A stretch of 52,634 nucleotides of DNA, from positions 1 through 52,634 of the forward strand of contig DQPL01000055.1 in assembly GCA_015664885.1 (NCBI GenBank), in the 5' to 3' direction. The position numbers and the translations under genes are program-made. The notes beneath the pieces are model-generated. The model was not told the origin of the DNA and searched no databases. It saw nothing but the letters and a program-made list of their open reading frames with translations. Shown here piece after piece: positions 1 to 52,634 of the stretch (its first letter is position 1; the number at the start of each line of letters is the position of its first letter). The DNA comes from Gemmatimonadota bacterium. Lineage in GTDB: Bacteria > Gemmatimonadota > Gemmatimonadetes > Longimicrobiales > Gaopeijiaceae.

Positions 1-2
1 CT

Positions 3-377
3 GAGCACGTCTTCGATCATCCGGTACGACAGGAACTCATCACCGAGTTTCTCGGTGATCCTCGTCATCATCTAGCGGTTGCCGTGGAGAAGGAGCGCGT
101 CGTCGGTTTCGCATCGGCGGTCCACTACGTTCACCCGGACAAGCTGCCGGAGCTGTGGATCAACGAAATGGGCGTGGCTCCGGACCATCAAAGGAAGGGC
201 CTAGGCAAGAAGTTGTTGCGTGCGCTCTTTGCGCTCGGTCGAGAGCTGGGGTGTGGGGAAGCCTGGGTGCTCACGGAACGAACGAATCGTGCCGCCACGC
301 AACTGTACTCATCCCTGGGCGGGTTCGAGCCCCCCGACGAGACGGTCATGTTCTCGTTCCTTCTCGATGAAGCTTGA
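3..377 (+). CDS. GNAT-family N-acetyltransferase (5' end outside window)
   Basis: The reading frame is open from the first bases of the window, so the true start lies upstream. A GTG at 84 is only an internal codon. The visible 124 residues hold the core GNAT fold: a beta-strand pair with EKERVVGFASA, then strand IV and the acetyl-CoA pyrophosphate loop in GVAPDHQRKGLGKKLL (the QRKGLG form of Q/RxxGxG/A), and a C-terminal NRAATQLYSSLGGF helix typical of the family. The architecture resembles AAC(3)-I-like acetyltransferases, but the substrate cannot be told from the sequence. It ends 12 bases before the convergent cupin gene. Confidence 0.85.
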   Translation, partial: EHVFDHPVRQELITEFLGDPRHHLAVAVEKERVVGFASAVHYVHPDKLPELWINEMGVAPDHQRKGLGKKLLRALFALGRELGCGEAWVLTERTNRAATQLYSSLGGFEPPDETVMFSFLLDEA

Positions 378-389
378 CGTACGAAAAGG

Positions 390-733
390 TCAGGTGGTGC
401 TTCCTCCTGGTGTCGCGAAGAAGAACAGGACGGAAAGGTCCTCCGCGATGTCGACAAATCGATGGTTCTTCCCTTTGGCCACGAAGAGGACCGATCCGGG
501 CTGGACGTCCATGCGCTGGTCTTCGACCAGGAACGACGCTCCTCCCTCGAGCACGTAGTAGACCTCGTCTGTATCGTGAGGGCTCTGCGGGTCCTGGTCT
601 CCCGCGGGGATCCCATACAGTCCGCATAGAGATTGGGCACGCGGATGAACTCCTGCCACGGGCGTCCGTGCTCGGCACGCTGCTCGCGGATGTCGTCGAT
701 ATCGAAGGAGAGCCAATCAGGGATTTCGTGCAT
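390..733 (-). pseudogene. Cupin-domain protein, frameshifted
   Basis: The N-terminal part (beginning MHEIPDWLSFDIDD) and the C-terminal cupin core lie in different frames. The cupin core has motif 1 in PHDTDEVYYVLEG and motif 2 in PGSVLFVAKGKNH, which are the usual metal-binding histidine/glutamate elements. Restoring one G in the stretch read on the minus strand as gcggactg (about 621-624) joins the two into one 114-residue small cupin. The lesion could be real or a base-calling error. Function is unknown; single-domain cupins of this kind are often metal-dependent isomerases, dioxygenases or sugar-binding proteins. It is divergent from the AddB-like gene, with 53 bases between the two starts. 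Confidence 0.75.
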
Positions 734-786
734 GGGAAACTCATCGGAAAAGGTGCGGCGGTCGGGCTCGTTGTAGATGTTACAGC

Positions 787-3700
787 ATGACGAACTCCTC
801 GGCCCCTCACCTCATCGACGCGCTTGCCCGCATCGCGCGACGGTACCCCGTAGGTCGCAAGCTCGTCATCTCGCAGACACGCGGTGGGGGGCGCGAGCTC
901 TTGCGGCGGCTCTCTCTCGAGGGACCCGGGTGGGTCGGCTTCGAGGTGGTGACGCAGGCGCAGTTGGCGCTTGGACTTGCGCGCGACGGAATGGAGCAGG
1001 CTGCGCTGCGCGCGATGGATGCGTTCGACGAAAGAGCGCTGCTTGACGAGGCTCTCGACGCCGCTCTGGTCGCCGAGGGAAAAGGCCTGGGTGAGCTTGC
1101 CGAAGGCGTAGGCTTCCGCGACCGCGTACATCGTGCGGTTCTGGATTTGCGGCTGTCGGGTATAGGTCCTAAGGAGCTCGACCGAGCCCGGCTCGCTGAC
1201 TGGTCGAAGCGGCTTTTCCTGCTGCGGGTGCTTCAGCACTATGAGCGGCTCTTGGGCCAACGTCGGCTCGCTGACACCGCCTCCGTACTCCGGCTTGCAC
1301 TCGCATCGTTGGAGGACGACGGCCATCGCATGCCGGACTCTCTCGGCACAGAGGTCACGGTAATCGTACCTGGAGTCAGCACGCGAGGGCTGAGGGGAGA
1401 GCTCCTCGCCGCGATTCAGGCGCGAGGTGCCAAGGTGCTCGAGACGGACCCGGTGGTTGGCCTCGACGTGCCCGACTCCGTGCTTTGGAATCGCCACTCC
1501 GATGGGTCTGCGTGCTCCTTTCTCTACGCTCCCGGGCAAACGACCGAGGACCAGCCATCCTCGCAGCTCGAACTCTTCCATGCGGCCTCCATCACCGACG
1601 AGCTGCGCGAAGTCCTTCGACGTGTGGCCGAGCACGGGCTGGCATGGGATCAGGTCGAGATCGTCACACCGGATCCCGCCGCCTATGGGTCGGCGCTGCA
1701 CGCGCTCTCTTCACAGCTCGGTATTCCGGTCACGTATGCCGTGGGCCTTCCCGTCGAGCGCACGCGCCCCGGGCGAGTCGTACGCGCCTACCTGGACTGG
1801 ATCGAAGGAGGCTTTCAAGCCAGCCCCGTGCGGCGGCTGCTCGAAGCCGGCGACCTGCGACCGGGTCGCACGAGGCTCTATCACGCGCCGGCCGACTTGG
1901 CGCGTCGGTTCCGAGGCCTGCGCATCGGCTGGGGTCGCAAACGATATCGCAGTCAAATCCGCGCCGCGCTATCCGGACTCGAGCAGCTGGTGCCGACGAA
2001 ATGGGAGCAGGCTGAGACCTTCGAGCGCCGCCGGGCGAAGGAGGAAGGGGAGTTGAGGGCGCTGCGCTCGATCCTGTTTCCAACCCTGAAGGCGACGCCA
2101 GCGATCCCGGATCGCGCGGGAGAGGGCGGCGCCCCGGTCTCCCCGGCTGAGATGGCTCGCGGGCTACGCGCTTTCCTTCGTCGCGTTCCTCCAGGGGATG
2201 GCGCCGACCGGAGCGCGCGCGAACGCATCAACAATGTGCTCGAACGCGTGGAGGCCACGCTCAGGCGACGCACGGACTTCCGAGCGGCGGTCACTGTGCT
2301 CCGGCGACACCTCGAGATCAGGATACGCGCGCCGAGACCCGACGCAGACGTCGACGACCCCGGGGCGCCGTGGTCTTCCGAGGGTGGACACCTGCACCTG
2401 TCCGACATGGAGCACGGAGGGTACACAGGCCGCCCGGCGGTCTTCATCGTAGGGGCGGACGCGGAGCACCTTCCCGGGTCGGGCGTGCAAGACCCCGTGC
2501 TGCTCGACAGCGATCGGCGCGTGCTCGGGGAGGGCCTACCCACGTCGTCTGAACTGCTGCGGGAGCGGATCTTCCGTTTCGCGGCGTTTTTTGCTCGCCT
2601 GGGTGGGGCCCGGGTCACGCTCAGTTATCGCGCGTGGGATGCGACGGAAGCGCGTACGATCGGGCCGTCGCCGGTATTGCTGGCGGCGCTTCGCCTCCAG
2701 CGCCGAGATTCGCAGCTGACGTTCCGAGACCTGTACCAGACACTTGGTCGTGTGGTGTGTCGGATCCCCCGATCGGACCGCCCCTCATTGGATAGCGACG
2801 ACATCTGGATGGCGGCCCTCGGTGCGGGGGACGTGATGCGCCGGGGGGTGGATGGCGTGCGCACCGCTTTCCCCAGGCTAGACGCGGGACTGTCGCTGCT
2901 GCTCGAGCGCAGCGAAGGCGTTCCGGGTCCAGCGCATGGCGTGATTGAAGCGAGGCCGCAGGAACTCGATCCTCGCAAGAATAAGTCGTTGGTTGTGTCG
3001 GCGAGCAGACTCGAGGACCTGGGCGCCTGTCCGCTGCGCTACCTCCACCGATCAGTGCTGCGAATGTACCCACCCGACGATCCCGAGCTTGATCCCGATC
3101 GATGGCTCAACCCGCGGCGCCGCGGCGGCCTGCTGCATCAGGTCTTCGAGGCGTCACTTCGCGAGGCCCGAAAGCAGAAGCTCAGGATGGAGGAACCTGC
3201 CTTCGAAGCGCTTGCGGTGAAGACGCTGGGCGAGTGCGTGGACCGGCTTCGTGCGGAGGTGCCGGTTCCCGGGGAGGGCGCGCTCAGGAGGGAGTTGGTC
3301 GCGCTCGAGGAGGATGTACGCTCCTTCGTACGCATGGTCCGCCAACATGGGGCTCCATGGGTGGCGCTCGAGCTCGACTTCGGAATCGGCGACGACGAAC
3401 CGGTCGTTCTGGAGCTCGAGCAGGGACAGCTTCGCTTCCGGGGCGCGATCGACCGTGTGGATGAGAACCTTCAAGGCGTGCACGTTGTGGACTACAAGAC
3501 GGGTGTGGCTTGGGGCCTGGATGCCGATAGCGGAACCTTCGACGGCGGGCGTCGTCTGCAGCACGCACTGTACGCGCATGCTGCGGAACAACGGCTCGGC
3601 GGTACGGTCGTCTCGGGTGAGTACCACTACCCGACGCGACGCGGCGAGAACCAAGCGTTCGTATTCGACCGGCTGAGATTGGCGGGCATTGCCCCACTGC

Positions 3701-3918
3701 TGGACCTGATGTTGGACACCGTCGCCTCCGGCAACTTCGTGCCGACTGAGCGGGCGGACGACTGCCGCTTCTGCGACTACGCCGACGTGTGCCGAGCCCG
3801 GCCGGCACGCTTCGGGAAAGTGGTCTCCCCGCTCGCTGAGTGGTCTGAGCAGCACCTGAACCTCGGACTGTGGCCGGCGTTCGCCCAGTTGAAGCGCGTG
3901 CGCACCTTCGAGGACTAG
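787..3918 (+). CDS. addB: AddB-like PD-(D/E)XK nuclease subunit
   Basis: A 1043-residue protein with the layout of AddB, the inactive-helicase plus nuclease subunit of the AddAB recombination enzyme that resects double-strand breaks. The C-terminal RecB-family nuclease is clear: D889 in FRGAIDRVD and D902-Y-K904 in VVDYKTG. An iron-sulfur cluster site typical of AddB is present, with C748 in GACPLRYLH and C993-x2-C996-x5-C1002 at the end. The N-terminal helicase-like part is divergent and has no obvious Walker A motif, as is common for AddB. The likely partner, an AddA-like gene, sits about 10.8 kb downstream on the same strand rather than adjacent. Confidence 0.85.
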   Translation: MTNSSAPHLIDALARIARRYPVGRKLVISQTRGGGRELLRRLSLEGPGWVGFEVVTQAQLALGLARDGMEQAALRAMDAFDERALLDEALDAALVAEGKGLGELAEGVGFRDRVHRAVLDLRLSGIGPKELDRARLADWSKRLFLLRVLQHYERLLGQRRLADTASVLRLALASLEDDGHRMPDSLGTEVTVIVPGVSTRGLRGELLAAIQARGAKVLETDPVVGLDVPDSVLWNRHSDGSACSFLYAPGQTTEDQPSSQLELFHAASITDELREVLRRVAEHGLAWDQVEIVTPDPAAYGSALHALSSQLGIPVTYAVGLPVERTRPGRVVRAYLDWIEGGFQASPVRRLLEAGDLRPGRTRLYHAPADLARRFRGLRIGWGRKRYRSQIRAALSGLEQLVPTKWEQAETFERRRAKEEGELRALRSILFPTLKATPAIPDRAGEGGAPVSPAEMARGLRAFLRRVPPGDGADRSARERINNVLERVEATLRRRTDFRAAVTVLRRHLEIRIRAPRPDADVDDPGAPWSSEGGHLHLSDMEHGGYTGRPAVFIVGADAEHLPGSGVQDPVLLDSDRRVLGEGLPTSSELLRERIFRFAAFFARLGGARVTLSYRAWDATEARTIGPSPVLLAALRLQRRDSQLTFRDLYQTLGRVVCRIPRSDRPSLDSDDIWMAALGAGDVMRRGVDGVRTAFPRLDAGLSLLLERSEGVPGPAHGVIEARPQELDPRKNKSLVVSASRLEDLGACPLRYLHRSVLRMYPPDDPELDPDRWLNPRRRGGLLHQVFEASLREARKQKLRMEEPAFEALAVKTLGECVDRLRAEVPVPGEGALRRELVALEEDVRSFVRMVRQHGAPWVALELDFGIGDDEPVVLELEQGQLRFRGAIDRVDENLQGVHVVDYKTGVAWGLDADSGTFDGGRRLQHALYAHAAEQRLGGTVVSGEYHYPTRRGENQAFVFDRLRLAGIAPLLDLMLDTVASGNFVPTERADDCRFCDYADVCRARPARFGKVVSPLAEWSEQHLNLGLWPAFAQLKRVRTFED

Positions 3919-3932
3919 CGCGCCAGCGGGTT

Positions 3933-4913
3933 TTACGGGGTCCGGCCCTCCAGGATCGCGGCGAGATGAGACGCTTCCAGATTGCCGCCCGAGACAACGG
4001 CGACCACCTTGCCGCCACCCGCCCGACCGCTCAGCGCTGCGGCCACGGAAGCACCGCCTGCGCCCTCCGCTACGACATGGGCACGTGTCGCCAGCGTGTG
4101 GATCGCGCCACAAATCTGTTCGATCGAAACGACCAGCGACCCGTCCAGTAGCGACCTAGCGAGCGGCCACATCTCGGGCAGCACCCCTTTGCCCCCTATG
4201 CCGTCGACGAAGGTGGCGATCCGGTCGACGTCGACGGGCTTGCCGGCGTCGATCGACGCCGCGAGAGGCGCCGCGGTTTCCACCTCTGCCGCATAGACGG
4301 CAACGTCGGCGCGCTTCGCCTTGATGGCGGACGCGATTCCGCACGAGAGACCGCCCCCGCCGTACGGTACGACCACGGCCGAGACGTCGGGCAGTTGCTC
4401 GAGAATCTCGAGCCCGATCGTTCCGTTGCCCGCGATCACCGCGGGATCGGCTACCGGATGCACGAAGAACCCGTTTTCCTGCGGGTGGCCGTGGTCCCGG
4501 ATGACCGACCACCACTCGTCGAAGGGCACCGGCACAGGCGTGCCGCCAAGGCGGACGATGGCCTCGATCTTCGTACTAGGCGCGGTGTCCGGCACGATCA
4601 CGCGAGCTTCGATTCCCAGTCGCCGGGCACTGAATGCGACGCCCTGCGCCATGTTGCCGGCGCTGCCCGTATACACGCCTCGAGCGAGCTCGCCCACATC
4701 GGCGAGCAGCATGGCATTTGTCGCACCTCGGATCTTGAACGATCCGATCGGCTGCAAGCACTCGAGCTTGAGCCACAGCTCGCAGGGTGCGTCAGGCGCC
4801 TCCAGGGGAAGCAGGGGCGTGCGTATGGCGGCACCCGCTATTCGACCACGGGCGGCTTCGATGGCCTGCAACGGAATCGGTGCTATTGGCTCCATGCCTG
4901 ACGATGGCTCCAC
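3933..4913 (-). CDS. PLP-dependent threonine/serine dehydratase family enzyme
   Basis: A 326-residue fold-type II PLP enzyme. The Schiff-base lysine is K60 in GSFKIRGA, the substrate loop is SAGNMAQG (usually SAGNHAQG), the phosphate-binding loop is PYGGGGL, and a C-terminal SGGNL contacts the pyridine nitrogen. There is no ACT domain, so it matches the catabolic, non-allosteric threonine dehydratase or serine racemase type rather than IlvA. The His-to-Met change in the SAGN loop is a mild oddity. The GTG start at 4913 has GGAG seven bases upstream; ATG at 4895 is an alternative. It is convergent with the AddB-like gene. Confidence 0.85.
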   Translation of the reverse strand: MEPSSGMEPIAPIPLQAIEAARGRIAGAAIRTPLLPLEAPDAPCELWLKLECLQPIGSFKIRGATNAMLLADVGELARGVYTGSAGNMAQGVAFSARRLGIEARVIVPDTAPSTKIEAIVRLGGTPVPVPFDEWWSVIRDHGHPQENGFFVHPVADPAVIAGNGTIGLEILEQLPDVSAVVVPYGGGGLSCGIASAIKAKRADVAVYAAEVETAAPLAASIDAGKPVDVDRIATFVDGIGGKGVLPEMWPLARSLLDGSLVVSIEQICGAIHTLATRAHVVAEGAGGASVAAALSGRAGGGKVVAVVSGGNLEASHLAAILEGRTP

Positions 4914-4989
4914 GCGGCCGCTCCGGCTAGTTTCGGCCGCCGCAAGGCGCTCATGTGTTCATGAACTAGAGACAGGTGGAACGAGAGTC

Positions 4990-5403
4990 GTGAGGACCAA
5001 GGCCATTTGCTTGCTCATTTGCCTCGCAGCGGTCTCCTGCAACGCGGGAAGCCCGACAGAGCTGGATGAGATCAACGCGGCTTCGCTGCACGGTCGTTTC
5101 CTGCTGACCTTCTCGAATGCGACGTGCACACTCAAGGGAATAGAGTTGAGCTTCGCCCAATTCGGCGACGGCGGTGCACTGCCGGAGAGCATTCGCCTAT
5201 TCGGGTCGTGGCAGGAGCTTGAGGACAACTTTTCGGGTGACCTGGTAGGCGCGCTTAGGCGGGATACCGGGGAAGTCCGGTTCGACTTGGTCCCCGACGT
5301 GCGCTTCCTGGAGGGCATCTTTCTCGACAACGACAACATTGCCATGGGCTACACGGACCTGAGCATGGGCTGTACCGCACGAGCGAAGGGGGGGAGGATC
5401 TAG
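4990..5403 (+). CDS. Small putative lipoprotein of unknown function
   Basis: About 137 residues beginning at GTG 4990, with an AGGTGGA ribosome site about nine bases upstream. The N-terminus MRTKAICLLICLAAVSC looks like a lipoprotein signal with the lipidated cysteine at position 17. The mature part has two further cysteines (in SNATCTLKG and LSMGCTAR) that could pair, and no family I recognise. The same frame extends further upstream only as antisense of the dehydratase gene, which is why the internal start is preferred. Its stop overlaps the stop of the convergent membrane gene. Confidence 0.65.
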   Translation: MRTKAICLLICLAAVSCNAGSPTELDEINAASLHGRFLLTFSNATCTLKGIELSFAQFGDGGALPESIRLFGSWQELEDNFSGDLVGALRRDTGEVRFDLVPDVRFLEGIFLDNDNIAMGYTDLSMGCTARAKGGRI

Positions 5404-6512
5404 TCTAGGATCCGCACTCTCAGGCCACTGAGGCCCCCACTTCCGGCCGCACCGTCGTAGCGTGCGTCGCTGAACTGGACCCACCAGCCAGTTCCGTCCG
5501 CTTCGATGCGCACGTAAGGGTATCGCGACCAGGCAAGATAGTGAGCCACGTCCGGTTCGAGCCGAGCCAGCGCCGCGATTCTCTCCAACTCTGCAACCGA
5601 CACCCCGACTGGGCCCTCGATCAGCGGCACGATGTCCTCAGGATGGAGTTGCACACGAGGGCTGCCGATCCAGCGGTGCAAGCCGGGGACGAAGCCCACA
5701 TCGGTCATGACTTCGACGTCCGAGCTGAAGGGGTTGGCGGGTGAGGGAGCCACCATAACGTCCGTGGCCTGCAGGCCTGCCGACTCGGCCGCTGCGCGAA
5801 CCTGGCGCCGTGCCGCCAGGTCGGCGCCGATCATGGTCATGATGTAGACGACGGCGATCGCGAGCGATGGGGTGGGCAGGCGGCGCAGTGCGGGTGAAGT
5901 ACCGCGGCGGAATCGCAGCACGGCGATCAAGACGAGCCCACCGAACCAGATCGCCTTGGCCACAGGTTCGAACGGCAATACCAGGACCACCAATGACGCG
6001 AGCGCCGACAGCAGCGCCCACGCGGCTAGGCCGGCGACGGACGGCGAAGCCGCGAGAAAGACCGCCCCTCCCAAGACGAGCCAGATCCAAGGATCGACGA
6101 TGAAGAGCGAGTCCCCGTACGTCCAAGCGTCGCCGAAAGGCAGAGCCCAGCGCATGCCATACGTGTTCATCCAGTCGAGCGCGGGGTGCGTCAACACACC
6201 CACCAAGGACAGAACGAGCAGGGGACGGGCCCGGGCGGGCGCAGCCCCCGGCTTGAGGCGTCGCCGCACAGCCAGATCGTAAAGCAGAACGAGACCGGTA
6301 ACCAAGAACGGAAGCACGAGCAGCGCGGGCCATCCGTGTGTGATGCCTCGGCGGAACGCGAGTGCGAAGTATTCGCCACGCATGTAGCTGAAGACGTCGA
6401 TGTCAGGGGCGTTCGCCGCGAGCACCAGCGTTACTGTCGCGAGCGGGGTCACGCGCTCGGCGCCGCCTTTCCCGATCGCGGCGCCTACCAGGCCGTGCGT
6501 CAGATTGTCCAG
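5400..6512 (-). CDS. YdjM/DUF457-type metal-dependent hydrolase-like membrane protein
   Basis: A multi-pass membrane protein of the YdjM/DUF457 type, commonly annotated as metal-dependent hydrolase. Conserved signatures are LAANAPDIDVFSY, FRRGITHGWPA, GVLTHPALDWMNTYG and an N-terminal DNLTHGLVGAAIG; the Asp/His pairs are candidate metal ligands. The DNLTH segment lies upstream of the first ATG/GTG/TTG codon (GTG 6452). It can only be included by starting at CTG 6512, which has AAGGAG six bases upstream. This gives about 370 residues. The last ~150 residues are a soluble domain that I do not recognise. A start at 6452 would remove the family's most conserved motif. Confidence 0.8.
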   Translation of the reverse strand: MDNLTHGLVGAAIGKGGAERVTPLATVTLVLAANAPDIDVFSYMRGEYFALAFRRGITHGWPALLVLPFLVTGLVLLYDLAVRRRLKPGAAPARARPLLVLSLVGVLTHPALDWMNTYGMRWALPFGDAWTYGDSLFIVDPWIWLVLGGAVFLAASPSVAGLAAWALLSALASLVVLVLPFEPVAKAIWFGGLVLIAVLRFRRGTSPALRRLPTPSLAIAVVYIMTMIGADLAARRQVRAAAESAGLQATDVMVAPSPANPFSSDVEVMTDVGFVPGLHRWIGSPRVQLHPEDIVPLIEGPVGVSVAELERIAALARLEPDVAHYLAWSRYPYVRIEADGTGWWVQFSDARYDGAAGSGGLSGLRVRILD

Positions 6513-6518
6513 TAGGAA

Positions 6519-6524
6519 CTCCTT
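6519..6524 (-). promoter_or_regulatory. Ribosome binding site supporting a CTG start
   Basis: Minus-strand AAGGAG, exactly six bases before CTG 6512. It decides the start of the YdjM-like gene, because the codons from that CTG spell the DNLTH motif typical of the family N-terminus. Confidence 0.6.
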
Positions 6525-6610
6525 GGATGTTATTGCTGGCGCCGCATTAGATTGCTGCGACCACCCTCTCAGCGTGGCGAGCCCTTAATCAAACACGCTC
6601 AGGTAGGACG

Positions 6611-6664
6611 ATGATGGAGCGCGATCCCGAATTCCTCAACGAGGAGGAGGCCGCCCAGCCGTGA
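6611..6664 (+). CDS. 17-codon leader ORF upstream of the DUF819 gene
   Basis: ATG ATG GAG ... CCG TGA encodes a 17-residue acidic peptide. Its TGA overlaps the GTG start of the DUF819 gene in a GTGA arrangement. Its GAG GAG GAG G codons (6641-6650) double as the ribosome site of the downstream gene, ten bases before GTG 6661. A weak AGGTAGG lies ahead of its own start. It may be a translationally coupled leader, or chance. No regulatory motif in the peptide is obvious. Confidence 0.35.
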   Translation: MMERDPEFLNEEEAAQP

Positions 6665-7839
6665 TCGACGACCCGACCGCGGTCCTATTCATATTGGCTG
6701 CCGTCGTGGCCGTCGCGGTCGCGCTGGAGGCACGTCACCATCTGTTCAGGTCCCTCGGGTCAGCGTTGCTCGCGATCCTGTTCGCCATGGCGCTCTCCAA
6801 CGCCGGACTGATCCCTGGGACCTCCTCCACCTACGCGTTCTTGGCCGGACCCGCGGTCAGCGCGGGCATCGCACTGATCCTGCTCGGGGTCGACGTCCGC
6901 ACCGTGATCAAGGCCGGACCCACGATGTTGGCGGCATTCGCAGTGGGTGCCGTTGGGTCAGCGCTCGGGGCTTCGGTCGCCGGTTATGTCCTAGCGGATA
7001 GCATCGGTCCCGAGACCTGGAAGCTCGCTGGTCAATACACCGCCACGTATACCGGAGGCGGAGCGAACTTCGCGGCTGTTGGCGCGGAGCTGGAGACCAG
7101 CGGGGGGCTCTTCGCGGCAGGGATCGCCGCGGATGTCATCCTCACCGCAGTCTGGATGGCGGCCTGCCTAGCGGTACCGATTCTGCTTGGCAGCCGATCC
7201 GATGCGGCACCGGTAGGATCTGCCGAGACGAAGGCGTCACAGCCGAGCTCGCCGGGTGAGGAGACTGGTGGTGAGACGCCCGGGGCCGAACGCATGCTGT
7301 TCACGAGCCTAGGCGACGTCAGTCTCGTCGACCTGGGCATGCTGGCCGCGATCGTGTTGGGCACGCTGTGGGCGTCGGATGTGCTCGGGCAGAGGTTCGC
7401 ATCCGTTCCGGGCGTCTTGTGGCTCACCACGATCACGCTTCTGCTCGCTCAGATCCCTCTGGTCCGGAAGCTTCGCGGAGCGGGGGTGATCGGCAATTAC
7501 CTGGTCCTGCTTTTCTTGGCCAGCAATGGCGCCCAATCCGTGGTTGCAAACATCTTCGCCGTAGGCCTACCGGTGGTGTACTTCGCCAGCATCACGGTGG
7601 CGATCCACGGCATGGTGATCTTCGGAGTCGGGCGCATGCTCCGCCTCGACATCAGGACGCTCGTTGTGGCCTCCCAGGCCAACGTCGGCGGTCCGGCTTC
7701 GGCGATCGCGTTGGCCACCGCACGCGGATACACCGACCGATTGTTGCCCGGAATGGCCGTTGGCCTCCTCGGGTACGCAGTGGGCAACTATTCCGGCCTC
7801 GCGATTGCGTCGCTCATGCACGGCGTGTTGGGTGGGTAG
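6661..7839 (+). CDS. DUF819 family membrane protein, putative transporter
   Basis: A 392-residue polytopic inner-membrane protein of the DUF819 (YjcL-like) family. It has about ten hydrophobic segments, the conserved GQYTATYTGGGANFAAVG stretch in the first half, and SQANVGGPASAIALA near the C-terminus. The two related Gly-rich hairpins suggest the inverted-repeat architecture common in secondary transporters. GTG 6661 is preceded by GAGGAGGAGG. The stop is three bases from the aconitase X large-subunit gene, so these are very probably co-transcribed. The substrate is unknown; by context it may be the substrate of the enzyme encoded downstream. Confidence 0.8.
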   Translation: MIDDPTAVLFILAAVVAVAVALEARHHLFRSLGSALLAILFAMALSNAGLIPGTSSTYAFLAGPAVSAGIALILLGVDVRTVIKAGPTMLAAFAVGAVGSALGASVAGYVLADSIGPETWKLAGQYTATYTGGGANFAAVGAELETSGGLFAAGIAADVILTAVWMAACLAVPILLGSRSDAAPVGSAETKASQPSSPGEETGGETPGAERMLFTSLGDVSLVDLGMLAAIVLGTLWASDVLGQRFASVPGVLWLTTITLLLAQIPLVRKLRGAGVIGNYLVLLFLASNGAQSVVANIFAVGLPVVYFASITVAIHGMVIFGVGRMLRLDIRTLVVASQANVGGPASAIALATARGYTDRLLPGMAVGLLGYAVGNYSGLAIASLMHGVLGG

Positions 7840-7842
7840 GCG

Positions 7843-9105
7843 ATGACGCTTGAGCTCACCGACTACGAACGCTCGCTCATCGGCGGCTCCCAAGGCGACG
7901 CCACCGCCATGGCGATGCGCATTCTGGTGTCCGCCGCCGAGCTAGTGGGCGCCGGCGAGCTCGTCGAGATCCGCTCCGCGCACATCGATGGATGCCTCCA
8001 CCACGGCGACGGCGGCGTCGAGTTCGCCGAGCGCCTGGCGGACGGCGGTGGCCGCGTGGCTGTAGACACCACGCTCAATGTGGGCGCTCTGGACCTTCTT
8101 CATCCAGACAAGGTCCGCGCCGGGGCGCACAAGACTGCCATGGCGCGGCGTCAGATGGACGCTTATGTGCGCATGGGGGCCGAGCCGACGTTCACCTGCG
8201 CTCCGTATCAGATCGGTCATCTGCCCGATGTGGGCGAGCAGGTCGCTTGGGGCGAATCCAACGCGATCGCGTTTGTGAATTCCGTCTTGGGCGCACGCAC
8301 CGAGCGATACGGGGACTTCCTCGACGCGTGTTGCGCGCTCACCGGACGCGCGCCGCTGCACGGGCTGCATCTGGAGGAGAACCGCGCAGCGACGGTAGTG
8401 GTGGATGCTTCGCACGTACCGTCGGAGCTCAAGGCGCGAGACGTCTTCTATCCTGTGCTCGGCACGTGGCTCGGACTCGAGGTGGGCCGAGACATCGCCG
8501 CGATCGTCGGCCTGCCCGCTGCGACAACGCGAGACCAGTTGAAGGCGCTCGGCGCAGCAGCGGCCTCGACCGGCGCGGTGGCCCTCTTCCACGTCGTTGG
8601 CGTGACTCCTGAGGCTGCCACGCTCGATGCTGCGACGCATGGGCAGGTGCCGGGACGAACGGTCGCCCTTACCGCGGAGATGTTGCGCGGATCTCTCGCG
8701 AGGCTTTCGACCGCAGGGCAGGGCGGCCGAGTCGATGCCGTGGCGGTCGGAAGCCCGCACTTCTCGATCGGCGAGTTCGAGCACTTGGTGCGGCTTGTGA
8801 GTGGTCGACGCCTAGCCGTCCCGTTCTACGCGTGCACGGCCCGCGGGACCTTGCTGGCTTTGGAGGAGCAGGGCGATGCCGAGGTGCTGCGTGAGGCCGG
8901 CGTCGAGATCATCGTGGACACTTGCGTAGTCGTGACGCCTATCCTGCCGGCATCGGGCGGCGTGCTCATGACCAATTCGGGCAAGTTTGCTCACTACGGG
9001 CCGTCCAATACCGGCTACGAGGTCTTGTATGGGAGCCTCGAGGACTGTGTTGACTCGGCCGTGGCCGGTCGTGCCCTCAGCAGCCCAGAGGTATGGGCTT
9101 GGTAG
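7843..9105 (+). CDS. Aconitase X catalytic domain protein (large subunit)
   Basis: A 420-residue AcnX (DUF521) catalytic subunit. Landmarks are RSAHIDGCLHHGDGG (C51), FTCAPYQIGHLPDVGEQ (C119), WGESNAIAFVNSVLGART, GLHLEENR and DTCVVVTPI (C361). The three cysteines are candidate ligands of the iron-sulfur cluster used by this dehydratase superfamily. Known AcnX activities are cis-3-hydroxy-L-proline dehydratase in bacteria and phosphomevalonate dehydratase in archaea. With no mevalonate genes nearby, the hydroxyproline reaction is the better guess here. The swivel domain is a separate gene overlapping by 13 bases, so this is the two-subunit form. Confidence 0.88.
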   Translation: MTLELTDYERSLIGGSQGDATAMAMRILVSAAELVGAGELVEIRSAHIDGCLHHGDGGVEFAERLADGGGRVAVDTTLNVGALDLLHPDKVRAGAHKTAMARRQMDAYVRMGAEPTFTCAPYQIGHLPDVGEQVAWGESNAIAFVNSVLGARTERYGDFLDACCALTGRAPLHGLHLEENRAATVVVDASHVPSELKARDVFYPVLGTWLGLEVGRDIAAIVGLPAATTRDQLKALGAAAASTGAVALFHVVGVTPEAATLDAATHGQVPGRTVALTAEMLRGSLARLSTAGQGGRVDAVAVGSPHFSIGEFEHLVRLVSGRRLAVPFYACTARGTLLALEEQGDAEVLREAGVEIIVDTCVVVTPILPASGGVLMTNSGKFAHYGPSNTGYEVLYGSLEDCVDSAVAGRALSSPEVWAW

Positions 9106-9512
9106 CGGGCCGCGTCCTGGTGGCGGGCGAGGGCAGGGGACCCCTCCTGAGGCTTGATGAGCCGATCAGCTTTTGGGGCGGGGTCGATCCCGTATCAGGT
9201 ACGATCGCCGATCCCCGACACGCAAACTTCGGTACGTCGATCGCGGGGACCGTGCTGGCGGTGCCTTCGGCCGTTGGCTCGAGCTCTTCGAGCGCGATCA
9301 TGCTGGAGTTGCTGCGCGAGGGCACGGCGCCCGCTGCGATTCTTCTGGGACATGCCGATGCGATCCTGTCGCTGGGTGTAATCGTTGGCGAGGAGCTAGG
9401 GTACGCGGGCATCCCCATCCTGGAGATGCCGGTAGGCGAACTCGTGAGCTTCCCACAGGGTGTGCAGCTACACGTGTCGCCCGAGGGGATCGTCACTCAG
9501 GCCAGTTCGTAA
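9093..9512 (+). CDS. Aconitase X swivel domain protein (small subunit, DUF126)
   Basis: 139 residues starting at ATG 9093, inside the end of the large-subunit gene, which implies coupled translation. It matches the DUF126 swivel domain: GRVLVAGEGRGPLL, WGGVDPVSGTIADPRH, a serine cluster in VGSSSSSAIMLE where the catalytic serine is expected, and PAAILLGHADAILSLG. It should assemble with the large subunit to form the active dehydratase. Length and motifs are normal, with no sign of damage. Confidence 0.9.
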   Translation: MGLVAGRVLVAGEGRGPLLRLDEPISFWGGVDPVSGTIADPRHANFGTSIAGTVLAVPSAVGSSSSSAIMLELLREGTAPAAILLGHADAILSLGVIVGEELGYAGIPILEMPVGELVSFPQGVQLHVSPEGIVTQASS

Positions 9513-9548
9513 CGTGTTCGTGGTTGGTGGTCTCTCCTGCGTCGGCTG

Positions 9549-10288
9549 CTAGTCTCCTTTCAGAATGTCTCTCGCCTCCATCTGGGTCGCCTTCCTGGTC
9601 GGTACGTAGGCGGCAAGCGCCGACGAGCCGCCGACCACGGTGAGCACAGCGATCTAGGTGATCGGGTCGTTTGCGGTGATTCCGTAGAGCGAGCTTTCGA
9701 TCCATCGCATGAGCACCCAAGCGATGAGTAGTCCCACGGCTGCGCCGACGGCGGTCAGGCCCATGCGCTGTCGGACGATCATTGCACGAATACTATCCGG
9801 CTTGGCGCCGAGTGAAAGCCGGATGCCGATTTCGCGGAAACGGCGCCGCACCTCGAAGGCCGTGAGGCCGTAGATACCGATGATCGCCATGAGAAGGCCG
9901 CGAATGCCACTGCATCGACGACGCTGACGATCGTCGCTGTCGCGCCGACACCGAGCATGAGCGTGACCAGCGCGGTCATGGCGAAGCCCGGACTCCGACG
10001 GAGCTGACGTAGGGAGTACGAGCAGTCCTGAAGGAAGGCGTCGATCCGCGACGCGCGAGCCAAGCGTCGGCGTGCCTGGCTGCGCACCGCTCGACTTTCC
10101 GCTTTGAGCCGCTCCGCATCGCCGAACTCGGCGCGAGCCCTGTCGGCAGCGTCCCTCGGCGAGAGTCCGTCGGCCAACAAGTCGTCAACGCGGTGTGCGA
10201 CGTGAGCCTCGAACTCGGCGACGAGTTCTCCTTCTTCCCGGATGCGTGCGGCGCGTGTCTCGTCAAGCGGATTCTGCTCGGGTTTCAT
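9549..10288 (-). pseudogene. ADOP/MacB-like ABC permease, internally deleted
   Basis: The first ~125 codons encode the cytoplasmic permease-prefix helices typical of ADOP family permeases (LADGLSPRDAADRARAEFG) followed by QLRRSPGFAMTAL and the first membrane helix. Near 9905-9890 the sequence jumps, in another frame, to the C-terminal FtsX helices (AIIGIYGLTAFEVRRRFREI and LSLGAKPDSIRAMI), ending in RKATQMEARDILKGD at 9549. Roughly 600 central residues are missing. A TAG at 9654-9656 also interrupts the C-terminal part. The start overlaps the stop of the upstream PadR gene by four bases, the classic PadR-ADOP operon. Confidence 0.85.
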
Positions 10289-10627
10289 GACGCCTCTCCC
10301 GGTGCCTCGGACATCACGCGCCCAACTGCCGCCACGTACTCGTTCCAGCTATTCGCTTGTGCCTCCAGCGCAATACGCCCCTCAGGGGTGAGCGCATAGA
10401 ATTTGGCTCGCCGCTTGTTCTCCGAGAGTCCCCAGCTCGCTTCGATCCACCCCTTGGCCTCGATCCTCTGCAGCCGCAGGGTAGAGAGCGCCTTCTTCTA
10501 CCTGTAGCACGTCCTGCGAGGAGGCTTTGATGGCGCGGGCGATCTGGTACCCATGCTTCGGTGCAGCGGCAAGAGTTCGTAGGACCAGCAGGTCCAGCGT
10601 TCCCTGGAGTAGATCGAGTCTCGTCAT
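10285..10627 (-). pseudogene. PadR-family transcriptional regulator, frameshifted
   Basis: Begins MTRLDLLQGTLDLLVLRTLA, then HGYQIARAI and EEGALYPA, the PadR winged helix. After ALYPA the frame breaks. Removing one base at about 10474 (minus-strand cctgcggctgcag to cctgcgctgcag) restores LQRIEAKGWIEASWG and a normal end EAPGEAS with TGA at 10285, overlapping the permease start as ATGA. PadR proteins of this type normally repress the adjacent ADOP permease operon. Since the permease is also destroyed, the pair appears to be decaying together. Confidence 0.82.
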
Positions 10628-10708
10628 TGTCCCCGTCCCAGCTTCTTTTCGAGCGGGAGCGACCTACTCTCCCCTAAGATGTCAAGGGGAAGCGCGACTC
10701 GGCCAGCC

Positions 10709-12088
10709 TCAGGCAGGGTCTTGAGCGGTTCGGCCCCAACCGGTGGCGATCGCGAAGACGAGCACGGCTAGCAGCGCCCAGGAGTGAACGTTGTGCAGCC
10801 CGACATCCCAGGGCGATAGTCGGGGCATGCCCATCACGTCGGCGGTCATCGACGCGGCGAGTACAGTGGGTATGAAGATGGGCAGCAAGAACGGATACGT
10901 GCAGACCGCGATGTCGAGAATGTTCGCCCTCCGGTTGGCGCCGACACCCGATGCCTCGCCAATGTCCCTAGCCATTTCACCGACCGTCACGATCGCGACC
11001 GTCGAGTGCGTGGTCAGCACTGTGGCGCCCGACACAGTCCCGAAGATCCACCACTCCGCGCTCTTCGTGGACGTGGCACGAGCACGCACCCAGTCCGTGA
11101 GGCGATCCAGCAGTCCGGCGCGCTCGAGCCCACCGACGAGTCCCATGAGCAGCACGGTGAAGATCGACACGCCGATGGCACGGCGCATGCCGTCGAGCAG
11201 CAGGCCGGTGGCAGTGAAGTTGTCTTGGTCGATCGACAGCAGATCAGCGAAGCCGAACCGCCCCAGGGCGAGCCCGAGCAGCGAGGCGCTCACTATGCCA
11301 TAGATGAGCCCCTCCACCAGGTGCCGCTGTCGGATCAGAACCGTCAGCACGAGTGCGGGCACCGCCAGCATGAGAAGCCCCAGCGCGTCGGGCTCGGTTT
11401 GCAAGCCTTCCGCCGCGGTACCGGACCCGCCGAACAGTACGAACACGAGTAGCGCGACCGCCGCGGCCGGTATCGCATACTTGAGCCTCGACCGGACCAC
11501 GTCCCCCAGCTTCGCACCTTGTGTGGTCGCCGACGCGATCGTGGTGTCGGAGATGGGAGAGACATTGTCGCCGAACGTGGCGCCGGCGATGATCGAGCCG
11601 ATCAAGAAAGCGGGGTCGGCTGCAAGTGACGCACCCGCTGGGTACAGCAGCGGTGCGCACACGAGGATGGTTCCTAGGCTGGTGCCCGTGGCTGTCGAAA
11701 AGACGACGCATACGAGGAAGCTCACCGCGACGAAGCCACCTCCGCTCACCCCGGCGGCATCCGTCGCCCATACGAGTGATCCGACGAGGCCGCTTTCCCG
11801 AAGCAATACGCCGAGCACCGATGCGAGCAGCCACGCAAGCAGCATGATCATGACGATCCGTCGGCTCATGCCATCGATGACGGCGTCGCAATACGCCGAC
11901 TTGTCGGTGGCGAGGCAGAGGCCGAGAGCTATGGCCATCAAGAGTACCGGCCAGAAGCCCGTCTCGTCGGGTGCGCCTGAGAGGCCGAGCCAAGAAACTC
12001 CCGCCAGGAAGAGCGCGAACGGAACGAGCGCCCCCACGACGCCCCCATGGAAGGAGAGCGGAGCAGATGGCGGAGCCGGGTGTGACAT
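10709..12088 (-). CDS. nhaC: NhaC-family Na+/H+ antiporter
   Basis: A 459-residue polytopic inner-membrane protein of the NhaC family, exchanging Na+ for H+ in pH and sodium homeostasis. Diagnostic segments are VVFSTATGTSLGTILVCAPL, IIAGATFGDNVSPISDTTIA and VLTTHSTVAIVTVGEMARD. The first contains the discontinuous-helix serines and threonines, and the second the conserved GDNxSPxSDTT signature. The ATG at 12088 follows AGAAGGTGACC; an ATG six codons upstream (12106) is an alternative. The gene stands alone; neighbours give no hint of a more specific substrate. Confidence 0.88.
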   Translation of the reverse strand: MSHPAPPSAPLSFHGGVVGALVPFALFLAGVSWLGLSGAPDETGFWPVLLMAIALGLCLATDKSAYCDAVIDGMSRRIVMIMLLAWLLASVLGVLLRESGLVGSLVWATDAAGVSGGGFVAVSFLVCVVFSTATGTSLGTILVCAPLLYPAGASLAADPAFLIGSIIAGATFGDNVSPISDTTIASATTQGAKLGDVVRSRLKYAIPAAAVALLVFVLFGGSGTAAEGLQTEPDALGLLMLAVPALVLTVLIRQRHLVEGLIYGIVSASLLGLALGRFGFADLLSIDQDNFTATGLLLDGMRRAIGVSIFTVLLMGLVGGLERAGLLDRLTDWVRARATSTKSAEWWIFGTVSGATVLTTHSTVAIVTVGEMARDIGEASGVGANRRANILDIAVCTYPFLLPIFIPTVLAASMTADVMGMPRLSPWDVGLHNVHSWALLAVLVFAIATGWGRTAQDPA

Positions 12089-12208
12089 GGTCACCTTCTG
12101 GGTCATGCGTGGCCAAGCTGGTACGTGGCCAGGATCATATCCGGCGGGGTCGTGTCCAAGCCGGCGGAATCCTACGTTCCGACGAGCCCCTCTGAAAGGA
12201 ATCTGCCG

Positions 12209-12550
12209 TTGTCCGCACAAGATGAGTTCACGCTGTACGACCTTCGCGTCGAGGTGGTGGCGGGTGATCGACCCATGGTCTGCAACCACGAAGTCGGAGA
12301 CTACTTCGAACTGTCCGGTGAGAACCTTTCGATCCCGCCGGGCCAAACGTTCCCGATTTACTCTTTGGCGGCGCTGATCCCTCTGCTGCCGGCAAAGCAA
12401 CGCGAGACGGCGCCCGCTGATTGGATGACGACTGACATGGAGGTGGCGTGCCCCGATCCGCTGTGCGGTGCCCGATTCCGGATCACGCGCACGGGAACCA
12501 CGACGTTCCGGCACTCCGACGTTACACGAGTGCCCTTAGAAGGCCTTTGA
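12209..12550 (+). CDS. TIGR04076 family protein
   Basis: About 113 residues from TTG 12209, chosen because GAAAGGA sits eight bases upstream. The frame is open further upstream without a better signal. The body matches the TIGR04076 type: VGDYFELSGENLSIPPGQ, FPIYSLAALIPLLPAKQ, DWMTTDMEVACPDPLCGARF and RITRTGTTTFRHSDVTRVPL. The CPDPLC pair and C in MVCNH may bind a metal. No biochemical function is established to my knowledge. It lies 46 bases upstream of an aldo/keto reductase on the same strand; the two are probably co-transcribed. Confidence 0.78.
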   Translation: MSAQDEFTLYDLRVEVVAGDRPMVCNHEVGDYFELSGENLSIPPGQTFPIYSLAALIPLLPAKQRETAPADWMTTDMEVACPDPLCGARFRITRTGTTTFRHSDVTRVPLEGL

Positions 12551-12596
12551 AGATGTACGGTGGCGTGCGCACGTGGCGTCGGCGGGAGGTGAGCAG

Positions 12597-13661
12597 ATGA
12601 CGGGTCGTTCCGGAGATCCCGGACGGTACATACTGGCCGGTGACTACTCGATCTCCCGCATCATCCATGGCGGGTGGCAGTTCTCGGCTGGACATCGGCT
12701 GAGCGCGGCGGGCTCGGATGACGCGCTCGAGGTGCTGGTGCGGGCCGCCGATCTCGGTGTCACCACGTTCGACTGCGCCGACATCTACACGGGCGTGGAA
12801 GAACTCTACGGGCAGTTCATCAGACGTTGGAAGAGCACGTCGAACGCCGCGCCGCTCCAGATTCACACCAAGTTCGTACCCGACGACTCCGCGTTGCAGG
12901 GCGTGGATCGTTCGTACGTCCAGCGCATCGTCGATCGGTCGCTCTCACGCCTCGGGCTCGATTGCTTGGACCTCGTTCAGTATTACTGGTGGCGCGACGA
13001 CGTCCCGGGCATGGAGGACGCGGCGCGCTCGCTCGGGGACCTGCAGGCGGCGGGCAAGATTCGCCATGTTGCCGCGACGAACATGAGCGTCGAGCGACTG
13101 CGCAGGATAGAGGATGCGGGCGTCCGCCTGGTCGCGAACCAGGTGCAGTACTCTGCGCTCGATCGTCGCCCCGAGGCGGGCCTGTCCGGGCATGCGTCCT
13201 CCACGGGAATGCGACTGCTCAGCTACGGCGCGCTGGCGGGTGGCTTCCTCACGGACCGTTGGCTGGAGACCCCTTCGCCGCCGGATCTCGCGAACCGTTC
13301 GTTGGTGAAGTACCGGCTCATCATCGATGAATTCGGTGGCTGGGCCTCGTTCCAGCGGCTGCTAGGCGAGCTCGGGAAGATCGCACGAGAGCACGGCGTC
13401 GATCTGGCCGCAGTCGCGCTGCGATTCGTGCTCGACCAGCCCCACGTTGCCGCAGTCATCGTGGGCGCGACCAAGGTCGGTCAGATGGAACGAAACGTCG
13501 GAGCGTTGGCGTTCACGTTGTCAGCCGCTGACCATGCTCGCATCCGCCGGCACCTGGACATAGCGCCCGGGCCCTCGGGTGACGTGTTCGCTTTGGAGAG
13601 TGATCGCGAGGGGAAACACGGGCGCATCATGCGCTATGACCTCAACAGCGAACGCTCCTGA
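12597..13661 (+). CDS. Aldo/keto reductase family protein with altered catalytic tetrad
   Basis: 354 residues from ATG 12597, which has GGGAGGTGA six bases upstream. It folds as an AKR (beta/alpha)8 barrel: D59 and Y64 in FDCADIYTG, K92 in IHTKFVPD, NADPH-binding VIVGATKVGQMERNVGA near the C-terminus. At the position of the tetrad histidine (normally Q-[FLY]-H-x-W/P) the sequence reads LVQYYWW, so Y130 replaces His. Asp, Tyr and Lys are kept, so reduced or altered carbonyl reductase activity is possible. It follows the TIGR04076 gene closely. Specific substrate unknown. Confidence 0.85.
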   Translation: MTGRSGDPGRYILAGDYSISRIIHGGWQFSAGHRLSAAGSDDALEVLVRAADLGVTTFDCADIYTGVEELYGQFIRRWKSTSNAAPLQIHTKFVPDDSALQGVDRSYVQRIVDRSLSRLGLDCLDLVQYYWWRDDVPGMEDAARSLGDLQAAGKIRHVAATNMSVERLRRIEDAGVRLVANQVQYSALDRRPEAGLSGHASSTGMRLLSYGALAGGFLTDRWLETPSPPDLANRSLVKYRLIIDEFGGWASFQRLLGELGKIAREHGVDLAAVALRFVLDQPHVAAVIVGATKVGQMERNVGALAFTLSAADHARIRRHLDIAPGPSGDVFALESDREGKHGRIMRYDLNSERS

Positions 13662-13701
13662 GCCTCGGTGGCGTCCTCTCCGAACTTCGAAGGACGGGGC
13701 G

Positions 13702-14513
13702 CTAGTTCGTCACCAGCTTCCGGTACACGCCCGGAGACATGCCGGTCAGTTCCTTGAAGCGGTGGGTGAAATGCGCCTGATCGCTGAACCCTGTTTCGAG
13801 CGCGATCGACGACAGCGAAGCGTCCGACTCGCTCAGTGCACCGCACGCGTGTTCTATCCTTAGGCCTTGCACATATTTTCCCACGGTACATCCGTGGTGC
13901 ACGCGGAAAACCCGAGCCAAGTGCACGGGATGCACCCCGGCCTCGTGTGCGAGGTCAGTGATGCGGATCGCCCGTTCGTAGCCCGCGTGCAGTTGGTCGC
14001 GCACGCGTGAAAGCCAGCTCGGTGCGCGTCGCTCTTTCCCCGTGGCCTGTATGCTGCCCATCTCCGCCAGCATCTCCACCACGAGTTCCTCGGCTCCAAG
14101 CCCGTTCCCAGTGCTCAGGAACCACCCGTAGAGCCTCGTCGCGTGCCAGTTGAGACGGCTGCCCCGCATCTCCTGCGATCCGTCTTGTTCGCGGAGGCCG
14201 AAATCCCTCATGCGCGTCATCCACTGCCCGCCCAACTCCACGTTGAACGCGCGGCCTCCTTGAGGCCCGAACGCCTCGGAATGCGGCTCATGGCGCGAAT
14301 AGAAAACCAGAGACGTCGGAAGCACGCTGCGGCTGCCGCGGTCGAGCTTCTCGGTGTACGAACCGCGCAGCAACAGAGAGAAGAACGCATGCTCGTGGGC
14401 ATGCTTGGGCAGCCGGCGCTCGGGCTCTTACTCGGCATCTTCGAGCGTCAGCCCTCCTAGCCTCCTAGCCTCCTGGTCTTCCGGGAGGCGCCGTGGAATT
14501 CGCCCTCATGCAT
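13702..14513 (-). pseudogene. AraC-family transcriptional regulator, disrupted 5' region
   Basis: The C-terminal double helix-turn-helix domain is intact (RITDLAHEAGVHPVHLARVF, then LSSIALETGFSDQAHFTHRF and GMSPGVYRKL). The N-terminal cupin-like sensor begins HAHEHAFFSLLLRGSYTEKL. Two lesions precede it. The 8-bp unit gctaggag (minus strand, about 14455-14470) is tandemly duplicated and shifts the frame that starts at ATG 14513. A TAA also falls in LTLEDAE-stop-EPERRLP, where the family usually has an aromatic residue. Without them one protein of about 270 residues results. A shorter product from TTG 14373 is conceivable but would lack part of the sensor. Confidence 0.65.
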
Positions 14514-14705
14514 CGTTCGCATGCAGCTCATACAGGCAGGGGACGTGCCAGGATGCCCGTAATATCGGTAACCCATTGTGACATAAGTACTTAGGTCGCA
14601 CACGCGGGACCGCGGCGTGCATGTACGTAGTGACCGGCTCCGGGACGGCCGATCCCGGTGCCGGCACACCTTCCCCCGGCTGCCGACGCTGCCCAAATTG
14701 GCGCG

Positions 14706-17700
14706 ATGAATGACCCCGCCGTGATCACCCTCCCGTTTCCTGACGCGCAGGCGCGCGCGCGCATCAGCGACGACCTCGATACGAACCTGCTGGTAGAGGC
14801 CGGTGCTGGGTCGGGAAAGACTACCGAGCTCGTCGCGCGAATGGTGGCGCTAGTGGCCTCCGGCGTGGCGACCGTCGACGAGATTGCCGCCGTGACGTTC
14901 ACGCGCAAAGCGGCCGCCGCGCTGCGTGAGCGATTCCAGATGCATCTCGAGGAACGCGTCGGTGAACCCAGTGAGCGCGATGGCGACGACCTGACGCGAG
15001 AGCGACTTTCAACCGCGCTGGACGATATCGACCGGGTTTTTGTCGGCACCATTCACGCGTTTTGCTCCAGGCTGTTGCGCGAGCGACCCTTGGAGGTCGG
15101 ACTCGATCCGGCTTTCGAAGAGGTCGCCGTCGAGGAACGCTTACGGCTGCGTCGACACTTTTGGGAGGCGTATCTGGAGCGCCTGACCCGCGACGGGGGC
15201 CCCATTTTGGAGGAACTGTCGGACGCGGGGCTGCGGCCCTCGCGGCTGCGAGGTCTGTTCGACCATCTGGTTGAGAATCCGGACGTCCACTTTCCGACGG
15301 ACACGACTGAACTTCCTTCAGCAGTGGAGCTCAGTGAGGTCCGAGGTGTGCTCGACGAGTTAGTGGATCGTGCTTGGGAGCTCATGCCGGACCATGAACC
15401 AAAGCGGGGCTGGGATTCGCTCCAGAGGAAGCTGAGGACGCTCCACTTCACCCGTGACGTCACGGGGTGGAAAGAGCCGGTCGACTTCTTCGATGCTTTG
15501 TCACGCCTCTGCAAGCCGGGCCCACGTGGCCATTCCATCACGCAGAACCGGTGGAGAGACGGATCGATGGCGAAGGCGCTATGCAACCGTGTCGACGAGT
15601 TCGGCGTGGGCGATACCGTGGCGCGTGGCCTCGTGAACCGATGGTATGCGCATCGCTATGCACTCGCGGTCCGCCTGGCACGAACGGCCGCGCTCGACTT
15701 CGCCGAGCACCGGAAACGCACGGCGCGGCTCGACTTCCAGGACCTACTGGTGTTGACTGCCGAGCTATTGAGGGCGAATCCCCAGGTGCGCCGACAGCTG
15801 GGGCGGCGTTACCGTCGTCTTCTCGTCGACGAGTTTCAGGACACCGATCCGCTGCAGGCAGAGATCATGCTGTTGCTTTCCTCGGATCCCGACGTCGATG
15901 ACGACGACGCGTCCCCGGCAGCAGATGGTCCGGCTGAGCGAGCGGATTGGCGCTCCGTGGTCCCCAGGGACGGAGCGCTCTTCGTGGTCGGGGACCCGAA
16001 GCAGAGCATCTACCGCTTCCGGCGCGCGGATATCCAGCTCTACGGATTCGTAAAAGACCGTTTCGACGACTTTGGAGCCGTGCTGGAACTCACGACCAAT
16101 TTCCGTTCGCGTCCGCCGATCGGGGATCTGGTCAATGAGCTGTTCGATGCCGAGGAATTTTTCCCCAAGTCGGCGACTCCGGAGCAGGCGGGTTTCGAAC
16201 CGCTGAACACGCGGCCCGGAGAATCGTCGTCGCGCGAAGGGGTCTTCTGGTACGCCGTTGCTCCCGACGCTGCCCGAGGCGACGCGGCGGCAGACGACGA
16301 TGCCGCGCGTATCGCGAGCTGGATCGCGAGCAGGGTCGCCGCCGGAGAACGGTCGAGCGGAGACTTCATGATCCTCACCAAGAAGCGGTCCCATCTCGAC
16401 AGGTATGCGCGAGCCTTGGAGGCCTTCAGCATACCGGTCCAGGTCACCGGTGCGGGTGTCGGTGTCGAGAGCGAGCTACGTGAGCTGCAAGCGGTGCTAG
16501 CATGCTTGATCGACCCGACCAATCCGGTGAAGGTGGTCGCGGTTCTGGTCGGACTCTTCTTCGGCATCGACTACGAGCGACTGGTCCAGCACCGTCTCGA
16601 TGGGGGCGGCTTCGACGTCATTGGCCCGCGGAGCCGCGGGCACGCCGACGTGGTGAAAGCGTTACAGACCCTACACGAGTGGTGGCGGGCCTCGACGGTG
16701 CAACCGGCGGACATCTTCGTCTCAGGACTCACGAGTGAGCTCGGTCTCCTCCCGTTCGCCGCGGCCGGCGAACTGGGAATGCTGCGAGCAGGTGCGCTCG
16801 TCTATGCGCTTGATGCGGTCCGTGCTGCGGCGCTCGTGGGTGACGCTTCACTGCCCGGAGCCCTCGAGGGTCTCGAGGCGGCGCTCGAGCTCGCGGAAGC
16901 CGAGGCTCCTCTGGAGCCCGGGCGCCCGGACGTCGTGAGCCTCATGAACCTGCATCAAGCGAAGGGTCTCGAGGCTGAGGTCGTGATTCTGGCGGACCCG
17001 ACGGGCTCAAGGGCCAGAACCCCCGAGATTCACATGCACCGCACGGAAGACGGCACCGCCGTCGGGTATCTGCGAGTCACCGAGTTTCGGGACGGGTTTG
17101 GTGGCGATCAGGTCCTGGCGCGACCCGAGGGCTGGGCGCATCACCAGTCCACGGAGAGCCGCTTCCAGGCGGCTGAGGAAGTGCGGCTGCTCTACGTTGC
17201 GGTGACCCGTGCCAAGAAGGAGCTGGTAGTCGCGCGTTGGCCGGACGGTCCGGACCGGTCTCCCTGGCGCGCCCTGGACCCCTGGTTGGAGGCACGAGCA
17301 GAGGAGCTCGAGCTGGAGCTGCGCGCGCCCGAGCCGCGGCAGCAGGTTGAGTTGACCCCTGAGGCGGTCGAGGAAATGCGACACGAGGCTGCCGATCGGC
17401 TCAAGGCGCTTGGCAAACCGTCGTTCGAGTACCGTTCGGTCACCGAGCTCTCGAAGCGAGACGAACCGGCCGGCACACGTGCGCGGGGGGACACCGAGAT
17501 TAGTGACCGTCAGGCCTTCCGCGGCTTCTCGTGGGGAAGCGCGGTGCATGGCGCGCTCGCCGTAGCGGGGGAGGGGGCTACGCCGGAGGCGCTGCGCGCA
17601 GCGTGCCGTGACTTGCTCGTCGAGTACGAGAGGCCGTTGGACGATCACGGCGACCCGACCGAGTTGGACGAACTGCTCGTCGTGGTGGAATCCGTGCGCG

Positions 17701-18149
17701 CGTCGGATCTGTGGCAGAGGGCGCACCGGGCCGAGCGTATGCTCTCCGAGGTGCCCTTTGCTGCCTCGCAGCCCACGGGCCCAGGCGACGCGCGCGCGCC
17801 GGCCCCTGAGACCGACTCGCTTGATCGCGACGAGCATCCGCGGAAGCAACTCGACCTCTTCTCTTTGCACGCGATCCAGGAAAGCGAGACCGAGCGTGAG
17901 CCCGAAGAGCCTTCCGGTGTTCACGAAGTTCTCGAAGGCGTGATCGACCTGGCGTTCCTGGAGGCGGACGGTTGGGTGATCGCCGACTACAAGACCGATC
18001 TGGGGACAGATCCTGACTTCGCAACACGACTGCAGACCTACCGACGACAGGTCGACTTGTACGCGGAGGCGTGGTCACGGCTCACGGGTGACCCGGTGAA
18101 GGAGCGCGTGCTCTTTTTCACGGCACAGGGACGCGTGGAGTCCTGGTGA
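14706..18149 (+). CDS. addA: AddA-like helicase-nuclease (UvrD/RecB superfamily)
   Basis: 1147 residues from ATG 14706. Superfamily 1 helicase motifs are complete: Walker A EAGAGSGKTTEL (K38), VTFTRKAAAALRERF, Walker B LLVDEFQDTDPLQ (D375/E376), VVGDPKQSIYRFRRAD, LTTNFRSRP, SLMNLHQAKGLEAEVVIL and LLYVAVTRAKKELVVAR. The C-terminal PD-(D/E)XK nuclease has SWGSAVHGAL, D1081 in GVIDLAF and D1094-Y-K1096 in ADYKTD. This is the AddA organisation: helicase plus nuclease in one subunit. It should act with the AddB-like protein encoded at 787-3918 to process DNA breaks for RecA. The separation of the two genes is unusual. Confidence 0.9.
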   Translation: MNDPAVITLPFPDAQARARISDDLDTNLLVEAGAGSGKTTELVARMVALVASGVATVDEIAAVTFTRKAAAALRERFQMHLEERVGEPSERDGDDLTRERLSTALDDIDRVFVGTIHAFCSRLLRERPLEVGLDPAFEEVAVEERLRLRRHFWEAYLERLTRDGGPILEELSDAGLRPSRLRGLFDHLVENPDVHFPTDTTELPSAVELSEVRGVLDELVDRAWELMPDHEPKRGWDSLQRKLRTLHFTRDVTGWKEPVDFFDALSRLCKPGPRGHSITQNRWRDGSMAKALCNRVDEFGVGDTVARGLVNRWYAHRYALAVRLARTAALDFAEHRKRTARLDFQDLLVLTAELLRANPQVRRQLGRRYRRLLVDEFQDTDPLQAEIMLLLSSDPDVDDDDASPAADGPAERADWRSVVPRDGALFVVGDPKQSIYRFRRADIQLYGFVKDRFDDFGAVLELTTNFRSRPPIGDLVNELFDAEEFFPKSATPEQAGFEPLNTRPGESSSREGVFWYAVAPDAARGDAAADDDAARIASWIASRVAAGERSSGDFMILTKKRSHLDRYARALEAFSIPVQVTGAGVGVESELRELQAVLACLIDPTNPVKVVAVLVGLFFGIDYERLVQHRLDGGGFDVIGPRSRGHADVVKALQTLHEWWRASTVQPADIFVSGLTSELGLLPFAAAGELGMLRAGALVYALDAVRAAALVGDASLPGALEGLEAALELAEAEAPLEPGRPDVVSLMNLHQAKGLEAEVVILADPTGSRARTPEIHMHRTEDGTAVGYLRVTEFRDGFGGDQVLARPEGWAHHQSTESRFQAAEEVRLLYVAVTRAKKELVVARWPDGPDRSPWRALDPWLEARAEELELELRAPEPRQQVELTPEAVEEMRHEAADRLKALGKPSFEYRSVTELSKRDEPAGTRARGDTEISDRQAFRGFSWGSAVHGALAVAGEGATPEALRAACRDLLVEYERPLDDHGDPTELDELLVVVESVRASDLWQRAHRAERMLSEVPFAASQPTGPGDARAPAPETDSLDRDEHPRKQLDLFSLHAIQESETEREPEEPSGVHEVLEGVIDLAFLEADGWVIADYKTDLGTDPDFATRLQTYRRQVDLYAEAWSRLTGDPVKERVLFFTAQGRVESW

Positions 18150-18190
18150 CGCAAGCGACGGACGCCCAGGTGTGGTGGTTTGTCAGCGCC

Positions 18191-19087
18191 TCACACGATA
18201 CGAGAGGACGGTCTCGACATCGAGCTCGTCTGTGCGCTTCGCGAGCAAGTGCGTCGCGTCCACTGTGCGGGATCGCACAGTTGGACCTGGTCCTCGCTGC
18301 GGTAAAACCCGCCGTGTCCGCAATGGAGCAGGACCGGAAGATCCTCTTCGATGCTGTACTCATAGACGAGGCGCATCTCTTCGCTGTCCACGCTGTCGCC
18401 GAGCGAGAGATCGAGCTTCACGCCCACGAAGCCCTTGTTCTCGACGGCGTTCTTGAGCTCCTCCAGGTGCCCGGGCCGTTCCGGGTGCACGCCGAAGAAG
18501 GGCAGGATACGGCCGGGGCGCTGGAGCGCGGCCTCGGCCGCGCCGTCGATCTGGCTCATGTGCCGCTTCCGGTCCGAGGCGGACTCGGGCGCCGCGAAGA
18601 TGTCCATCATGAGCGAGACGATGACGCCGTCGTCGTCCATGTGTCGAAGGAGATCGTTGGCGACGTCGGTGATCGTGGCCTGCATGGACAGCCGGAGCGC
18701 CTCGATGACGTCGAGGATCTTCCACGGTACGCCCCCGCCCGGGTAGGCGTCGAGAACGCGGGTAATGATGTCACTCAGCGCATCCACAGCGAGGTCGTCC
18801 AGATCTTCCCCGAGCTGAATCGAGATCAGGTCGTTCGAGAATTGCTTCTCTAGCAGCTCGTTGAAGCTGTCTATCCCGGTGAGCTTCTGCAGCAGCTTCC
18901 GGAGCAGACGGCCTTCGTCCAGGTACTCAGGCCGCTCGAGCTGATCGTGGAGCAGGCTCCCGATCGCCTCGGCCAGGACGTCGGGAACGAAGCCCGTGTC
19001 CTCGAGGCGCTGAGTGATGATCCGGATCGCCTCGCGGCTCAGGATCGAGTGAATTGTGAAGACGTGGGTGTGAATGTCGACGCGCAA
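18191..19087 (-). CDS. Amidohydrolase-like protein, C-terminally truncated
   Basis: The start is placed at TTG 19087, with GGGAGG five bases before it; the next residues RVDIHTHVF carry the HxH metal motif of the amidohydrolase superfamily. Further superfamily signals are FVGVKLDLSLG (position of the carboxylated or metal-bridging residue) and LPVLLHCGHGG. After CDPAQWT the expected downstream helix with the last Asp/His ligands is absent, and a short unrelated tail ends at 18191. The protein is about 298 residues, shorter than similar ones. It is probably a deletion product and may be inactive. Frame beyond the break in another register reads DATHLLAKRTDELDVETVLS, possibly another gene's end. 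Confidence 0.6.
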   Translation of the reverse strand: MRVDIHTHVFTIHSILSREAIRIITQRLEDTGFVPDVLAEAIGSLLHDQLERPEYLDEGRLLRKLLQKLTGIDSFNELLEKQFSNDLISIQLGEDLDDLAVDALSDIITRVLDAYPGGGVPWKILDVIEALRLSMQATITDVANDLLRHMDDDGVIVSLMMDIFAAPESASDRKRHMSQIDGAAEAALQRPGRILPFFGVHPERPGHLEELKNAVENKGFVGVKLDLSLGDSVDSEEMRLVYEYSIEEDLPVLLHCGHGGFYRSEDQVQLCDPAQWTRRTCSRSAQTSSMSRPSSRIV

Positions 19088-19208
19088 GCGGGCCTCCCGG
19101 AAGGGGGATAGGAGGCTGGAATCAACCTGGTGAGGGGCGGAGGGGATGGCCAGAGACTTCGCGGGAGACAGGGGGGGGGGAGATTCCACACGATTGCGAA
19201 GGGATCAC

Positions 19209-20747
19209 CTACCGGAATAGGCTCCCGTCGAAGGCTACTCGCACCGTGAGCGCACGACCCCGATACTCGGCCGGATCGACGTTGTCGACCGGGACGTCTG
19301 TGCGAACCCCTGCCCCCACGATTGTGATCACCACGTCGACCGGCTGGGCTCCCGGCAGCCCGAAGTGCACGGGAAGATCACTCTGCGCGTCGTAGCCCGA
19401 GCCGGTATCGACCAGGCGTGTGCCCATGAGCCGATCGGATCCCGCGGCGTAGACGCGGACTTCGGTTCCCGCGCGCGTCGCCCGACCATGTTCGTCCAAA
19501 ACTCGCACCTTGAGGGAGTGCCCCGCGAATTCCGGGCGTAGCAGGTTTTGCATGAGGTGGTGCATGCCGTCGTCGGCGACGCCGGTGAGAGCGAGGTCGA
19601 GGTCACCGTCTAAGTCGTAGTCGACCCAAGTCGCACCATGGTCGGAGTTCAGTTCGAGCAGTTGCGGGGGTGTCACATCCAGAAACATGGCTCCACCCTC
19701 CCGGCGGAAGAGCCAGTCTCGGTACTGAATGCCGCCAGTCACCGTGCCGTTCACGTACAGGTCGCTCGTGCCGTCGTGGTCGAAGTCACCCCATGCGCAG
19801 CTGTCGTAGCGCCCGTCGACCGCCAGTCCTGACACCGCGCCGACCGACTCCCATCCGGTGTCGGTCCGGCGAGCTATCTCGTTGGGGCCGTAGTTCGCAA
19901 AGAAGACATCCAAGCGCCCGTCGTTGTCGAAATCGACGACACAGGGCCGCACTGTGCCAAAGGCTTCGTCGCCCACCCCTCGGCCACCACCCTCGATCAC
20001 GGTGCCGCGCGCCCCATCCGTGAACACTCCTCCGTCCTGACGCCAGAGCCCGTTTGCATCTCCGTTCATGTTCGCTGTCACCACGTCGAGGTCACCGTCC
20101 TGGTCGACGTCGAACCAAACCGCGCCCACCGTGCGGCGAGGGTCGCCGATGCCGGACGCTCGAGTGACATCGGTGAACATGGCCCCGTCGGACAGGTCGT
20201 TTCGGTAGAGACGGTTTTCGCGGTCGCGCAGCGCCAGGAAAAGGTCGAGGTCCCCATCCCCGTCGTAGTCGACCCACGATGCTTGACGCGTTACTCCCTC
20301 GTTCAGCCGGAGCCCGACTTCGTCCGCGACTTCGACGAAGCCACCTGGGCCGTCGTTTCTGAAGAGCGCCGTGACCGGTGCGTCCCCCGCGTATCCGAGC
20401 AGCAGGTCGGGGTCACCGTCTGAATCGAAGTCGCCCCACGCAGAGGTGCGAACCGACCGTTCCGTCACGAGCCCGAGCTCGGCCGCAACGTCCACGAAGC
20501 CGGCGGTCCCGTCGTTGCGGTACAGGCGGCTCGGCGTGCCGTCGAAGCCCACGAAGCGATCGGGGTCGCCGTCGCCATCGATGTCGGCCCATGCATCGGT
20601 GAGCGTGCCCCCCGCGGCGAAGAGCTGCGACTGCACGGCGGCAAAACGGACCGGCTCCGGGTCGCGGACGGACGCCGGCCGCGCAAGCGCATACGCGACT
20701 GCGCCGACCCCCACCATCGCCAGCGCGAGCTTCGCCTGCCACCTCAT
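19209..20747 (-). CDS. Exported FG-GAP/VCBS repeat protein with ASPIC/UnbV-like C-terminus
   Basis: 512 residues with an N-terminal signal or anchor helix (LALAMVGVGAVAYALA). Seven calcium-binding loops of the FG-GAP beta-propeller are visible: DIDGDGDPD, DFDSDGDPD, DYDGDGDLD, DVDQDGDLD, DFDNDGRLD, DFDHDGTSD and DYDLDGDLD. The C-terminal region (RATRAGTEVRVYAAGSDR to VDVVITIVGAG) resembles the ASPIC/UnbV domain found after such propellers, as in CRTAC1-like proteins. It is probably an extracellular or periplasmic Ca-stabilised propeller that binds proteins or polysaccharide. No enzymatic motif is seen. Confidence 0.88.
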   Translation of the reverse strand: MRWQAKLALAMVGVGAVAYALARPASVRDPEPVRFAAVQSQLFAAGGTLTDAWADIDGDGDPDRFVGFDGTPSRLYRNDGTAGFVDVAAELGLVTERSVRTSAWGDFDSDGDPDLLLGYAGDAPVTALFRNDGPGGFVEVADEVGLRLNEGVTRQASWVDYDGDGDLDLFLALRDRENRLYRNDLSDGAMFTDVTRASGIGDPRRTVGAVWFDVDQDGDLDVVTANMNGDANGLWRQDGGVFTDGARGTVIEGGGRGVGDEAFGTVRPCVVDFDNDGRLDVFFANYGPNEIARRTDTGWESVGAVSGLAVDGRYDSCAWGDFDHDGTSDLYVNGTVTGGIQYRDWLFRREGGAMFLDVTPPQLLELNSDHGATWVDYDLDGDLDLALTGVADDGMHHLMQNLLRPEFAGHSLKVRVLDEHGRATRAGTEVRVYAAGSDRLMGTRLVDTGSGYDAQSDLPVHFGLPGAQPVDVVITIVGAGVRTDVPVDNVDPAEYRGRALTVRVAFDGSLFR

Positions 20748-20786
20748 GAACTGTCCGGCGCGGACTCCTTCGACGAGTCCCTCACG

Positions 20787-22424
20787 CTATCTGCGTTCGT
20801 AGAGTACTTGTCCGCCGACGATGGTCATGTCCACCTCGACGCCCATGATGCGCTCGGGGTCGATCGTGAGCAGGTCTTCAGAGAGCACGACCATGTCCGC
20901 TAGCATCCCCGGCTCGAGCGTGCCCTTGGTGTCTTCCTCGAACGTGAGCCACGCGGCGTTGCGCGTATAACCGCGGATCGCCTCCTCGATCGTGAGCCGC
21001 TCATCTGGGCCGTACACTTCGCCCGACATGCCCTTGCGAGTCACCGCCGCGTATAGGCCGACCATCGGTCCGATCGGCAGGATGTCGCTGCTGATCGCCA
21101 TGAAGATCCCGTAGTCCATCGGAATCTTGAGAGGGTTGTTGTGGGCCAGCCGCTCTCCGTCGAGGTTTGCCGCGTACCGGCCCTCGAGTGTGTACGTGAA
21201 ATTCGGCTGCTGCGAGATGGCGATGTCGTACTCGGCCATGAGCTCGAGCGTCTCGACCGGTGGCGTGACCGTGAAGTGGTTCAGGTAGTGACGGTGGTCC
21301 TCACGAGGACTCGCATCGAGTGCGTCGACCATTGCGTCGACCGTGAGTTGAATCGCCGCATCACCGATGGCGTGGAAGCCGAGCTGCCATCCAAGCGCGT
21401 TGGCTTCCATGATGAGACTGCGAAGCTCGTCCTCAGGCACGTTCAGCATCCCTCTGTACTCCCCCATGCCCCTGTACGGCTCGATGGTGTACGCCGCCGG
21501 GCCGGTAAACCCGCCGTCGACCAGCACCTTGATCGCGCCGACCCGGAAACGGTCGTCTCCGTCCCCGGACATACGTCCGAACTGGGCAAGCCGGTCAGCG
21601 CTGCTCCAGCGGATCTGCACAACGGCTCGCGGCAGCTCGTGGCCGAACTCCTCGTAGATGCTCTCCCAGCGCCTGAAGCCGCCAGGGTTTTGCCCGGCCT
21701 GGATCACGCTGGTGATACCGAGCGCAAGCTGATCACGCAGCACCTGCACGTGGGTCTCACGCAGCTCTTCGGGGGTCGCATCGGGAACGAGCCGCCCGAC
21801 CATGCCCTGACGTTCGCGGATCACGCCGTTGAGCTCGCCAGCCTCGTCGTACTCGATCACGCCGCCCTCGGGCTGAGGCGTGCTACGGTCGATCCCCGCC
21901 AGCGACAGCGCCAACGAGTTTGCCACGCCGCTGTGGCCGCCGGCTCGGGTGAGTATCACCGGGTTGTTGGGACCGGCTTTATCGAGATCTGCTCGCAACG
22001 GCCGCCGGCCCTCGGCCAATTCGTCCTCGCTCCATCCATACCCCGTGATCCACTCCCCTTCGCCCATCTCTTTGATCTTGGCGCGGATGAGATCCTGGAT
22101 CTCGGCGATCGACTCCGTACCGCCGAGGTTGATGTACCTGCGCGCATTACCGCTGATGTGCGTGTGGGTATCGTTGAAGCCGGGGACCACGAGCCGGCCA
22201 TCGAGGTCGATCGTCGTCGGTGCTGAGTAGTCGTCGGCGAGCGAGGCGTCCCCGACCGCGAGCACTGTTCCGTCCCGCACCACGAGGGTCTCGTAAATCG
22301 AGAAGTCGTCGTCGACGATCGCGATCTTTCCGCCCGTCAGGATCAGGTCCGCGGCGGCAGGGGGCTCGCAGCCACCGAGGACGAGTGTGAGAGCGGTGAC
22401 GGCGACTGCGGCGCGCTTGCGCAT
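20787..22424 (-). CDS. Lipoprotein amidohydrolase (YtcJ-like)
   Basis: 545 residues from ATG 22424, preceded by CCGGAGGACCAC. A lipoprotein signal ends in LTLVLGGC. The amidohydrolase signatures are LILTGGKIAIVDD at the N-terminal beta-sandwich, VVPGFNDTHTHISG with the HxH metal ligands, VLVDGGFTGPAAY, LGFHAIGDAAIQLTVDA with a metal-ligand His, ISQQPNFTY and SSDILPIGP. This layout matches the YtcJ-like imidazolonepropionase-related family; substrates of secreted members are mostly unknown. It is divergent from the nitroreductase gene across a 308-base spacer and lies just downstream (39 bases before the start of) the FG-GAP gene on the same strand's reading order. Confidence 0.87.
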   Translation of the reverse strand: MRKRAAVAVTALTLVLGGCEPPAAADLILTGGKIAIVDDDFSIYETLVVRDGTVLAVGDASLADDYSAPTTIDLDGRLVVPGFNDTHTHISGNARRYINLGGTESIAEIQDLIRAKIKEMGEGEWITGYGWSEDELAEGRRPLRADLDKAGPNNPVILTRAGGHSGVANSLALSLAGIDRSTPQPEGGVIEYDEAGELNGVIRERQGMVGRLVPDATPEELRETHVQVLRDQLALGITSVIQAGQNPGGFRRWESIYEEFGHELPRAVVQIRWSSADRLAQFGRMSGDGDDRFRVGAIKVLVDGGFTGPAAYTIEPYRGMGEYRGMLNVPEDELRSLIMEANALGWQLGFHAIGDAAIQLTVDAMVDALDASPREDHRHYLNHFTVTPPVETLELMAEYDIAISQQPNFTYTLEGRYAANLDGERLAHNNPLKIPMDYGIFMAISSDILPIGPMVGLYAAVTRKGMSGEVYGPDERLTIEEAIRGYTRNAAWLTFEEDTKGTLEPGMLADMVVLSEDLLTIDPERIMGVEVDMTIVGGQVLYERR

Positions 22425-22541
22425 GTGGTCCTCCGGGGATGGTCTGGGCCGGAGCCATGCTGGGGGCGGGGGCCCGGCCGGGCAAGTCTTCGCGCCGGGG
22501 CGTCCCTGGACCGAATCCTTCCTCGACGAGCAGAGAGTCGT

Positions 22542-22560
22542 TATGATCATAATAATCATA
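22542..22560. promoter_or_regulatory. AT-rich near-palindrome in divergent promoter region
   Basis: tatgatcataataatcata differs from its own reverse complement at only three mirrored positions. It lies in the 308-base spacer between the amidohydrolase (22424, leftward) and nitroreductase (22733, rightward) starts. It is by far the most AT-rich spot in a GC-rich neighbourhood, so it may be an operator or overlap promoter elements of both genes. The rest of the spacer shows nothing I recognise. Confidence 0.35.
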
Positions 22561-22732
22561 TTAGATCCGTCTGAAAGGTCTCGGCAGGGTACAAAGCATC
22601 AGGCGCGCTTGGCTAGGGCTGGGGCATGGGGCCGGCTCGTCCTTCAGGTGCAGCTACCACATGCGCCGCGACTCGGCTTCTTGCAGATTCCCTCGGTTCG
22701 CAGACTCCTATCCTCTCCGACCGCCCCGCCCA

Positions 22733-23293
22733 ATGACAGTTCTCGAGGCCATCGCGACCCGACGTTCGATCAAGAACTTCACCGACCGGGAGATCTCCCG
22801 CACAGAGATCGAACGCTTACTCGCCGCCGCCTGCCAGGCGCCAAACCACCGCATGACTGAACCGTGGCGCTTCTATGTACTCGGTCCCGAGGCACGCGCA
22901 CGGTATGGCGCTGCGCTCGGCGCCCGCAAAGCGAAACGGGTTGAAGAGCCGGACGCAGCACAGGCGGTCATCGAGAAAGTCGAGCGCACGCACCGGGACC
23001 TTCCGTGTATGCTCGTCGCAAGCGTCGTGCTCGACGAAAACCCCGAGATCCGTGAAGAGGACTACGCGGCGACCTATATGGCGATCCAGAATCTTTCGCT
23101 GGTTGCTCACGCGATGGGGCTCGGCACGCACATCAAGTCTGGAGCGATCATGGACGATCCGAACTCGCATGCTGCGGTCGGCCTGCCCGAGGGTGAGCGG
23201 ATCATCGCGACGATCAACGTGGGAGAACCCGCGAGGGTGCCGGAAGCCAAAGCCCGTCGTCAGTCCGCCGAACTCACGACCTGGGTGTCGTAG
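22733..23293 (+). CDS. Nitroreductase family protein
   Basis: 186 residues from ATG 22733. The family hallmark AIATRRSIKNFTDREISR near the N-terminus contacts the FMN phosphate. APNHRMTEPWRFYVL and AATYMAIQNLSLVAHAMGLG complete the FMN-binding core. The C-terminus gives the usual GLPEGERIIATINVGEP strand. It probably reduces nitro-, quinone- or other electrophilic substrates with NAD(P)H. It is small compared with NfsA/NfsB and closest in style to the YdjA-like minimal nitroreductases. The M20 peptidase starts 27 bases downstream, suggesting a shared transcript. Confidence 0.88.
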   Translation: MTVLEAIATRRSIKNFTDREISRTEIERLLAAACQAPNHRMTEPWRFYVLGPEARARYGAALGARKAKRVEEPDAAQAVIEKVERTHRDLPCMLVASVVLDENPEIREEDYAATYMAIQNLSLVAHAMGLGTHIKSGAIMDDPNSHAAVGLPEGERIIATINVGEPARVPEAKARRQSAELTTWVS

Positions 23294-23320
23294 CGACTCC
23301 CCAACCCTGACTGAGATCCT

Positions 23321-24742
23321 ATGAAAGCCTGGTCCCCAGCGGCATGGCTCGTCATCGCACTCGCAGCCGCGCCAGCCAACGCCCAAACAATGCCTCCGCA
23401 AGAGTACATGGATCGCGCGCGCGAGCTCCTCGCCGAACTCATAGAGATCGATACGACGGACAGCGAACGCGGCGATAACACTGTCGCGGCGCACGCCATG
23501 GCGGACGCGCTCCTCGAGGCTGGCTTTCCCGAGCAGGACGTGCAGGTGCTGGTCCCGTCCGATGCGCCGACGAAAGGCAATCTGGTCGCGCGCTACCGTG
23601 GCCGGGACAGCTCGCTCAAGCCGATCCTGTTGCTCGCGCACATCGATGTGGTCGAAGCGCTACCCGAGGACTGGAGCTCCGATCTCAACCCGTTCGAGTT
23701 CCTGGAGCGGGGCGACTACTACTACGGACGCGGCGTCACCGACAACAAGGACGAGGCGGCGATCTATATCGCCAACTTCATTCGCATGCGCAGAGAGGGC
23801 TTCGTACCCGACCGCGACATCGTGCTGGCGCTGACCGCGGATGAAGAGGGAGGACCGCGCAACGGCGTCGAGTTCTTGCTCGCAGAGCACCGTGACCTGA
23901 TCGACGCTGCCTACGCGCTCAATGAGGGCGGCGGCGGAATGGAAAGGGACGGTCGCAAGATCTCCAACAACGTGCAGGCCGCGGAAAAGAAGTTTCTCTC
24001 CTTCTACTTCACCGCGACCAACCCGGGCGGTCACTCCTCGGTACCCGTGGAGAAGAATGCGATCTACGATCTCTCGCAGGCGCTGTTGGCGGTCCAGGCG
24101 TATGACTTCCCTGTGATGCTGCACGCGGTCACGGAGGAGTTCTTCGGCGGCTCGGCGGACCTGGTGGGCGGTGAAATGGGTGAGGCGATGCGCCGCATCG
24201 TGGCCAACCCGGCCGACGCTCAAGCCGCCACGACGCTCTCCGCCGATCCGGGCTACAACTCGCGGCTGCGCACGACGTGCGTGGCGACCTTGTTGGAGGG
24301 CGGACACGCGCAGAACGCACTCCCTCAGTTGGCCCGAGCCAACGTGAACTGCCGCATCTTCCCGACGCACGATCCGGCGGAGGTCCAAGCCAGGCTGCAG
24401 GAGCTCGCTCGTCCCTTCGACGTGACCGTCGAGGCCCGCGGCAGCGCGACGCCGAGCCCTCCTTCGCCGCTCACCTCTGAGGTGCTGGGCCCCATTGAGC
24501 GCGTCACCGAGCAGATGTGGCCGGGCGTCAAGGTTCTCCCAGTCATGTCCACCGGGGCGACCGACGGACTCTATCTACGCAGGGAGGGCATCCCAGTGTA
24601 CGGAGTGAGTGGACTGTTCCGCCCCATGGACGACAACCGCGCGCACGGCCAAGACGAGCGCATCCTGATCCAGCACTTCTACGAAGGGCAGGAGTTCCTG
24701 TACAGGTTGGTGAAGGCGCTCACCGGTGGTGGCATCGCATAG
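23321..24742 (+). CDS. Secreted M20-family metallopeptidase
   Basis: 473 residues with a cleavable signal peptide ending near APANAQ. M20 zinc-binding motifs appear in order: LLLAHIDVVEA (His, Asp), YGRGVTDNKD (bridging Asp), LTADEEGG (general base Glu and metal Glu), LNEGGGG, and a C-terminal DNRAHGQDERI (metal His). An intervening dimerisation or lid domain is present (FTATNPGGHSSVP). It should be a periplasmic carboxy- or aminopeptidase or a related amide hydrolase; the exact substrate cannot be read. An LtrA remnant begins two bases after its stop. Confidence 0.9.
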   Translation: MKAWSPAAWLVIALAAAPANAQTMPPQEYMDRARELLAELIEIDTTDSERGDNTVAAHAMADALLEAGFPEQDVQVLVPSDAPTKGNLVARYRGRDSSLKPILLLAHIDVVEALPEDWSSDLNPFEFLERGDYYYGRGVTDNKDEAAIYIANFIRMRREGFVPDRDIVLALTADEEGGPRNGVEFLLAEHRDLIDAAYALNEGGGGMERDGRKISNNVQAAEKKFLSFYFTATNPGGHSSVPVEKNAIYDLSQALLAVQAYDFPVMLHAVTEEFFGGSADLVGGEMGEAMRRIVANPADAQAATTLSADPGYNSRLRTTCVATLLEGGHAQNALPQLARANVNCRIFPTHDPAEVQARLQELARPFDVTVEARGSATPSPPSPLTSEVLGPIERVTEQMWPGVKVLPVMSTGATDGLYLRREGIPVYGVSGLFRPMDDNRAHGQDERILIQHFYEGQEFLYRLVKALTGGGIA

Positions 24743-24743
24743 G

Positions 24744-25097
24744 GTGAGCGTTCGTCCACTCATTTCGCCGCACGACCAGGGCGCGACCTTCGTCGAGCTG
24801 TTCTTCGATCTCGTATTCGTATTTGGAATCACCCAGGTGACTGTGCTGATTCACCACGGCCTGGACTGGACGTCCGTTGCGGAAGCCGTGCTCGTGTTTT
24901 GGCTCATATGGTGGGGTTGGACGCAGTATACATGGGCGTTCAACGCGGCTGACACGTCCCACTCCATCGTGGAATTCAGCGCGCTTGTCGCCACCGCGAT
25001 CGCGTTCTTTTATGGCCGTGTCCGTGCCGGATGCGTTCGCCGGTGGCGCGCTGAGGATTTCGAGCGCGGCGGACGGCATGGCAGCTCCTTCCCTTAG
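24744..25097 (+). pseudogene. LtrA (low-temperature requirement protein A)-like remnant
   Basis: From GTG 24744 the sequence reads RPLISPHDQGATFVELFFD then LVFVFGITQVT and WTQYTWAFNAADTSH, typical of the LtrA membrane protein N-terminus. Within the T-run at 25008-25011 one extra T shifts the frame; the original frame continues as MAVSVPDAFAGGAL for about 14 residues. Homology stops near 25050, and about 270 residues of the usual ~390 are missing. From here to the next start (25237) I see nothing recognisable. Confidence 0.8.
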
Positions 25098-25236
25098 AAG
25101 TTCTGATGAAACGAATACGGAAGGATGCTCTTGCACGTAATATCCGTAGTCGTTTCCTGCGCCAAGGAAACCGGGGTGGGGAGGTGGCGTAGAATAGGAG
25201 TCGACCTCGAACCAGTAGGGAGATTCCATTCGCTCA

Positions 25237-26940
25237 GTGCGTGTACTCATGCTCGTCTCGGCCCTTGTGGCCCTGGCCGTGTCGCCGGCCCCGCGTACCG
25301 CCCAGACGGTGTTGCTGCGTGTCGTGAGCGCCGAGTCCTCCCAGCCGGTCTTCGGCGCACTCGTGTATCTGGAGGCCGCCAGCGGCACCCTGGTCAAGAA
25401 CGCGCTCACCGACGAGCGCGGCCGTTTGCTCTTCGTCGGTCTGGAGGCCGGCAGCTACCGGCTGCGCGTGGAGATGATCGGGAAGGGTGCTGTCCAGACC
25501 GACCTCTTCGACGTCTTCGTGGGCGCCACGGTGTCGCGGGATGTGCGCCTCGAGCCAAGCGCCATCGCCCTCGAGGGTATCCAGATCGAGGCCGAGGGAG
25601 GCCGCTGCAGCGTTCGACCCGAGCAAGGCCTGCTGGTGGCGGACCTGTGGGACGAGGTGCGGAAGGCTCTAAGCGCCGCCGCGTTCACGGATGAGCAGCA
25701 GATCTACCGCTACCTGACCACCGGATATGTTCGCGACATCGAGCGCGACACGAAGATCATCCGCGACGAGCAGCGGCAGCGCTCGGCGGGATTCCAGCGC
25801 ACACCCTACGAGAGCCGGCCTGCAGAAGACCTGCTCGAAAACGGATTCGTCCAGAGCGACCCCGATGGAGACCTGTACTTCGCACCCGACGCGAACGTGC
25901 TGCTCTCGGATCCGTTCCTCGACACACACTGCTTCAAGCTCGAGCAGGGCGACGATGACGCCGGTGGTCTGGTGGGACTCGCGTTTCAGCCGGTCAGGGG
26001 ACGCAACCGTGTGCCGGATATCGCGGGCACGTTGTGGATCGATCCGGGCAGCTTCGAGCTGCGCTGGCTCGAGTACAGATATCAGAACCTCAACGCGGAC
26101 CTCAGCTCACCGGAGGTGGGTGGGCGGGTCGATTTTCAGCGCCTTCCCAACGGCACTTGGATCGTCCCCGAGTGGTGGATTCGCATGCCGACGATCGGAT
26201 ATACGCGCGACGGGAGCGGGCGACGCCAGCCGTATCTGGAGTCGTATCGCGTGTCTGGCGGAATCGTCACGGAGGTCCAGGAGTCCGGCGGACGTACCAT
26301 CGTGAAGGCAGAGACCGGTACCATCGAGGGCATCGTGCTCGACAGCCTCGGTGTGGAGCCCCTGCGTGGCGCCCGCGTCGGCGTGCGTGGCTCGAACCAG
26401 CAGGTGTTCACCAATGCGGAAGGGCGCTTCAGCATCACGGGGCTGAACCAGAGGGCGTATGAGGTGCTCGTGACCCATCCGCGCCTGGAGGAACTGGGAT
26501 ACCGCCCCGAAGCGATCGCTCGAGAAGTCGTGAACGGCGAAGTCACCGCGATTCGTTTCGTCATGCCGTCGGTGGCCGACGTGGTCTTCGAGGCGTGTCG
26601 AGGCGAGCAGCGCGAGGGCACTGCAGCGCTCATGGGTTGGGTGAGGGATGCGCGCACAAGCCAGCCGATCCCGGGGGCGATCGTTCAGGTGCGGTGGAGC
26701 AGCTTCACCATACAGGCGCGGGGTACCTCGGCCGCCCGCTTCGGACCCGAGATCGTCGATGGTCTACAGACCACCGCCGACGGGGAAGGCTACTACCGCA
26801 TTTGCAGCGTACCCGAGAGGGAGTTGCTGACCGTCATTGGCATCCACGAGGGCGTCGAGTCCGCGGGAGACACGCTTCGCATCGAAGAGTTCGCCGCCGC
26901 CAGGGTACACATGGTGGACATCGAGCGCGAGCGCCGGTAG
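25237..26940 (+). CDS. Secreted carboxypeptidase-regulatory-like domain protein
   Basis: 567 residues starting at GTG 25237 with a signal peptide ending near RTAQ. At least three CarboxypepD_reg-type beta-sandwich units are recognisable. Residues about 24-100 contain GALVYLEAASGTLVKNALTD then GRLLFVGLEAGSYRLRVEM. A second unit starts at EGIVLDSLGVEPLRGARVGV, and a third at MGWVRDARTSQPIPGAIVQV. A central region of about 200 residues is not assigned. Such proteins are abundant at the cell surface or periplasm of Gemmatimonadota and Bacteroidota and have no catalytic motif. It is convergent with the M49-like gene, 13 bases apart. Confidence 0.8.
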   Translation: MRVLMLVSALVALAVSPAPRTAQTVLLRVVSAESSQPVFGALVYLEAASGTLVKNALTDERGRLLFVGLEAGSYRLRVEMIGKGAVQTDLFDVFVGATVSRDVRLEPSAIALEGIQIEAEGGRCSVRPEQGLLVADLWDEVRKALSAAAFTDEQQIYRYLTTGYVRDIERDTKIIRDEQRQRSAGFQRTPYESRPAEDLLENGFVQSDPDGDLYFAPDANVLLSDPFLDTHCFKLEQGDDDAGGLVGLAFQPVRGRNRVPDIAGTLWIDPGSFELRWLEYRYQNLNADLSSPEVGGRVDFQRLPNGTWIVPEWWIRMPTIGYTRDGSGRRQPYLESYRVSGGIVTEVQESGGRTIVKAETGTIEGIVLDSLGVEPLRGARVGVRGSNQQVFTNAEGRFSITGLNQRAYEVLVTHPRLEELGYRPEAIAREVVNGEVTAIRFVMPSVADVVFEACRGEQREGTAALMGWVRDARTSQPIPGAIVQVRWSSFTIQARGTSAARFGPEIVDGLQTTADGEGYYRICSVPERELLTVIGIHEGVESAGDTLRIEEFAAARVHMVDIERERR

Positions 26941-26953
26941 CTGCCTTCCGCGG

Positions 26954-28618
26954 CTAGCGGCCGAACAATACTCCGATCCCCTGCTCGAACACGATGTCGC
27001 GCGGGATTCCCAAGGCGTCGAGCCGATCCAGATCGGCCTGTAGTCCGGTCGGTACGACTCCCTTTTCAGCCATCAGCTGATCCACGCCCTCGTAGTCGCC
27101 GTTCCCCTGCAACGTCAGTATCAACTCGCTCAGGCCGTCGACCGCGGCGCGCATCGCGTCGAAGTCGACGCGGTAGGTGCCGGATGCCTCGTCCCGCGTA
27201 AACGCGCCCTGCTCCTGGAAGTAGTTGAATCGGACCATGTTGGCTTGTCCGTGGGCGCTCGACGCGCCGAAGCGCACCGAGCGGAAGATCCCGGCGAGGA
27301 ACGTCACGTAGTGGTCCTCAATGGAGCCCTCGGTCAACTCGCCACTCTCGAAGAGTTGAGTCACCATATAGAGGCCGACGACGTCCGCTTTCCCTTCCTC
27401 CATGGGTGACGCGTGCTCCCGCAACGCGGTGCGCACCGTGCCACGGCCGTTCAGCGTGTTCTTGATACCTAGCCCATGCGCGACCTCGTGGAACATGGTA
27501 TTGCCGAAGAACGCATCGAAGGTCACGTGGGCACGTTGGTCCTCGGGGATCAACTGCTCGCCGAGGGGGACCATGATCTGATCGAACTTGGCCTGCATCG
27601 CATTCTTGAGTTGCAGGCGTCGCGTGCCTCTTGCGAGCTGCACTTGCTCGTCGTTGGGCAGATTGATCGCGATGGTCTTCGAGCCCGCGTTCGCGTCACC
27701 CGCGTAGTAGACGACGTCGTACGCGTTCAGGTCGGAGTCGGTGCCGGGCGTCTCGGCCTTGTAGCGGGCGTCGACGGGCAGTCCGCGCTGGAGACTCGGT
27801 AGCAGTGCGGCGAAACGGGACAGCCTGTCACTCCATTCCATGTCCTTGATCAGCACGTAGCCCTCGTGTCCGGCCTTGTATCCGTACAGCTGATCTTCGT
27901 ACGTCTCGATGGGTCCGATCACGATGTCGATCGGGTTGTCCTTCATGTCCATCCACGCCATGTCACTCGCGCGATACTCGTCGGTCTCCAGCGCTGATGC
28001 GCGTAGGCGCAGATAGTGGGCGAGCCCCGGATCGCTCGCGAGCTCGGCCGCCTCCCTCAGCTTGGCGGCCGCCTCCGCGTGCGCTTCCGCGAACTGCTCG
28101 TGATACGGCACGGCGATGAGTTCACCCGATTCGTCACGGCGGACCAGGGTGTAGAGGCTCCCTAGCTCCGGGTTGTTCACGACAGCGGCGTCGAACTCCT
28201 CTGTGGTCATGTCCCGAGGATAGAAGTTGGCTCCCGCAGGTTTAGCGGCGACGCCCTCGATGAACGACTCGTCCCCGTGTAGTCGATCCCAAGGCCCGAA
28301 GTTGACCCGTAGATACTCGAGCGTGGCAGGGTCTCCCCGCGAAAGCTCTTCCGCAGCTAGGCGATCACCGTATGCCTCGTACCAGAACACTTCGTCCATC
28401 GGCTGCACGGCCTGAATGAGCAGACGCACGACCTCTTGGTCGTTTTCGGAGAGGTGCGAGACGTCGGCCTCGAGGCGAACGGTCGCATATTGGTCGAGAA
28501 GGGCGTGCATGCGCTGGTGCTCCTCCGAGTTCTCGGGGCCGTCAGACGGGTCGGCGTCACACGCTATCAAGGTGATTGTGGCGAGCAGGAAGAACAGCGA
28601 TCGAGTCGGGGTCGGCAT
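26954..28618 (-). CDS. M49-like (dipeptidyl-peptidase III-related) zinc peptidase, lipoprotein
   Basis: 554 residues from ATG 28618. The signal ends in TLIAC (C20 lipidated). The zinc site is H377-E-V-A-H381 in FHEVAHGLG with the second element MEEGKADVVGLY (E408 the likely third ligand), which parallels the HExxGH plus EECRAD motifs of dipeptidyl-peptidase III, but with a standard HExxH spacing. The region AYDVVYYAGDANAGSKTIAI is also typical of this branch. It probably cleaves short peptides in the periplasm. It is divergent from the BNR-propeller gene over 178 bases, in which I see no clear motif. Confidence 0.8.
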   Translation of the reverse strand: MPTPTRSLFFLLATITLIACDADPSDGPENSEEHQRMHALLDQYATVRLEADVSHLSENDQEVVRLLIQAVQPMDEVFWYEAYGDRLAAEELSRGDPATLEYLRVNFGPWDRLHGDESFIEGVAAKPAGANFYPRDMTTEEFDAAVVNNPELGSLYTLVRRDESGELIAVPYHEQFAEAHAEAAAKLREAAELASDPGLAHYLRLRASALETDEYRASDMAWMDMKDNPIDIVIGPIETYEDQLYGYKAGHEGYVLIKDMEWSDRLSRFAALLPSLQRGLPVDARYKAETPGTDSDLNAYDVVYYAGDANAGSKTIAINLPNDEQVQLARGTRRLQLKNAMQAKFDQIMVPLGEQLIPEDQRAHVTFDAFFGNTMFHEVAHGLGIKNTLNGRGTVRTALREHASPMEEGKADVVGLYMVTQLFESGELTEGSIEDHYVTFLAGIFRSVRFGASSAHGQANMVRFNYFQEQGAFTRDEASGTYRVDFDAMRAAVDGLSELILTLQGNGDYEGVDQLMAEKGVVPTGLQADLDRLDALGIPRDIVFEQGIGVLFGR

Positions 28619-28796
28619 GTGAGGGCTCCGGGCGACTGTTCGGGCGTCGGGCCAAGCTACAAAGGTGATGAACGTGAATGCTAGTCTTGATCGAGCCTGC
28701 CTGCCCCTGGCGTGTCGGAAAGCACGGCTCATACGTTCCCGGCTCCAGCGCCGCGGCGCCGCGGTCCTAATTCTCGTAGCTCACCGGCTCCCTGTT

Positions 28797-31502
28797 ATGA
28801 ACTCCCAGACCATCGGCTTCGTACTGCTCGCGGCGGCTCTTCCCATGGCGTCGCCGTCGGATCGCATTGCCGCCCAGAGTGATCGCATGTCGGCAACCGA
28901 GCGACTGGAAGCCTTCGAGCAACATCGCGCGATGGTCGAAGGGTCCCCGTTCTCCACTCTGCCTTGGCAGTACCTCGGTCCGACCAACATCAGCGGTCGA
29001 TCGACGGACGTAGCGGTCGCTGAGCCGCGGGGCGAGACCTACACGATGTACGTCGGTGGCGCCTCGGGAGGCGTATGGAAGACGGAGAACGAGGGCGTTA
29101 CCTGGACGTCGCTCTTCGACGAAGAGCTCACGACCTCCATCGGAGACGTCGCGATCAGCCCGTCAAGCCCTGACATCGTCTGGGTGGGGACGGGTGAGGC
29201 CAACATCTTCCGCAGCTCACATGCGGGCGCCGGTATCTACAAGTCGCTGGATGGCGGTGAGACCTGGGCACACATGGGGCTCACCGAGACACAAACGATC
29301 GCGCGAGTCGTCGTGCACCCGAGCAACCCGGACATCGTCTGGGTGGCCGCGAGCGGTCACGAGTATCGTGACAATCCGGATCGTGGCGTCTACCGGACGA
29401 CCGACGGTGGAGAGACCTGGCAAAACGTGCTCTTCGTCGACGACATGACGGGCGCCATCGACTTGGTCATCCACCCCGATGACCCGAACACGCTTTATGC
29501 GGCGACGTGGCAGCGGAGGCGCGCCAAGTTCAACGACCCGCGCAACGAGCCGGCGTTCACCCAATCGACCGACTACTTCACTGGCTCCGGTGTGTGGAAG
29601 AGTACGGACGGGGGCACGAACTGGAGCGAGGTGAACAACGGGTTGCCTGAAACGCGGTACCGCGGCCGCATCGGCCTCGACATCGCGCGCTCGCAGCCCG
29701 AGACGGTCTACGCGTTCGTCGACAACTACGAGATCGCGCGCGAAGCCGAAGCGAGCTCCGGCGTCGACGCCTACGGACGGCCGCGCGGCGGCGTGATTCG
29801 AGGCGCTACCGTCTTCCGGTCCGACAACGGCGGCGGTTCTTGGCGCAGGACGAGCGAGCAGAACCAGTTCATGGAGAGTCTGGGCGGCACCTACGGCTGG
29901 GTTTTCGGCCAGATGCGTGTCGATCCAAACAACGCCGACAAGATCTATGTTATGGGGCTGGGTCTGAATGTCTCGGAGGACAGCGGTCGCACGTTCAGCA
30001 GGCTGACCGGCATGCATGGCGATCACCACGGGCTCTACATCGATCCCAACAACTCCGACTACCTGGTCAACAGCAACGACGGAGGCGCCTACGTTTCCTA
30101 TGATGCCGGCGAGAACTGGCGTTTCTATCGCGAGCTTCCGATGGCCACGTTCTTCAACGTGAACTACGACCTCGGCGATCCGTTCCGCGTGTACGGCTCG
30201 GTCCAGGACCACGGTTCATACAGTGGTATCGTCGACCTGAGCGGCGGACGTCACAGCATTCCCGCAGTCGCGTTCGATGGTGCGCCGGGTGGCGAGGGTA
30301 GCCACCATGAGATCGACCCGCGCGACCCGAACCTCGTCTATTCGGCGGGCTTCTACGGATCCATCTCGCGCAGGAACCTCGCGACGGGGGAGAACACTTC
30401 GATCATGCCCGCCGCTGCCCCGGGCGAGCCGCCGCTGCGAGGTCAGTGGCTGGCCCATTTCATCCTTTCGCCGCATGACCCCAATACCATCTACCACGGC
30501 CTGAACTTCGTCTTCAAGTCGACCAATCAGGGCAACGACTGGCAGCGCATCAGCCCGGACCTTTCGCACAACGATATCGACCGCATTGGCGACATCCAGT
30601 TCCAGACCATCGTCGCGCTTGCGGAGTCACCCGTCAGGCAGGGCCTTCTCTACGCCGGCACGGACGACGGGCGCGTTCATGTAACCAGGAACGACGGCGG
30701 AAGCTGGACCGATATATCTAGTGGTCTGCACCCCGATCGCTTCACCTCCGAGGTCGTGGCGTCGCGCCTCGACGAGGGAACCGTCTACGTGACCCAGAAC
30801 GGGCGGCGCAGTGACGACTTCGGCGCGTACGTGTGGCGGTCCACAGACTACGGCCAGACCTGGCGGAGCATCGCGGACGGGATTCCGTTCGGGCCAGTGA
30901 ACATCATCCGCGAGGACCCGAAAAACGACAACATCCTGTACGTCGGAACCGACGTCGGGGTCTACGTGTCGCTCGACCAGGGCGAGCAGTGGCATGCGCT
31001 CAGCCACGAGCTGCCTAGCACGTTCGTTCACGATCTGGTGATCCATCCCCGTGAGGACATCATGGTCGTGGCGACCCACGGCCGTGGCATGTTCGCGTTC
31101 GACGTACGCCAGCTCCAGCAGCTCACCCCAAACATCATCGCGTCGGGCGCGTACGTCTTCGGTGCCGAAGACGGCGTGCTGCCGAGCGGCGGCCGTGGAG
31201 GCTTCGGCGGAAGTGTCCAGAGCGCTTATGTGCACTATTGGCTCGGTGCCGCCGCCGACATCTCGCTCGAGGTGCAGGACATCCAGGGCAGAACGGTGAA
31301 CGTGTTGGAGGCGACTGGTTCGGCAGGCCTCAGCCAGATCGAGTGGCGACTCGACCGCCTGGGTGCCAACCAGGGTGGTCGCGGTGGTGGTGGCTTCCGC
31401 CGACGAGCCAACACGGTGCAGCCCGGGCAGTACACGGCTGTGCTGACCGTGAATGGTGCCGAGCATCGCATGCCGATTTCTGTCACGCGTGGCGGGAACT
31501 AG
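28797..31502 (+). CDS. Exported VPS10/BNR-repeat (sialidase-like) beta-propeller protein
   Basis: 901 residues from ATG 28797, with a signal peptide ending near RIAAQ. Repeated sialidase-type Asp-box motifs occur through residues 80-770: SGGVWKTENEGVTWTSL, AGIYKSLDGGETWAHM, RGVYRTTDGGETWQNV, SGVWKSTDGGTNWSEV, and VYVSLDQGEQWHAL. These build one or two large propellers; the C-terminal ~110 residues form a small beta domain (ISLEVQDIQGRTVNVL). Catalytic sialidase residues are not evident, so glycosidase activity is doubtful. It is co-oriented with and overlaps by one base the next gene. Confidence 0.87.
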   Translation: MNSQTIGFVLLAAALPMASPSDRIAAQSDRMSATERLEAFEQHRAMVEGSPFSTLPWQYLGPTNISGRSTDVAVAEPRGETYTMYVGGASGGVWKTENEGVTWTSLFDEELTTSIGDVAISPSSPDIVWVGTGEANIFRSSHAGAGIYKSLDGGETWAHMGLTETQTIARVVVHPSNPDIVWVAASGHEYRDNPDRGVYRTTDGGETWQNVLFVDDMTGAIDLVIHPDDPNTLYAATWQRRRAKFNDPRNEPAFTQSTDYFTGSGVWKSTDGGTNWSEVNNGLPETRYRGRIGLDIARSQPETVYAFVDNYEIAREAEASSGVDAYGRPRGGVIRGATVFRSDNGGGSWRRTSEQNQFMESLGGTYGWVFGQMRVDPNNADKIYVMGLGLNVSEDSGRTFSRLTGMHGDHHGLYIDPNNSDYLVNSNDGGAYVSYDAGENWRFYRELPMATFFNVNYDLGDPFRVYGSVQDHGSYSGIVDLSGGRHSIPAVAFDGAPGGEGSHHEIDPRDPNLVYSAGFYGSISRRNLATGENTSIMPAAAPGEPPLRGQWLAHFILSPHDPNTIYHGLNFVFKSTNQGNDWQRISPDLSHNDIDRIGDIQFQTIVALAESPVRQGLLYAGTDDGRVHVTRNDGGSWTDISSGLHPDRFTSEVVASRLDEGTVYVTQNGRRSDDFGAYVWRSTDYGQTWRSIADGIPFGPVNIIREDPKNDNILYVGTDVGVYVSLDQGEQWHALSHELPSTFVHDLVIHPREDIMVVATHGRGMFAFDVRQLQQLTPNIIASGAYVFGAEDGVLPSGGRGGFGGSVQSAYVHYWLGAAADISLEVQDIQGRTVNVLEATGSAGLSQIEWRLDRLGANQGGRGGGGFRRRANTVQPGQYTAVLTVNGAEHRMPISVTRGGN

Positions 31503-32116
31503 TGACGAGGCGCGCGCGCGCGTCAGGGGCCGTCGCGCTCGGCTTTCTTGCAGGGCTGCCGCTCGCTTGGCCAGCCGCCGGCCAGGCCGCAGGCGACATA
31601 GTGGTCGTGCGCATCGAGACCGCCAAGGGCGACATCACCGCTGAGATCTACGTGGATGCGGCCCCTGTGACTGCCGAGAATTTTCTCGCCTATTTGGCCG
31701 ACGGGCTGTTCGACCGCGGCAGGTTTTACCGCAGCGTACGCATGGACAACCAGCCGAACGACTCGGTGAGGATCGAGGTCATTCAGGTGGGTCTGGACCG
31801 ATCGATGCGCGCTCGCCTGCGTGCGGCGATACCACTCGAGAGGACCAGAGACACGGGTCTCTCACACGTAGACGGAGCGCTGTCGATGGCTCGGGGAGGC
31901 CCGGACTCCGCTCGCGCGTCGTTCTTCATCTGTATCAACGACCAGCCGTCGCTGGACTTTGGCGGCCACCGCAACCCCGACGGCCAGGGCTTCGCGGTCT
32001 TCGGCCAGGTCGTCGAGGGCATGGACGTAGTGCGTGACATCCAGACGGGTACGGTCGACGGCCAACAGTTGGTTGAAAGCGTCGTGATCGAGCGAGTGCG
32101 AAGGGTCGCCGGATAG
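31502..32116 (+). CDS. Periplasmic cyclophilin-type peptidyl-prolyl isomerase
   Basis: 204 residues starting at GTG 31502, which overlaps the preceding TAG (TAGTG), so translation is probably coupled. A signal peptide runs to about AAGQA. The cyclophilin fold is seen in VRIETAKGDITAEIYVDAAP, VTAENFLAYLADGLFD, LSMARGGPDSARASFFICIN and GFAVFGQVVEGMDVV. The catalytic-arginine region reads FYRSVRMDNQP, diverging from the usual FHRVIPGFMIQGG, so isomerase activity may be weak. It may assist folding of the large propeller proteins encoded around it. Confidence 0.85.
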   Translation: MTRRARASGAVALGFLAGLPLAWPAAGQAAGDIVVVRIETAKGDITAEIYVDAAPVTAENFLAYLADGLFDRGRFYRSVRMDNQPNDSVRIEVIQVGLDRSMRARLRAAIPLERTRDTGLSHVDGALSMARGGPDSARASFFICINDQPSLDFGGHRNPDGQGFAVFGQVVEGMDVVRDIQTGTVDGQQLVESVVIERVRRVAG

Positions 32117-32165
32117 TGGCGGCCTCTCGACAGCTTCTAGGGGAGCCTTCCCGAGCCGAGGCATC

Positions 32166-33305
32166 ATGAGACTGAATCGCATGTACGTGGCCCTCGTCCT
32201 CGCCGCTGTTCTGGCGGCACTCCAGGCCTGTGGTGGTGAGAACCAGAGTGTACCGCAGTCGGCATCGCAGACAGCCATCGTAAAGGGTGGCGACGACAGG
32301 ACTGGAGAGTACGAGGCGGTGGAGAACTGGTGGAAGTCAGCGCCGGACCACGAGGGCCCATGGACCTGGGGGCAGGTGTCCGGAGTCGCGGTGGATACCC
32401 CGGACCGGATTCTGGTGGCGATCTGGGGGGACCGGGACCGGCAGGGGCGGGAGCGGGACGGGAGTACCAACTATCTCGTAGCCGTCGATCGGAACGGGAA
32501 CATCACTGAGAACTGGAGCCAGTGGGACTCCATCTTCAACAAGCCTCACCAGGTCTACATCAGCCCTTACGACCCCGAACGCCACGTCTGGGTCGTCGAG
32601 CGTGGTGGCGGCAAGGGGGTCAACATGCAGATCCTCAAGTTCAGCAACGATGGAAGCGAGTTGGTGATGCGGCTCGTCGACCCCGACCACCCGACGACTC
32701 GCGCAGAAGCTCGGGCAAATCCCAACCCGGGTCCGTTCACCTACGGCGATCCGGCGGTGCTCGCTTTCCTCCCGGACGGCAGCTTCTTGCTCGGCGACGG
32801 CTACTGGAACTCCCGCATCGTCAAGTACAACGCATCAGGAGAGTACTTGATGGAGTGGGGGGAGCTCGGGAGCGGACCCGGACAGTTCGACCTGGTGCAC
32901 GGCGTTGCTGTGGACCGGGATCACCGCGTCTACGTGGGCGACCGCACGAACAACCGCATCCAGATCTTTACGGAGGACGGCGAGTTCATCGAGGAATGGC
33001 CCGACGTGTCCGATCCCGTGGGCGTCTTCATCGATGAGAACGATGGAGTCTGGGTGATCTCCGCGAGGCTGAACCGGATTCTCAAGTACAACCTGGCCGG
33101 TGAGCTCCAGTATTACTTCGGCGCTTTCGGAGGGACGCGGGGAGGTTTTGCAGGCGGCCTATCCCGTCCGCACCAACTCGACGTGGACCAGGAGGGCAAC
33201 CTCTATATCGCCAGCTGGGACGGCGGATGGATGGACAAGCTCGTGCCGAGGCCCGGCGCCGATACGAGCAAGCTCATCGGCAGATCGCTCGTGCTCTCGA
33301 ACTAG
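32166..33305 (+). CDS. NHL-repeat / six-bladed beta-propeller lipoprotein
   Basis: 379 residues. The signal ends in LAALQAC. NHL-type blades follow: WGQVSGVAVDTPDRILVAIW, FNKPHQVYISPYDPERHVWV, FDLVHGVAVDRDHRVYVGD then RTNNRIQIFTEDGEFIEEW, DPVGVFIDENDGVWVISAR, and SRPHQLDVDQEGNLYIASW. The pattern resembles peptidyl-alpha-hydroxyglycine lyase-like propellers, but whether it is an enzyme cannot be judged from this. It starts 49 bases after the cyclophilin gene and 21 bases before the haem protein gene, consistent with one transcription unit. Confidence 0.85.
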   Translation: MRLNRMYVALVLAAVLAALQACGGENQSVPQSASQTAIVKGGDDRTGEYEAVENWWKSAPDHEGPWTWGQVSGVAVDTPDRILVAIWGDRDRQGRERDGSTNYLVAVDRNGNITENWSQWDSIFNKPHQVYISPYDPERHVWVVERGGGKGVNMQILKFSNDGSELVMRLVDPDHPTTRAEARANPNPGPFTYGDPAVLAFLPDGSFLLGDGYWNSRIVKYNASGEYLMEWGELGSGPGQFDLVHGVAVDRDHRVYVGDRTNNRIQIFTEDGEFIEEWPDVSDPVGVFIDENDGVWVISARLNRILKYNLAGELQYYFGAFGGTRGGFAGGLSRPHQLDVDQEGNLYIASWDGGWMDKLVPRPGADTSKLIGRSLVLSN

Positions 33306-33326
33306 GTGGCCTACATTGCCTGAAGC

Positions 33327-35744
33327 ATGAAGACAGTAGCTGCTGTTGCCACCCTGTTGGGCGTATGGCTTGCGGTCGAGAGCCACCTCGCAGGGACCGG
33401 CATGCCCTGGCGCGAAGCCGGAACGGTGTCCGTGGCTGCCACCGCGGTGACTCGAACGCCCACTGAGGTGATTGAGCGGTATTGCGTGCGCTGCCACAAC
33501 GAGCGCCGGCTGGCCGGGAACCTGACGTTGGAGACGTTCGTGGTCGCCAGTGCCCACGAGCGGGCGCAAACCGCTGAGCAGATGATCCTGAAGCTGCGCG
33601 CAGGGATGATGCCGCCTCCCGGGGCCCGGCGGCCTGCCGGCGACACGCTGCGGACACTCGCGGAGGCGCTCGAAGCGGTCATCGACGAAGCGGCCATAGC
33701 CGATCCAAATCCCGGCGTGCGACGGTTCCAGAGACTCAACCGCGCCGAGTACGAACGCGTGATTCGTGACCTGCTGGCGCTCGACGTGGCCGCCGGTCGC
33801 TGGCTTCCTCCAGACACCTATTTGGGCAGCTTCGACAACTTGTCCGCCGCACAGGGGCTCTCGCCCACGCTGCTCGAGGCGTACTTGAGGGCGGCCGCGG
33901 AGGTCAGCCGTTTGGCCGTGGGCACGCCCGACGCTGTCGTGTCCTCGACGAAGTACACGAGTCCGATCGAGGTCTCGCAACACGCGTGGGACCGGCTCGA
34001 AGGCGCCCCGTACGGGACACGCGGCGGGATCGTCGTCACCCACGACTTCCCGGCGGACGGCTCTTACGTGTTCTCGTTAGAGACACTCTTCGGCAGGGGC
34101 ACGTCCTTCGAGGATGTCGATCTCTCCATCGACGGCGAGGGCGTTGCGCTGTTGGCCCTCGAGCACAACGGCGGCAGCAGCGTTCCGATCCGAACCGAGC
34201 CGATTAGCGTCGCTGCGGGTCAGCACCGTGTGGCGGCTGTGTTCGTCCGGAAAAATGACGGGCCCTACGAGGATCGCCTGAGCCCCTTCGCATGGTCCTT
34301 CGTTGGAGGAGAAGACTCGCAGGCTTGGGCGAACTATGGGATCACGGCGTTGCCCCACGTCGCCGACCTCATGATTACGGGGCCGGTGCGTACCACTGGA
34401 GTGTCCGAGACCCCGAGTCGCCGTGAGGTCTTCACGTGCACGCCTGCGACGCCCGCCGAGGAGCGCCCCTGCGCGGAATCGATCGTCGAGCGCCTCCTGA
34501 GCAAAGCGTACAGGCGACCGGTCACTGCGGCGGATGTCGCCGGTCCGATGTCGTTCTTCGATGCCGGTGCCGCCGAAGACGGCTTCGAGGTCGGGGTCCG
34601 GACGGCGCTGCAGGCGATCCTGGCGAGCCCTTCGTTTCTCTTCCGCCTGGAACAGCAACCGGTGGACGTTTCGGAGGGTGAGAGCTTTCGCCTAGCGGAT
34701 CTCGACTTGGCGAGCCGCCTCTCGTTCTTCCTCTGGTCCACGGGACCGGACGAGGAGCTGCTCAGAACAGCGGCCGATGGGCGACTCACGAACCCCGGAG
34801 TGCTGGAGCGGCAGGTCGCGCGCATGTTGGAGGACCCCCGTGCGGAGGCGCTCGCCACCCGCTTCGCGCACCAGTGGCTGCGATTGCAAGACGCGGCCAA
34901 GAATCAGCCGGAGCCCTTTTTCTATCCGGACTTCACCGGTCAACTCCGCGCCGACATGGTGCGAGAGACAGAGCTGTTCTTCGACCACCTGGTGCGCGAA
35001 GACCGCAGTTTCCTCGAGCTCTTCGACGCGGACTACAGCTTCATGAACGAGCGCCTGGCTCGGCACTACGGCATCCCGGGGGTATCCGGCGACGAGTTCA
35101 GGCGAGTGCGTTATCCGGACGACACCCGCCGGGGTGTCATGGGCCACGGCAGCGTGCTACTGCTGACCTCAATGTCCGACCGAACCTCTCCAGTGCTTCG
35201 GGGAAAGTGGGTAATGGAGGTGCTCATGGGGACGCCGCCTCCGCCTCCACCGCCCAACGTGCCGGCCTTCGAGTTGACCGAAAGCGTAGCGGACGGGCGT
35301 CGCCTGACGACGCGCGAGCGCATGGAGCGGCACCGAGCTGATCCGACGTGTAATTCCTGCCACCGCTTCATGGACCCCATCGGCCTGGCACTCGACAACT
35401 TCGACGTGACGGGCAAGTGGCGGAAGCGCGAGAACATGATGCCGCTCGACACACGAGGCACGTATTACGACGGCACCCCCGTAAGCAAGCTGAGCGAGCT
35501 CACCGATGTCATGCTCGCGCGTCCGATCCCGCTCGTGCGCAACTTTGCGGCCCACCTGCTGGCGTACGCCATGGGCCGGCGCGTGGAGCACTATGACCAG
35601 CCGTCGATCCGTGCCATCGTGAGAGATGCGGAGGCGGAGGAGTACAGAATGTCGACGTTCATCCTGGGCGTCGTGAGAAGTGATCCATTCCAGATGAGGC
35701 GATCGCCGCTGACTTCGGAGTCCGACACCGACAAGGGGATGTAG
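33327..35744 (+). CDS. DUF1592/DUF1588/DUF1585-type secreted haem protein
   Basis: 805 residues with a signal peptide. Two c-type haem sites are visible: C53-V-R-C56-H57 at the N-terminus and C675-N-S-C678-H679 near the end. Domains in the order typical of this family: DUF1587 (RRFQRLNRAEYERVIRDLL), DUF1595/1592 (LLSKAYRRPVTAADV, then RLSFFLWSTGPDEELL), DUF1588 (RRGVMGHGSVLLLTSMSDRT) and DUF1585 (CHRFMDPIGLALDNFDVTG). Family members are common in Planctomycetes and Acidobacteria; function unknown, presumed periplasmic redox. The partner DUF1552 gene follows after four bases. Confidence 0.92.
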   Translation: MKTVAAVATLLGVWLAVESHLAGTGMPWREAGTVSVAATAVTRTPTEVIERYCVRCHNERRLAGNLTLETFVVASAHERAQTAEQMILKLRAGMMPPPGARRPAGDTLRTLAEALEAVIDEAAIADPNPGVRRFQRLNRAEYERVIRDLLALDVAAGRWLPPDTYLGSFDNLSAAQGLSPTLLEAYLRAAAEVSRLAVGTPDAVVSSTKYTSPIEVSQHAWDRLEGAPYGTRGGIVVTHDFPADGSYVFSLETLFGRGTSFEDVDLSIDGEGVALLALEHNGGSSVPIRTEPISVAAGQHRVAAVFVRKNDGPYEDRLSPFAWSFVGGEDSQAWANYGITALPHVADLMITGPVRTTGVSETPSRREVFTCTPATPAEERPCAESIVERLLSKAYRRPVTAADVAGPMSFFDAGAAEDGFEVGVRTALQAILASPSFLFRLEQQPVDVSEGESFRLADLDLASRLSFFLWSTGPDEELLRTAADGRLTNPGVLERQVARMLEDPRAEALATRFAHQWLRLQDAAKNQPEPFFYPDFTGQLRADMVRETELFFDHLVREDRSFLELFDADYSFMNERLARHYGIPGVSGDEFRRVRYPDDTRRGVMGHGSVLLLTSMSDRTSPVLRGKWVMEVLMGTPPPPPPPNVPAFELTESVADGRRLTTRERMERHRADPTCNSCHRFMDPIGLALDNFDVTGKWRKRENMMPLDTRGTYYDGTPVSKLSELTDVMLARPIPLVRNFAAHLLAYAMGRRVEHYDQPSIRAIVRDAEAEEYRMSTFILGVVRSDPFQMRRSPLTSESDTDKGM

Positions 35745-35748
35745 AGCG

Positions 35749-37170
35749 ATGCATTTCATCACAGGAAAGCACGTTTCTCGTAGGACCTTCGTACGCGGCA
35801 TGGGCGCGACCGTCGCGCTGCCGTTCCTGGACGCGATGGTACCGGCTGGGCGGCTGTGGAGTGACAGCCTGGCGGCGCCGGCCAACACTCGTCTCGTCTG
35901 TATCGAGGAGTCGATGGGGTGTGCCGGCGGCAGCGAATGGGGAGACTCCCAGCACCTCTTCGCTCCGGCGAAATTGGGCCGTGACTTCGAGTTCGCGCCG
36001 ACGAGCCAGTTAGCGCCTCTGGAGCAGTACCGGGAGTACCTGACGATCGTCAGTAACACGGATTGCCGCATGGCCGAGCCGTACCAGGCGGCGGAGATCG
36101 GTGGTGACCACGACCGCTCGACTGCGGTGTTCCTGACACAGGCCCATCCCAAGCAGACCCAGGGCTCGGATCTCTACCTGGGCACGTCGCTCGACCAGCT
36201 GCACGCGCGACGCTTCGGGCTCGACACCGCTCTGCCTTCGCTCGAGCTGTGCACGGAGCAGATCGACCGCGGCGGTGGGTGCGCCTACAACTATCACTGC
36301 GCGTACACCACCTCGCTCGCCTGGGCGGCGCCCACGCAGCCGTTGCCGGCGATTCGCGAGCCGCGGGCCGTCTTCGAACGGCTCTTCGGGGCGGGGGACA
36401 GCGCCGAAGATCGCGCGGCCAGACGCCGGACGGACCGCAGCGTGATCGACTGGATTGCGACCGAAGTCGCGAGGTTGCGCATGACTCTTGGCGCCGTGGA
36501 CCGACTGGCCATGGACGAGTATCTGACGCACATCCGTGAGATGGAGCGCAGGATCCAGCTGGTCGAGGCGCGCAACACCAGTGGCGAAGTGCGGGAAATG
36601 CCAGAGGCTCCGTCGGGGGTCCCGGACTCCTGGGAGGAGCACATGAGGCTGATGTTCGACCTCCAGGTGCTCGCGTTGCAGACGGACCTGACCCGCGTGA
36701 TCACGTTCAAGACCGGCTTCGACCAGTCGAATCGCACGTTCCCGGGGAGCGGAACCACCAAGTCGCACCACGGAGCGTCGCACCACGGCAACGTGCCGGC
36801 CGACATCATGGACTACAACCTGATCAATACCTACCGCCTGAGTCAGGTCGGCTACTTCCTGGAGAGGATGAAGAATACGATGGAGGGAGATGCTTCCCTG
36901 CTGGACAGGACAGCGATCGTGTGGGGCTCGCCCATGGGTGATTCCAACCTCCACAATCACCGAAAGTGTCCGCTCATTCTCATGGGCCACGCGAACGGCG
37001 CCTTGGAAGGCAACCTCCACCTCAGGGCCCCTGGGGGCACCCCAATGGCGAACGCCTTCGTGAGCCTGATGCAGGGCATCGGGCACGATGAGATGCACGG
37101 CTTTGGCGACAGCACGGGCGAGTTCGCATTGACGTTTCCGCGCGGCGCTTCGGGCGACGGCGAGGCATGA
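35749..37170 (+). CDS. Tat-exported DUF1552 protein
   Basis: 473 residues. The twin-arginine signal SRRTFVRGMGATVALPFLD lies at residues 10-28, implying export in folded form, perhaps with a cofactor. DUF1552 features are MDEYLTHIREMERRIQL, THE central SHHGASHHGNVPADIMDYN histidine cluster, and SLLDRTAIVWGSPMGDSN then HNHRKCPLILMG. It is the constant partner of DUF1592-type haem proteins, so the two likely form a periplasmic complex. Its stop overlaps the ankyrin gene start in an ATGA arrangement. Confidence 0.92.
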   Translation: MHFITGKHVSRRTFVRGMGATVALPFLDAMVPAGRLWSDSLAAPANTRLVCIEESMGCAGGSEWGDSQHLFAPAKLGRDFEFAPTSQLAPLEQYREYLTIVSNTDCRMAEPYQAAEIGGDHDRSTAVFLTQAHPKQTQGSDLYLGTSLDQLHARRFGLDTALPSLELCTEQIDRGGGCAYNYHCAYTTSLAWAAPTQPLPAIREPRAVFERLFGAGDSAEDRAARRRTDRSVIDWIATEVARLRMTLGAVDRLAMDEYLTHIREMERRIQLVEARNTSGEVREMPEAPSGVPDSWEEHMRLMFDLQVLALQTDLTRVITFKTGFDQSNRTFPGSGTTKSHHGASHHGNVPADIMDYNLINTYRLSQVGYFLERMKNTMEGDASLLDRTAIVWGSPMGDSNLHNHRKCPLILMGHANGALEGNLHLRAPGGTPMANAFVSLMQGIGHDEMHGFGDSTGEFALTFPRGASGDGEA

Positions 37171-39086
37171 GCAAGAAAATAAGGCCGTCGCCACGGATGG
37201 TGGTTGCGGTCTTCACGGCGGCGTTGCTCTCTGGCGCCGCGCTCCCCGTCGACAACCCGCTGTTGGACGCGGCGCGTCGAGGCGAGGTCGAGGTGGTCAG
37301 GTCGTTGCTCGACGGTGGTGCAGACGTGAACGCGGCTCGAGGGGACGGCCTGACCGCCCTGCACGCGGCTGCGGAGCGCGGCCATCTCGACGTCGCGAAG
37401 CTGCTGATCTCGGCCGGCGCTGAGCTGGATGCAGGTACCCGCATCGGTCGATACACCCCGTTGCACCTCGCTGGTCGCGGCGGACATGGTCGCGTAGTCG
37501 GAGCGCTGGTCGAGGCCGGCGCTGACGTGAACGCCACCACCAGCAACACCGGGGTCACGCCCGTTCACCTGGCGGCCGCCGCGGTCGGCGGCGAGACGTC
37601 CGTCGCGACGCTGCTGGATCACGGGGCTGACGTGAATGCGCGAGAGGCTTCGTCAGGACAGACGCCGCTCATGTTCGCCGCGGCCTACGATCGCTCGGCG
37701 GCTGTAAGGATGCTGCTGAACCGCGGCGCGGATGCAGCGATCACCACCGAGGTCGTCGATGTGCTGCGAAGCGTCGCGATCGATAGGGAGGCCAACCGTC
37801 GGTTTCGGGAGATGGTCCGGTCGCTACGGGACGGTGCCCCCAACGCCGCTAATTGGGAGCCGAGTCCTGCTCAGGTGCAGGCGGCCATCCGCGCTCAACG
37901 GGAGTTCCTTCTCTCCGACGATCCCGTAGGACCAGTCGACGCCAGCGAGCTCGTGAACTACCGGCCGGATTACCCGGGTGGCCCCGAGGTCGCGCGCCCT
38001 CCCTACCGGGAGACGCTCGTTGGGAAGACCGGAGGCATGACGGCGCTGCTACACGCGGCTCGAGAGGGCCATGTCGAATCGGTGCGCAGGCTGCTCGATG
38101 GTGGCGCCGGCGCGGACCAGGTCAGTGGCGGCGACCGAACGAGTCCTCTGCTGATGGCGGCGCTCAATGGCCAATTCGACGTCGCGCTGCTTCTGATCGA
38201 GCGCGGGGCGAATCCCAACTTGGCCGCCTCCACCGATGGAGTTGCGCCGCTGTTTGCGGTGCTCCAGACACAATGGGCACCCAAGTCGAATTACCCGCAG
38301 CCGAGGGCGCACGACAATCAGGAGGCGGAGCACATGGAGGTGTTGCGCGCTCTCCTGGAGGCTGGCGCCGATACGAACGTGCGACTGGACACCCACTTGT
38401 GGTACTGGGAATATGGTCTCACCAAGCTGGGGATCGACCTGCAGGGCGCGACCCCGTTCTGGCGGGCGACGTTCGCGCAGGACCTCGACGCGATGAAGCT
38501 TCTCGCCGCGTACGGCGCAGACCCGAACATTCCTACTTCGTGGCCAGCCGTCGGAATGAGAGAGCGCCGGCAGCAGGATGGGCGCCAGCAGGAAGATTCG
38601 GGGCTGCCGTCTATTCCCGAGGGTGTGCCGAGTGCGTACCCCGTGCACAGCGCCGCGGGAGGCGGATGGCTCGGGCTGGGAGCGTTCAGCGTGCGTAGCG
38701 TCCCCGACCAGTTCATGTCGGTCCTGAAGTACCTGATCGACGAACACGGCGCCGATGTCGACCTTAGGGACTCGTGGGGCTACACGCCGCTCCACTATGC
38801 AGCCTCCCGCGGGGATGACGAGATGATCCGCTATCTGGTAGCGCAGGGCGCGGACGTCGGCGTGATCACACGGCTCGGACAGTCCACGGCCGACATGGCT
38901 CGGGGTGGCCGGGCCGGCTTCTTCACCAGGGTGGAGTACCCGGAGACTGTGGCGTTGCTGCAGAGCCTGGGCTCGACGTTGGAGTGCCTGCACACGCACT
39001 TCCTCGACACCGGAGACTTCTGTCCGGGCGCTGGCGTGATCTGGGCGAGCGACTCAGTACCAGCCAAGGCCGGTTCCGGCAGGTAG
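37167..39086 (+). CDS. Exported ankyrin-repeat protein
   Basis: 639 residues from ATG 37167, overlapping the DUF1552 stop. A signal-like N-terminus (MVVAVFTAALLSGAALP) precedes about eight ankyrin repeats in two or three blocks. The first block includes LLDAARRGEVEVVRSLLDGG, GLTALHAAAERGHLDVAKLL and TPLHLAGRGGHGRVVGALVE. The later ones include ALLHAAREGHVESVRRLLDG and a final YTPLHYAASRGDDEMIRYLV. Linkers between blocks are Pro/Arg-rich. It is probably a periplasmic scaffold for the DUF1592/DUF1552 pair. Frame ends with cysteines (LECLHTHFLDTGDFCPGAG). Confidence 0.88.
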   Translation: MSKKIRPSPRMVVAVFTAALLSGAALPVDNPLLDAARRGEVEVVRSLLDGGADVNAARGDGLTALHAAAERGHLDVAKLLISAGAELDAGTRIGRYTPLHLAGRGGHGRVVGALVEAGADVNATTSNTGVTPVHLAAAAVGGETSVATLLDHGADVNAREASSGQTPLMFAAAYDRSAAVRMLLNRGADAAITTEVVDVLRSVAIDREANRRFREMVRSLRDGAPNAANWEPSPAQVQAAIRAQREFLLSDDPVGPVDASELVNYRPDYPGGPEVARPPYRETLVGKTGGMTALLHAAREGHVESVRRLLDGGAGADQVSGGDRTSPLLMAALNGQFDVALLLIERGANPNLAASTDGVAPLFAVLQTQWAPKSNYPQPRAHDNQEAEHMEVLRALLEAGADTNVRLDTHLWYWEYGLTKLGIDLQGATPFWRATFAQDLDAMKLLAAYGADPNIPTSWPAVGMRERRQQDGRQQEDSGLPSIPEGVPSAYPVHSAAGGGWLGLGAFSVRSVPDQFMSVLKYLIDEHGADVDLRDSWGYTPLHYAASRGDDEMIRYLVAQGADVGVITRLGQSTADMARGGRAGFFTRVEYPETVALLQSLGSTLECLHTHFLDTGDFCPGAGVIWASDSVPAKAGSGR

Positions 39087-39697
39087 AGGTCGCCGTGCGG
39101 CCCTACAGGAAGGCGTCTCGGGCGCGATGTACTATCCGTACCACCAGAGCGCCGCCTCGAGCATGAGGCTGGCGCTGCGCACTTCCGGGAACGCCGGTTC
39201 GGTCACGGCGGCTGTGCGCGGCGTCCTTCGAGATCTGGCACCTGAGGCGCGGCTGTCTGCGGTGGCGACGATGGACGAGATCCTTGCTCGGTCTGTTTCC
39301 AGCCAGAAGGGCGACCACGGCCGTCCTGGTCCCCTTCTCAGCAGCAGCAGCCGTCCTGGCGGCCATGGGTATATACAGTGTGCTCGCGTATCAGGTGGCC
39401 GGTCGCCGGCACGAGATTGGGGTCCGCATGGCGCTTGGCGCGACCGTCGATAGGGTCGCGAACGGAGTCGTGCGAAGAGGCCTTCTCCTGTCCGGAGTGG
39501 GGTTGTTGCTGGGCATTCCTGCGGCGATGGCAGCGACCCGCCTCATCAGGAGTAGTCTCTTCGGAATCGAGCCCTTGGATCCACTGACCCATGCGGTCGT
39601 GTCGCTGCTTGTTGGGATCGTTGCCACGGGTGCTTGTTTGCTGCCGGCCCGCCGCGCGGCCCGAGTCGATCCGGTCACAGCGTTCAGATCCGATTGA
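39087..39697 (+). pseudogene. 3' fragment of an ADOP/FtsX-type permease, frameshifted
   Basis: Directly after the ankyrin stop the frame ...LQEGVSGAMYYPYHQ appears, the periplasmic segment of an ADOP permease, followed by VSSQK. One extra G in the ggg run at 39309-39311 then shifts into AVLAAMGIYSVLAYQVAGRR, HEIGVRMALGA and LPARRAARVDPVTAFRSD, the normal C-terminus. Only about the last 195 of roughly 800 residues remain. No PadR gene is nearby. This is the second decayed ADOP locus in the window. Confidence 0.85.
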
Positions 39698-39703
39698 ACA
39701 CTA

Positions 39704-39730
39704 GGGTGGCGGGGCCCAGCCCCGCCACCC
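39704..39730 (+). terminator. Perfect 12-bp GC-rich hairpin
   Basis: gggtggcggggc - cca - gccccgccaccc: two 12-base arms, fully complementary, three-base loop. It lies between the ADOP fragment and the serine hydrolase gene. No U-tract follows (attgtcggg), so it is not a textbook intrinsic terminator. Transcript end or 3' protection is the likely role; it could instead be a dispersed palindromic repeat. Confidence 0.55.
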
Positions 39731-39772
39731 ATTGTCGGGCTTCGCGCCCACCTCCCCGATGATCCCCACAGC

Positions 39773-40945
39773 ATGAATCCTGAACGCGCGCGGCGGCTAG
39801 CCGTGCTCCTCGTAGCTCTCTCTACTCCCGCACTCTCGGGAGCTCTGTCCGGTCAGTCGACAGACCCGCTGAGCGCTGCCGTTCAGGTATATATCGATTC
39901 GCTCACCCATAACTCCGGTATCCCCGGGCTCACGCTCGGCCTCGCGTTGCCAGATGGCACCTCTCGCGGTTTTGCGGCGGGCTGGTCGGATACGACTGCC
40001 CACCGTGAGATGCGTGCAACCGACCGCATGCTTCAAGGCAGCGTCGGCAAGACGTATTTCGGAGCGGTAGCGCTTCAGTTGGTGTCCGAGGGTCGACTCG
40101 ATCTGGATGCGCGCCTGGCCGACTACCTCGGCGACGAACCCTGGTACGACCGACTCCCCAACGGTGATGACGCCACCATCCGGCAGCTCATGAGCCATAC
40201 CAGCGGCATCGTGCGCTACGAGCTCAACCCGGCGTTTCTCCAGGACCTGACGCGGGAACCCATGCGTACGTGGACGGCTGAAGAGCGCCTCGCGTACTTG
40301 TTCGGAATGGAGCCTCCGTTCGCCGCGGGTGAGGGCTGGGACTACTCAGACACGAACTACATTCTCGTTGCAATGGCTGTCGAGAAAGTTCTCGGCACCT
40401 TGATCTACGACGAGATCGACCGTCGACTGCTCGGGCCGCTCTCGCTCGAGAATACGGTCCGCTCGGACCGGCCTGCGGTGCCCGGTATCGTGAACGGCTA
40501 CGGCGGTCCCGAGAACCCGTTCGGGGACTTTGACGAGACAGTCTCGGAAGGCCGACTGGTCTTCAACCCGCAGTTCGAATGGGCCGGTGGCGGCTTTGCT
40601 TCCACGACGGAAGACCTCGCGATCTGGGTGAGACACATTCACGAGGGCCGCGCGTTCGACCCGACGCTGCTCGACGACTTCAGGACCGGGACGCCGGCGC
40701 CGCTCGGTCCCGAAGCCAGCTATGGTCTAGGCGTCGTCATGATGCAGCTGCCGGCGGGAACGGCCTGGGGACACAGCGGCTTCATGCCGGGCTACCGGAC
40801 TGAGGCGTACTACTTCCCGGACTACGGTTTCGCGCTGGCCTTGCAGGTCAACTCGTCGGACCGGCCAGCGTTCGATCGGCCTCCGCTGCTCCTGCTCAGC
40901 GAGCTCGCGGAAATCGTGAGCGAGCACCTCGGGCTGGGACGGTAG
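39773..40945 (+). CDS. Secreted beta-lactamase-family serine hydrolase
   Basis: 390 residues with a signal peptide ending near LSGQS. Class C beta-lactamase/PBP-like motifs: S90-V-G-K93 (SxxK nucleophile) in LQGSVGKTYFGAVAL, Y191 in WDYSDTNYILVAMAVE (YxN-type box) and HSG in WGHSGFMPGYR. It is more likely a cell-wall amidase/carboxypeptidase or esterase than a resistance enzyme. Five bases downstream begins a NamZ-like gene. In Bacillus subtilis, namZ lies with amiE, another beta-lactamase-family protein that strips peptides from MurNAc. An AmiE-like role is therefore plausible but unproven. Confidence 0.87.
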   Translation: MNPERARRLAVLLVALSTPALSGALSGQSTDPLSAAVQVYIDSLTHNSGIPGLTLGLALPDGTSRGFAAGWSDTTAHREMRATDRMLQGSVGKTYFGAVALQLVSEGRLDLDARLADYLGDEPWYDRLPNGDDATIRQLMSHTSGIVRYELNPAFLQDLTREPMRTWTAEERLAYLFGMEPPFAAGEGWDYSDTNYILVAMAVEKVLGTLIYDEIDRRLLGPLSLENTVRSDRPAVPGIVNGYGGPENPFGDFDETVSEGRLVFNPQFEWAGGGFASTTEDLAIWVRHIHEGRAFDPTLLDDFRTGTPAPLGPEASYGLGVVMMQLPAGTAWGHSGFMPGYRTEAYYFPDYGFALALQVNSSDRPAFDRPPLLLLSELAEIVSEHLGLGR

Positions 40946-40949
40946 CATC

Positions 40950-42128
40950 TTGAGCGAGGTCCACGTGCGTGCCGGGATCGATCGATTGCTAGCGGGGGAG
41001 GCCGACCATCTGCGCGGTGCCGCGTGCGGCCTGATCGTGCACCCCGCGTCGGTGGCGTCGGACCTGACCTTCTCCGCGGACGCGCTGCTGGGCGCGGGCT
41101 TCGACGTGCGTGCGCTCTTCGGCCCGCAGCACGGCGCGCGCGGAGAAAAGCAGGACAACATGATCGAGTCGGAGTACTACGCTGACCCGGTAACCGGCCT
41201 CCCCGTGCATTCCTTGTACGGGGAGACCCGCAAGCCCACGCCCGAGATGCTGGACGGGCTCGACGCGCTCCTCTTCGACCTCCAGGACGTGGGGGTCCGG
41301 GTGTTCACCTTCGTGTGGACGATGGCGCTCTCGATGGAGGCGTGCGCGGAGGCCGGCGTTCGCTTCGTGGTGCTGGACCGTCCCAATCCCATCGGCTGCC
41401 ATCGCCGCGAAGGGCCCGTGCTTCGTGCCGGGTTCGAGTCCTTCGTGGGTCTCCACCCGGTGCCGCTCCGCCACGGACTCACGTGCGCAGAGTTGGCTAG
41501 GTGGCTCAACGATGTTCGCGGCATCGCTTGTGAGCTCGAGGTCATTGCCTGCGAGGGGCTCCGTCGACGGATGCGGTGGTCGGACACCGGACTTCCGTGG
41601 GTGAGGCCGAGTCCCAATCTGCCCACCCTCGACTCGTGCGAGGTCTATCCTGGCACGGTGCTGGTCGAGGGCACCAACCTTTCGGAGGGAAGGGGCACGA
41701 CGCAGCCGTTCGAGTTCGTCGGAGCCCCCTACCTGGATGCTCGTGCTTTCGTCGAGCGACTGGATGGGCACGCTCTTCCGGGCGTACGATTCCGGCCCTG
41801 CCACTTCGAGCCGACGTTCCAAAAACACGCAGGCACCATCTGCGGAGGTGCGCAACTCCACGTCACGGATGTCGAGAGGTTCCAGCCGGTACGAACCTCG
41901 GTGGCGATACTCAGCGCCGCGAAAGAGCTGGCTCCGGAAGCATTCGCGTGGAAGAGTCCGCCCTACGAGTACGAAGGGACAATCGCGCCCATCGACATTC
42001 TCTGGGGGCACTCTGGGTTGCGCACGGGTGTGGACGCGGGCGCTACTGTGGATGAAGTCCTACACGGCGTCGATCACGAACTCACGGACTTCGGCGACAG
42101 CGTCGCACGCTTTCTGCTCTACGAGTAG
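40950..42128 (+). CDS. NamZ-like DUF1343 protein (putative exo-beta-N-acetylmuramidase)
   Basis: 392 residues from TTG 40950. DUF1343 signatures: GLIVHPASVAS, LFGPQHGARGEKQDNM, PVHSLYGETRKPTPEMLDGL, LLFDLQDVGVRVFTFVWTM, VVLDRPNPIG, LPWVRPSPNLPTLDS and LVEGTNLSEGRGTTQPFEF. The characterised homologue NamZ removes terminal MurNAc from peptidoglycan fragments during wall recycling. No signal peptide is evident in the predicted start region, so the protein may be cytoplasmic here. It follows the serine hydrolase with a five-base gap. Confidence 0.9.
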   Translation: MSEVHVRAGIDRLLAGEADHLRGAACGLIVHPASVASDLTFSADALLGAGFDVRALFGPQHGARGEKQDNMIESEYYADPVTGLPVHSLYGETRKPTPEMLDGLDALLFDLQDVGVRVFTFVWTMALSMEACAEAGVRFVVLDRPNPIGCHRREGPVLRAGFESFVGLHPVPLRHGLTCAELARWLNDVRGIACELEVIACEGLRRRMRWSDTGLPWVRPSPNLPTLDSCEVYPGTVLVEGTNLSEGRGTTQPFEFVGAPYLDARAFVERLDGHALPGVRFRPCHFEPTFQKHAGTICGGAQLHVTDVERFQPVRTSVAILSAAKELAPEAFAWKSPPYEYEGTIAPIDILWGHSGLRTGVDAGATVDEVLHGVDHELTDFGDSVARFLLYE

Positions 42129-42172
42129 CAGTCGGCGCGCGACGCCGTCACGCCGCCAGCACAGTGGCTCCC

Positions 42173-42559
42173 TTAGGAGCAGGCAGCGCTCCTCGAGAGC
42201 ACCGACTCGATCCTCAGGTCGAGTATGTCGCCAGGGTCGGCCTCGATGGTGTCTGTCGTGCACTTCGGGCCAGCTAGCAGATCGATCTCGATGCGCAGGG
42301 GCTTGCTGAAATCCCACGGAATTTCCAGTACCGCCTGCTGTTTGCCAACGACTATGCCGAGGTGCTGGCGCGAGCTCGAGCCGATAGCGTAGAGTCGCGC
42401 GTCCATGAAGTTGTCGTTCTGCACGTGCACGCGGATGGTCCCCTCCGCGACTGCGTCGCGGGTGAAGGGCTGCCCGCGCTCGACTGCTCTTCCGCTTGAC
42501 GCGCAGGCCGTGATTACGACGAGCGCAGCGATCGATATCAGTGTCTTCCTCATCATCAT
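42173..42559 (-). CDS. Small putative lipoprotein of unknown function
   Basis: About 128 residues. Three consecutive ATG codons (42559, 42556, 42553) follow GGAGGTGAGGAG on the minus strand. The signal MRKTLISIAALVVITAC ends in a good lipobox. The mature part IRVHVQNDNFMDARLYAIG ... LEIPWDFSKPLRIEIDLLAG looks like an all-beta domain, with three more cysteines (KCTTD and AACS). I do not recognise the family with certainty. It is convergent with the NamZ-like gene. Confidence 0.7.
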   Translation of the reverse strand: MMMRKTLISIAALVVITACASSGRAVERGQPFTRDAVAEGTIRVHVQNDNFMDARLYAIGSSSRQHLGIVVGKQQAVLEIPWDFSKPLRIEIDLLAGPKCTTDTIEADPGDILDLRIESVLSRSAACS

Positions 42560-42602
42560 CTCCTCACCTCCGGAGCCAGCCACCGTTTCAGTATACGACG
42601 CA

Positions 42603-42914
42603 TGAGGACGGGGAATAACCACCTGCGATGGCCCCACGCTGCTGCGCGCGGAGGCGTCCTATCACGCAACGGTGCTCTTGGATGAGCCGGCAGAGGAAGG
42701 GGCCTACCGTCAGGTGCTCGAGGCGTACCCCGACGACGCGACCGCACCTAAGAATCGCAGCCTGATTCTCGAAAATCGTGGCGAGTTCGCTGAGGCGGCC
42801 GGAATGCTGGAACACGCGCTGTCCACTCCCAACCAAACGCGCGTCCAATATCTGAACCTCATCGAGGTGCTGCTGCGACAGGGCTTAGCGGACTCTGCGC
42901 AGGTCGTACAGTAG
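42603..42914 (+). pseudogene. TPR-containing protein fragment
   Basis: An open frame with LLRAEASYHATVLLDEPAEE, GAYRQVLEAYPDDATA, LILENRGEFAEAAGMLEHAL and RVQYLNLIEVLLRQGLADSA, which reads as about two tetratricopeptide repeats. No start or ribosome site is convincing (GTG 42672 is internal to the repeat), and it stops after only 80-100 codons. It looks like a scrap of a larger TPR protein, for example the C-terminal part of a kinase or secretion-associated protein. Confidence 0.5.
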
Positions 42915-42944
42915 GTCGCCGACGGGCGGTACTAGCAGCTTGGC

Positions 42945-44531
42945 CTAGGCCTTGATGAGACCCCTCTGCTTCAGCTCTTCATCGAAGGCGACGAGCTCGT
43001 AGTCGTCCTCGAAGCCGATCTTGTCGAGCGCCGGTAGGTAGCGGCCGAAATCGGTCTCACTTTCGGTGAGTTCGCGATCGAAGAGAGCGAGTTCACGCTC
43101 TCCGGCCTCGGCGGCGGAGTCGCTGGTGGAGAAGACGATCTCCCCGAGTGTCCGGTTTTCGAGCTGTAACTTCCGACGCACGGTCTCACTGGCTGTGAAC
43201 TGCTGACGGAGAGCCGGGAAGGTGTAGCGCGTGTCTCCGGCGTCGTCGACTGCCACGGCGGCGTCGAGCTCGGCCGCCAACCCCTGAAGCGCCGCATCCA
43301 CGGCTGCCCGCTCGACGACCTGCTGCTTTAGGCGGGAGACCACATGCTCGTATGCCTCTGCGGCGCCGACGTCGCGACCTTTGTCCAGAGATCGACTGTA
43401 CACCAGACCGAGCAGAACTCGACGGATGTTCTGTTTCTCCCGGCGCTTGTTCTCACGGGTCACGCCCCACATGCGCAGGAGAGGAACTCCGTAGAAAAGG
43501 ACACTGAAGACGACCGGTATCAGGATTAGCCCAACCACGGCGACGGGATCGCTGAGGCTAATCCCGAGCCTCGGAAAGATGAACCACGGCGACGTGGCGG
43601 CCGCGACCAGCGTGAAACCGTTCATGCCGGCGACGACCGCGTTGGCGCCCGCGGTGTTGCCGGTCAGCTCCTGCTTGTGCTCGAGGCGCAGCCAAGCTGG
43701 GTTGGGCTCGCGCGCTTTCGTGTCGTGGGCGCTGAGCATCAGTTCGGGAAAAGCGTACACTAGTTCGCCGTCCGGCGAGACCGCCGCTTCGCCGTCGTAC
43801 GCGCCGAGCAAACGTCCCATTTCGTCCTCGGCCTCCGGGAACGTGAGCGCGGTGTGCTCCACCAGCTCGGCGGTTGTGATGACTCCCTTGCGAGCTCGGA
43901 TGAGTCGGATCGTGCTGCGATCGAGCTGGGCCTGAGTCGGGGTCGGCTTGTCGGGCCCGAACACAAAGGCGAAGACCTTCTTGTAAAAGGGTGGCCGGTC
44001 TTCCTTAGCGAGCGTGCCTTCCCAGCGACGACCGTAGTACGGTCGGCCGAGTCTCCAGCGCGGCGTCCAGATGTAGTACCAGAGCCAGAAGTTGCCGAAG
44101 CCGCCGTGCCTGTGACCCCCGCCTCTCCGTCCGCCCAGGATGCCGCCCCCGCGCGAGTTACTATTCTTGTTCGCAAAGAGCGCCGCGATCACCAGCGCCA
44201 CGAAGATGAGGAAGTAGACGACCAACATGATCACGATCGTGGCCTTGAAGCCCTTTGTGAACACATCGGTGGCGGTGCGCTTCATGCGCGCGAGCACGGG
44301 CTCCGTTCCGCGCACGATCAGCTTCTCGTCGAACTCGTAGAGCAGTTCACCGGTGTCGGAGACCGCCAGGTGCCCTTGGTGCGACTCCAGCAGCACCTTG
44401 AGTCCCGAGCGCACATTGTCCCCGGGCAGACCGGAATCCGCGACGACATCTCCTACTGTGCCTCGGCCTTGTAGGCGCCGAAGTGAGGCGAGGATGTCGG
44501 ATTGGTGCTCGGCGAGGGTGAGCGTGCTCAC
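42945..44531 (-). CDS. Unrecognised membrane protein with three winged-helix-like repeats
   Basis: 528 residues. Three similar segments end in the same strand pattern: residues 24-71 (TVGDVVADSGLP to DTGELLYEFDEKL), 215-265 (ITTAELVEHTALTFPEAEDE to DGELVYAFPELM) and about 388-443 (AAEAYEHVVSRLKQQVVE to GDTRYTFPALRQ). Each resembles a winged helix with a beta-hairpin wing. Between them lie a membrane helix (97-119), a Gly/Arg/His-rich stretch and a Trp/Tyr-rich stretch (FWLWYYIWTPRW, 148-159), then two more helices (about 297-317 and 328-349). It may be a membrane-anchored sensor or nucleic-acid binder; no function is known to me. Confidence 0.8.
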   Translation of the reverse strand: MSTLTLAEHQSDILASLRRLQGRGTVGDVVADSGLPGDNVRSGLKVLLESHQGHLAVSDTGELLYEFDEKLIVRGTEPVLARMKRTATDVFTKGFKATIVIMLVVYFLIFVALVIAALFANKNSNSRGGGILGGRRGGGHRHGGFGNFWLWYYIWTPRWRLGRPYYGRRWEGTLAKEDRPPFYKKVFAFVFGPDKPTPTQAQLDRSTIRLIRARKGVITTAELVEHTALTFPEAEDEMGRLLGAYDGEAAVSPDGELVYAFPELMLSAHDTKAREPNPAWLRLEHKQELTGNTAGANAVVAGMNGFTLVAAATSPWFIFPRLGISLSDPVAVVGLILIPVVFSVLFYGVPLLRMWGVTRENKRREKQNIRRVLLGLVYSRSLDKGRDVGAAEAYEHVVSRLKQQVVERAAVDAALQGLAAELDAAVAVDDAGDTRYTFPALRQQFTASETVRRKLQLENRTLGEIVFSTSDSAAEAGERELALFDRELTESETDFGRYLPALDKIGFEDDYELVAFDEELKQRGLIKA

Positions 44532-44571
44532 GGCTAGTCCGTTTGGAAACGAGGTATGAGTGTGACTGCTA

Positions 44572-46062
44572 CTACGATGTTTCGCTGGAGGTCCTTCCAG
44601 CTTCCTCTATCAACGCTACCACGGCCTCGCTCGCGGTGTCTTCGGTCACGATGGCCAGTCCGACGTACATCCCGGTGGACAGCAGCATCGCCGGGAAGAT
44701 TTCATGAATGATCTCAGACCCCGGCGCGAAGTCCCAAGCGAGAAGCACCACGATCCCAGTAACGAAGGACCCCACGACGGCGGTCCCGCTCCCCCGCTTC
44801 CAGTGCAGACCCAGTACGAGCGCCGGGAAGAAGCACGCGCCGTAGAGTGCCCCACTGAAGGCGGTCAACTCCACGATACCCCCCAAGGGGTTCAGCGAGA
44901 TGAGCATCGTGATGAAGGCGAACAGCGCCACCCATCCACGCGTCCAGAACATCTCCTGTTCCTCGCTGCGGCCAGGCCGGATAATACTTACCACGTCCCG
45001 CTCGGTGGTCGATGCCAATACGAGCAAGACGCTGTCGAGCGACGACATTGCGGCCGCGACCATGGCCACCAGCAGGAACGCGCTCGTGCCTTGCCCGAAC
45101 ACTTCAGCGAGCAGGTTCGGGATCACGAGGTCCGTATCCTCGATCCCGTCGGGAAAGATCCGTCGCGCGTAGATCCCGATGGGGATCAGCAGCGAAAAGA
45201 CCGCGGCGAACGTCAGAGACGACACCCACATGCCGGTCCGTATGGCTTTTTCGCCCTCCAGCGCGAAGAAGCGTGACAGCTGACGGGGCTCGACCGCGAA
45301 CTTGATGAGCCCCGCCACCATCGTCCCGATCAGGACTGGGACCGCTACGCCGCCTCCCCACGTAAAGAGCGCTTCGCCGCCTGGCTGTGTGCGGACCTCG
45401 GTGATGGAGCCGAGTCCGCCGGCCGCGTTCACCGTCCCGAAGAAGAGCAGCACCGCGGCGACGATCATGACCACGCCCTGGACCGCATCGGTCTTCACGA
45501 CCGAGATGAAGCCGCCGACCATCGTATACGTCATGACGATGAAGAAGACGATGACGATGGAGATCTTGTACGGGATTTCGAGGAAGACTTCGAGCAGGTT
45601 GCCAATGCCCTTGAAGACCGCGGTCATGTAGAAGAGCGAGGCAGCGATAACGATGAGCGCGGCGAAGATGCGGGCGGTAGTGCTATCGAAGCGGAGTCCG
45701 ATGAAGTCGGGCACCGTCAATGAATCCATCGCTGCGGTAAAACTGCGCAGCCTCGGAGCGACCACGATCCATGCGAAGAGGCAAAAAGCGACCGACATAG
45801 GGATGAACAACAGCCACGGCAACCCCCAATCGTATGTGCGGCCGCTGAAGCCCACGAACGAATTCGTGCTCGCGTATGTCGCGAAAAACGAGAGGCCGAT
45901 GACCCAGCCACCCATGTTGCGGCCGCCGACGTAGTAGTCGGAGAGGTCCTTCGTCTTCTTGTTCCCGCTCCAGGCGTGGTGCGCGAGTATGACGGTGTAG
46001 AGTGCCAGCAGCGTATACACCATCCAGTACTCGCGCAGGTTGGCAAGCACAGCGTCGATCAT
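44572..46062 (-). CDS. Sodium:solute symporter (SSS family)
   Basis: 496 residues from ATG 46062, preceded by GGGGAGCGA. It has about 13 hydrophobic segments. Signatures are LSDYYVGGRNMGGWVIGLSF, FATYASTNSFVGFSGRTYDW, VPDFIGLRFDSTTARIFAAL, YTMVGGFISVVKTDAVQGVV and VAMVAAAMSSLDSVLLVLAS (the SSS core with the Na2-site serines). The substrate is unknown. It is downstream of a MatB-like acyl-CoA synthetase on the same strand (107 bases apart), so a short carboxylic acid taken up and then activated is a reasonable guess. Confidence 0.9.
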   Translation of the reverse strand: MIDAVLANLREYWMVYTLLALYTVILAHHAWSGNKKTKDLSDYYVGGRNMGGWVIGLSFFATYASTNSFVGFSGRTYDWGLPWLLFIPMSVAFCLFAWIVVAPRLRSFTAAMDSLTVPDFIGLRFDSTTARIFAALIVIAASLFYMTAVFKGIGNLLEVFLEIPYKISIVIVFFIVMTYTMVGGFISVVKTDAVQGVVMIVAAVLLFFGTVNAAGGLGSITEVRTQPGGEALFTWGGGVAVPVLIGTMVAGLIKFAVEPRQLSRFFALEGEKAIRTGMWVSSLTFAAVFSLLIPIGIYARRIFPDGIEDTDLVIPNLLAEVFGQGTSAFLLVAMVAAAMSSLDSVLLVLASTTERDVVSIIRPGRSEEQEMFWTRGWVALFAFITMLISLNPLGGIVELTAFSGALYGACFFPALVLGLHWKRGSGTAVVGSFVTGIVVLLAWDFAPGSEIIHEIFPAMLLSTGMYVGLAIVTEDTASEAVVALIEEAGRTSSETS

Positions 46063-46169
46063 TCGCTCCCCAGGGCGCAGATCGTGATCAGGAGCCCCAC
46101 AAGACCCCAGTTGAGAGGTCGGCGCAAGCCGCGTCGCGCGCAGTCCGGCAAAAGGGCTCGCGTAAGGCG

Positions 46170-47690
46170 CTAATCGACATCGCGCAGGTCGAAGAGTTCC
46201 ACTACAGTGGGCTTGGTGACCTTGCCCATGGCGTTCCGCGGCAACGCGTCCACCAGAATGATCTGCTTGGGCACCTTGTAGGGTGCGAGGCGCTCCCGCG
46301 CGAAGCCGCGCAGCGCGTCCACGTCGAGCGGGTGAGAAGCCTCGCAAACGACTGCCGCGCAAACACGATCGCCCCAATCCGCGTCCGGGACACCGACCAC
46401 GGCGCAGTCCACGACTCCGGTGTAGGATCGCAGCACGTCCTCGATTTCCAGCGCGGATATCTTCTCGCCGCCGGTCTTGAGGATGTCCACGCTCGCGCGA
46501 CCGAGGATGCGGTACGCGCCGTCCTCGACCACCGCCTGGTCACCTGTATTGAACCAGTCCTCTTCAGCGAACGCATCTTGCGTCTCCTGCTCACGCCTCC
46601 AGTAGGTTGAGAAGACGGTCGGACCTCGTACCTGGATCTCACCCTCGGCGCCGGCCGCTACCGGTCTGCCGGCTTCGTCAACGAGACGGACATCGATCCC
46701 TGGTAGTGGCTGGCCCACATGACCCGCGCGCCTTTCCCCATTGAGCGGATTGGAGAGCGCCATCCCGATCTCGGTCATGCCGTACCGCTCGAGCAGTCGT
46801 TGCCCGGTGATCTCCTGCCAGCGCTCCAGTGTGGGCACGGGCAGTGCAGCGGATCCGGATACCATGAGCCGGCAAGCCAACGCCCCGGCGCTCCAGGCCT
46901 CTCTCGTTGCCGGGTCGGCGCGTTGCCACGCCTCTAGGAGCCGTCGGTATACGGTCGGCACCGCCATGTAGAGCGTGCAGTCCCCCCGGGATAGGCGTTC
47001 CCATACGTCGACGGCGTTGAACCGCGACAAGATCTCGCAGGTGGCGCCGTTCCAAAGCGCCGAGGTCAGTATGTTCGTAATGCCGTGCACGTGGTGCAGA
47101 GGGAGATGCAGTAGAATGTGATCGTGCTCGCTCCAACCCCAGGCGTCGCTCAGCGACGAGACTTGCGCTTGCAGGTTGCCGTGCGTGACCACGACCCCCT
47201 TGGGCCGCCCCGTGGTACCGGACGTGTAAAGCATCATAGCCGACCTGTCCGCGGCCAGGTCCGGAAGCACGCCGGTGGGCCCTTCGGCAAGTAGAGCGGG
47301 CGTCTGGAGAACCGGCAGCTGGCGCTCGGCGGCGACGCCCGAGACTCGGTCGATCAAGTCCGGATGTGCGACGACTGCTTCGGGCGAAGCGTCGTCGAGC
47401 ACGTATGCGAGCTCCGCCGCCGGGTGCGAAGTCGCGAGCGGCACCGCGAGGCCGCCCGACCGCCATATGCCCCACTGGACCGCGACGTGGTGCCAACCCG
47501 GAGGCACGAGGTAGCAAATGCGTTCGGAGTCCAGGTCGTCGCGCCCCGCGAGCAACCGAGTGGCCACCCACCCGGACGCATCAAGCAGCTCGCCGAAATT
47601 GAAGGCCCCTTCGGGGGCTACGATCGCCGTCCTCTCTCGAATCCCGGCGGCACGCTCAAATAGAGGTAGCTTCAACGAGGTTCTTGGCAA
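46170..47690 (-). CDS. MatB/ACSF3-like malonyl-CoA synthetase family protein
   Basis: 506 residues of the adenylate-forming superfamily. Motifs: P-loop YTSGTTGRPKGVVVTHGN, LPLHHVHGITNILTSALWNG, YGMTEIGMALSNPL, FNTGDQAV, and the C-terminal LGRASVDILKTGGEKISALE plus PRNAMGKVTKPT (catalytic lysine). SVDILKTGGEKISALEIE is close to the signature of MatB/ACSF3 enzymes that make malonyl- or methylmalonyl-CoA, but the residue after GG is Glu rather than Tyr, so other short acids remain possible. Gene order with the SSS transporter supports an uptake-and-activation pair. Confidence 0.85.
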   Translation of the reverse strand: MPRTSLKLPLFERAAGIRERTAIVAPEGAFNFGELLDASGWVATRLLAGRDDLDSERICYLVPPGWHHVAVQWGIWRSGGLAVPLATSHPAAELAYVLDDASPEAVVAHPDLIDRVSGVAAERQLPVLQTPALLAEGPTGVLPDLAADRSAMMLYTSGTTGRPKGVVVTHGNLQAQVSSLSDAWGWSEHDHILLHLPLHHVHGITNILTSALWNGATCEILSRFNAVDVWERLSRGDCTLYMAVPTVYRRLLEAWQRADPATREAWSAGALACRLMVSGSAALPVPTLERWQEITGQRLLERYGMTEIGMALSNPLNGERRAGHVGQPLPGIDVRLVDEAGRPVAAGAEGEIQVRGPTVFSTYWRREQETQDAFAEEDWFNTGDQAVVEDGAYRILGRASVDILKTGGEKISALEIEDVLRSYTGVVDCAVVGVPDADWGDRVCAAVVCEASHPLDVDALRGFARERLAPYKVPKQIILVDALPRNAMGKVTKPTVVELFDLRDVD

Positions 47691-47809
47691 AGTGGCGCAG
47701 GGGGCCTGACGGGCCGGAGGCGTATTCGATAGCCTGCGGCCCGATGACGCAAGGTCCCCGAGTGGGAGCCGCTATTCCGCCTCCAGCGCCACCTTGGAGG
47801 GGATACGCC

Positions 47810-48034
47810 TCACCAGGAGAGGACCGCTTCCACCTCGTTCCCGCGTTCGTTGTAGTCGAGCGAAGTGCACAGCTGCTGCACTAGAGAGATTCCCCGGCCG
47901 CTCGGCGTATCGGATTCGTCGGGAGACGTCGACTCTTCCTTGCGCTTGAAGCCGGGCCCCGAGTCCTCGACCTTGATCCGGATGCGGCCACTGCCCGTCT
48001 TTTGTTCGCCATGCAGCGACACCGAGACGGAGCC
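47810..48034 (-). pseudogene. Serine-kinase-type ATPase domain fragment (anti-sigma-factor-like)
   Basis: The minus strand encodes RIRIKVEDSGPGF (ATP-binding G1 box) followed by GRGISLVQQLC (G2 box) and YNERGNEVEAVLSW, the C-terminal half of a HATPase_c domain like those of RsbW-type anti-sigma factors or fused response regulators. The N box and everything before are missing: upstream the region runs into plus-strand REC sequence. The fragment has no ribosome site. It is a remnant of a signalling protein. Confidence 0.65.
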
Positions 48035-48594
48035 ATCCGAGAGGCCATCGAAGCGTTGTGGGCTATCCCGTACGATTTGGTGCTGATGCGAACGCCATGA
48101 AGGGCGATCGTGAAGTCTGCCTCGAAGTAGGGATGAACGACTATCTGACCAAGCCGATCGACCTACGCGCGTTGGCTGACGCGCTCAAGCGATGGCTGCC
48201 AGCAGGGGAGCACGCTGTGGATGCCTTGGGCCAAAGTGAACAACCGGAGGTCATGAGTCATCCGTCGGTCTTCGACAGAGCCACTCTAAAGCGACGGCTC
48301 ATGGACGACGACGAGCTGACTAAGACTGTTGAATACGCCTTCCTGGAGGAGATCCCCACGCTGATCGAGGCGTTGAAGGACGGCTTGCAGGAGGGAGATG
48401 CCGAGCAAGTCGGGCGCCACGCGCACTCCATCAAGGGCGCATCCGCCAACGTGTGCCCCGAGGCGCTGCGTGATGTCGCGCACCAGATCGAGACGGCAGG
48501 CAGAGAGGGAGACTTGGGCCCAGCCCTCGCTCAAATGACCGATCTCGAAGTCCAGTTCGAGCTCGTGAAACAGGAGATGCTTCCGGCGGGGTAG
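48033..48594 (+). pseudogene. REC-Hpt remnant of a hybrid histidine kinase or response regulator
   Basis: REAIEALWAIPYDLVLM at about 48033-48096 is the REC strand just before the phospho-Asp. The next bases jump, in another frame, to NAMKGDREVCLEVGMNDYLT, the end of a REC domain (normally TANAMKGDREKCL...). The roughly 30-40 residues between, including the phosphorylatable Asp and its surroundings, are deleted. A full Hpt domain follows, with the phospho-His in RHAHSIKGASANV. The start is lost. The protein is therefore a broken phosphorelay output. Confidence 0.7.
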
Positions 48595-48605
48595 CCGGGC
48601 AGGTA

Positions 48606-48812
48606 TTACCGCCTTCGCAGCATGAAGAAAAACCCGATGATGGCGAAGCCGATCAAGGCCTTGATGATGGCGTCGTTATCCCACTCGCCTCGGTCGCTGG
48701 GCTCTCGAGCATGGATCTCCTGGTCCTGATGAATGGTGCAGAACGGTGACTCGCCTCGCGCGTCCCTCTTGCACCGGTCTCCCTTCTTCGTACTTCCACT
48801 GCACTGAGCCAC
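48606..48812 (-). CDS. Small zinc-motif protein with C-terminal membrane helix
   Basis: 68 residues from GTG 48812, with GGAGGAGGTGAACC directly upstream, a strong ribosome site. The N-terminus MAQCSGSTKKGDRCKRDARG continues to ESPFCTIH: a C-x8-C-x11-C-x2-H pattern typical of small DUF5763-like zinc-binding proteins. The C-terminus IIKALIGFAIIGFFFMLRRR is a single transmembrane helix followed by a positive tail. It is divergent from the selenoprotein gene (91 bases). Role unknown. Confidence 0.7.
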   Translation of the reverse strand: MAQCSGSTKKGDRCKRDARGESPFCTIHQDQEIHAREPSDRGEWDNDAIIKALIGFAIIGFFFMLRRR

Positions 48813-48903
48813 GGTTCACCTCCTCCAGAGTGTGCACTGCATTCTACTACGGATATGACCCCGATGTGGTTCACGTGCCAGAACTTTGCGTAGATTTCCT
48901 GCC

Positions 48904-49500
48904 ATGCCCTACATCGAACAGATCGCCGTCGAAGACGCGACCGGGTGGCTGAGAAAACAGTTCGAGACGGCCCAAGAGCGTGCAGGCCGCGTGTGGCACA
49001 TCGTGCACGTCATGAGCCTCAATCCCCGCACGATGGATGCATCCCTGCGGTTGTACGGGGCGCTCATGTTCGGCGCTTCGCCACTCGCTCGTTGGCGACG
49101 CGAGATGCTCGCCGTGGTCACATCCCAGTTGAACGACTGCTTCTACTGAATTCAGGCGCACGCGCACGACCTCCGGGAAGAGGTCACGGATATACTCGCC
49201 ACCGACGAAGCTGCGGACGTCTTCGTGCACGCGATCGTCCGCGATTGGCGTGACGCGGAGCTGAGTGAAGCCGATCGAGCGCTTTGCGCCTATGCAGAGA
49301 AGTTGACGCTGCATCAGCACGAGGTGGGGCCGTCAGACCTCGACGTCCTGCGCTCGTTTTCATTCGACGACACCGCGATCCACGATGCCACGCAGATCAT
49401 CGGCTACTTCAACTACATCACGCGTGTCGCGGACGGGCTAGGGGTCGAACCGGAGGACTTCATCCGCCTTTGGGGTGAGGACGAGGCGACGCCCGGCTGA
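48904..49500 (+). CDS. CMD/AhpD-like peroxidase-related selenoprotein (in-frame TGA read as Sec)
   Basis: From ATG 48904: an N-terminal helix bundle (YIEQIAVEDATGWLRKQFE), then RREMLAVVTSQLNDCFY, a TGA at codon 82, then IQAHAHDLREEVTDILATDE and a family-like C-terminal half (LSEADRALCAYAEKLT, HDATQIIGYFNYITRVADGL). The frame is the same on both sides and ends at 49500, giving 198 residues, normal for the carboxymuconolactone-decarboxylase/AhpD superfamily. The TGA sits exactly where the second Cys of the redox CXXC lies (C79-F-Y-U82), and a hairpin follows (49168-49185). AhpD-like selenoproteins are known. No clear ribosome site precedes the ATG. The protein probably acts as a thiol/selenol peroxidase. 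Confidence 0.8.
49168..49185 (+). promoter_or_regulatory. Putative bacterial SECIS hairpin
   Basis: gacctc-cgggaa-gaggtc: a perfect 6-bp stem with a six-base loop, whose second base is G. It starts 18 bases after the TGA at 49147-49149; loop G 49175 is 26 bases after it, within the usual 16-37 base spacing of bacterial SECIS elements. It is also coding (part of HDLREEV). It would recruit SelB and Sec-tRNA. Confidence 0.65.
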
Positions 49501-49563
49501 CGCTTCGGCGCGGCACAAGAGGCCTTCCTTCCTGTCGTGCACAGGTCGGCTATATTCGGCGCT

Positions 49564-50541
49564 ATGGAGACCAAAAGGCCAACGAGTCCCGCAGCCGAGG
49601 AGATCCTCGGAGGCTATTTCCCCGCGCTCGATCACGGGTTCGTAGCGCTCGTCGACTACATGGGCACCGACGATGACGTAGAGCGGGCGGCGCGCGTGAG
49701 CTACGGATACGGCACGCGGAAAGTGTCCGCGACGCGCGGGCTCGTCCGGTACCTACGCCGTCATCGGCACACCACGCCATCTGAGATGGTGGAGTTCAAG
49801 TTCCACTGCGCGATGCCGATGTTCGTGGCGCGGCAGTGGATACGGCATCGCACGGCCTCTATCAATGAGTATAGTGCCCGTTACAGCCTCATGCCGTTGC
49901 TCTACTACATGCCCGAGCGGGAGCAGTTCGCGCTTCAGAGTACGCAGAATCAGCAGGGCAGGGATGCGGGCACCTCGGACGCGGTGTACGCGGAGGCCAT
50001 TGAGCGCTGGCGGAGCCTGCGCGAGGCGGCGAGCGACGGCTACACCTGGATGGTCGGCGAGGACGTCGCGCGAGAAATCGCTCGCATCGACCTCCCGCTC
50101 TCGACCTATACCCAGTGGTACTGGAAGATCAATCTGCATAATCTCCTGCACTTTCTGTCGCTGCGCGTGGACCCTCACGCCCAATGGGAGATTCAGGTGT
50201 TCGCCGAGATCATCGCTGGCATGGTCAAGCGAGTCGCGCCGCTCTCCTACGAAGCGTGGGTAGACTACGATCTCGTGGGACAGCCCATGAGTCGCGCGGA
50301 GCTCGAGGTCTTGTCCCGACTCCTCGTCGGGGGCGAGCAGCAGATCTCCGCCCGGGACGGGGCCTCGTTGGACGCAGACCAACTCAAGGAAGCGGGGCTC
50401 TCGCCTCGAGAAGTCCGTGAGTTGATTGCGAAATTGCAGGCGCCGGCACGTCCGGACTTCGAGCTCGACCTGTCCAAAATGAAGTCGGCGGAGGAGGTCG
50501 GGAAGACGATGTCCGAGGCGGTGCCAGGGAGCTTCGAGTAG
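49564..50541 (+). CDS. thyX: FAD-dependent thymidylate synthase
   Basis: 325 residues from ATG 49564 (an in-frame start 27 bases upstream lacks support). The ThyX motif RHRTASINEYSARY occupies residues 94-107, matching RHRxxSxNExSxRY, and binds FAD and dUMP. Other conserved parts are HRHTTPSEMVEFKFH and WYWKINLHNLLHFLSLR. The enzyme makes dTMP using methylene-tetrahydrofolate and NADPH, replacing ThyA. The protein is longer than minimal ThyX (~230) by about 80 residues at the C-terminus, as seen in some bacteria. It follows the selenoprotein gene by 63 bases. Confidence 0.95.
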   Translation: METKRPTSPAAEEILGGYFPALDHGFVALVDYMGTDDDVERAARVSYGYGTRKVSATRGLVRYLRRHRHTTPSEMVEFKFHCAMPMFVARQWIRHRTASINEYSARYSLMPLLYYMPEREQFALQSTQNQQGRDAGTSDAVYAEAIERWRSLREAASDGYTWMVGEDVAREIARIDLPLSTYTQWYWKINLHNLLHFLSLRVDPHAQWEIQVFAEIIAGMVKRVAPLSYEAWVDYDLVGQPMSRAELEVLSRLLVGGEQQISARDGASLDADQLKEAGLSPREVRELIAKLQAPARPDFELDLSKMKSAEEVGKTMSEAVPGSFE

Positions 50542-50571
50542 GCACCAACCTGGCGGCCGGCAGACCACGCA

Positions 50572-51939
50572 CTACTTCACCCAGACGGTCTTGGTGTTCG
50601 TGAATTCGAGAATCCCCAGCGGGGACAACTCGCGACCGTAGCCACTTTCCTTCGTGCCGCCAAACGGCAGTCGCGGGTCGGACTTCACAATGCCGTTCAC
50701 GAAGCAGTTGCCGGCGTCCAGGAGTTCTGAGGCGATGTATTCACCCCGTTCCACGTCGCTTGTGTAGACCGACGCTCCGAGGCCGTAGGGAGTGTCGTTC
50801 GCCACCTTGATCGCTTCGTCTTCGTCAGTCACGGGTAGGATCGACGCGACGGGTCCAAACAGCTCCTCCTGGTATGCCACCATCCCGCTGCCGACGTCGG
50901 CGAGCAGCGTCGCCGGGTACCACGCTCCGGGCCGGTCGGGCACCGAGCCGCCCATGACGAGGCGCGCCCCGCCCGCCACCGAACGTTGCACTTGATCGTG
51001 CAACGCGTCCCTCAGGTCGACACGAGCCAGCGGACCTAGCTCTGTACCGGCGTCCATGGGGTCGCCCATGGTTGCGGCCTCCAGCCGCGCCGTCAGCTTC
51101 TGCTCGAACGCATCGCGTATTGCGTCGACCACGACAAACCGCTTTGCCGCGACGCAGCTCTGGCCGGAATTGAAGAGCCTTCCAAGCGCGCAGCTCGCTA
51201 CTGCCGCATCCAGATCGGCGTCCGCAAGCACGAGGGAAGGGTCGCTTCCGCCGAGCTCGAGCACGCACTTCTTGATGGCGGCGCCGGCCCGGGAGGCCAC
51301 CGCACGACCTGCCCGCACCGAGCCCGTGAGGCTGACGGCCCGGACGAGCTCGTGGTCGATGACTTCGCCGGTCGCTTCGACATCGATGAAGAGGTTGGCG
51401 AACAGCCCCGCGGGGTATCCTGCGTCAGCGAATAGAGTCTCGAGCGCCTCGGCGCATCCCGGTACGCAGGGTGCGTGCTTGAGCAGTATGGCATTGCCGG
51501 CCGTTATCGCGGGGGCCGCGAACCGAACCACCTGCCAGAAGGGGAAATTCCACGGCATGATGCCGAGAACCACGCCCAGCGGCCGGTGCACCCAGTAGCT
51601 AGTCGCGGCGTCGGTAGGTGCCGGCACCGGGGCAAGGAAGCGCTCGGCGTTCTCCGCATAATAATCACAAACCCAGCCGCATTTTTCCGCCTCGGCAACC
51701 GCCTGCGCGAGCGGCTTGCCCATCTCGACGGTCATGAGCTGCCCGTAGTCGTGCGCACGCTCGCGCAACAGGGCGCCCAATGCGGTCAGCCGTGCAGCTC
51801 GCTCCGCACCAGGCTCACCTCGCCAACCGAGGTGCGCCTGGTGCGCTCTCTCGATGATCCGTGCCACTTGGCCGGACGACGTTTCCGCATACGTGGCGAT
51901 CGCCTCACCGGTTGCCGGGTTTATGGCCATGAAAGTCAT
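50572..51939 (-). CDS. gabD: NAD(P)-dependent succinate-semialdehyde dehydrogenase-like
   Basis: 455 residues of the aldehyde dehydrogenase superfamily. N131 lies in GIMPWNFPFWQ, E229 in KCVLELGGSDPS and the catalytic C262 in NSGQSCVAAKR. The C-terminal TKESGYGRELSPLGILEFTN matches the GabD-type enzymes that oxidise succinate semialdehyde to succinate at the end of the GABA shunt. The 455-residue length with AINPATGEAIATYAETS at the N-terminus fits the short GabD/Sad class. The upstream boundary (51940-52010) borders a truncated IS3 element. Confidence 0.9.
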   Translation of the reverse strand: MTFMAINPATGEAIATYAETSSGQVARIIERAHQAHLGWRGEPGAERAARLTALGALLRERAHDYGQLMTVEMGKPLAQAVAEAEKCGWVCDYYAENAERFLAPVPAPTDAATSYWVHRPLGVVLGIMPWNFPFWQVVRFAAPAITAGNAILLKHAPCVPGCAEALETLFADAGYPAGLFANLFIDVEATGEVIDHELVRAVSLTGSVRAGRAVASRAGAAIKKCVLELGGSDPSLVLADADLDAAVASCALGRLFNSGQSCVAAKRFVVVDAIRDAFEQKLTARLEAATMGDPMDAGTELGPLARVDLRDALHDQVQRSVAGGARLVMGGSVPDRPGAWYPATLLADVGSGMVAYQEELFGPVASILPVTDEDEAIKVANDTPYGLGASVYTSDVERGEYIASELLDAGNCFVNGIVKSDPRLPFGGTKESGYGRELSPLGILEFTNTKTVWVK

Positions 51940-52010
51940 GGCCGCAATCTAGCGCACCTGAACATGAGTACGCTGGTATTCGAGCGGCGCTGCATCTCGC
52001 CCTGCTGCGT

Positions 52011-52377
52011 TGCTCGTCGATCACGGTCAGCAACTTCAGGGCTCGACCGTCGTGTGTCCGCTCACTCACGAAGTCGTAGGACCAGACGTGATTCCTACTG
52101 CAGTGGCCTGAGCCGGATGCACGAGCCATCGCCCAGCCACAACCGGCCCCGTTTCGGCTGCCCCGCCTGGGCACCTTGAGCTCCTCCTGCCGCCAGATCC
52201 GCTCAACACGCTTGTAGTTCACCTGCCAACCCTCGATACGAAGCAGGTTCGTGATCTGGCGATAGCCGTACCGACCGAACCGACTCGCCAGCCGCACCAC
52301 GTCCGTCGCCCCCAGTCGCTGACGCACCTGCACCTCACACCGGCGTCGGCGCTCGGGGCTCAGAAGTTTCCCTTGGC
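52011..52377 (-). pseudogene. IS3-type orfB (DDE transposase) 5' part
   Basis: Begins LSPERRRRCEVQVRQRLG and contains ASRFGRYGYRQITNLLRIEG, NYKRVERIWRQEELKVP and NHVWSYDFVSERTHDGR, the first portion of the DDE catalytic region including the first Asp in SYDFV. It stops at LLTVIDE; the rest of the catalytic domain, with the later Asp and Glu, is missing. Confidence 0.78.
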
Positions 52378-52632
52378 CGCTTCCTCCAGGATCAGCTTGT
52401 CCAGCGTCAGGTTTGCCACCGCTCGCTTCATCTGCGCGTTCTCTTTCTGCAGCTCCTTGAATTGACGCGCCTGGTCCACCTTCATCCCCCCGTACTCCTT
52501 CCTCCACCGCTAGTAGGTCTGCTCGCTGATCCCGAGCTCCCGGATCACCATCCTCACCGTCTTGCCGTTCGCCAGACCTGCTTCGGCCTCCCGAAGCACC
52601 GTGATGATCTGCTCCGACGTGTGTCGTCTCCT
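52360..52632 (-). pseudogene. IS3-type orfA (HTH transposase subunit), nonsense mutated
   Basis: Reads RRRHTSEQIITVLREAEAGL, then TVRMVIRELGISEQTY followed by TAG (52510-52512) where the family has Tyr, then RWRKEYGGMKVDQARQFKEL, QKENAQMKRAVANLTLDKLI, ending LEEAAKGNF and TGA 52360. The helix-turn-helix and leucine-zipper regions are otherwise intact. The start lies just beyond the window edge. Confidence 0.78.
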
Positions 52633-52634
52633 GC

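Follow-up and report, generated by a model that had tools for sequence, protein, structure and literature searches.

A gene from a Gemmatimonadota bacterium appears to encode a membrane protein with three homologous winged-helix repeats, and our tentative preference is for a role as a membrane-tethered, protein-docking scaffold over one as a membrane transcription factor. The gene lies within a window (the whole stretch of DNA that was analysed) of 52,634 nt. An earlier note, made from the sequence letters, had described its product as an unfamiliar membrane protein.

Table 1. Coordinates of the gene, the segments of its product, and two adjoining genes (positions in the window).
Feature	Residues	Positions	Strand	Basis or remark
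Whole gene, 528 aa, GTG start		42945..44531	(-)	ORF; dN/dS; homologs
Winged helix 1	3-68	44328..44525	(-)	AlphaFold2 model; VIA-align Z up to 9.8; HTH_IclR hits in relatives
Membrane helix 1 (TM1)	98-120	44172..44240	(-)	hydropathy in 20/20 members; helix 79-122 in model
Gly/Arg/His-rich stretch	123-147	44091..44165	(-)	composition
Trp/Tyr-rich patch; possible interfacial or re-entrant segment	148-166	44034..44090	(-)	aromatic count
Most conserved family motif, PFYKKVFAFVFGPDKP	181-196	43944..43991	(-)	conservation 0.91 vs mean 0.67, 20 members
Winged helix 2	200-262	43746..43934	(-)	hhalign with repeat 1 98.3%; model pLDDT ~60; VIA-align Z 9.0 row; HTH_IclR hits in relatives
Pre-membrane motif P-x-PAW-x-R-x-E ... 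LTGN	276-292	43656..43706	(-)	P276, E284, T290, G291, N292 invariant in 20 members
Membrane helix 2	294-321	43569..43652	(-)	model; hydropathy
Membrane helix 3	329-352	43476..43547	(-)	model (helix 329-366); hydropathy
Strongly basic stretch past helix 3	353-371	43419..43475	(-)	charge count
Winged helix 3	369-439	43215..43427	(-)	hhalign 94.5% vs repeat 1, 95.5% vs repeat 2; model pLDDT ~70-81
C-terminal motif G-x-I-V-[YF]-S-T-x-D-S ... RELAxFDREL	463-489	43065..43145	(-)	conserved in 20 members; in short paralogs by eye
Sodium:solute symporter (SSF)		44572-46107	same as gene
AMP-binding acyl-CoA synthetase		46173-47690		same gene order with SSF and gene

The gene and its three repeats

The proposed ORF of 528 amino acids is present and is a working gene, because its dN/dS ratio is 0.11 against a relative from the same genus (L002; 526 codons), as expected under purifying selection. 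Matches at E ≤ 0.001 occur in 20 of 59 related genomes, and the one in G020 is a single-repeat hit. A profile of 20 members matches 102 of the 395 Gemmatimonadota genomes sampled. Full-length relatives, defined as matches that span at least about 490 positions of the model, are found in 66 of the 395 genomes, a number counted by hand from the profile-match rows and from which a gene split across two contigs (G168) and a partial one (G398) are left out. These 66 genomes comprise 55 from the window's family, one from a sister family, and 10 from one genus of a third family; the remaining profile matches are mostly short paralogs or single-repeat hits. We regard the proteins as a conserved, uncharacterised family whose function we infer from the evidence presented below.

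The description of three winged-helix-like repeats is borne out by profile, model, and fold comparison, with the model of repeat 2 at low confidence. When profiles cut from 20 homologs were compared by hhalign, repeat 1 paired with repeat 2 at 98.3% (P 1.3e-14) and with repeat 3 at 94.5% (P 7e-8), and repeats 2 and 3 paired at 95.5% (P 1.5e-8). The highest value in nine control comparisons of repeats with non-repeat parts of the protein was 3.5%. Judged by these profiles, the three segments are homologous repeats. They were located correctly from the outset, and the ranges then assigned to them prove slightly short because each gains a first helix (giving about 3-68, 200-262, and 369-439).

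Structure prediction, which had been suggested as a check, yields the same fold in all three segments and not unrelated folds. AlphaFold2, run with six sequences, places a helix-helix-helix-beta hairpin at residues 3-66, 200-260, and 369-437. Repeats 1 and 3 have a confidence of about 70-83 and repeat 2 one of about 55-64; the mean pLDDT is 52.2 for the full-length protein and 45.1 for a separate model of residues 140-300, which was set aside. A Foldseek search returned nothing at E values up to 0.001, and its list is rich in winged-helix proteins, including RNA polymerase III subunit RPC62, MukBEF, Z-alpha, MarR, and SelB. Comparison with winged helices by VIA-align gave Z scores that reach 9.8 in repeat 1 and 9.0 in repeat 2, with MarR and Fur among rows that mostly span residues 1-79, include repeat 2 in few cases, and barely cover repeat 3.

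Sequence comparisons point to the same fold. The Pfam family HTH_IclR touches 14 of the 20 members, mostly weakly (best E 2.9e-7 among the 20), and in members examined singly it falls on repeat 1 or 2, with a best score of 20.4 bits vs a cut-off of 22. The window protein itself has no IclR/MarR-type Pfam match at E values up to 1. Weak Pfam relatives of a single repeat are HTH_IclR, MarR_2, and TrmB, and a single-repeat profile search retrieves EutK chain 3i71 (E 1.2e-4) and a row of winged-helix regulators that includes ArsR/AsnC/IclR chains. The winged-helix reading is sound for repeats 1 and 2; for repeat 3, the predicted fold follows from homology and the model. IclR/MarR-type domains (PF09339, PF12802) resemble the repeats in fold and, weakly, in sequence, whereas the window protein differs from them in lacking a basic wing, in carrying three copies, and in having membrane helices between these copies.

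Membrane segments and topology

Repeats 1 and 2 had been proposed to be separated by one membrane helix, and repeats 2 and 3 by two. This arrangement matches the model, and a hydropathy scan finds TM1 in all 20 members and resolves helices 2 and 3 as separate in eight of them. The Gly-rich stretch and the aromatic patch are likewise present as claimed, with glycine making up 0-52% of the former across the 20 members and the latter holding 8.9 Trp, Tyr, or Phe per ~25 residues. The most distant full-length member (L019 / L069, from G041) has no glycine in this region, and a longer hydrophobic segment there replaces the Gly/aromatic stretch. Conservation among the 20 members is strongest at the membrane-side motif PFYKKVFAFVFGP (0.91 vs a mean of 0.67) and is lower in the recognition helices of repeat 1 (0.66) and repeat 2 (0.77).

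With helices 2 and 3 between them, repeats 2 and 3 would lie on the same side of the membrane. By the positive-inside rule this side is probably cytoplasmic, because the stretch after helix 3 is basic (residues 352-371 average 8.7 Lys plus Arg vs 1.4 Asp plus Glu in 20 members). The flanks of TM1 are both positive, with 4.7 and 4.2 Lys plus Arg. Since there is one clear helix between repeats 1 and 2, these two modules could face opposite compartments if the aromatic patch does not dip back into the membrane.

Short paralogs of ~400 aa have three winged helices and, by eye, are without TM1, the Gly stretch, and the FVFG motif. Hydropathy reveals no hydrophobic segment before repeat 2 in the five that were examined (L072-L076), and repeats 1 and 2 must therefore share a side in these proteins. 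By analogy, we expect both repeats to be on the same side in the window protein too, with the aromatic patch re-entrant or at the surface. Among the short paralogs, L076 has zero hydrophobic segments and may be soluble. Another locus, L077 (G173:C32), carries stop codons inside its profile match.

Polar residues beside the membrane are invariant (E284, T290, G291, N292, R353, N368, and R370), as they could be if the protein were active as a transporter or membrane enzyme in its own right, capped by winged helices of purely structural use. Such an activity is unlikely for a protein with just three membrane helices, and no match to a known enzyme or transporter was found. Furthermore, the short paralogs retain the winged helices and lose TM1, and in L076 every hydrophobic segment is gone.

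Candidate partners of the modules

The earlier note had supposed that the protein could sense a signal and bind DNA or protein at the membrane. Nothing was found in favor of signal sensing, and the charge of the repeats bears on the choice between DNA and protein. For comparison, MarR domains were taken from 19 of 25 loci in related genomes (L112, L113, L114, L116, L118, and L120 were left out). The wings of all three repeats are short and acidic, and none is a basic wing of the type that contacts DNA. They carry 0.55, 0.55, and 1.35 Lys plus Arg in repeats 1-3 vs 4.26 in the 19 MarR domains, and each has a net charge of -2.25 vs +1.42. The net charge of the recognition helix is -3.1 in repeat 2 and -2.6 in repeat 3 vs -0.68 in MarR; the corresponding value for repeat 1 (-0.45) is no lower than in MarR, and helix 3 of this repeat contains 2.7 Lys plus Arg. 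Entire domains have charges of -2.75 to -4.3 vs -0.11 in the MarR set. The acidity of the wings, and of the recognition helix in both repeat 2 and repeat 3, disfavors DNA binding, whereas the charge of repeat 1 would be compatible with DNA contact by this module.

Membrane-tethered transcription regulators, of which ToxR and CadC are examples, offer one precedent. In a protein of this kind, one or more winged helices would sit on promoter DNA while the membrane part senses a signal. Indeed, the nearest fold and sequence relatives of a single repeat are mostly DNA-binding proteins (HTH_IclR, MarR_2, TrmB, ArsR/AsnC/IclR, MarR, and Fur), and the basic residues in helix 3 of repeat 1 would fit this role. 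Against it stand the short acidic wings throughout and the negative domain charge, and no ligand-binding domain was found by using Pfam and NCBIfam. We therefore consider a regulator fairly unlikely.

Docking of proteins is favored over ordinary DNA binding because the wings and two of the three recognition helices are acidic and because conservation peaks at the membrane-side motif. From this we infer that the ligand is protein rather than DNA and that the role is that of a scaffold. The product would be a polytopic inner-membrane protein whose three winged-helix modules dock one or more partner proteins, with at least the second and third modules facing the cytoplasm. The modules might be held against the bilayer, or partly within it, by the aromatic patch together with the motifs next to the membrane (FYKKVFAFVFGP, LTGN). 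Four points speak against a scaffold, which are that the charge of the repeat 1 recognition helix resembles that of MarR, that repeats 1 and 2 might be separated by the membrane, that no partner gene is conserved nearby, and that overall AlphaFold confidence is low (52.2).

The scaffold reading gains support from the recurrence of the module on unrelated membrane anchors. All 16 small proteins that were fetched for matching carry a single C-terminal module. By eye and hydropathy, eight of these have two plain membrane helices, five have a TM2-like domain, and three have zinc ribbons. Pfam TM2 is above its cut-off in each of the four TM2-type proteins scanned; two of the three zinc-ribbon types were also scanned, with L088 over the zinc-ribbon cut-off and L085 just below it. 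The window's genome encodes a protein of 266 aa (L133) that is of the zinc-ribbon type by eye and has the module at 196-258. No TM2 domain was found in this genome, and a genome of the same genus has one with the module (L087). These TM2, two-helix, and zinc-ribbon proteins (L079-L094, L133-L140) resemble the window protein in placing the same module, with its D-x-G-x-x-x-Y-x-F-type ending, beside membrane helices. They differ in that the module is present in one copy, is C-terminal, and is joined to other anchors. A single phylum appears to reuse, on several types of anchor, a membrane-tethered winged-helix module that is unnamed in the family libraries searched, and the C-terminal version that caps small membrane proteins might merit definition as a separate family.

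The ESCRT-II subunit SNF8/VPS22 uses winged helices in tandem for protein docking at membranes, within a complex that recruits ESCRT-III. In bacteria and plastids, an ESCRT-II counterpart might take the form of an anchored winged-helix tandem that recruits or organizes PspA/IM30 (VIPP1), the bacterial relative of ESCRT-III, at the inner membrane, with the single-module proteins as simpler relatives. SNF8/VPS22 does share the winged helix (a VIA-align row at Z 8.5; E 0.019 with the single-repeat profile), but other winged helices score equally well or better and sequence-level membership is absent. PspA/IM30 is present in 65 of the 66 full-length genomes vs 278 of the 329 remaining genomes (Fisher p 0.001 with kinship ignored; the 65 were counted by hand), a co-occurrence that is weakly compatible with an ESCRT-II-like role. 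PspA/IM30 is nearly ubiquitous, and one genome that carries the gene, G240, lacks any PspA match. On balance, we judge this counterpart to be highly improbable.

A plant relative and the gene neighborhood

The claim that no described family has this layout stands as far as whole-protein matches are concerned, because none was found among Pfam, NCBIfam, and PHROG families or PDB chains. It may fall short with regard to an uncharacterised family of plants and cyanobacteria. Arabidopsis At5g03900 and its cyanobacterial relatives probably have the same layout as the window protein, with two winged helices. At5g03900 would have a winged helix, a membrane helix, an aromatic patch, the motif F-x-x-x-V-F-x-F-V-F-G, and a second winged helix, then two membrane helices and a C-terminal I-V-Y-S-T motif. 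A provisional version of its sequence, which makes the kinship a tentative one, scores 131 bits against the 20-member profile and, unlike the window protein, is without the third winged helix. The family may therefore resemble an uncharacterised protein of the chloroplast inner envelope, and the word "unfamiliar" would apply to the function of the protein and not to the existence of its family. A scan of plasmids and viral contigs with the provisional sequence found no relatives.

PMC3565376 describes At5g03900 as an inner-envelope protein with two membrane helices and a function still to be explored, and labels it "Iron-sulfur cluster biosynthesis family protein". This label is the sole basis for viewing the window protein as an iron-sulfur cluster assembly protein. 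No A-type Fe-S scaffold Pfam match occurs at E values up to 1, and 18 of the 20 members have no Cys. The 20 members share no Cys column and so can have no metal or Fe-S site formed by Cys, which refutes a cysteine-bound cluster for the family and makes a part in cluster assembly extremely improbable. A literature search uncovered nothing on three-winged-helix, membrane-anchored, inner-envelope, or TM2-linked winged-helix proteins, on PTHR47380, or on the Fe-S family name. If the link to At5g03900 is true, a culturable bacterial relative would open a genetic route to an unexplored, plastid-conserved protein.

A link to photosynthesis, prompted by the possible plastid relative, was rejected for the phylum, as Photo_RC occurs in just one full-length genome (G305) out of 66. 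Photo_RC exceeds its cut-off in 44 of the 395 phylum genomes, in families f1, f4, and f5.

The proposed survey of homologs and their neighbors, which covered 15 full-length loci for the neighbors, disclosed no constant partner gene. An SSF gene lies on the same strand, separated by a gap of 40 bases, and the order AMP-binding, SSF, gene recurs at four of the 15 full-length loci (the window, L059, L060, and L062). The protein could be an accessory subunit of the adjoining symporter or acyl-CoA synthetase, but the cluster is absent from the other 11 loci, and such a function is very unlikely. Neighbors elsewhere include thioredoxin, alpha/beta hydrolase, AAA ATPase, or glutamyltranspeptidase genes. 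A conserved operon was rejected because no partner is constant across lineages in the 15 loci, for which a crude gene picker was used that missed the gene itself in L061 and L067. A small lipoprotein-like family is encoded beside the gene in the window (42173-42637), in L060 (11648-12459), and in L062 (8327-9216). By eye, its members carry the motif N-x-N-F-x-[DE]-x-x-[LVI]-[YWF]-A/V-[IM], and they form tandem pairs in L060 and L062.

Follow-up and report, generated by a model that had tools for sequence, protein, structure and literature searches.

We identified a gene in a Gemmatimonadota genome that almost certainly encodes an AhpD-like, peroxidase-related selenoprotein, with selenocysteine (Sec) inserted at residue 82. 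The gene lies in a 52,634-nucleotide stretch of DNA, the whole of which is called the window below. That the selenoprotein gene is genuine, and that it belongs to the already known AhpD-like CxxU kind, is well supported. A preliminary description made from the window alone had proposed a Sec-containing AhpD/CMD-like protein here, and conservation of the TGA codon, an adjacent hairpin, the sel genes of the genome and the TIGR01926 score all support that proposal. Standard annotation would see the gene as broken, that is, as split or shortened at the TGA in its active site. The features discussed in the text are as follows.

48904..49500, + strand: AhpD-like (TIGR01926) selenoprotein gene, 198 residues, Sec at 82
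49102..49104, + strand: Glu67 codon, first residue of the AhpD-type proton relay, invariant in the alignment
49147..49149, + strand: in-frame TGA, read as Sec (U82); same TGA in Sec-form relatives, TGC or TGT in Cys forms
49159..49161, + strand: His86 codon, last relay residue, invariant in the alignment
49168..49185, + strand: bacterial SECIS hairpin, stem GACCTC/GAGGTC, loop CGGGAA; fully paired in relatives
49564..50541, + strand: thyX, flavin-dependent thymidylate synthase (Pfam PF02511), conserved neighbour

Gene and recoded codon

Once the TGA at 49147-49149 is taken as Sec, positions 48904-49500 of the forward strand form a single gene of 198 codons. This TGA is the sole internal stop-like codon, as had been noted, and translation through it gives 198 residues with Sec as U82. 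The real stop is a second TGA at 49498-49500, and the start Met is invariant in 39 aligned sequences. U82 occupies the second cysteine position of a CxxC motif, read here as C79-F-Y-U82 (CFYU); the earlier reading of the TGA as a replacement for that cysteine is borne out by homologues that carry Cys at exactly this codon. At the selenoprotein gene, scans for a promoter and for a terminator gave no match, and an obvious ribosome-binding site was not found.

Conservation of the in-frame TGA

Relatives of the selenoprotein were recovered by search in 91 of 121 genomes of the family, and nearly all of the close ones contain the in-frame TGA. The codon is at the same place in all Sec-form relatives that were read, comprising 66 distinct sequences in a first set and 16 further sequences from elsewhere in the phylum. 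In the Sec clades, where codons were read directly, TGA at position 82 is always accompanied by the conserved Cys79. At this codon, eight relatives at a greater distance carry TGC or TGT. Relatives read across the phylum follow the same pattern, with one Cys form (L110), and the TGA is also present in relatives from records labelled Planctomycetota and Caldilineaceae. On this evidence, Sec AhpD-like proteins are widespread in Gemmatimonadales and relatives, often with two per genome.

Alternatively, the gene might be a damaged AhpD-like pseudogene whose active-site codon was altered by a nonsense mutation or a sequencing error, and the draft state of the assembly (136 contigs) and the truncated signalling fragments upstream of the gene are compatible with such damage. 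We nevertheless consider this explanation very improbable, as the same TGA recurs in dozens of genomes from several families with intact sequence on both sides, and in the records labelled Planctomycetota and Caldilineaceae, while the hairpin is conserved and the genome has a complete sel machinery. The possibility that homologues of this kind occur only as damaged copies had been raised at the outset; the relatives keep the TGA and are not isolated damaged copies.

Two relatives depart from the general pattern. L110 (genome G227), which is related to the Sec paralogues, has Cys at the Sec position (CRYC) and no intact hairpin of the ACGGAG type, as a Sec-to-Cys change would lead one to expect. 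L105 (genome G287), a Sec AhpD-like relative, contains one further in-frame TGA close to the N-terminus (IYR-U-NSGRYG), which is probably a sequence error or decay. A double-Sec (UxxU) reading was considered for relatives with two TGA codons and rejected, as in the loci read the second of these codons is the normal stop at the end of the gene, with the exception of L105.

SECIS hairpin

The stem downstream of the recoded TGA consists of GACCTC (49168-49173) paired with GAGGTC (49180-49185), and the six-nucleotide loop CGGGAA occupies 49174-49179. The stem begins 18 nucleotides from the TGA and the loop 24 nucleotides from it. The preliminary description had reported a perfect six-base-pair hairpin with a G in its loop, 18 bases past the TGA, and every one of these details holds in the sequence. 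The published model of bacterial SECIS elements specifies a stem of 4–16 base pairs, a loop of 3–9 nucleotides with a G within its first two positions, a distance from UGA to loop of 16–37 nucleotides, and an energy of -7.5 kcal/mol or lower (PMC13188914). The hairpin fits this model with six base pairs, the loop CGGGAA, a distance of 24 nucleotides and an energy of -8.0 kcal/mol. Folded in isolation, it is short and marginal against the -7.5 kcal/mol limit.

Hairpins that pass these rules are not rare by chance. Among the 1258 TGA triplets in the window, 116 (about 9%) precede a rule-passing hairpin when the energy limit is set at -4 kcal/mol, and 6% do so at -7.5. The hairpin alone is thus weak evidence, not beyond chance. 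In addition, the folding energy of the 44-mer is ordinary for its composition (z -0.44); since this energy was uninformative for the single sequence, we relied on conservation. It is the conserved TGA position, pairing and synonymous codons that raise the hairpin above chance.

All six pairs are formed in each of 35 distinct close relatives (100% of cells). One pair changes from C-G to U-A in a compensatory manner, and another alternates between G-C and G-U. In slid controls, where the pairing partners were shifted by one to three columns, pairing fell to 25–50%, and the real score lies above all of them. Across 53 codon-aligned sequences the codons of the stem and of the beginning of the loop are frozen at the synonymous level, with Leu90 encoded by CTC and Glu93 by GAG in 53 of 53, and the Arg91 codon is CGG or CGT only; conserved Leu and Arg residues outside the hairpin use many codons in the same sequences. 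Such freezing of synonymous codons indicates that the constraint acts on the RNA and not on the protein.

The hairpin of the paralogous clade, to which a second gene copy of this genome (L077) belongs, differs in sequence (ACGGRG-CGGGN-CTCCGT, with the loop 16 nucleotides after the TGA), as does that of a third group (ACGCAGA-GTT-TCTGCGT). All three types have a G at loop position one or two, in keeping with the requirement of the bacterial model (PMC13188914). A strict filter that applies -7.5 kcal/mol to the bare hairpin misses 27 of 66 relatives whose six-base-pair stems are plainly present. With the filter at -4 or -5, the sole miss is L062, because the filter permits one G-U pair and the L062 stem runs through a second. 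The missed relatives reflect a limit of the hairpin filter. In isolation, GATCTC-type and ACGG-type hairpins do not reach the published energy limit, and they provide data for SECIS models.

Selenium machinery of the genome

The proposed selenoprotein had been taken to imply selA, selB, selC and selD in the genome, and all four were found: selB (327 bits over the cut-off), selA (545 bits), selD (381 bits) and a tRNA-Sec with anticodon UCA (67.9 bits over the gathering score), which ARAGORN calls as tRNA-SeC(tca). Within the family, selA was detected in 70 of 74 genomes with the Sec form and in one of 12 genomes with only Cys forms (Fisher p ~6e-10, uncorrected for phylogeny or shared ancestry). 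The four Sec-form genomes in which selA was not detected are each below 90% completeness.

The frame of the selenoprotein gene would also be open if TGA had been reassigned throughout the genome to another amino acid, such as Trp, rather than being recoded locally as Sec. This seems scarcely credible, and is the least probable of the readings considered here. The selenoprotein gene and many of its relatives terminate in TGA as a real stop, the internal codon aligns with Cys and not with Trp, and the genome contains tRNA-Sec(UCA) together with selA, selB and selD.

At least two other genes of this genome contain in-frame TGA codons. The selD gene (L010, G000:C51:8526-9452) has its own in a TG-U-ACK context (TGUACK), and SelD is therefore itself a predicted selenoprotein. 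A second Sec AhpD-like gene (L077, G000:C93:7457-7993) also encodes CFYU and is ~43-45% identical; its SECIS hairpin is in a different register, with the loop 16 nucleotides after the TGA.

Protein family, fold and proposed activity

The protein scores 124.5 bits against the TIGR01926 model (peroxidase-related, AhpD-like; cut-off 81.8), with residues 4-185 aligned to profile positions 3-177 of 178, and it also matches the Pfam CMD domain (32 against 23). It is not a gamma-carboxymuconolactone decarboxylase proper, in which the CMD domain occurs without the AhpD CxxC relay, as the AhpD relay is present. The AlphaFold2 model of the selenoprotein has a pLDDT of 95, and its best Foldseek match is 6k40, AhpD of D. 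radiodurans (TM 0.85-0.90). PA0269 has a five-residue proton relay formed by Glu36, Cys48, Tyr50, Cys51 and His55, and M. tuberculosis AhpD has one likewise (PMC3141380). Residues E67, C79, Y81, U82 and H86 of the selenoprotein retain the AhpD-type spacing, which equals that of PA0269 (PMC3141380).

During translation, SelB carrying Sec-tRNA(Sec) would bind the hairpin just past the UGA, and the ribosome would place Sec at residue 82 to yield a full-length, all-helical protein of 198 residues. In this protein the Cys79/Sec82 pair, located at the start of a helix, would form an AhpD-type proton-relay active site with Glu67, Tyr81 and His86. By analogy, Sec82 appears to occupy the place of the second Cys in the catalytic pair, and it may act as the attacking nucleophile with Cys79 as the resolving thiol, so that the protein would reduce peroxides or serve as a thiol-disulfide adaptor. 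We infer that Sec is actually inserted, and likewise which residue attacks and what the substrate is. To our knowledge, the catalytic activity itself of TIGR01926 proteins is poorly characterised.

Foldseek also matches the model to the debrominase Bmp8 (6ohi/6ohj, E ~3e-5 to 5e-5) and, weakly, to human Sestrin2, with the Pfam sestrin match to the selenoprotein below its cut-off. These similarities leave some room for a selenoprotein with a different reaction, such as Bmp8-like reductive dehalogenation or a sestrin-like or thiol-adaptor role. We regard this as possible though unlikely, given that the nearest relatives of known structure are peroxidase-related AhpD-like proteins and that all five AhpD relay residues are retained. 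We infer peroxidase or thiol-redox chemistry for the selenoprotein, and peroxide or disulfide reduction is probably its activity, being the likeliest of those considered.

Genomic context

The thyX gene starts 63 nucleotides downstream of the selenoprotein gene on the same strand. The two genes adjoin in 19 loci from three genera. The neighbours differ in other genera, and an obligate functional link between the selenoprotein and thyX is therefore unlikely. It is improbable that the Sec AhpD-like protein works with ThyX, for instance by keeping the enzyme or its cofactor pool protected or reduced during oxidative stress. If true, such a partnership would link selenium to nucleotide synthesis, a connection not listed for the AhpD-like family. 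In the other genome of the same genus (G088; L031 1-1467, - strand), thyX is interrupted by an intein-like insert, which starts with CLAEGTEV, ends near VTHNS and contains an HNH-nuclease-like CxxC...H region. The thyX of the window is without this insert.

The surrounding genes had been described as frameshifted. This holds only in part: on the upstream side there are truncated signalling fragments, but the thyX and aldehyde dehydrogenase neighbours are intact. The fragments lie at 47810-48594 of the window, with a HATPase piece on the - strand and, on the + strand, a receiver-tail/Hpt piece; in none of the other loci searched was the Hpt piece detected. A transposase-like fragment with an HTH_21 domain is located at the contig end (51905-52507 of the window, - strand).

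Comparison with known systems

Proteins of this kind have been catalogued for some time, in agreement with the preliminary description, which had noted that AhpD-like selenoproteins are known from metagenomic surveys. A 2005 study of the Sargasso Sea described AhpD-like CxxU proteins (PMC1088965). In the GOS survey of 2008, 'AhpD-like 1' ranked fourth by number among the selenoprotein families (PMC2398784), and a 2026 review places AhpD-like proteins, with CxxU as their motif, under TIGR01926 (PMC13188914). The present case brings out the lineage-specific SECIS hairpins of Sec AhpD-like proteins in Gemmatimonadales and relatives, and it changes no concept.

The selenoprotein shares with the AhpD-like TIGR01926 CxxU selenoproteins of the surveys the family model, the CxxU motif and a bacterial SECIS directly past the TGA. 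Nothing of substance differs, although the Gemmatimonadota copy has a hairpin of distinct sequence and, in some genera, a thyX neighbour. With NF041238 (AhpD_rel_CFYUT, alkylhydroperoxidase-related (seleno)protein) it has the CFYU motif and an AhpD-like domain in common. However, that model is longer (357 positions) and the protein reaches only 58.5 bits against its cut-off of 175, and it therefore belongs to a different subfamily. The fold and the active-site region are shared with peroxidase-related AhpD-like proteins of the Cys form (6k40, 2pfx, 2oyo, 2prr and 3c1l), which have Cys at the second motif position where Sec is predicted here. Similarly, AhpD of M. tuberculosis and PA0269 of P. 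aeruginosa (PMC3141380) have the same E-x11-C-x-[HY]-C-x3-H relay spacing, whereas their second Cys is replaced by predicted Sec in the present protein and the overall sequence similarity is low.
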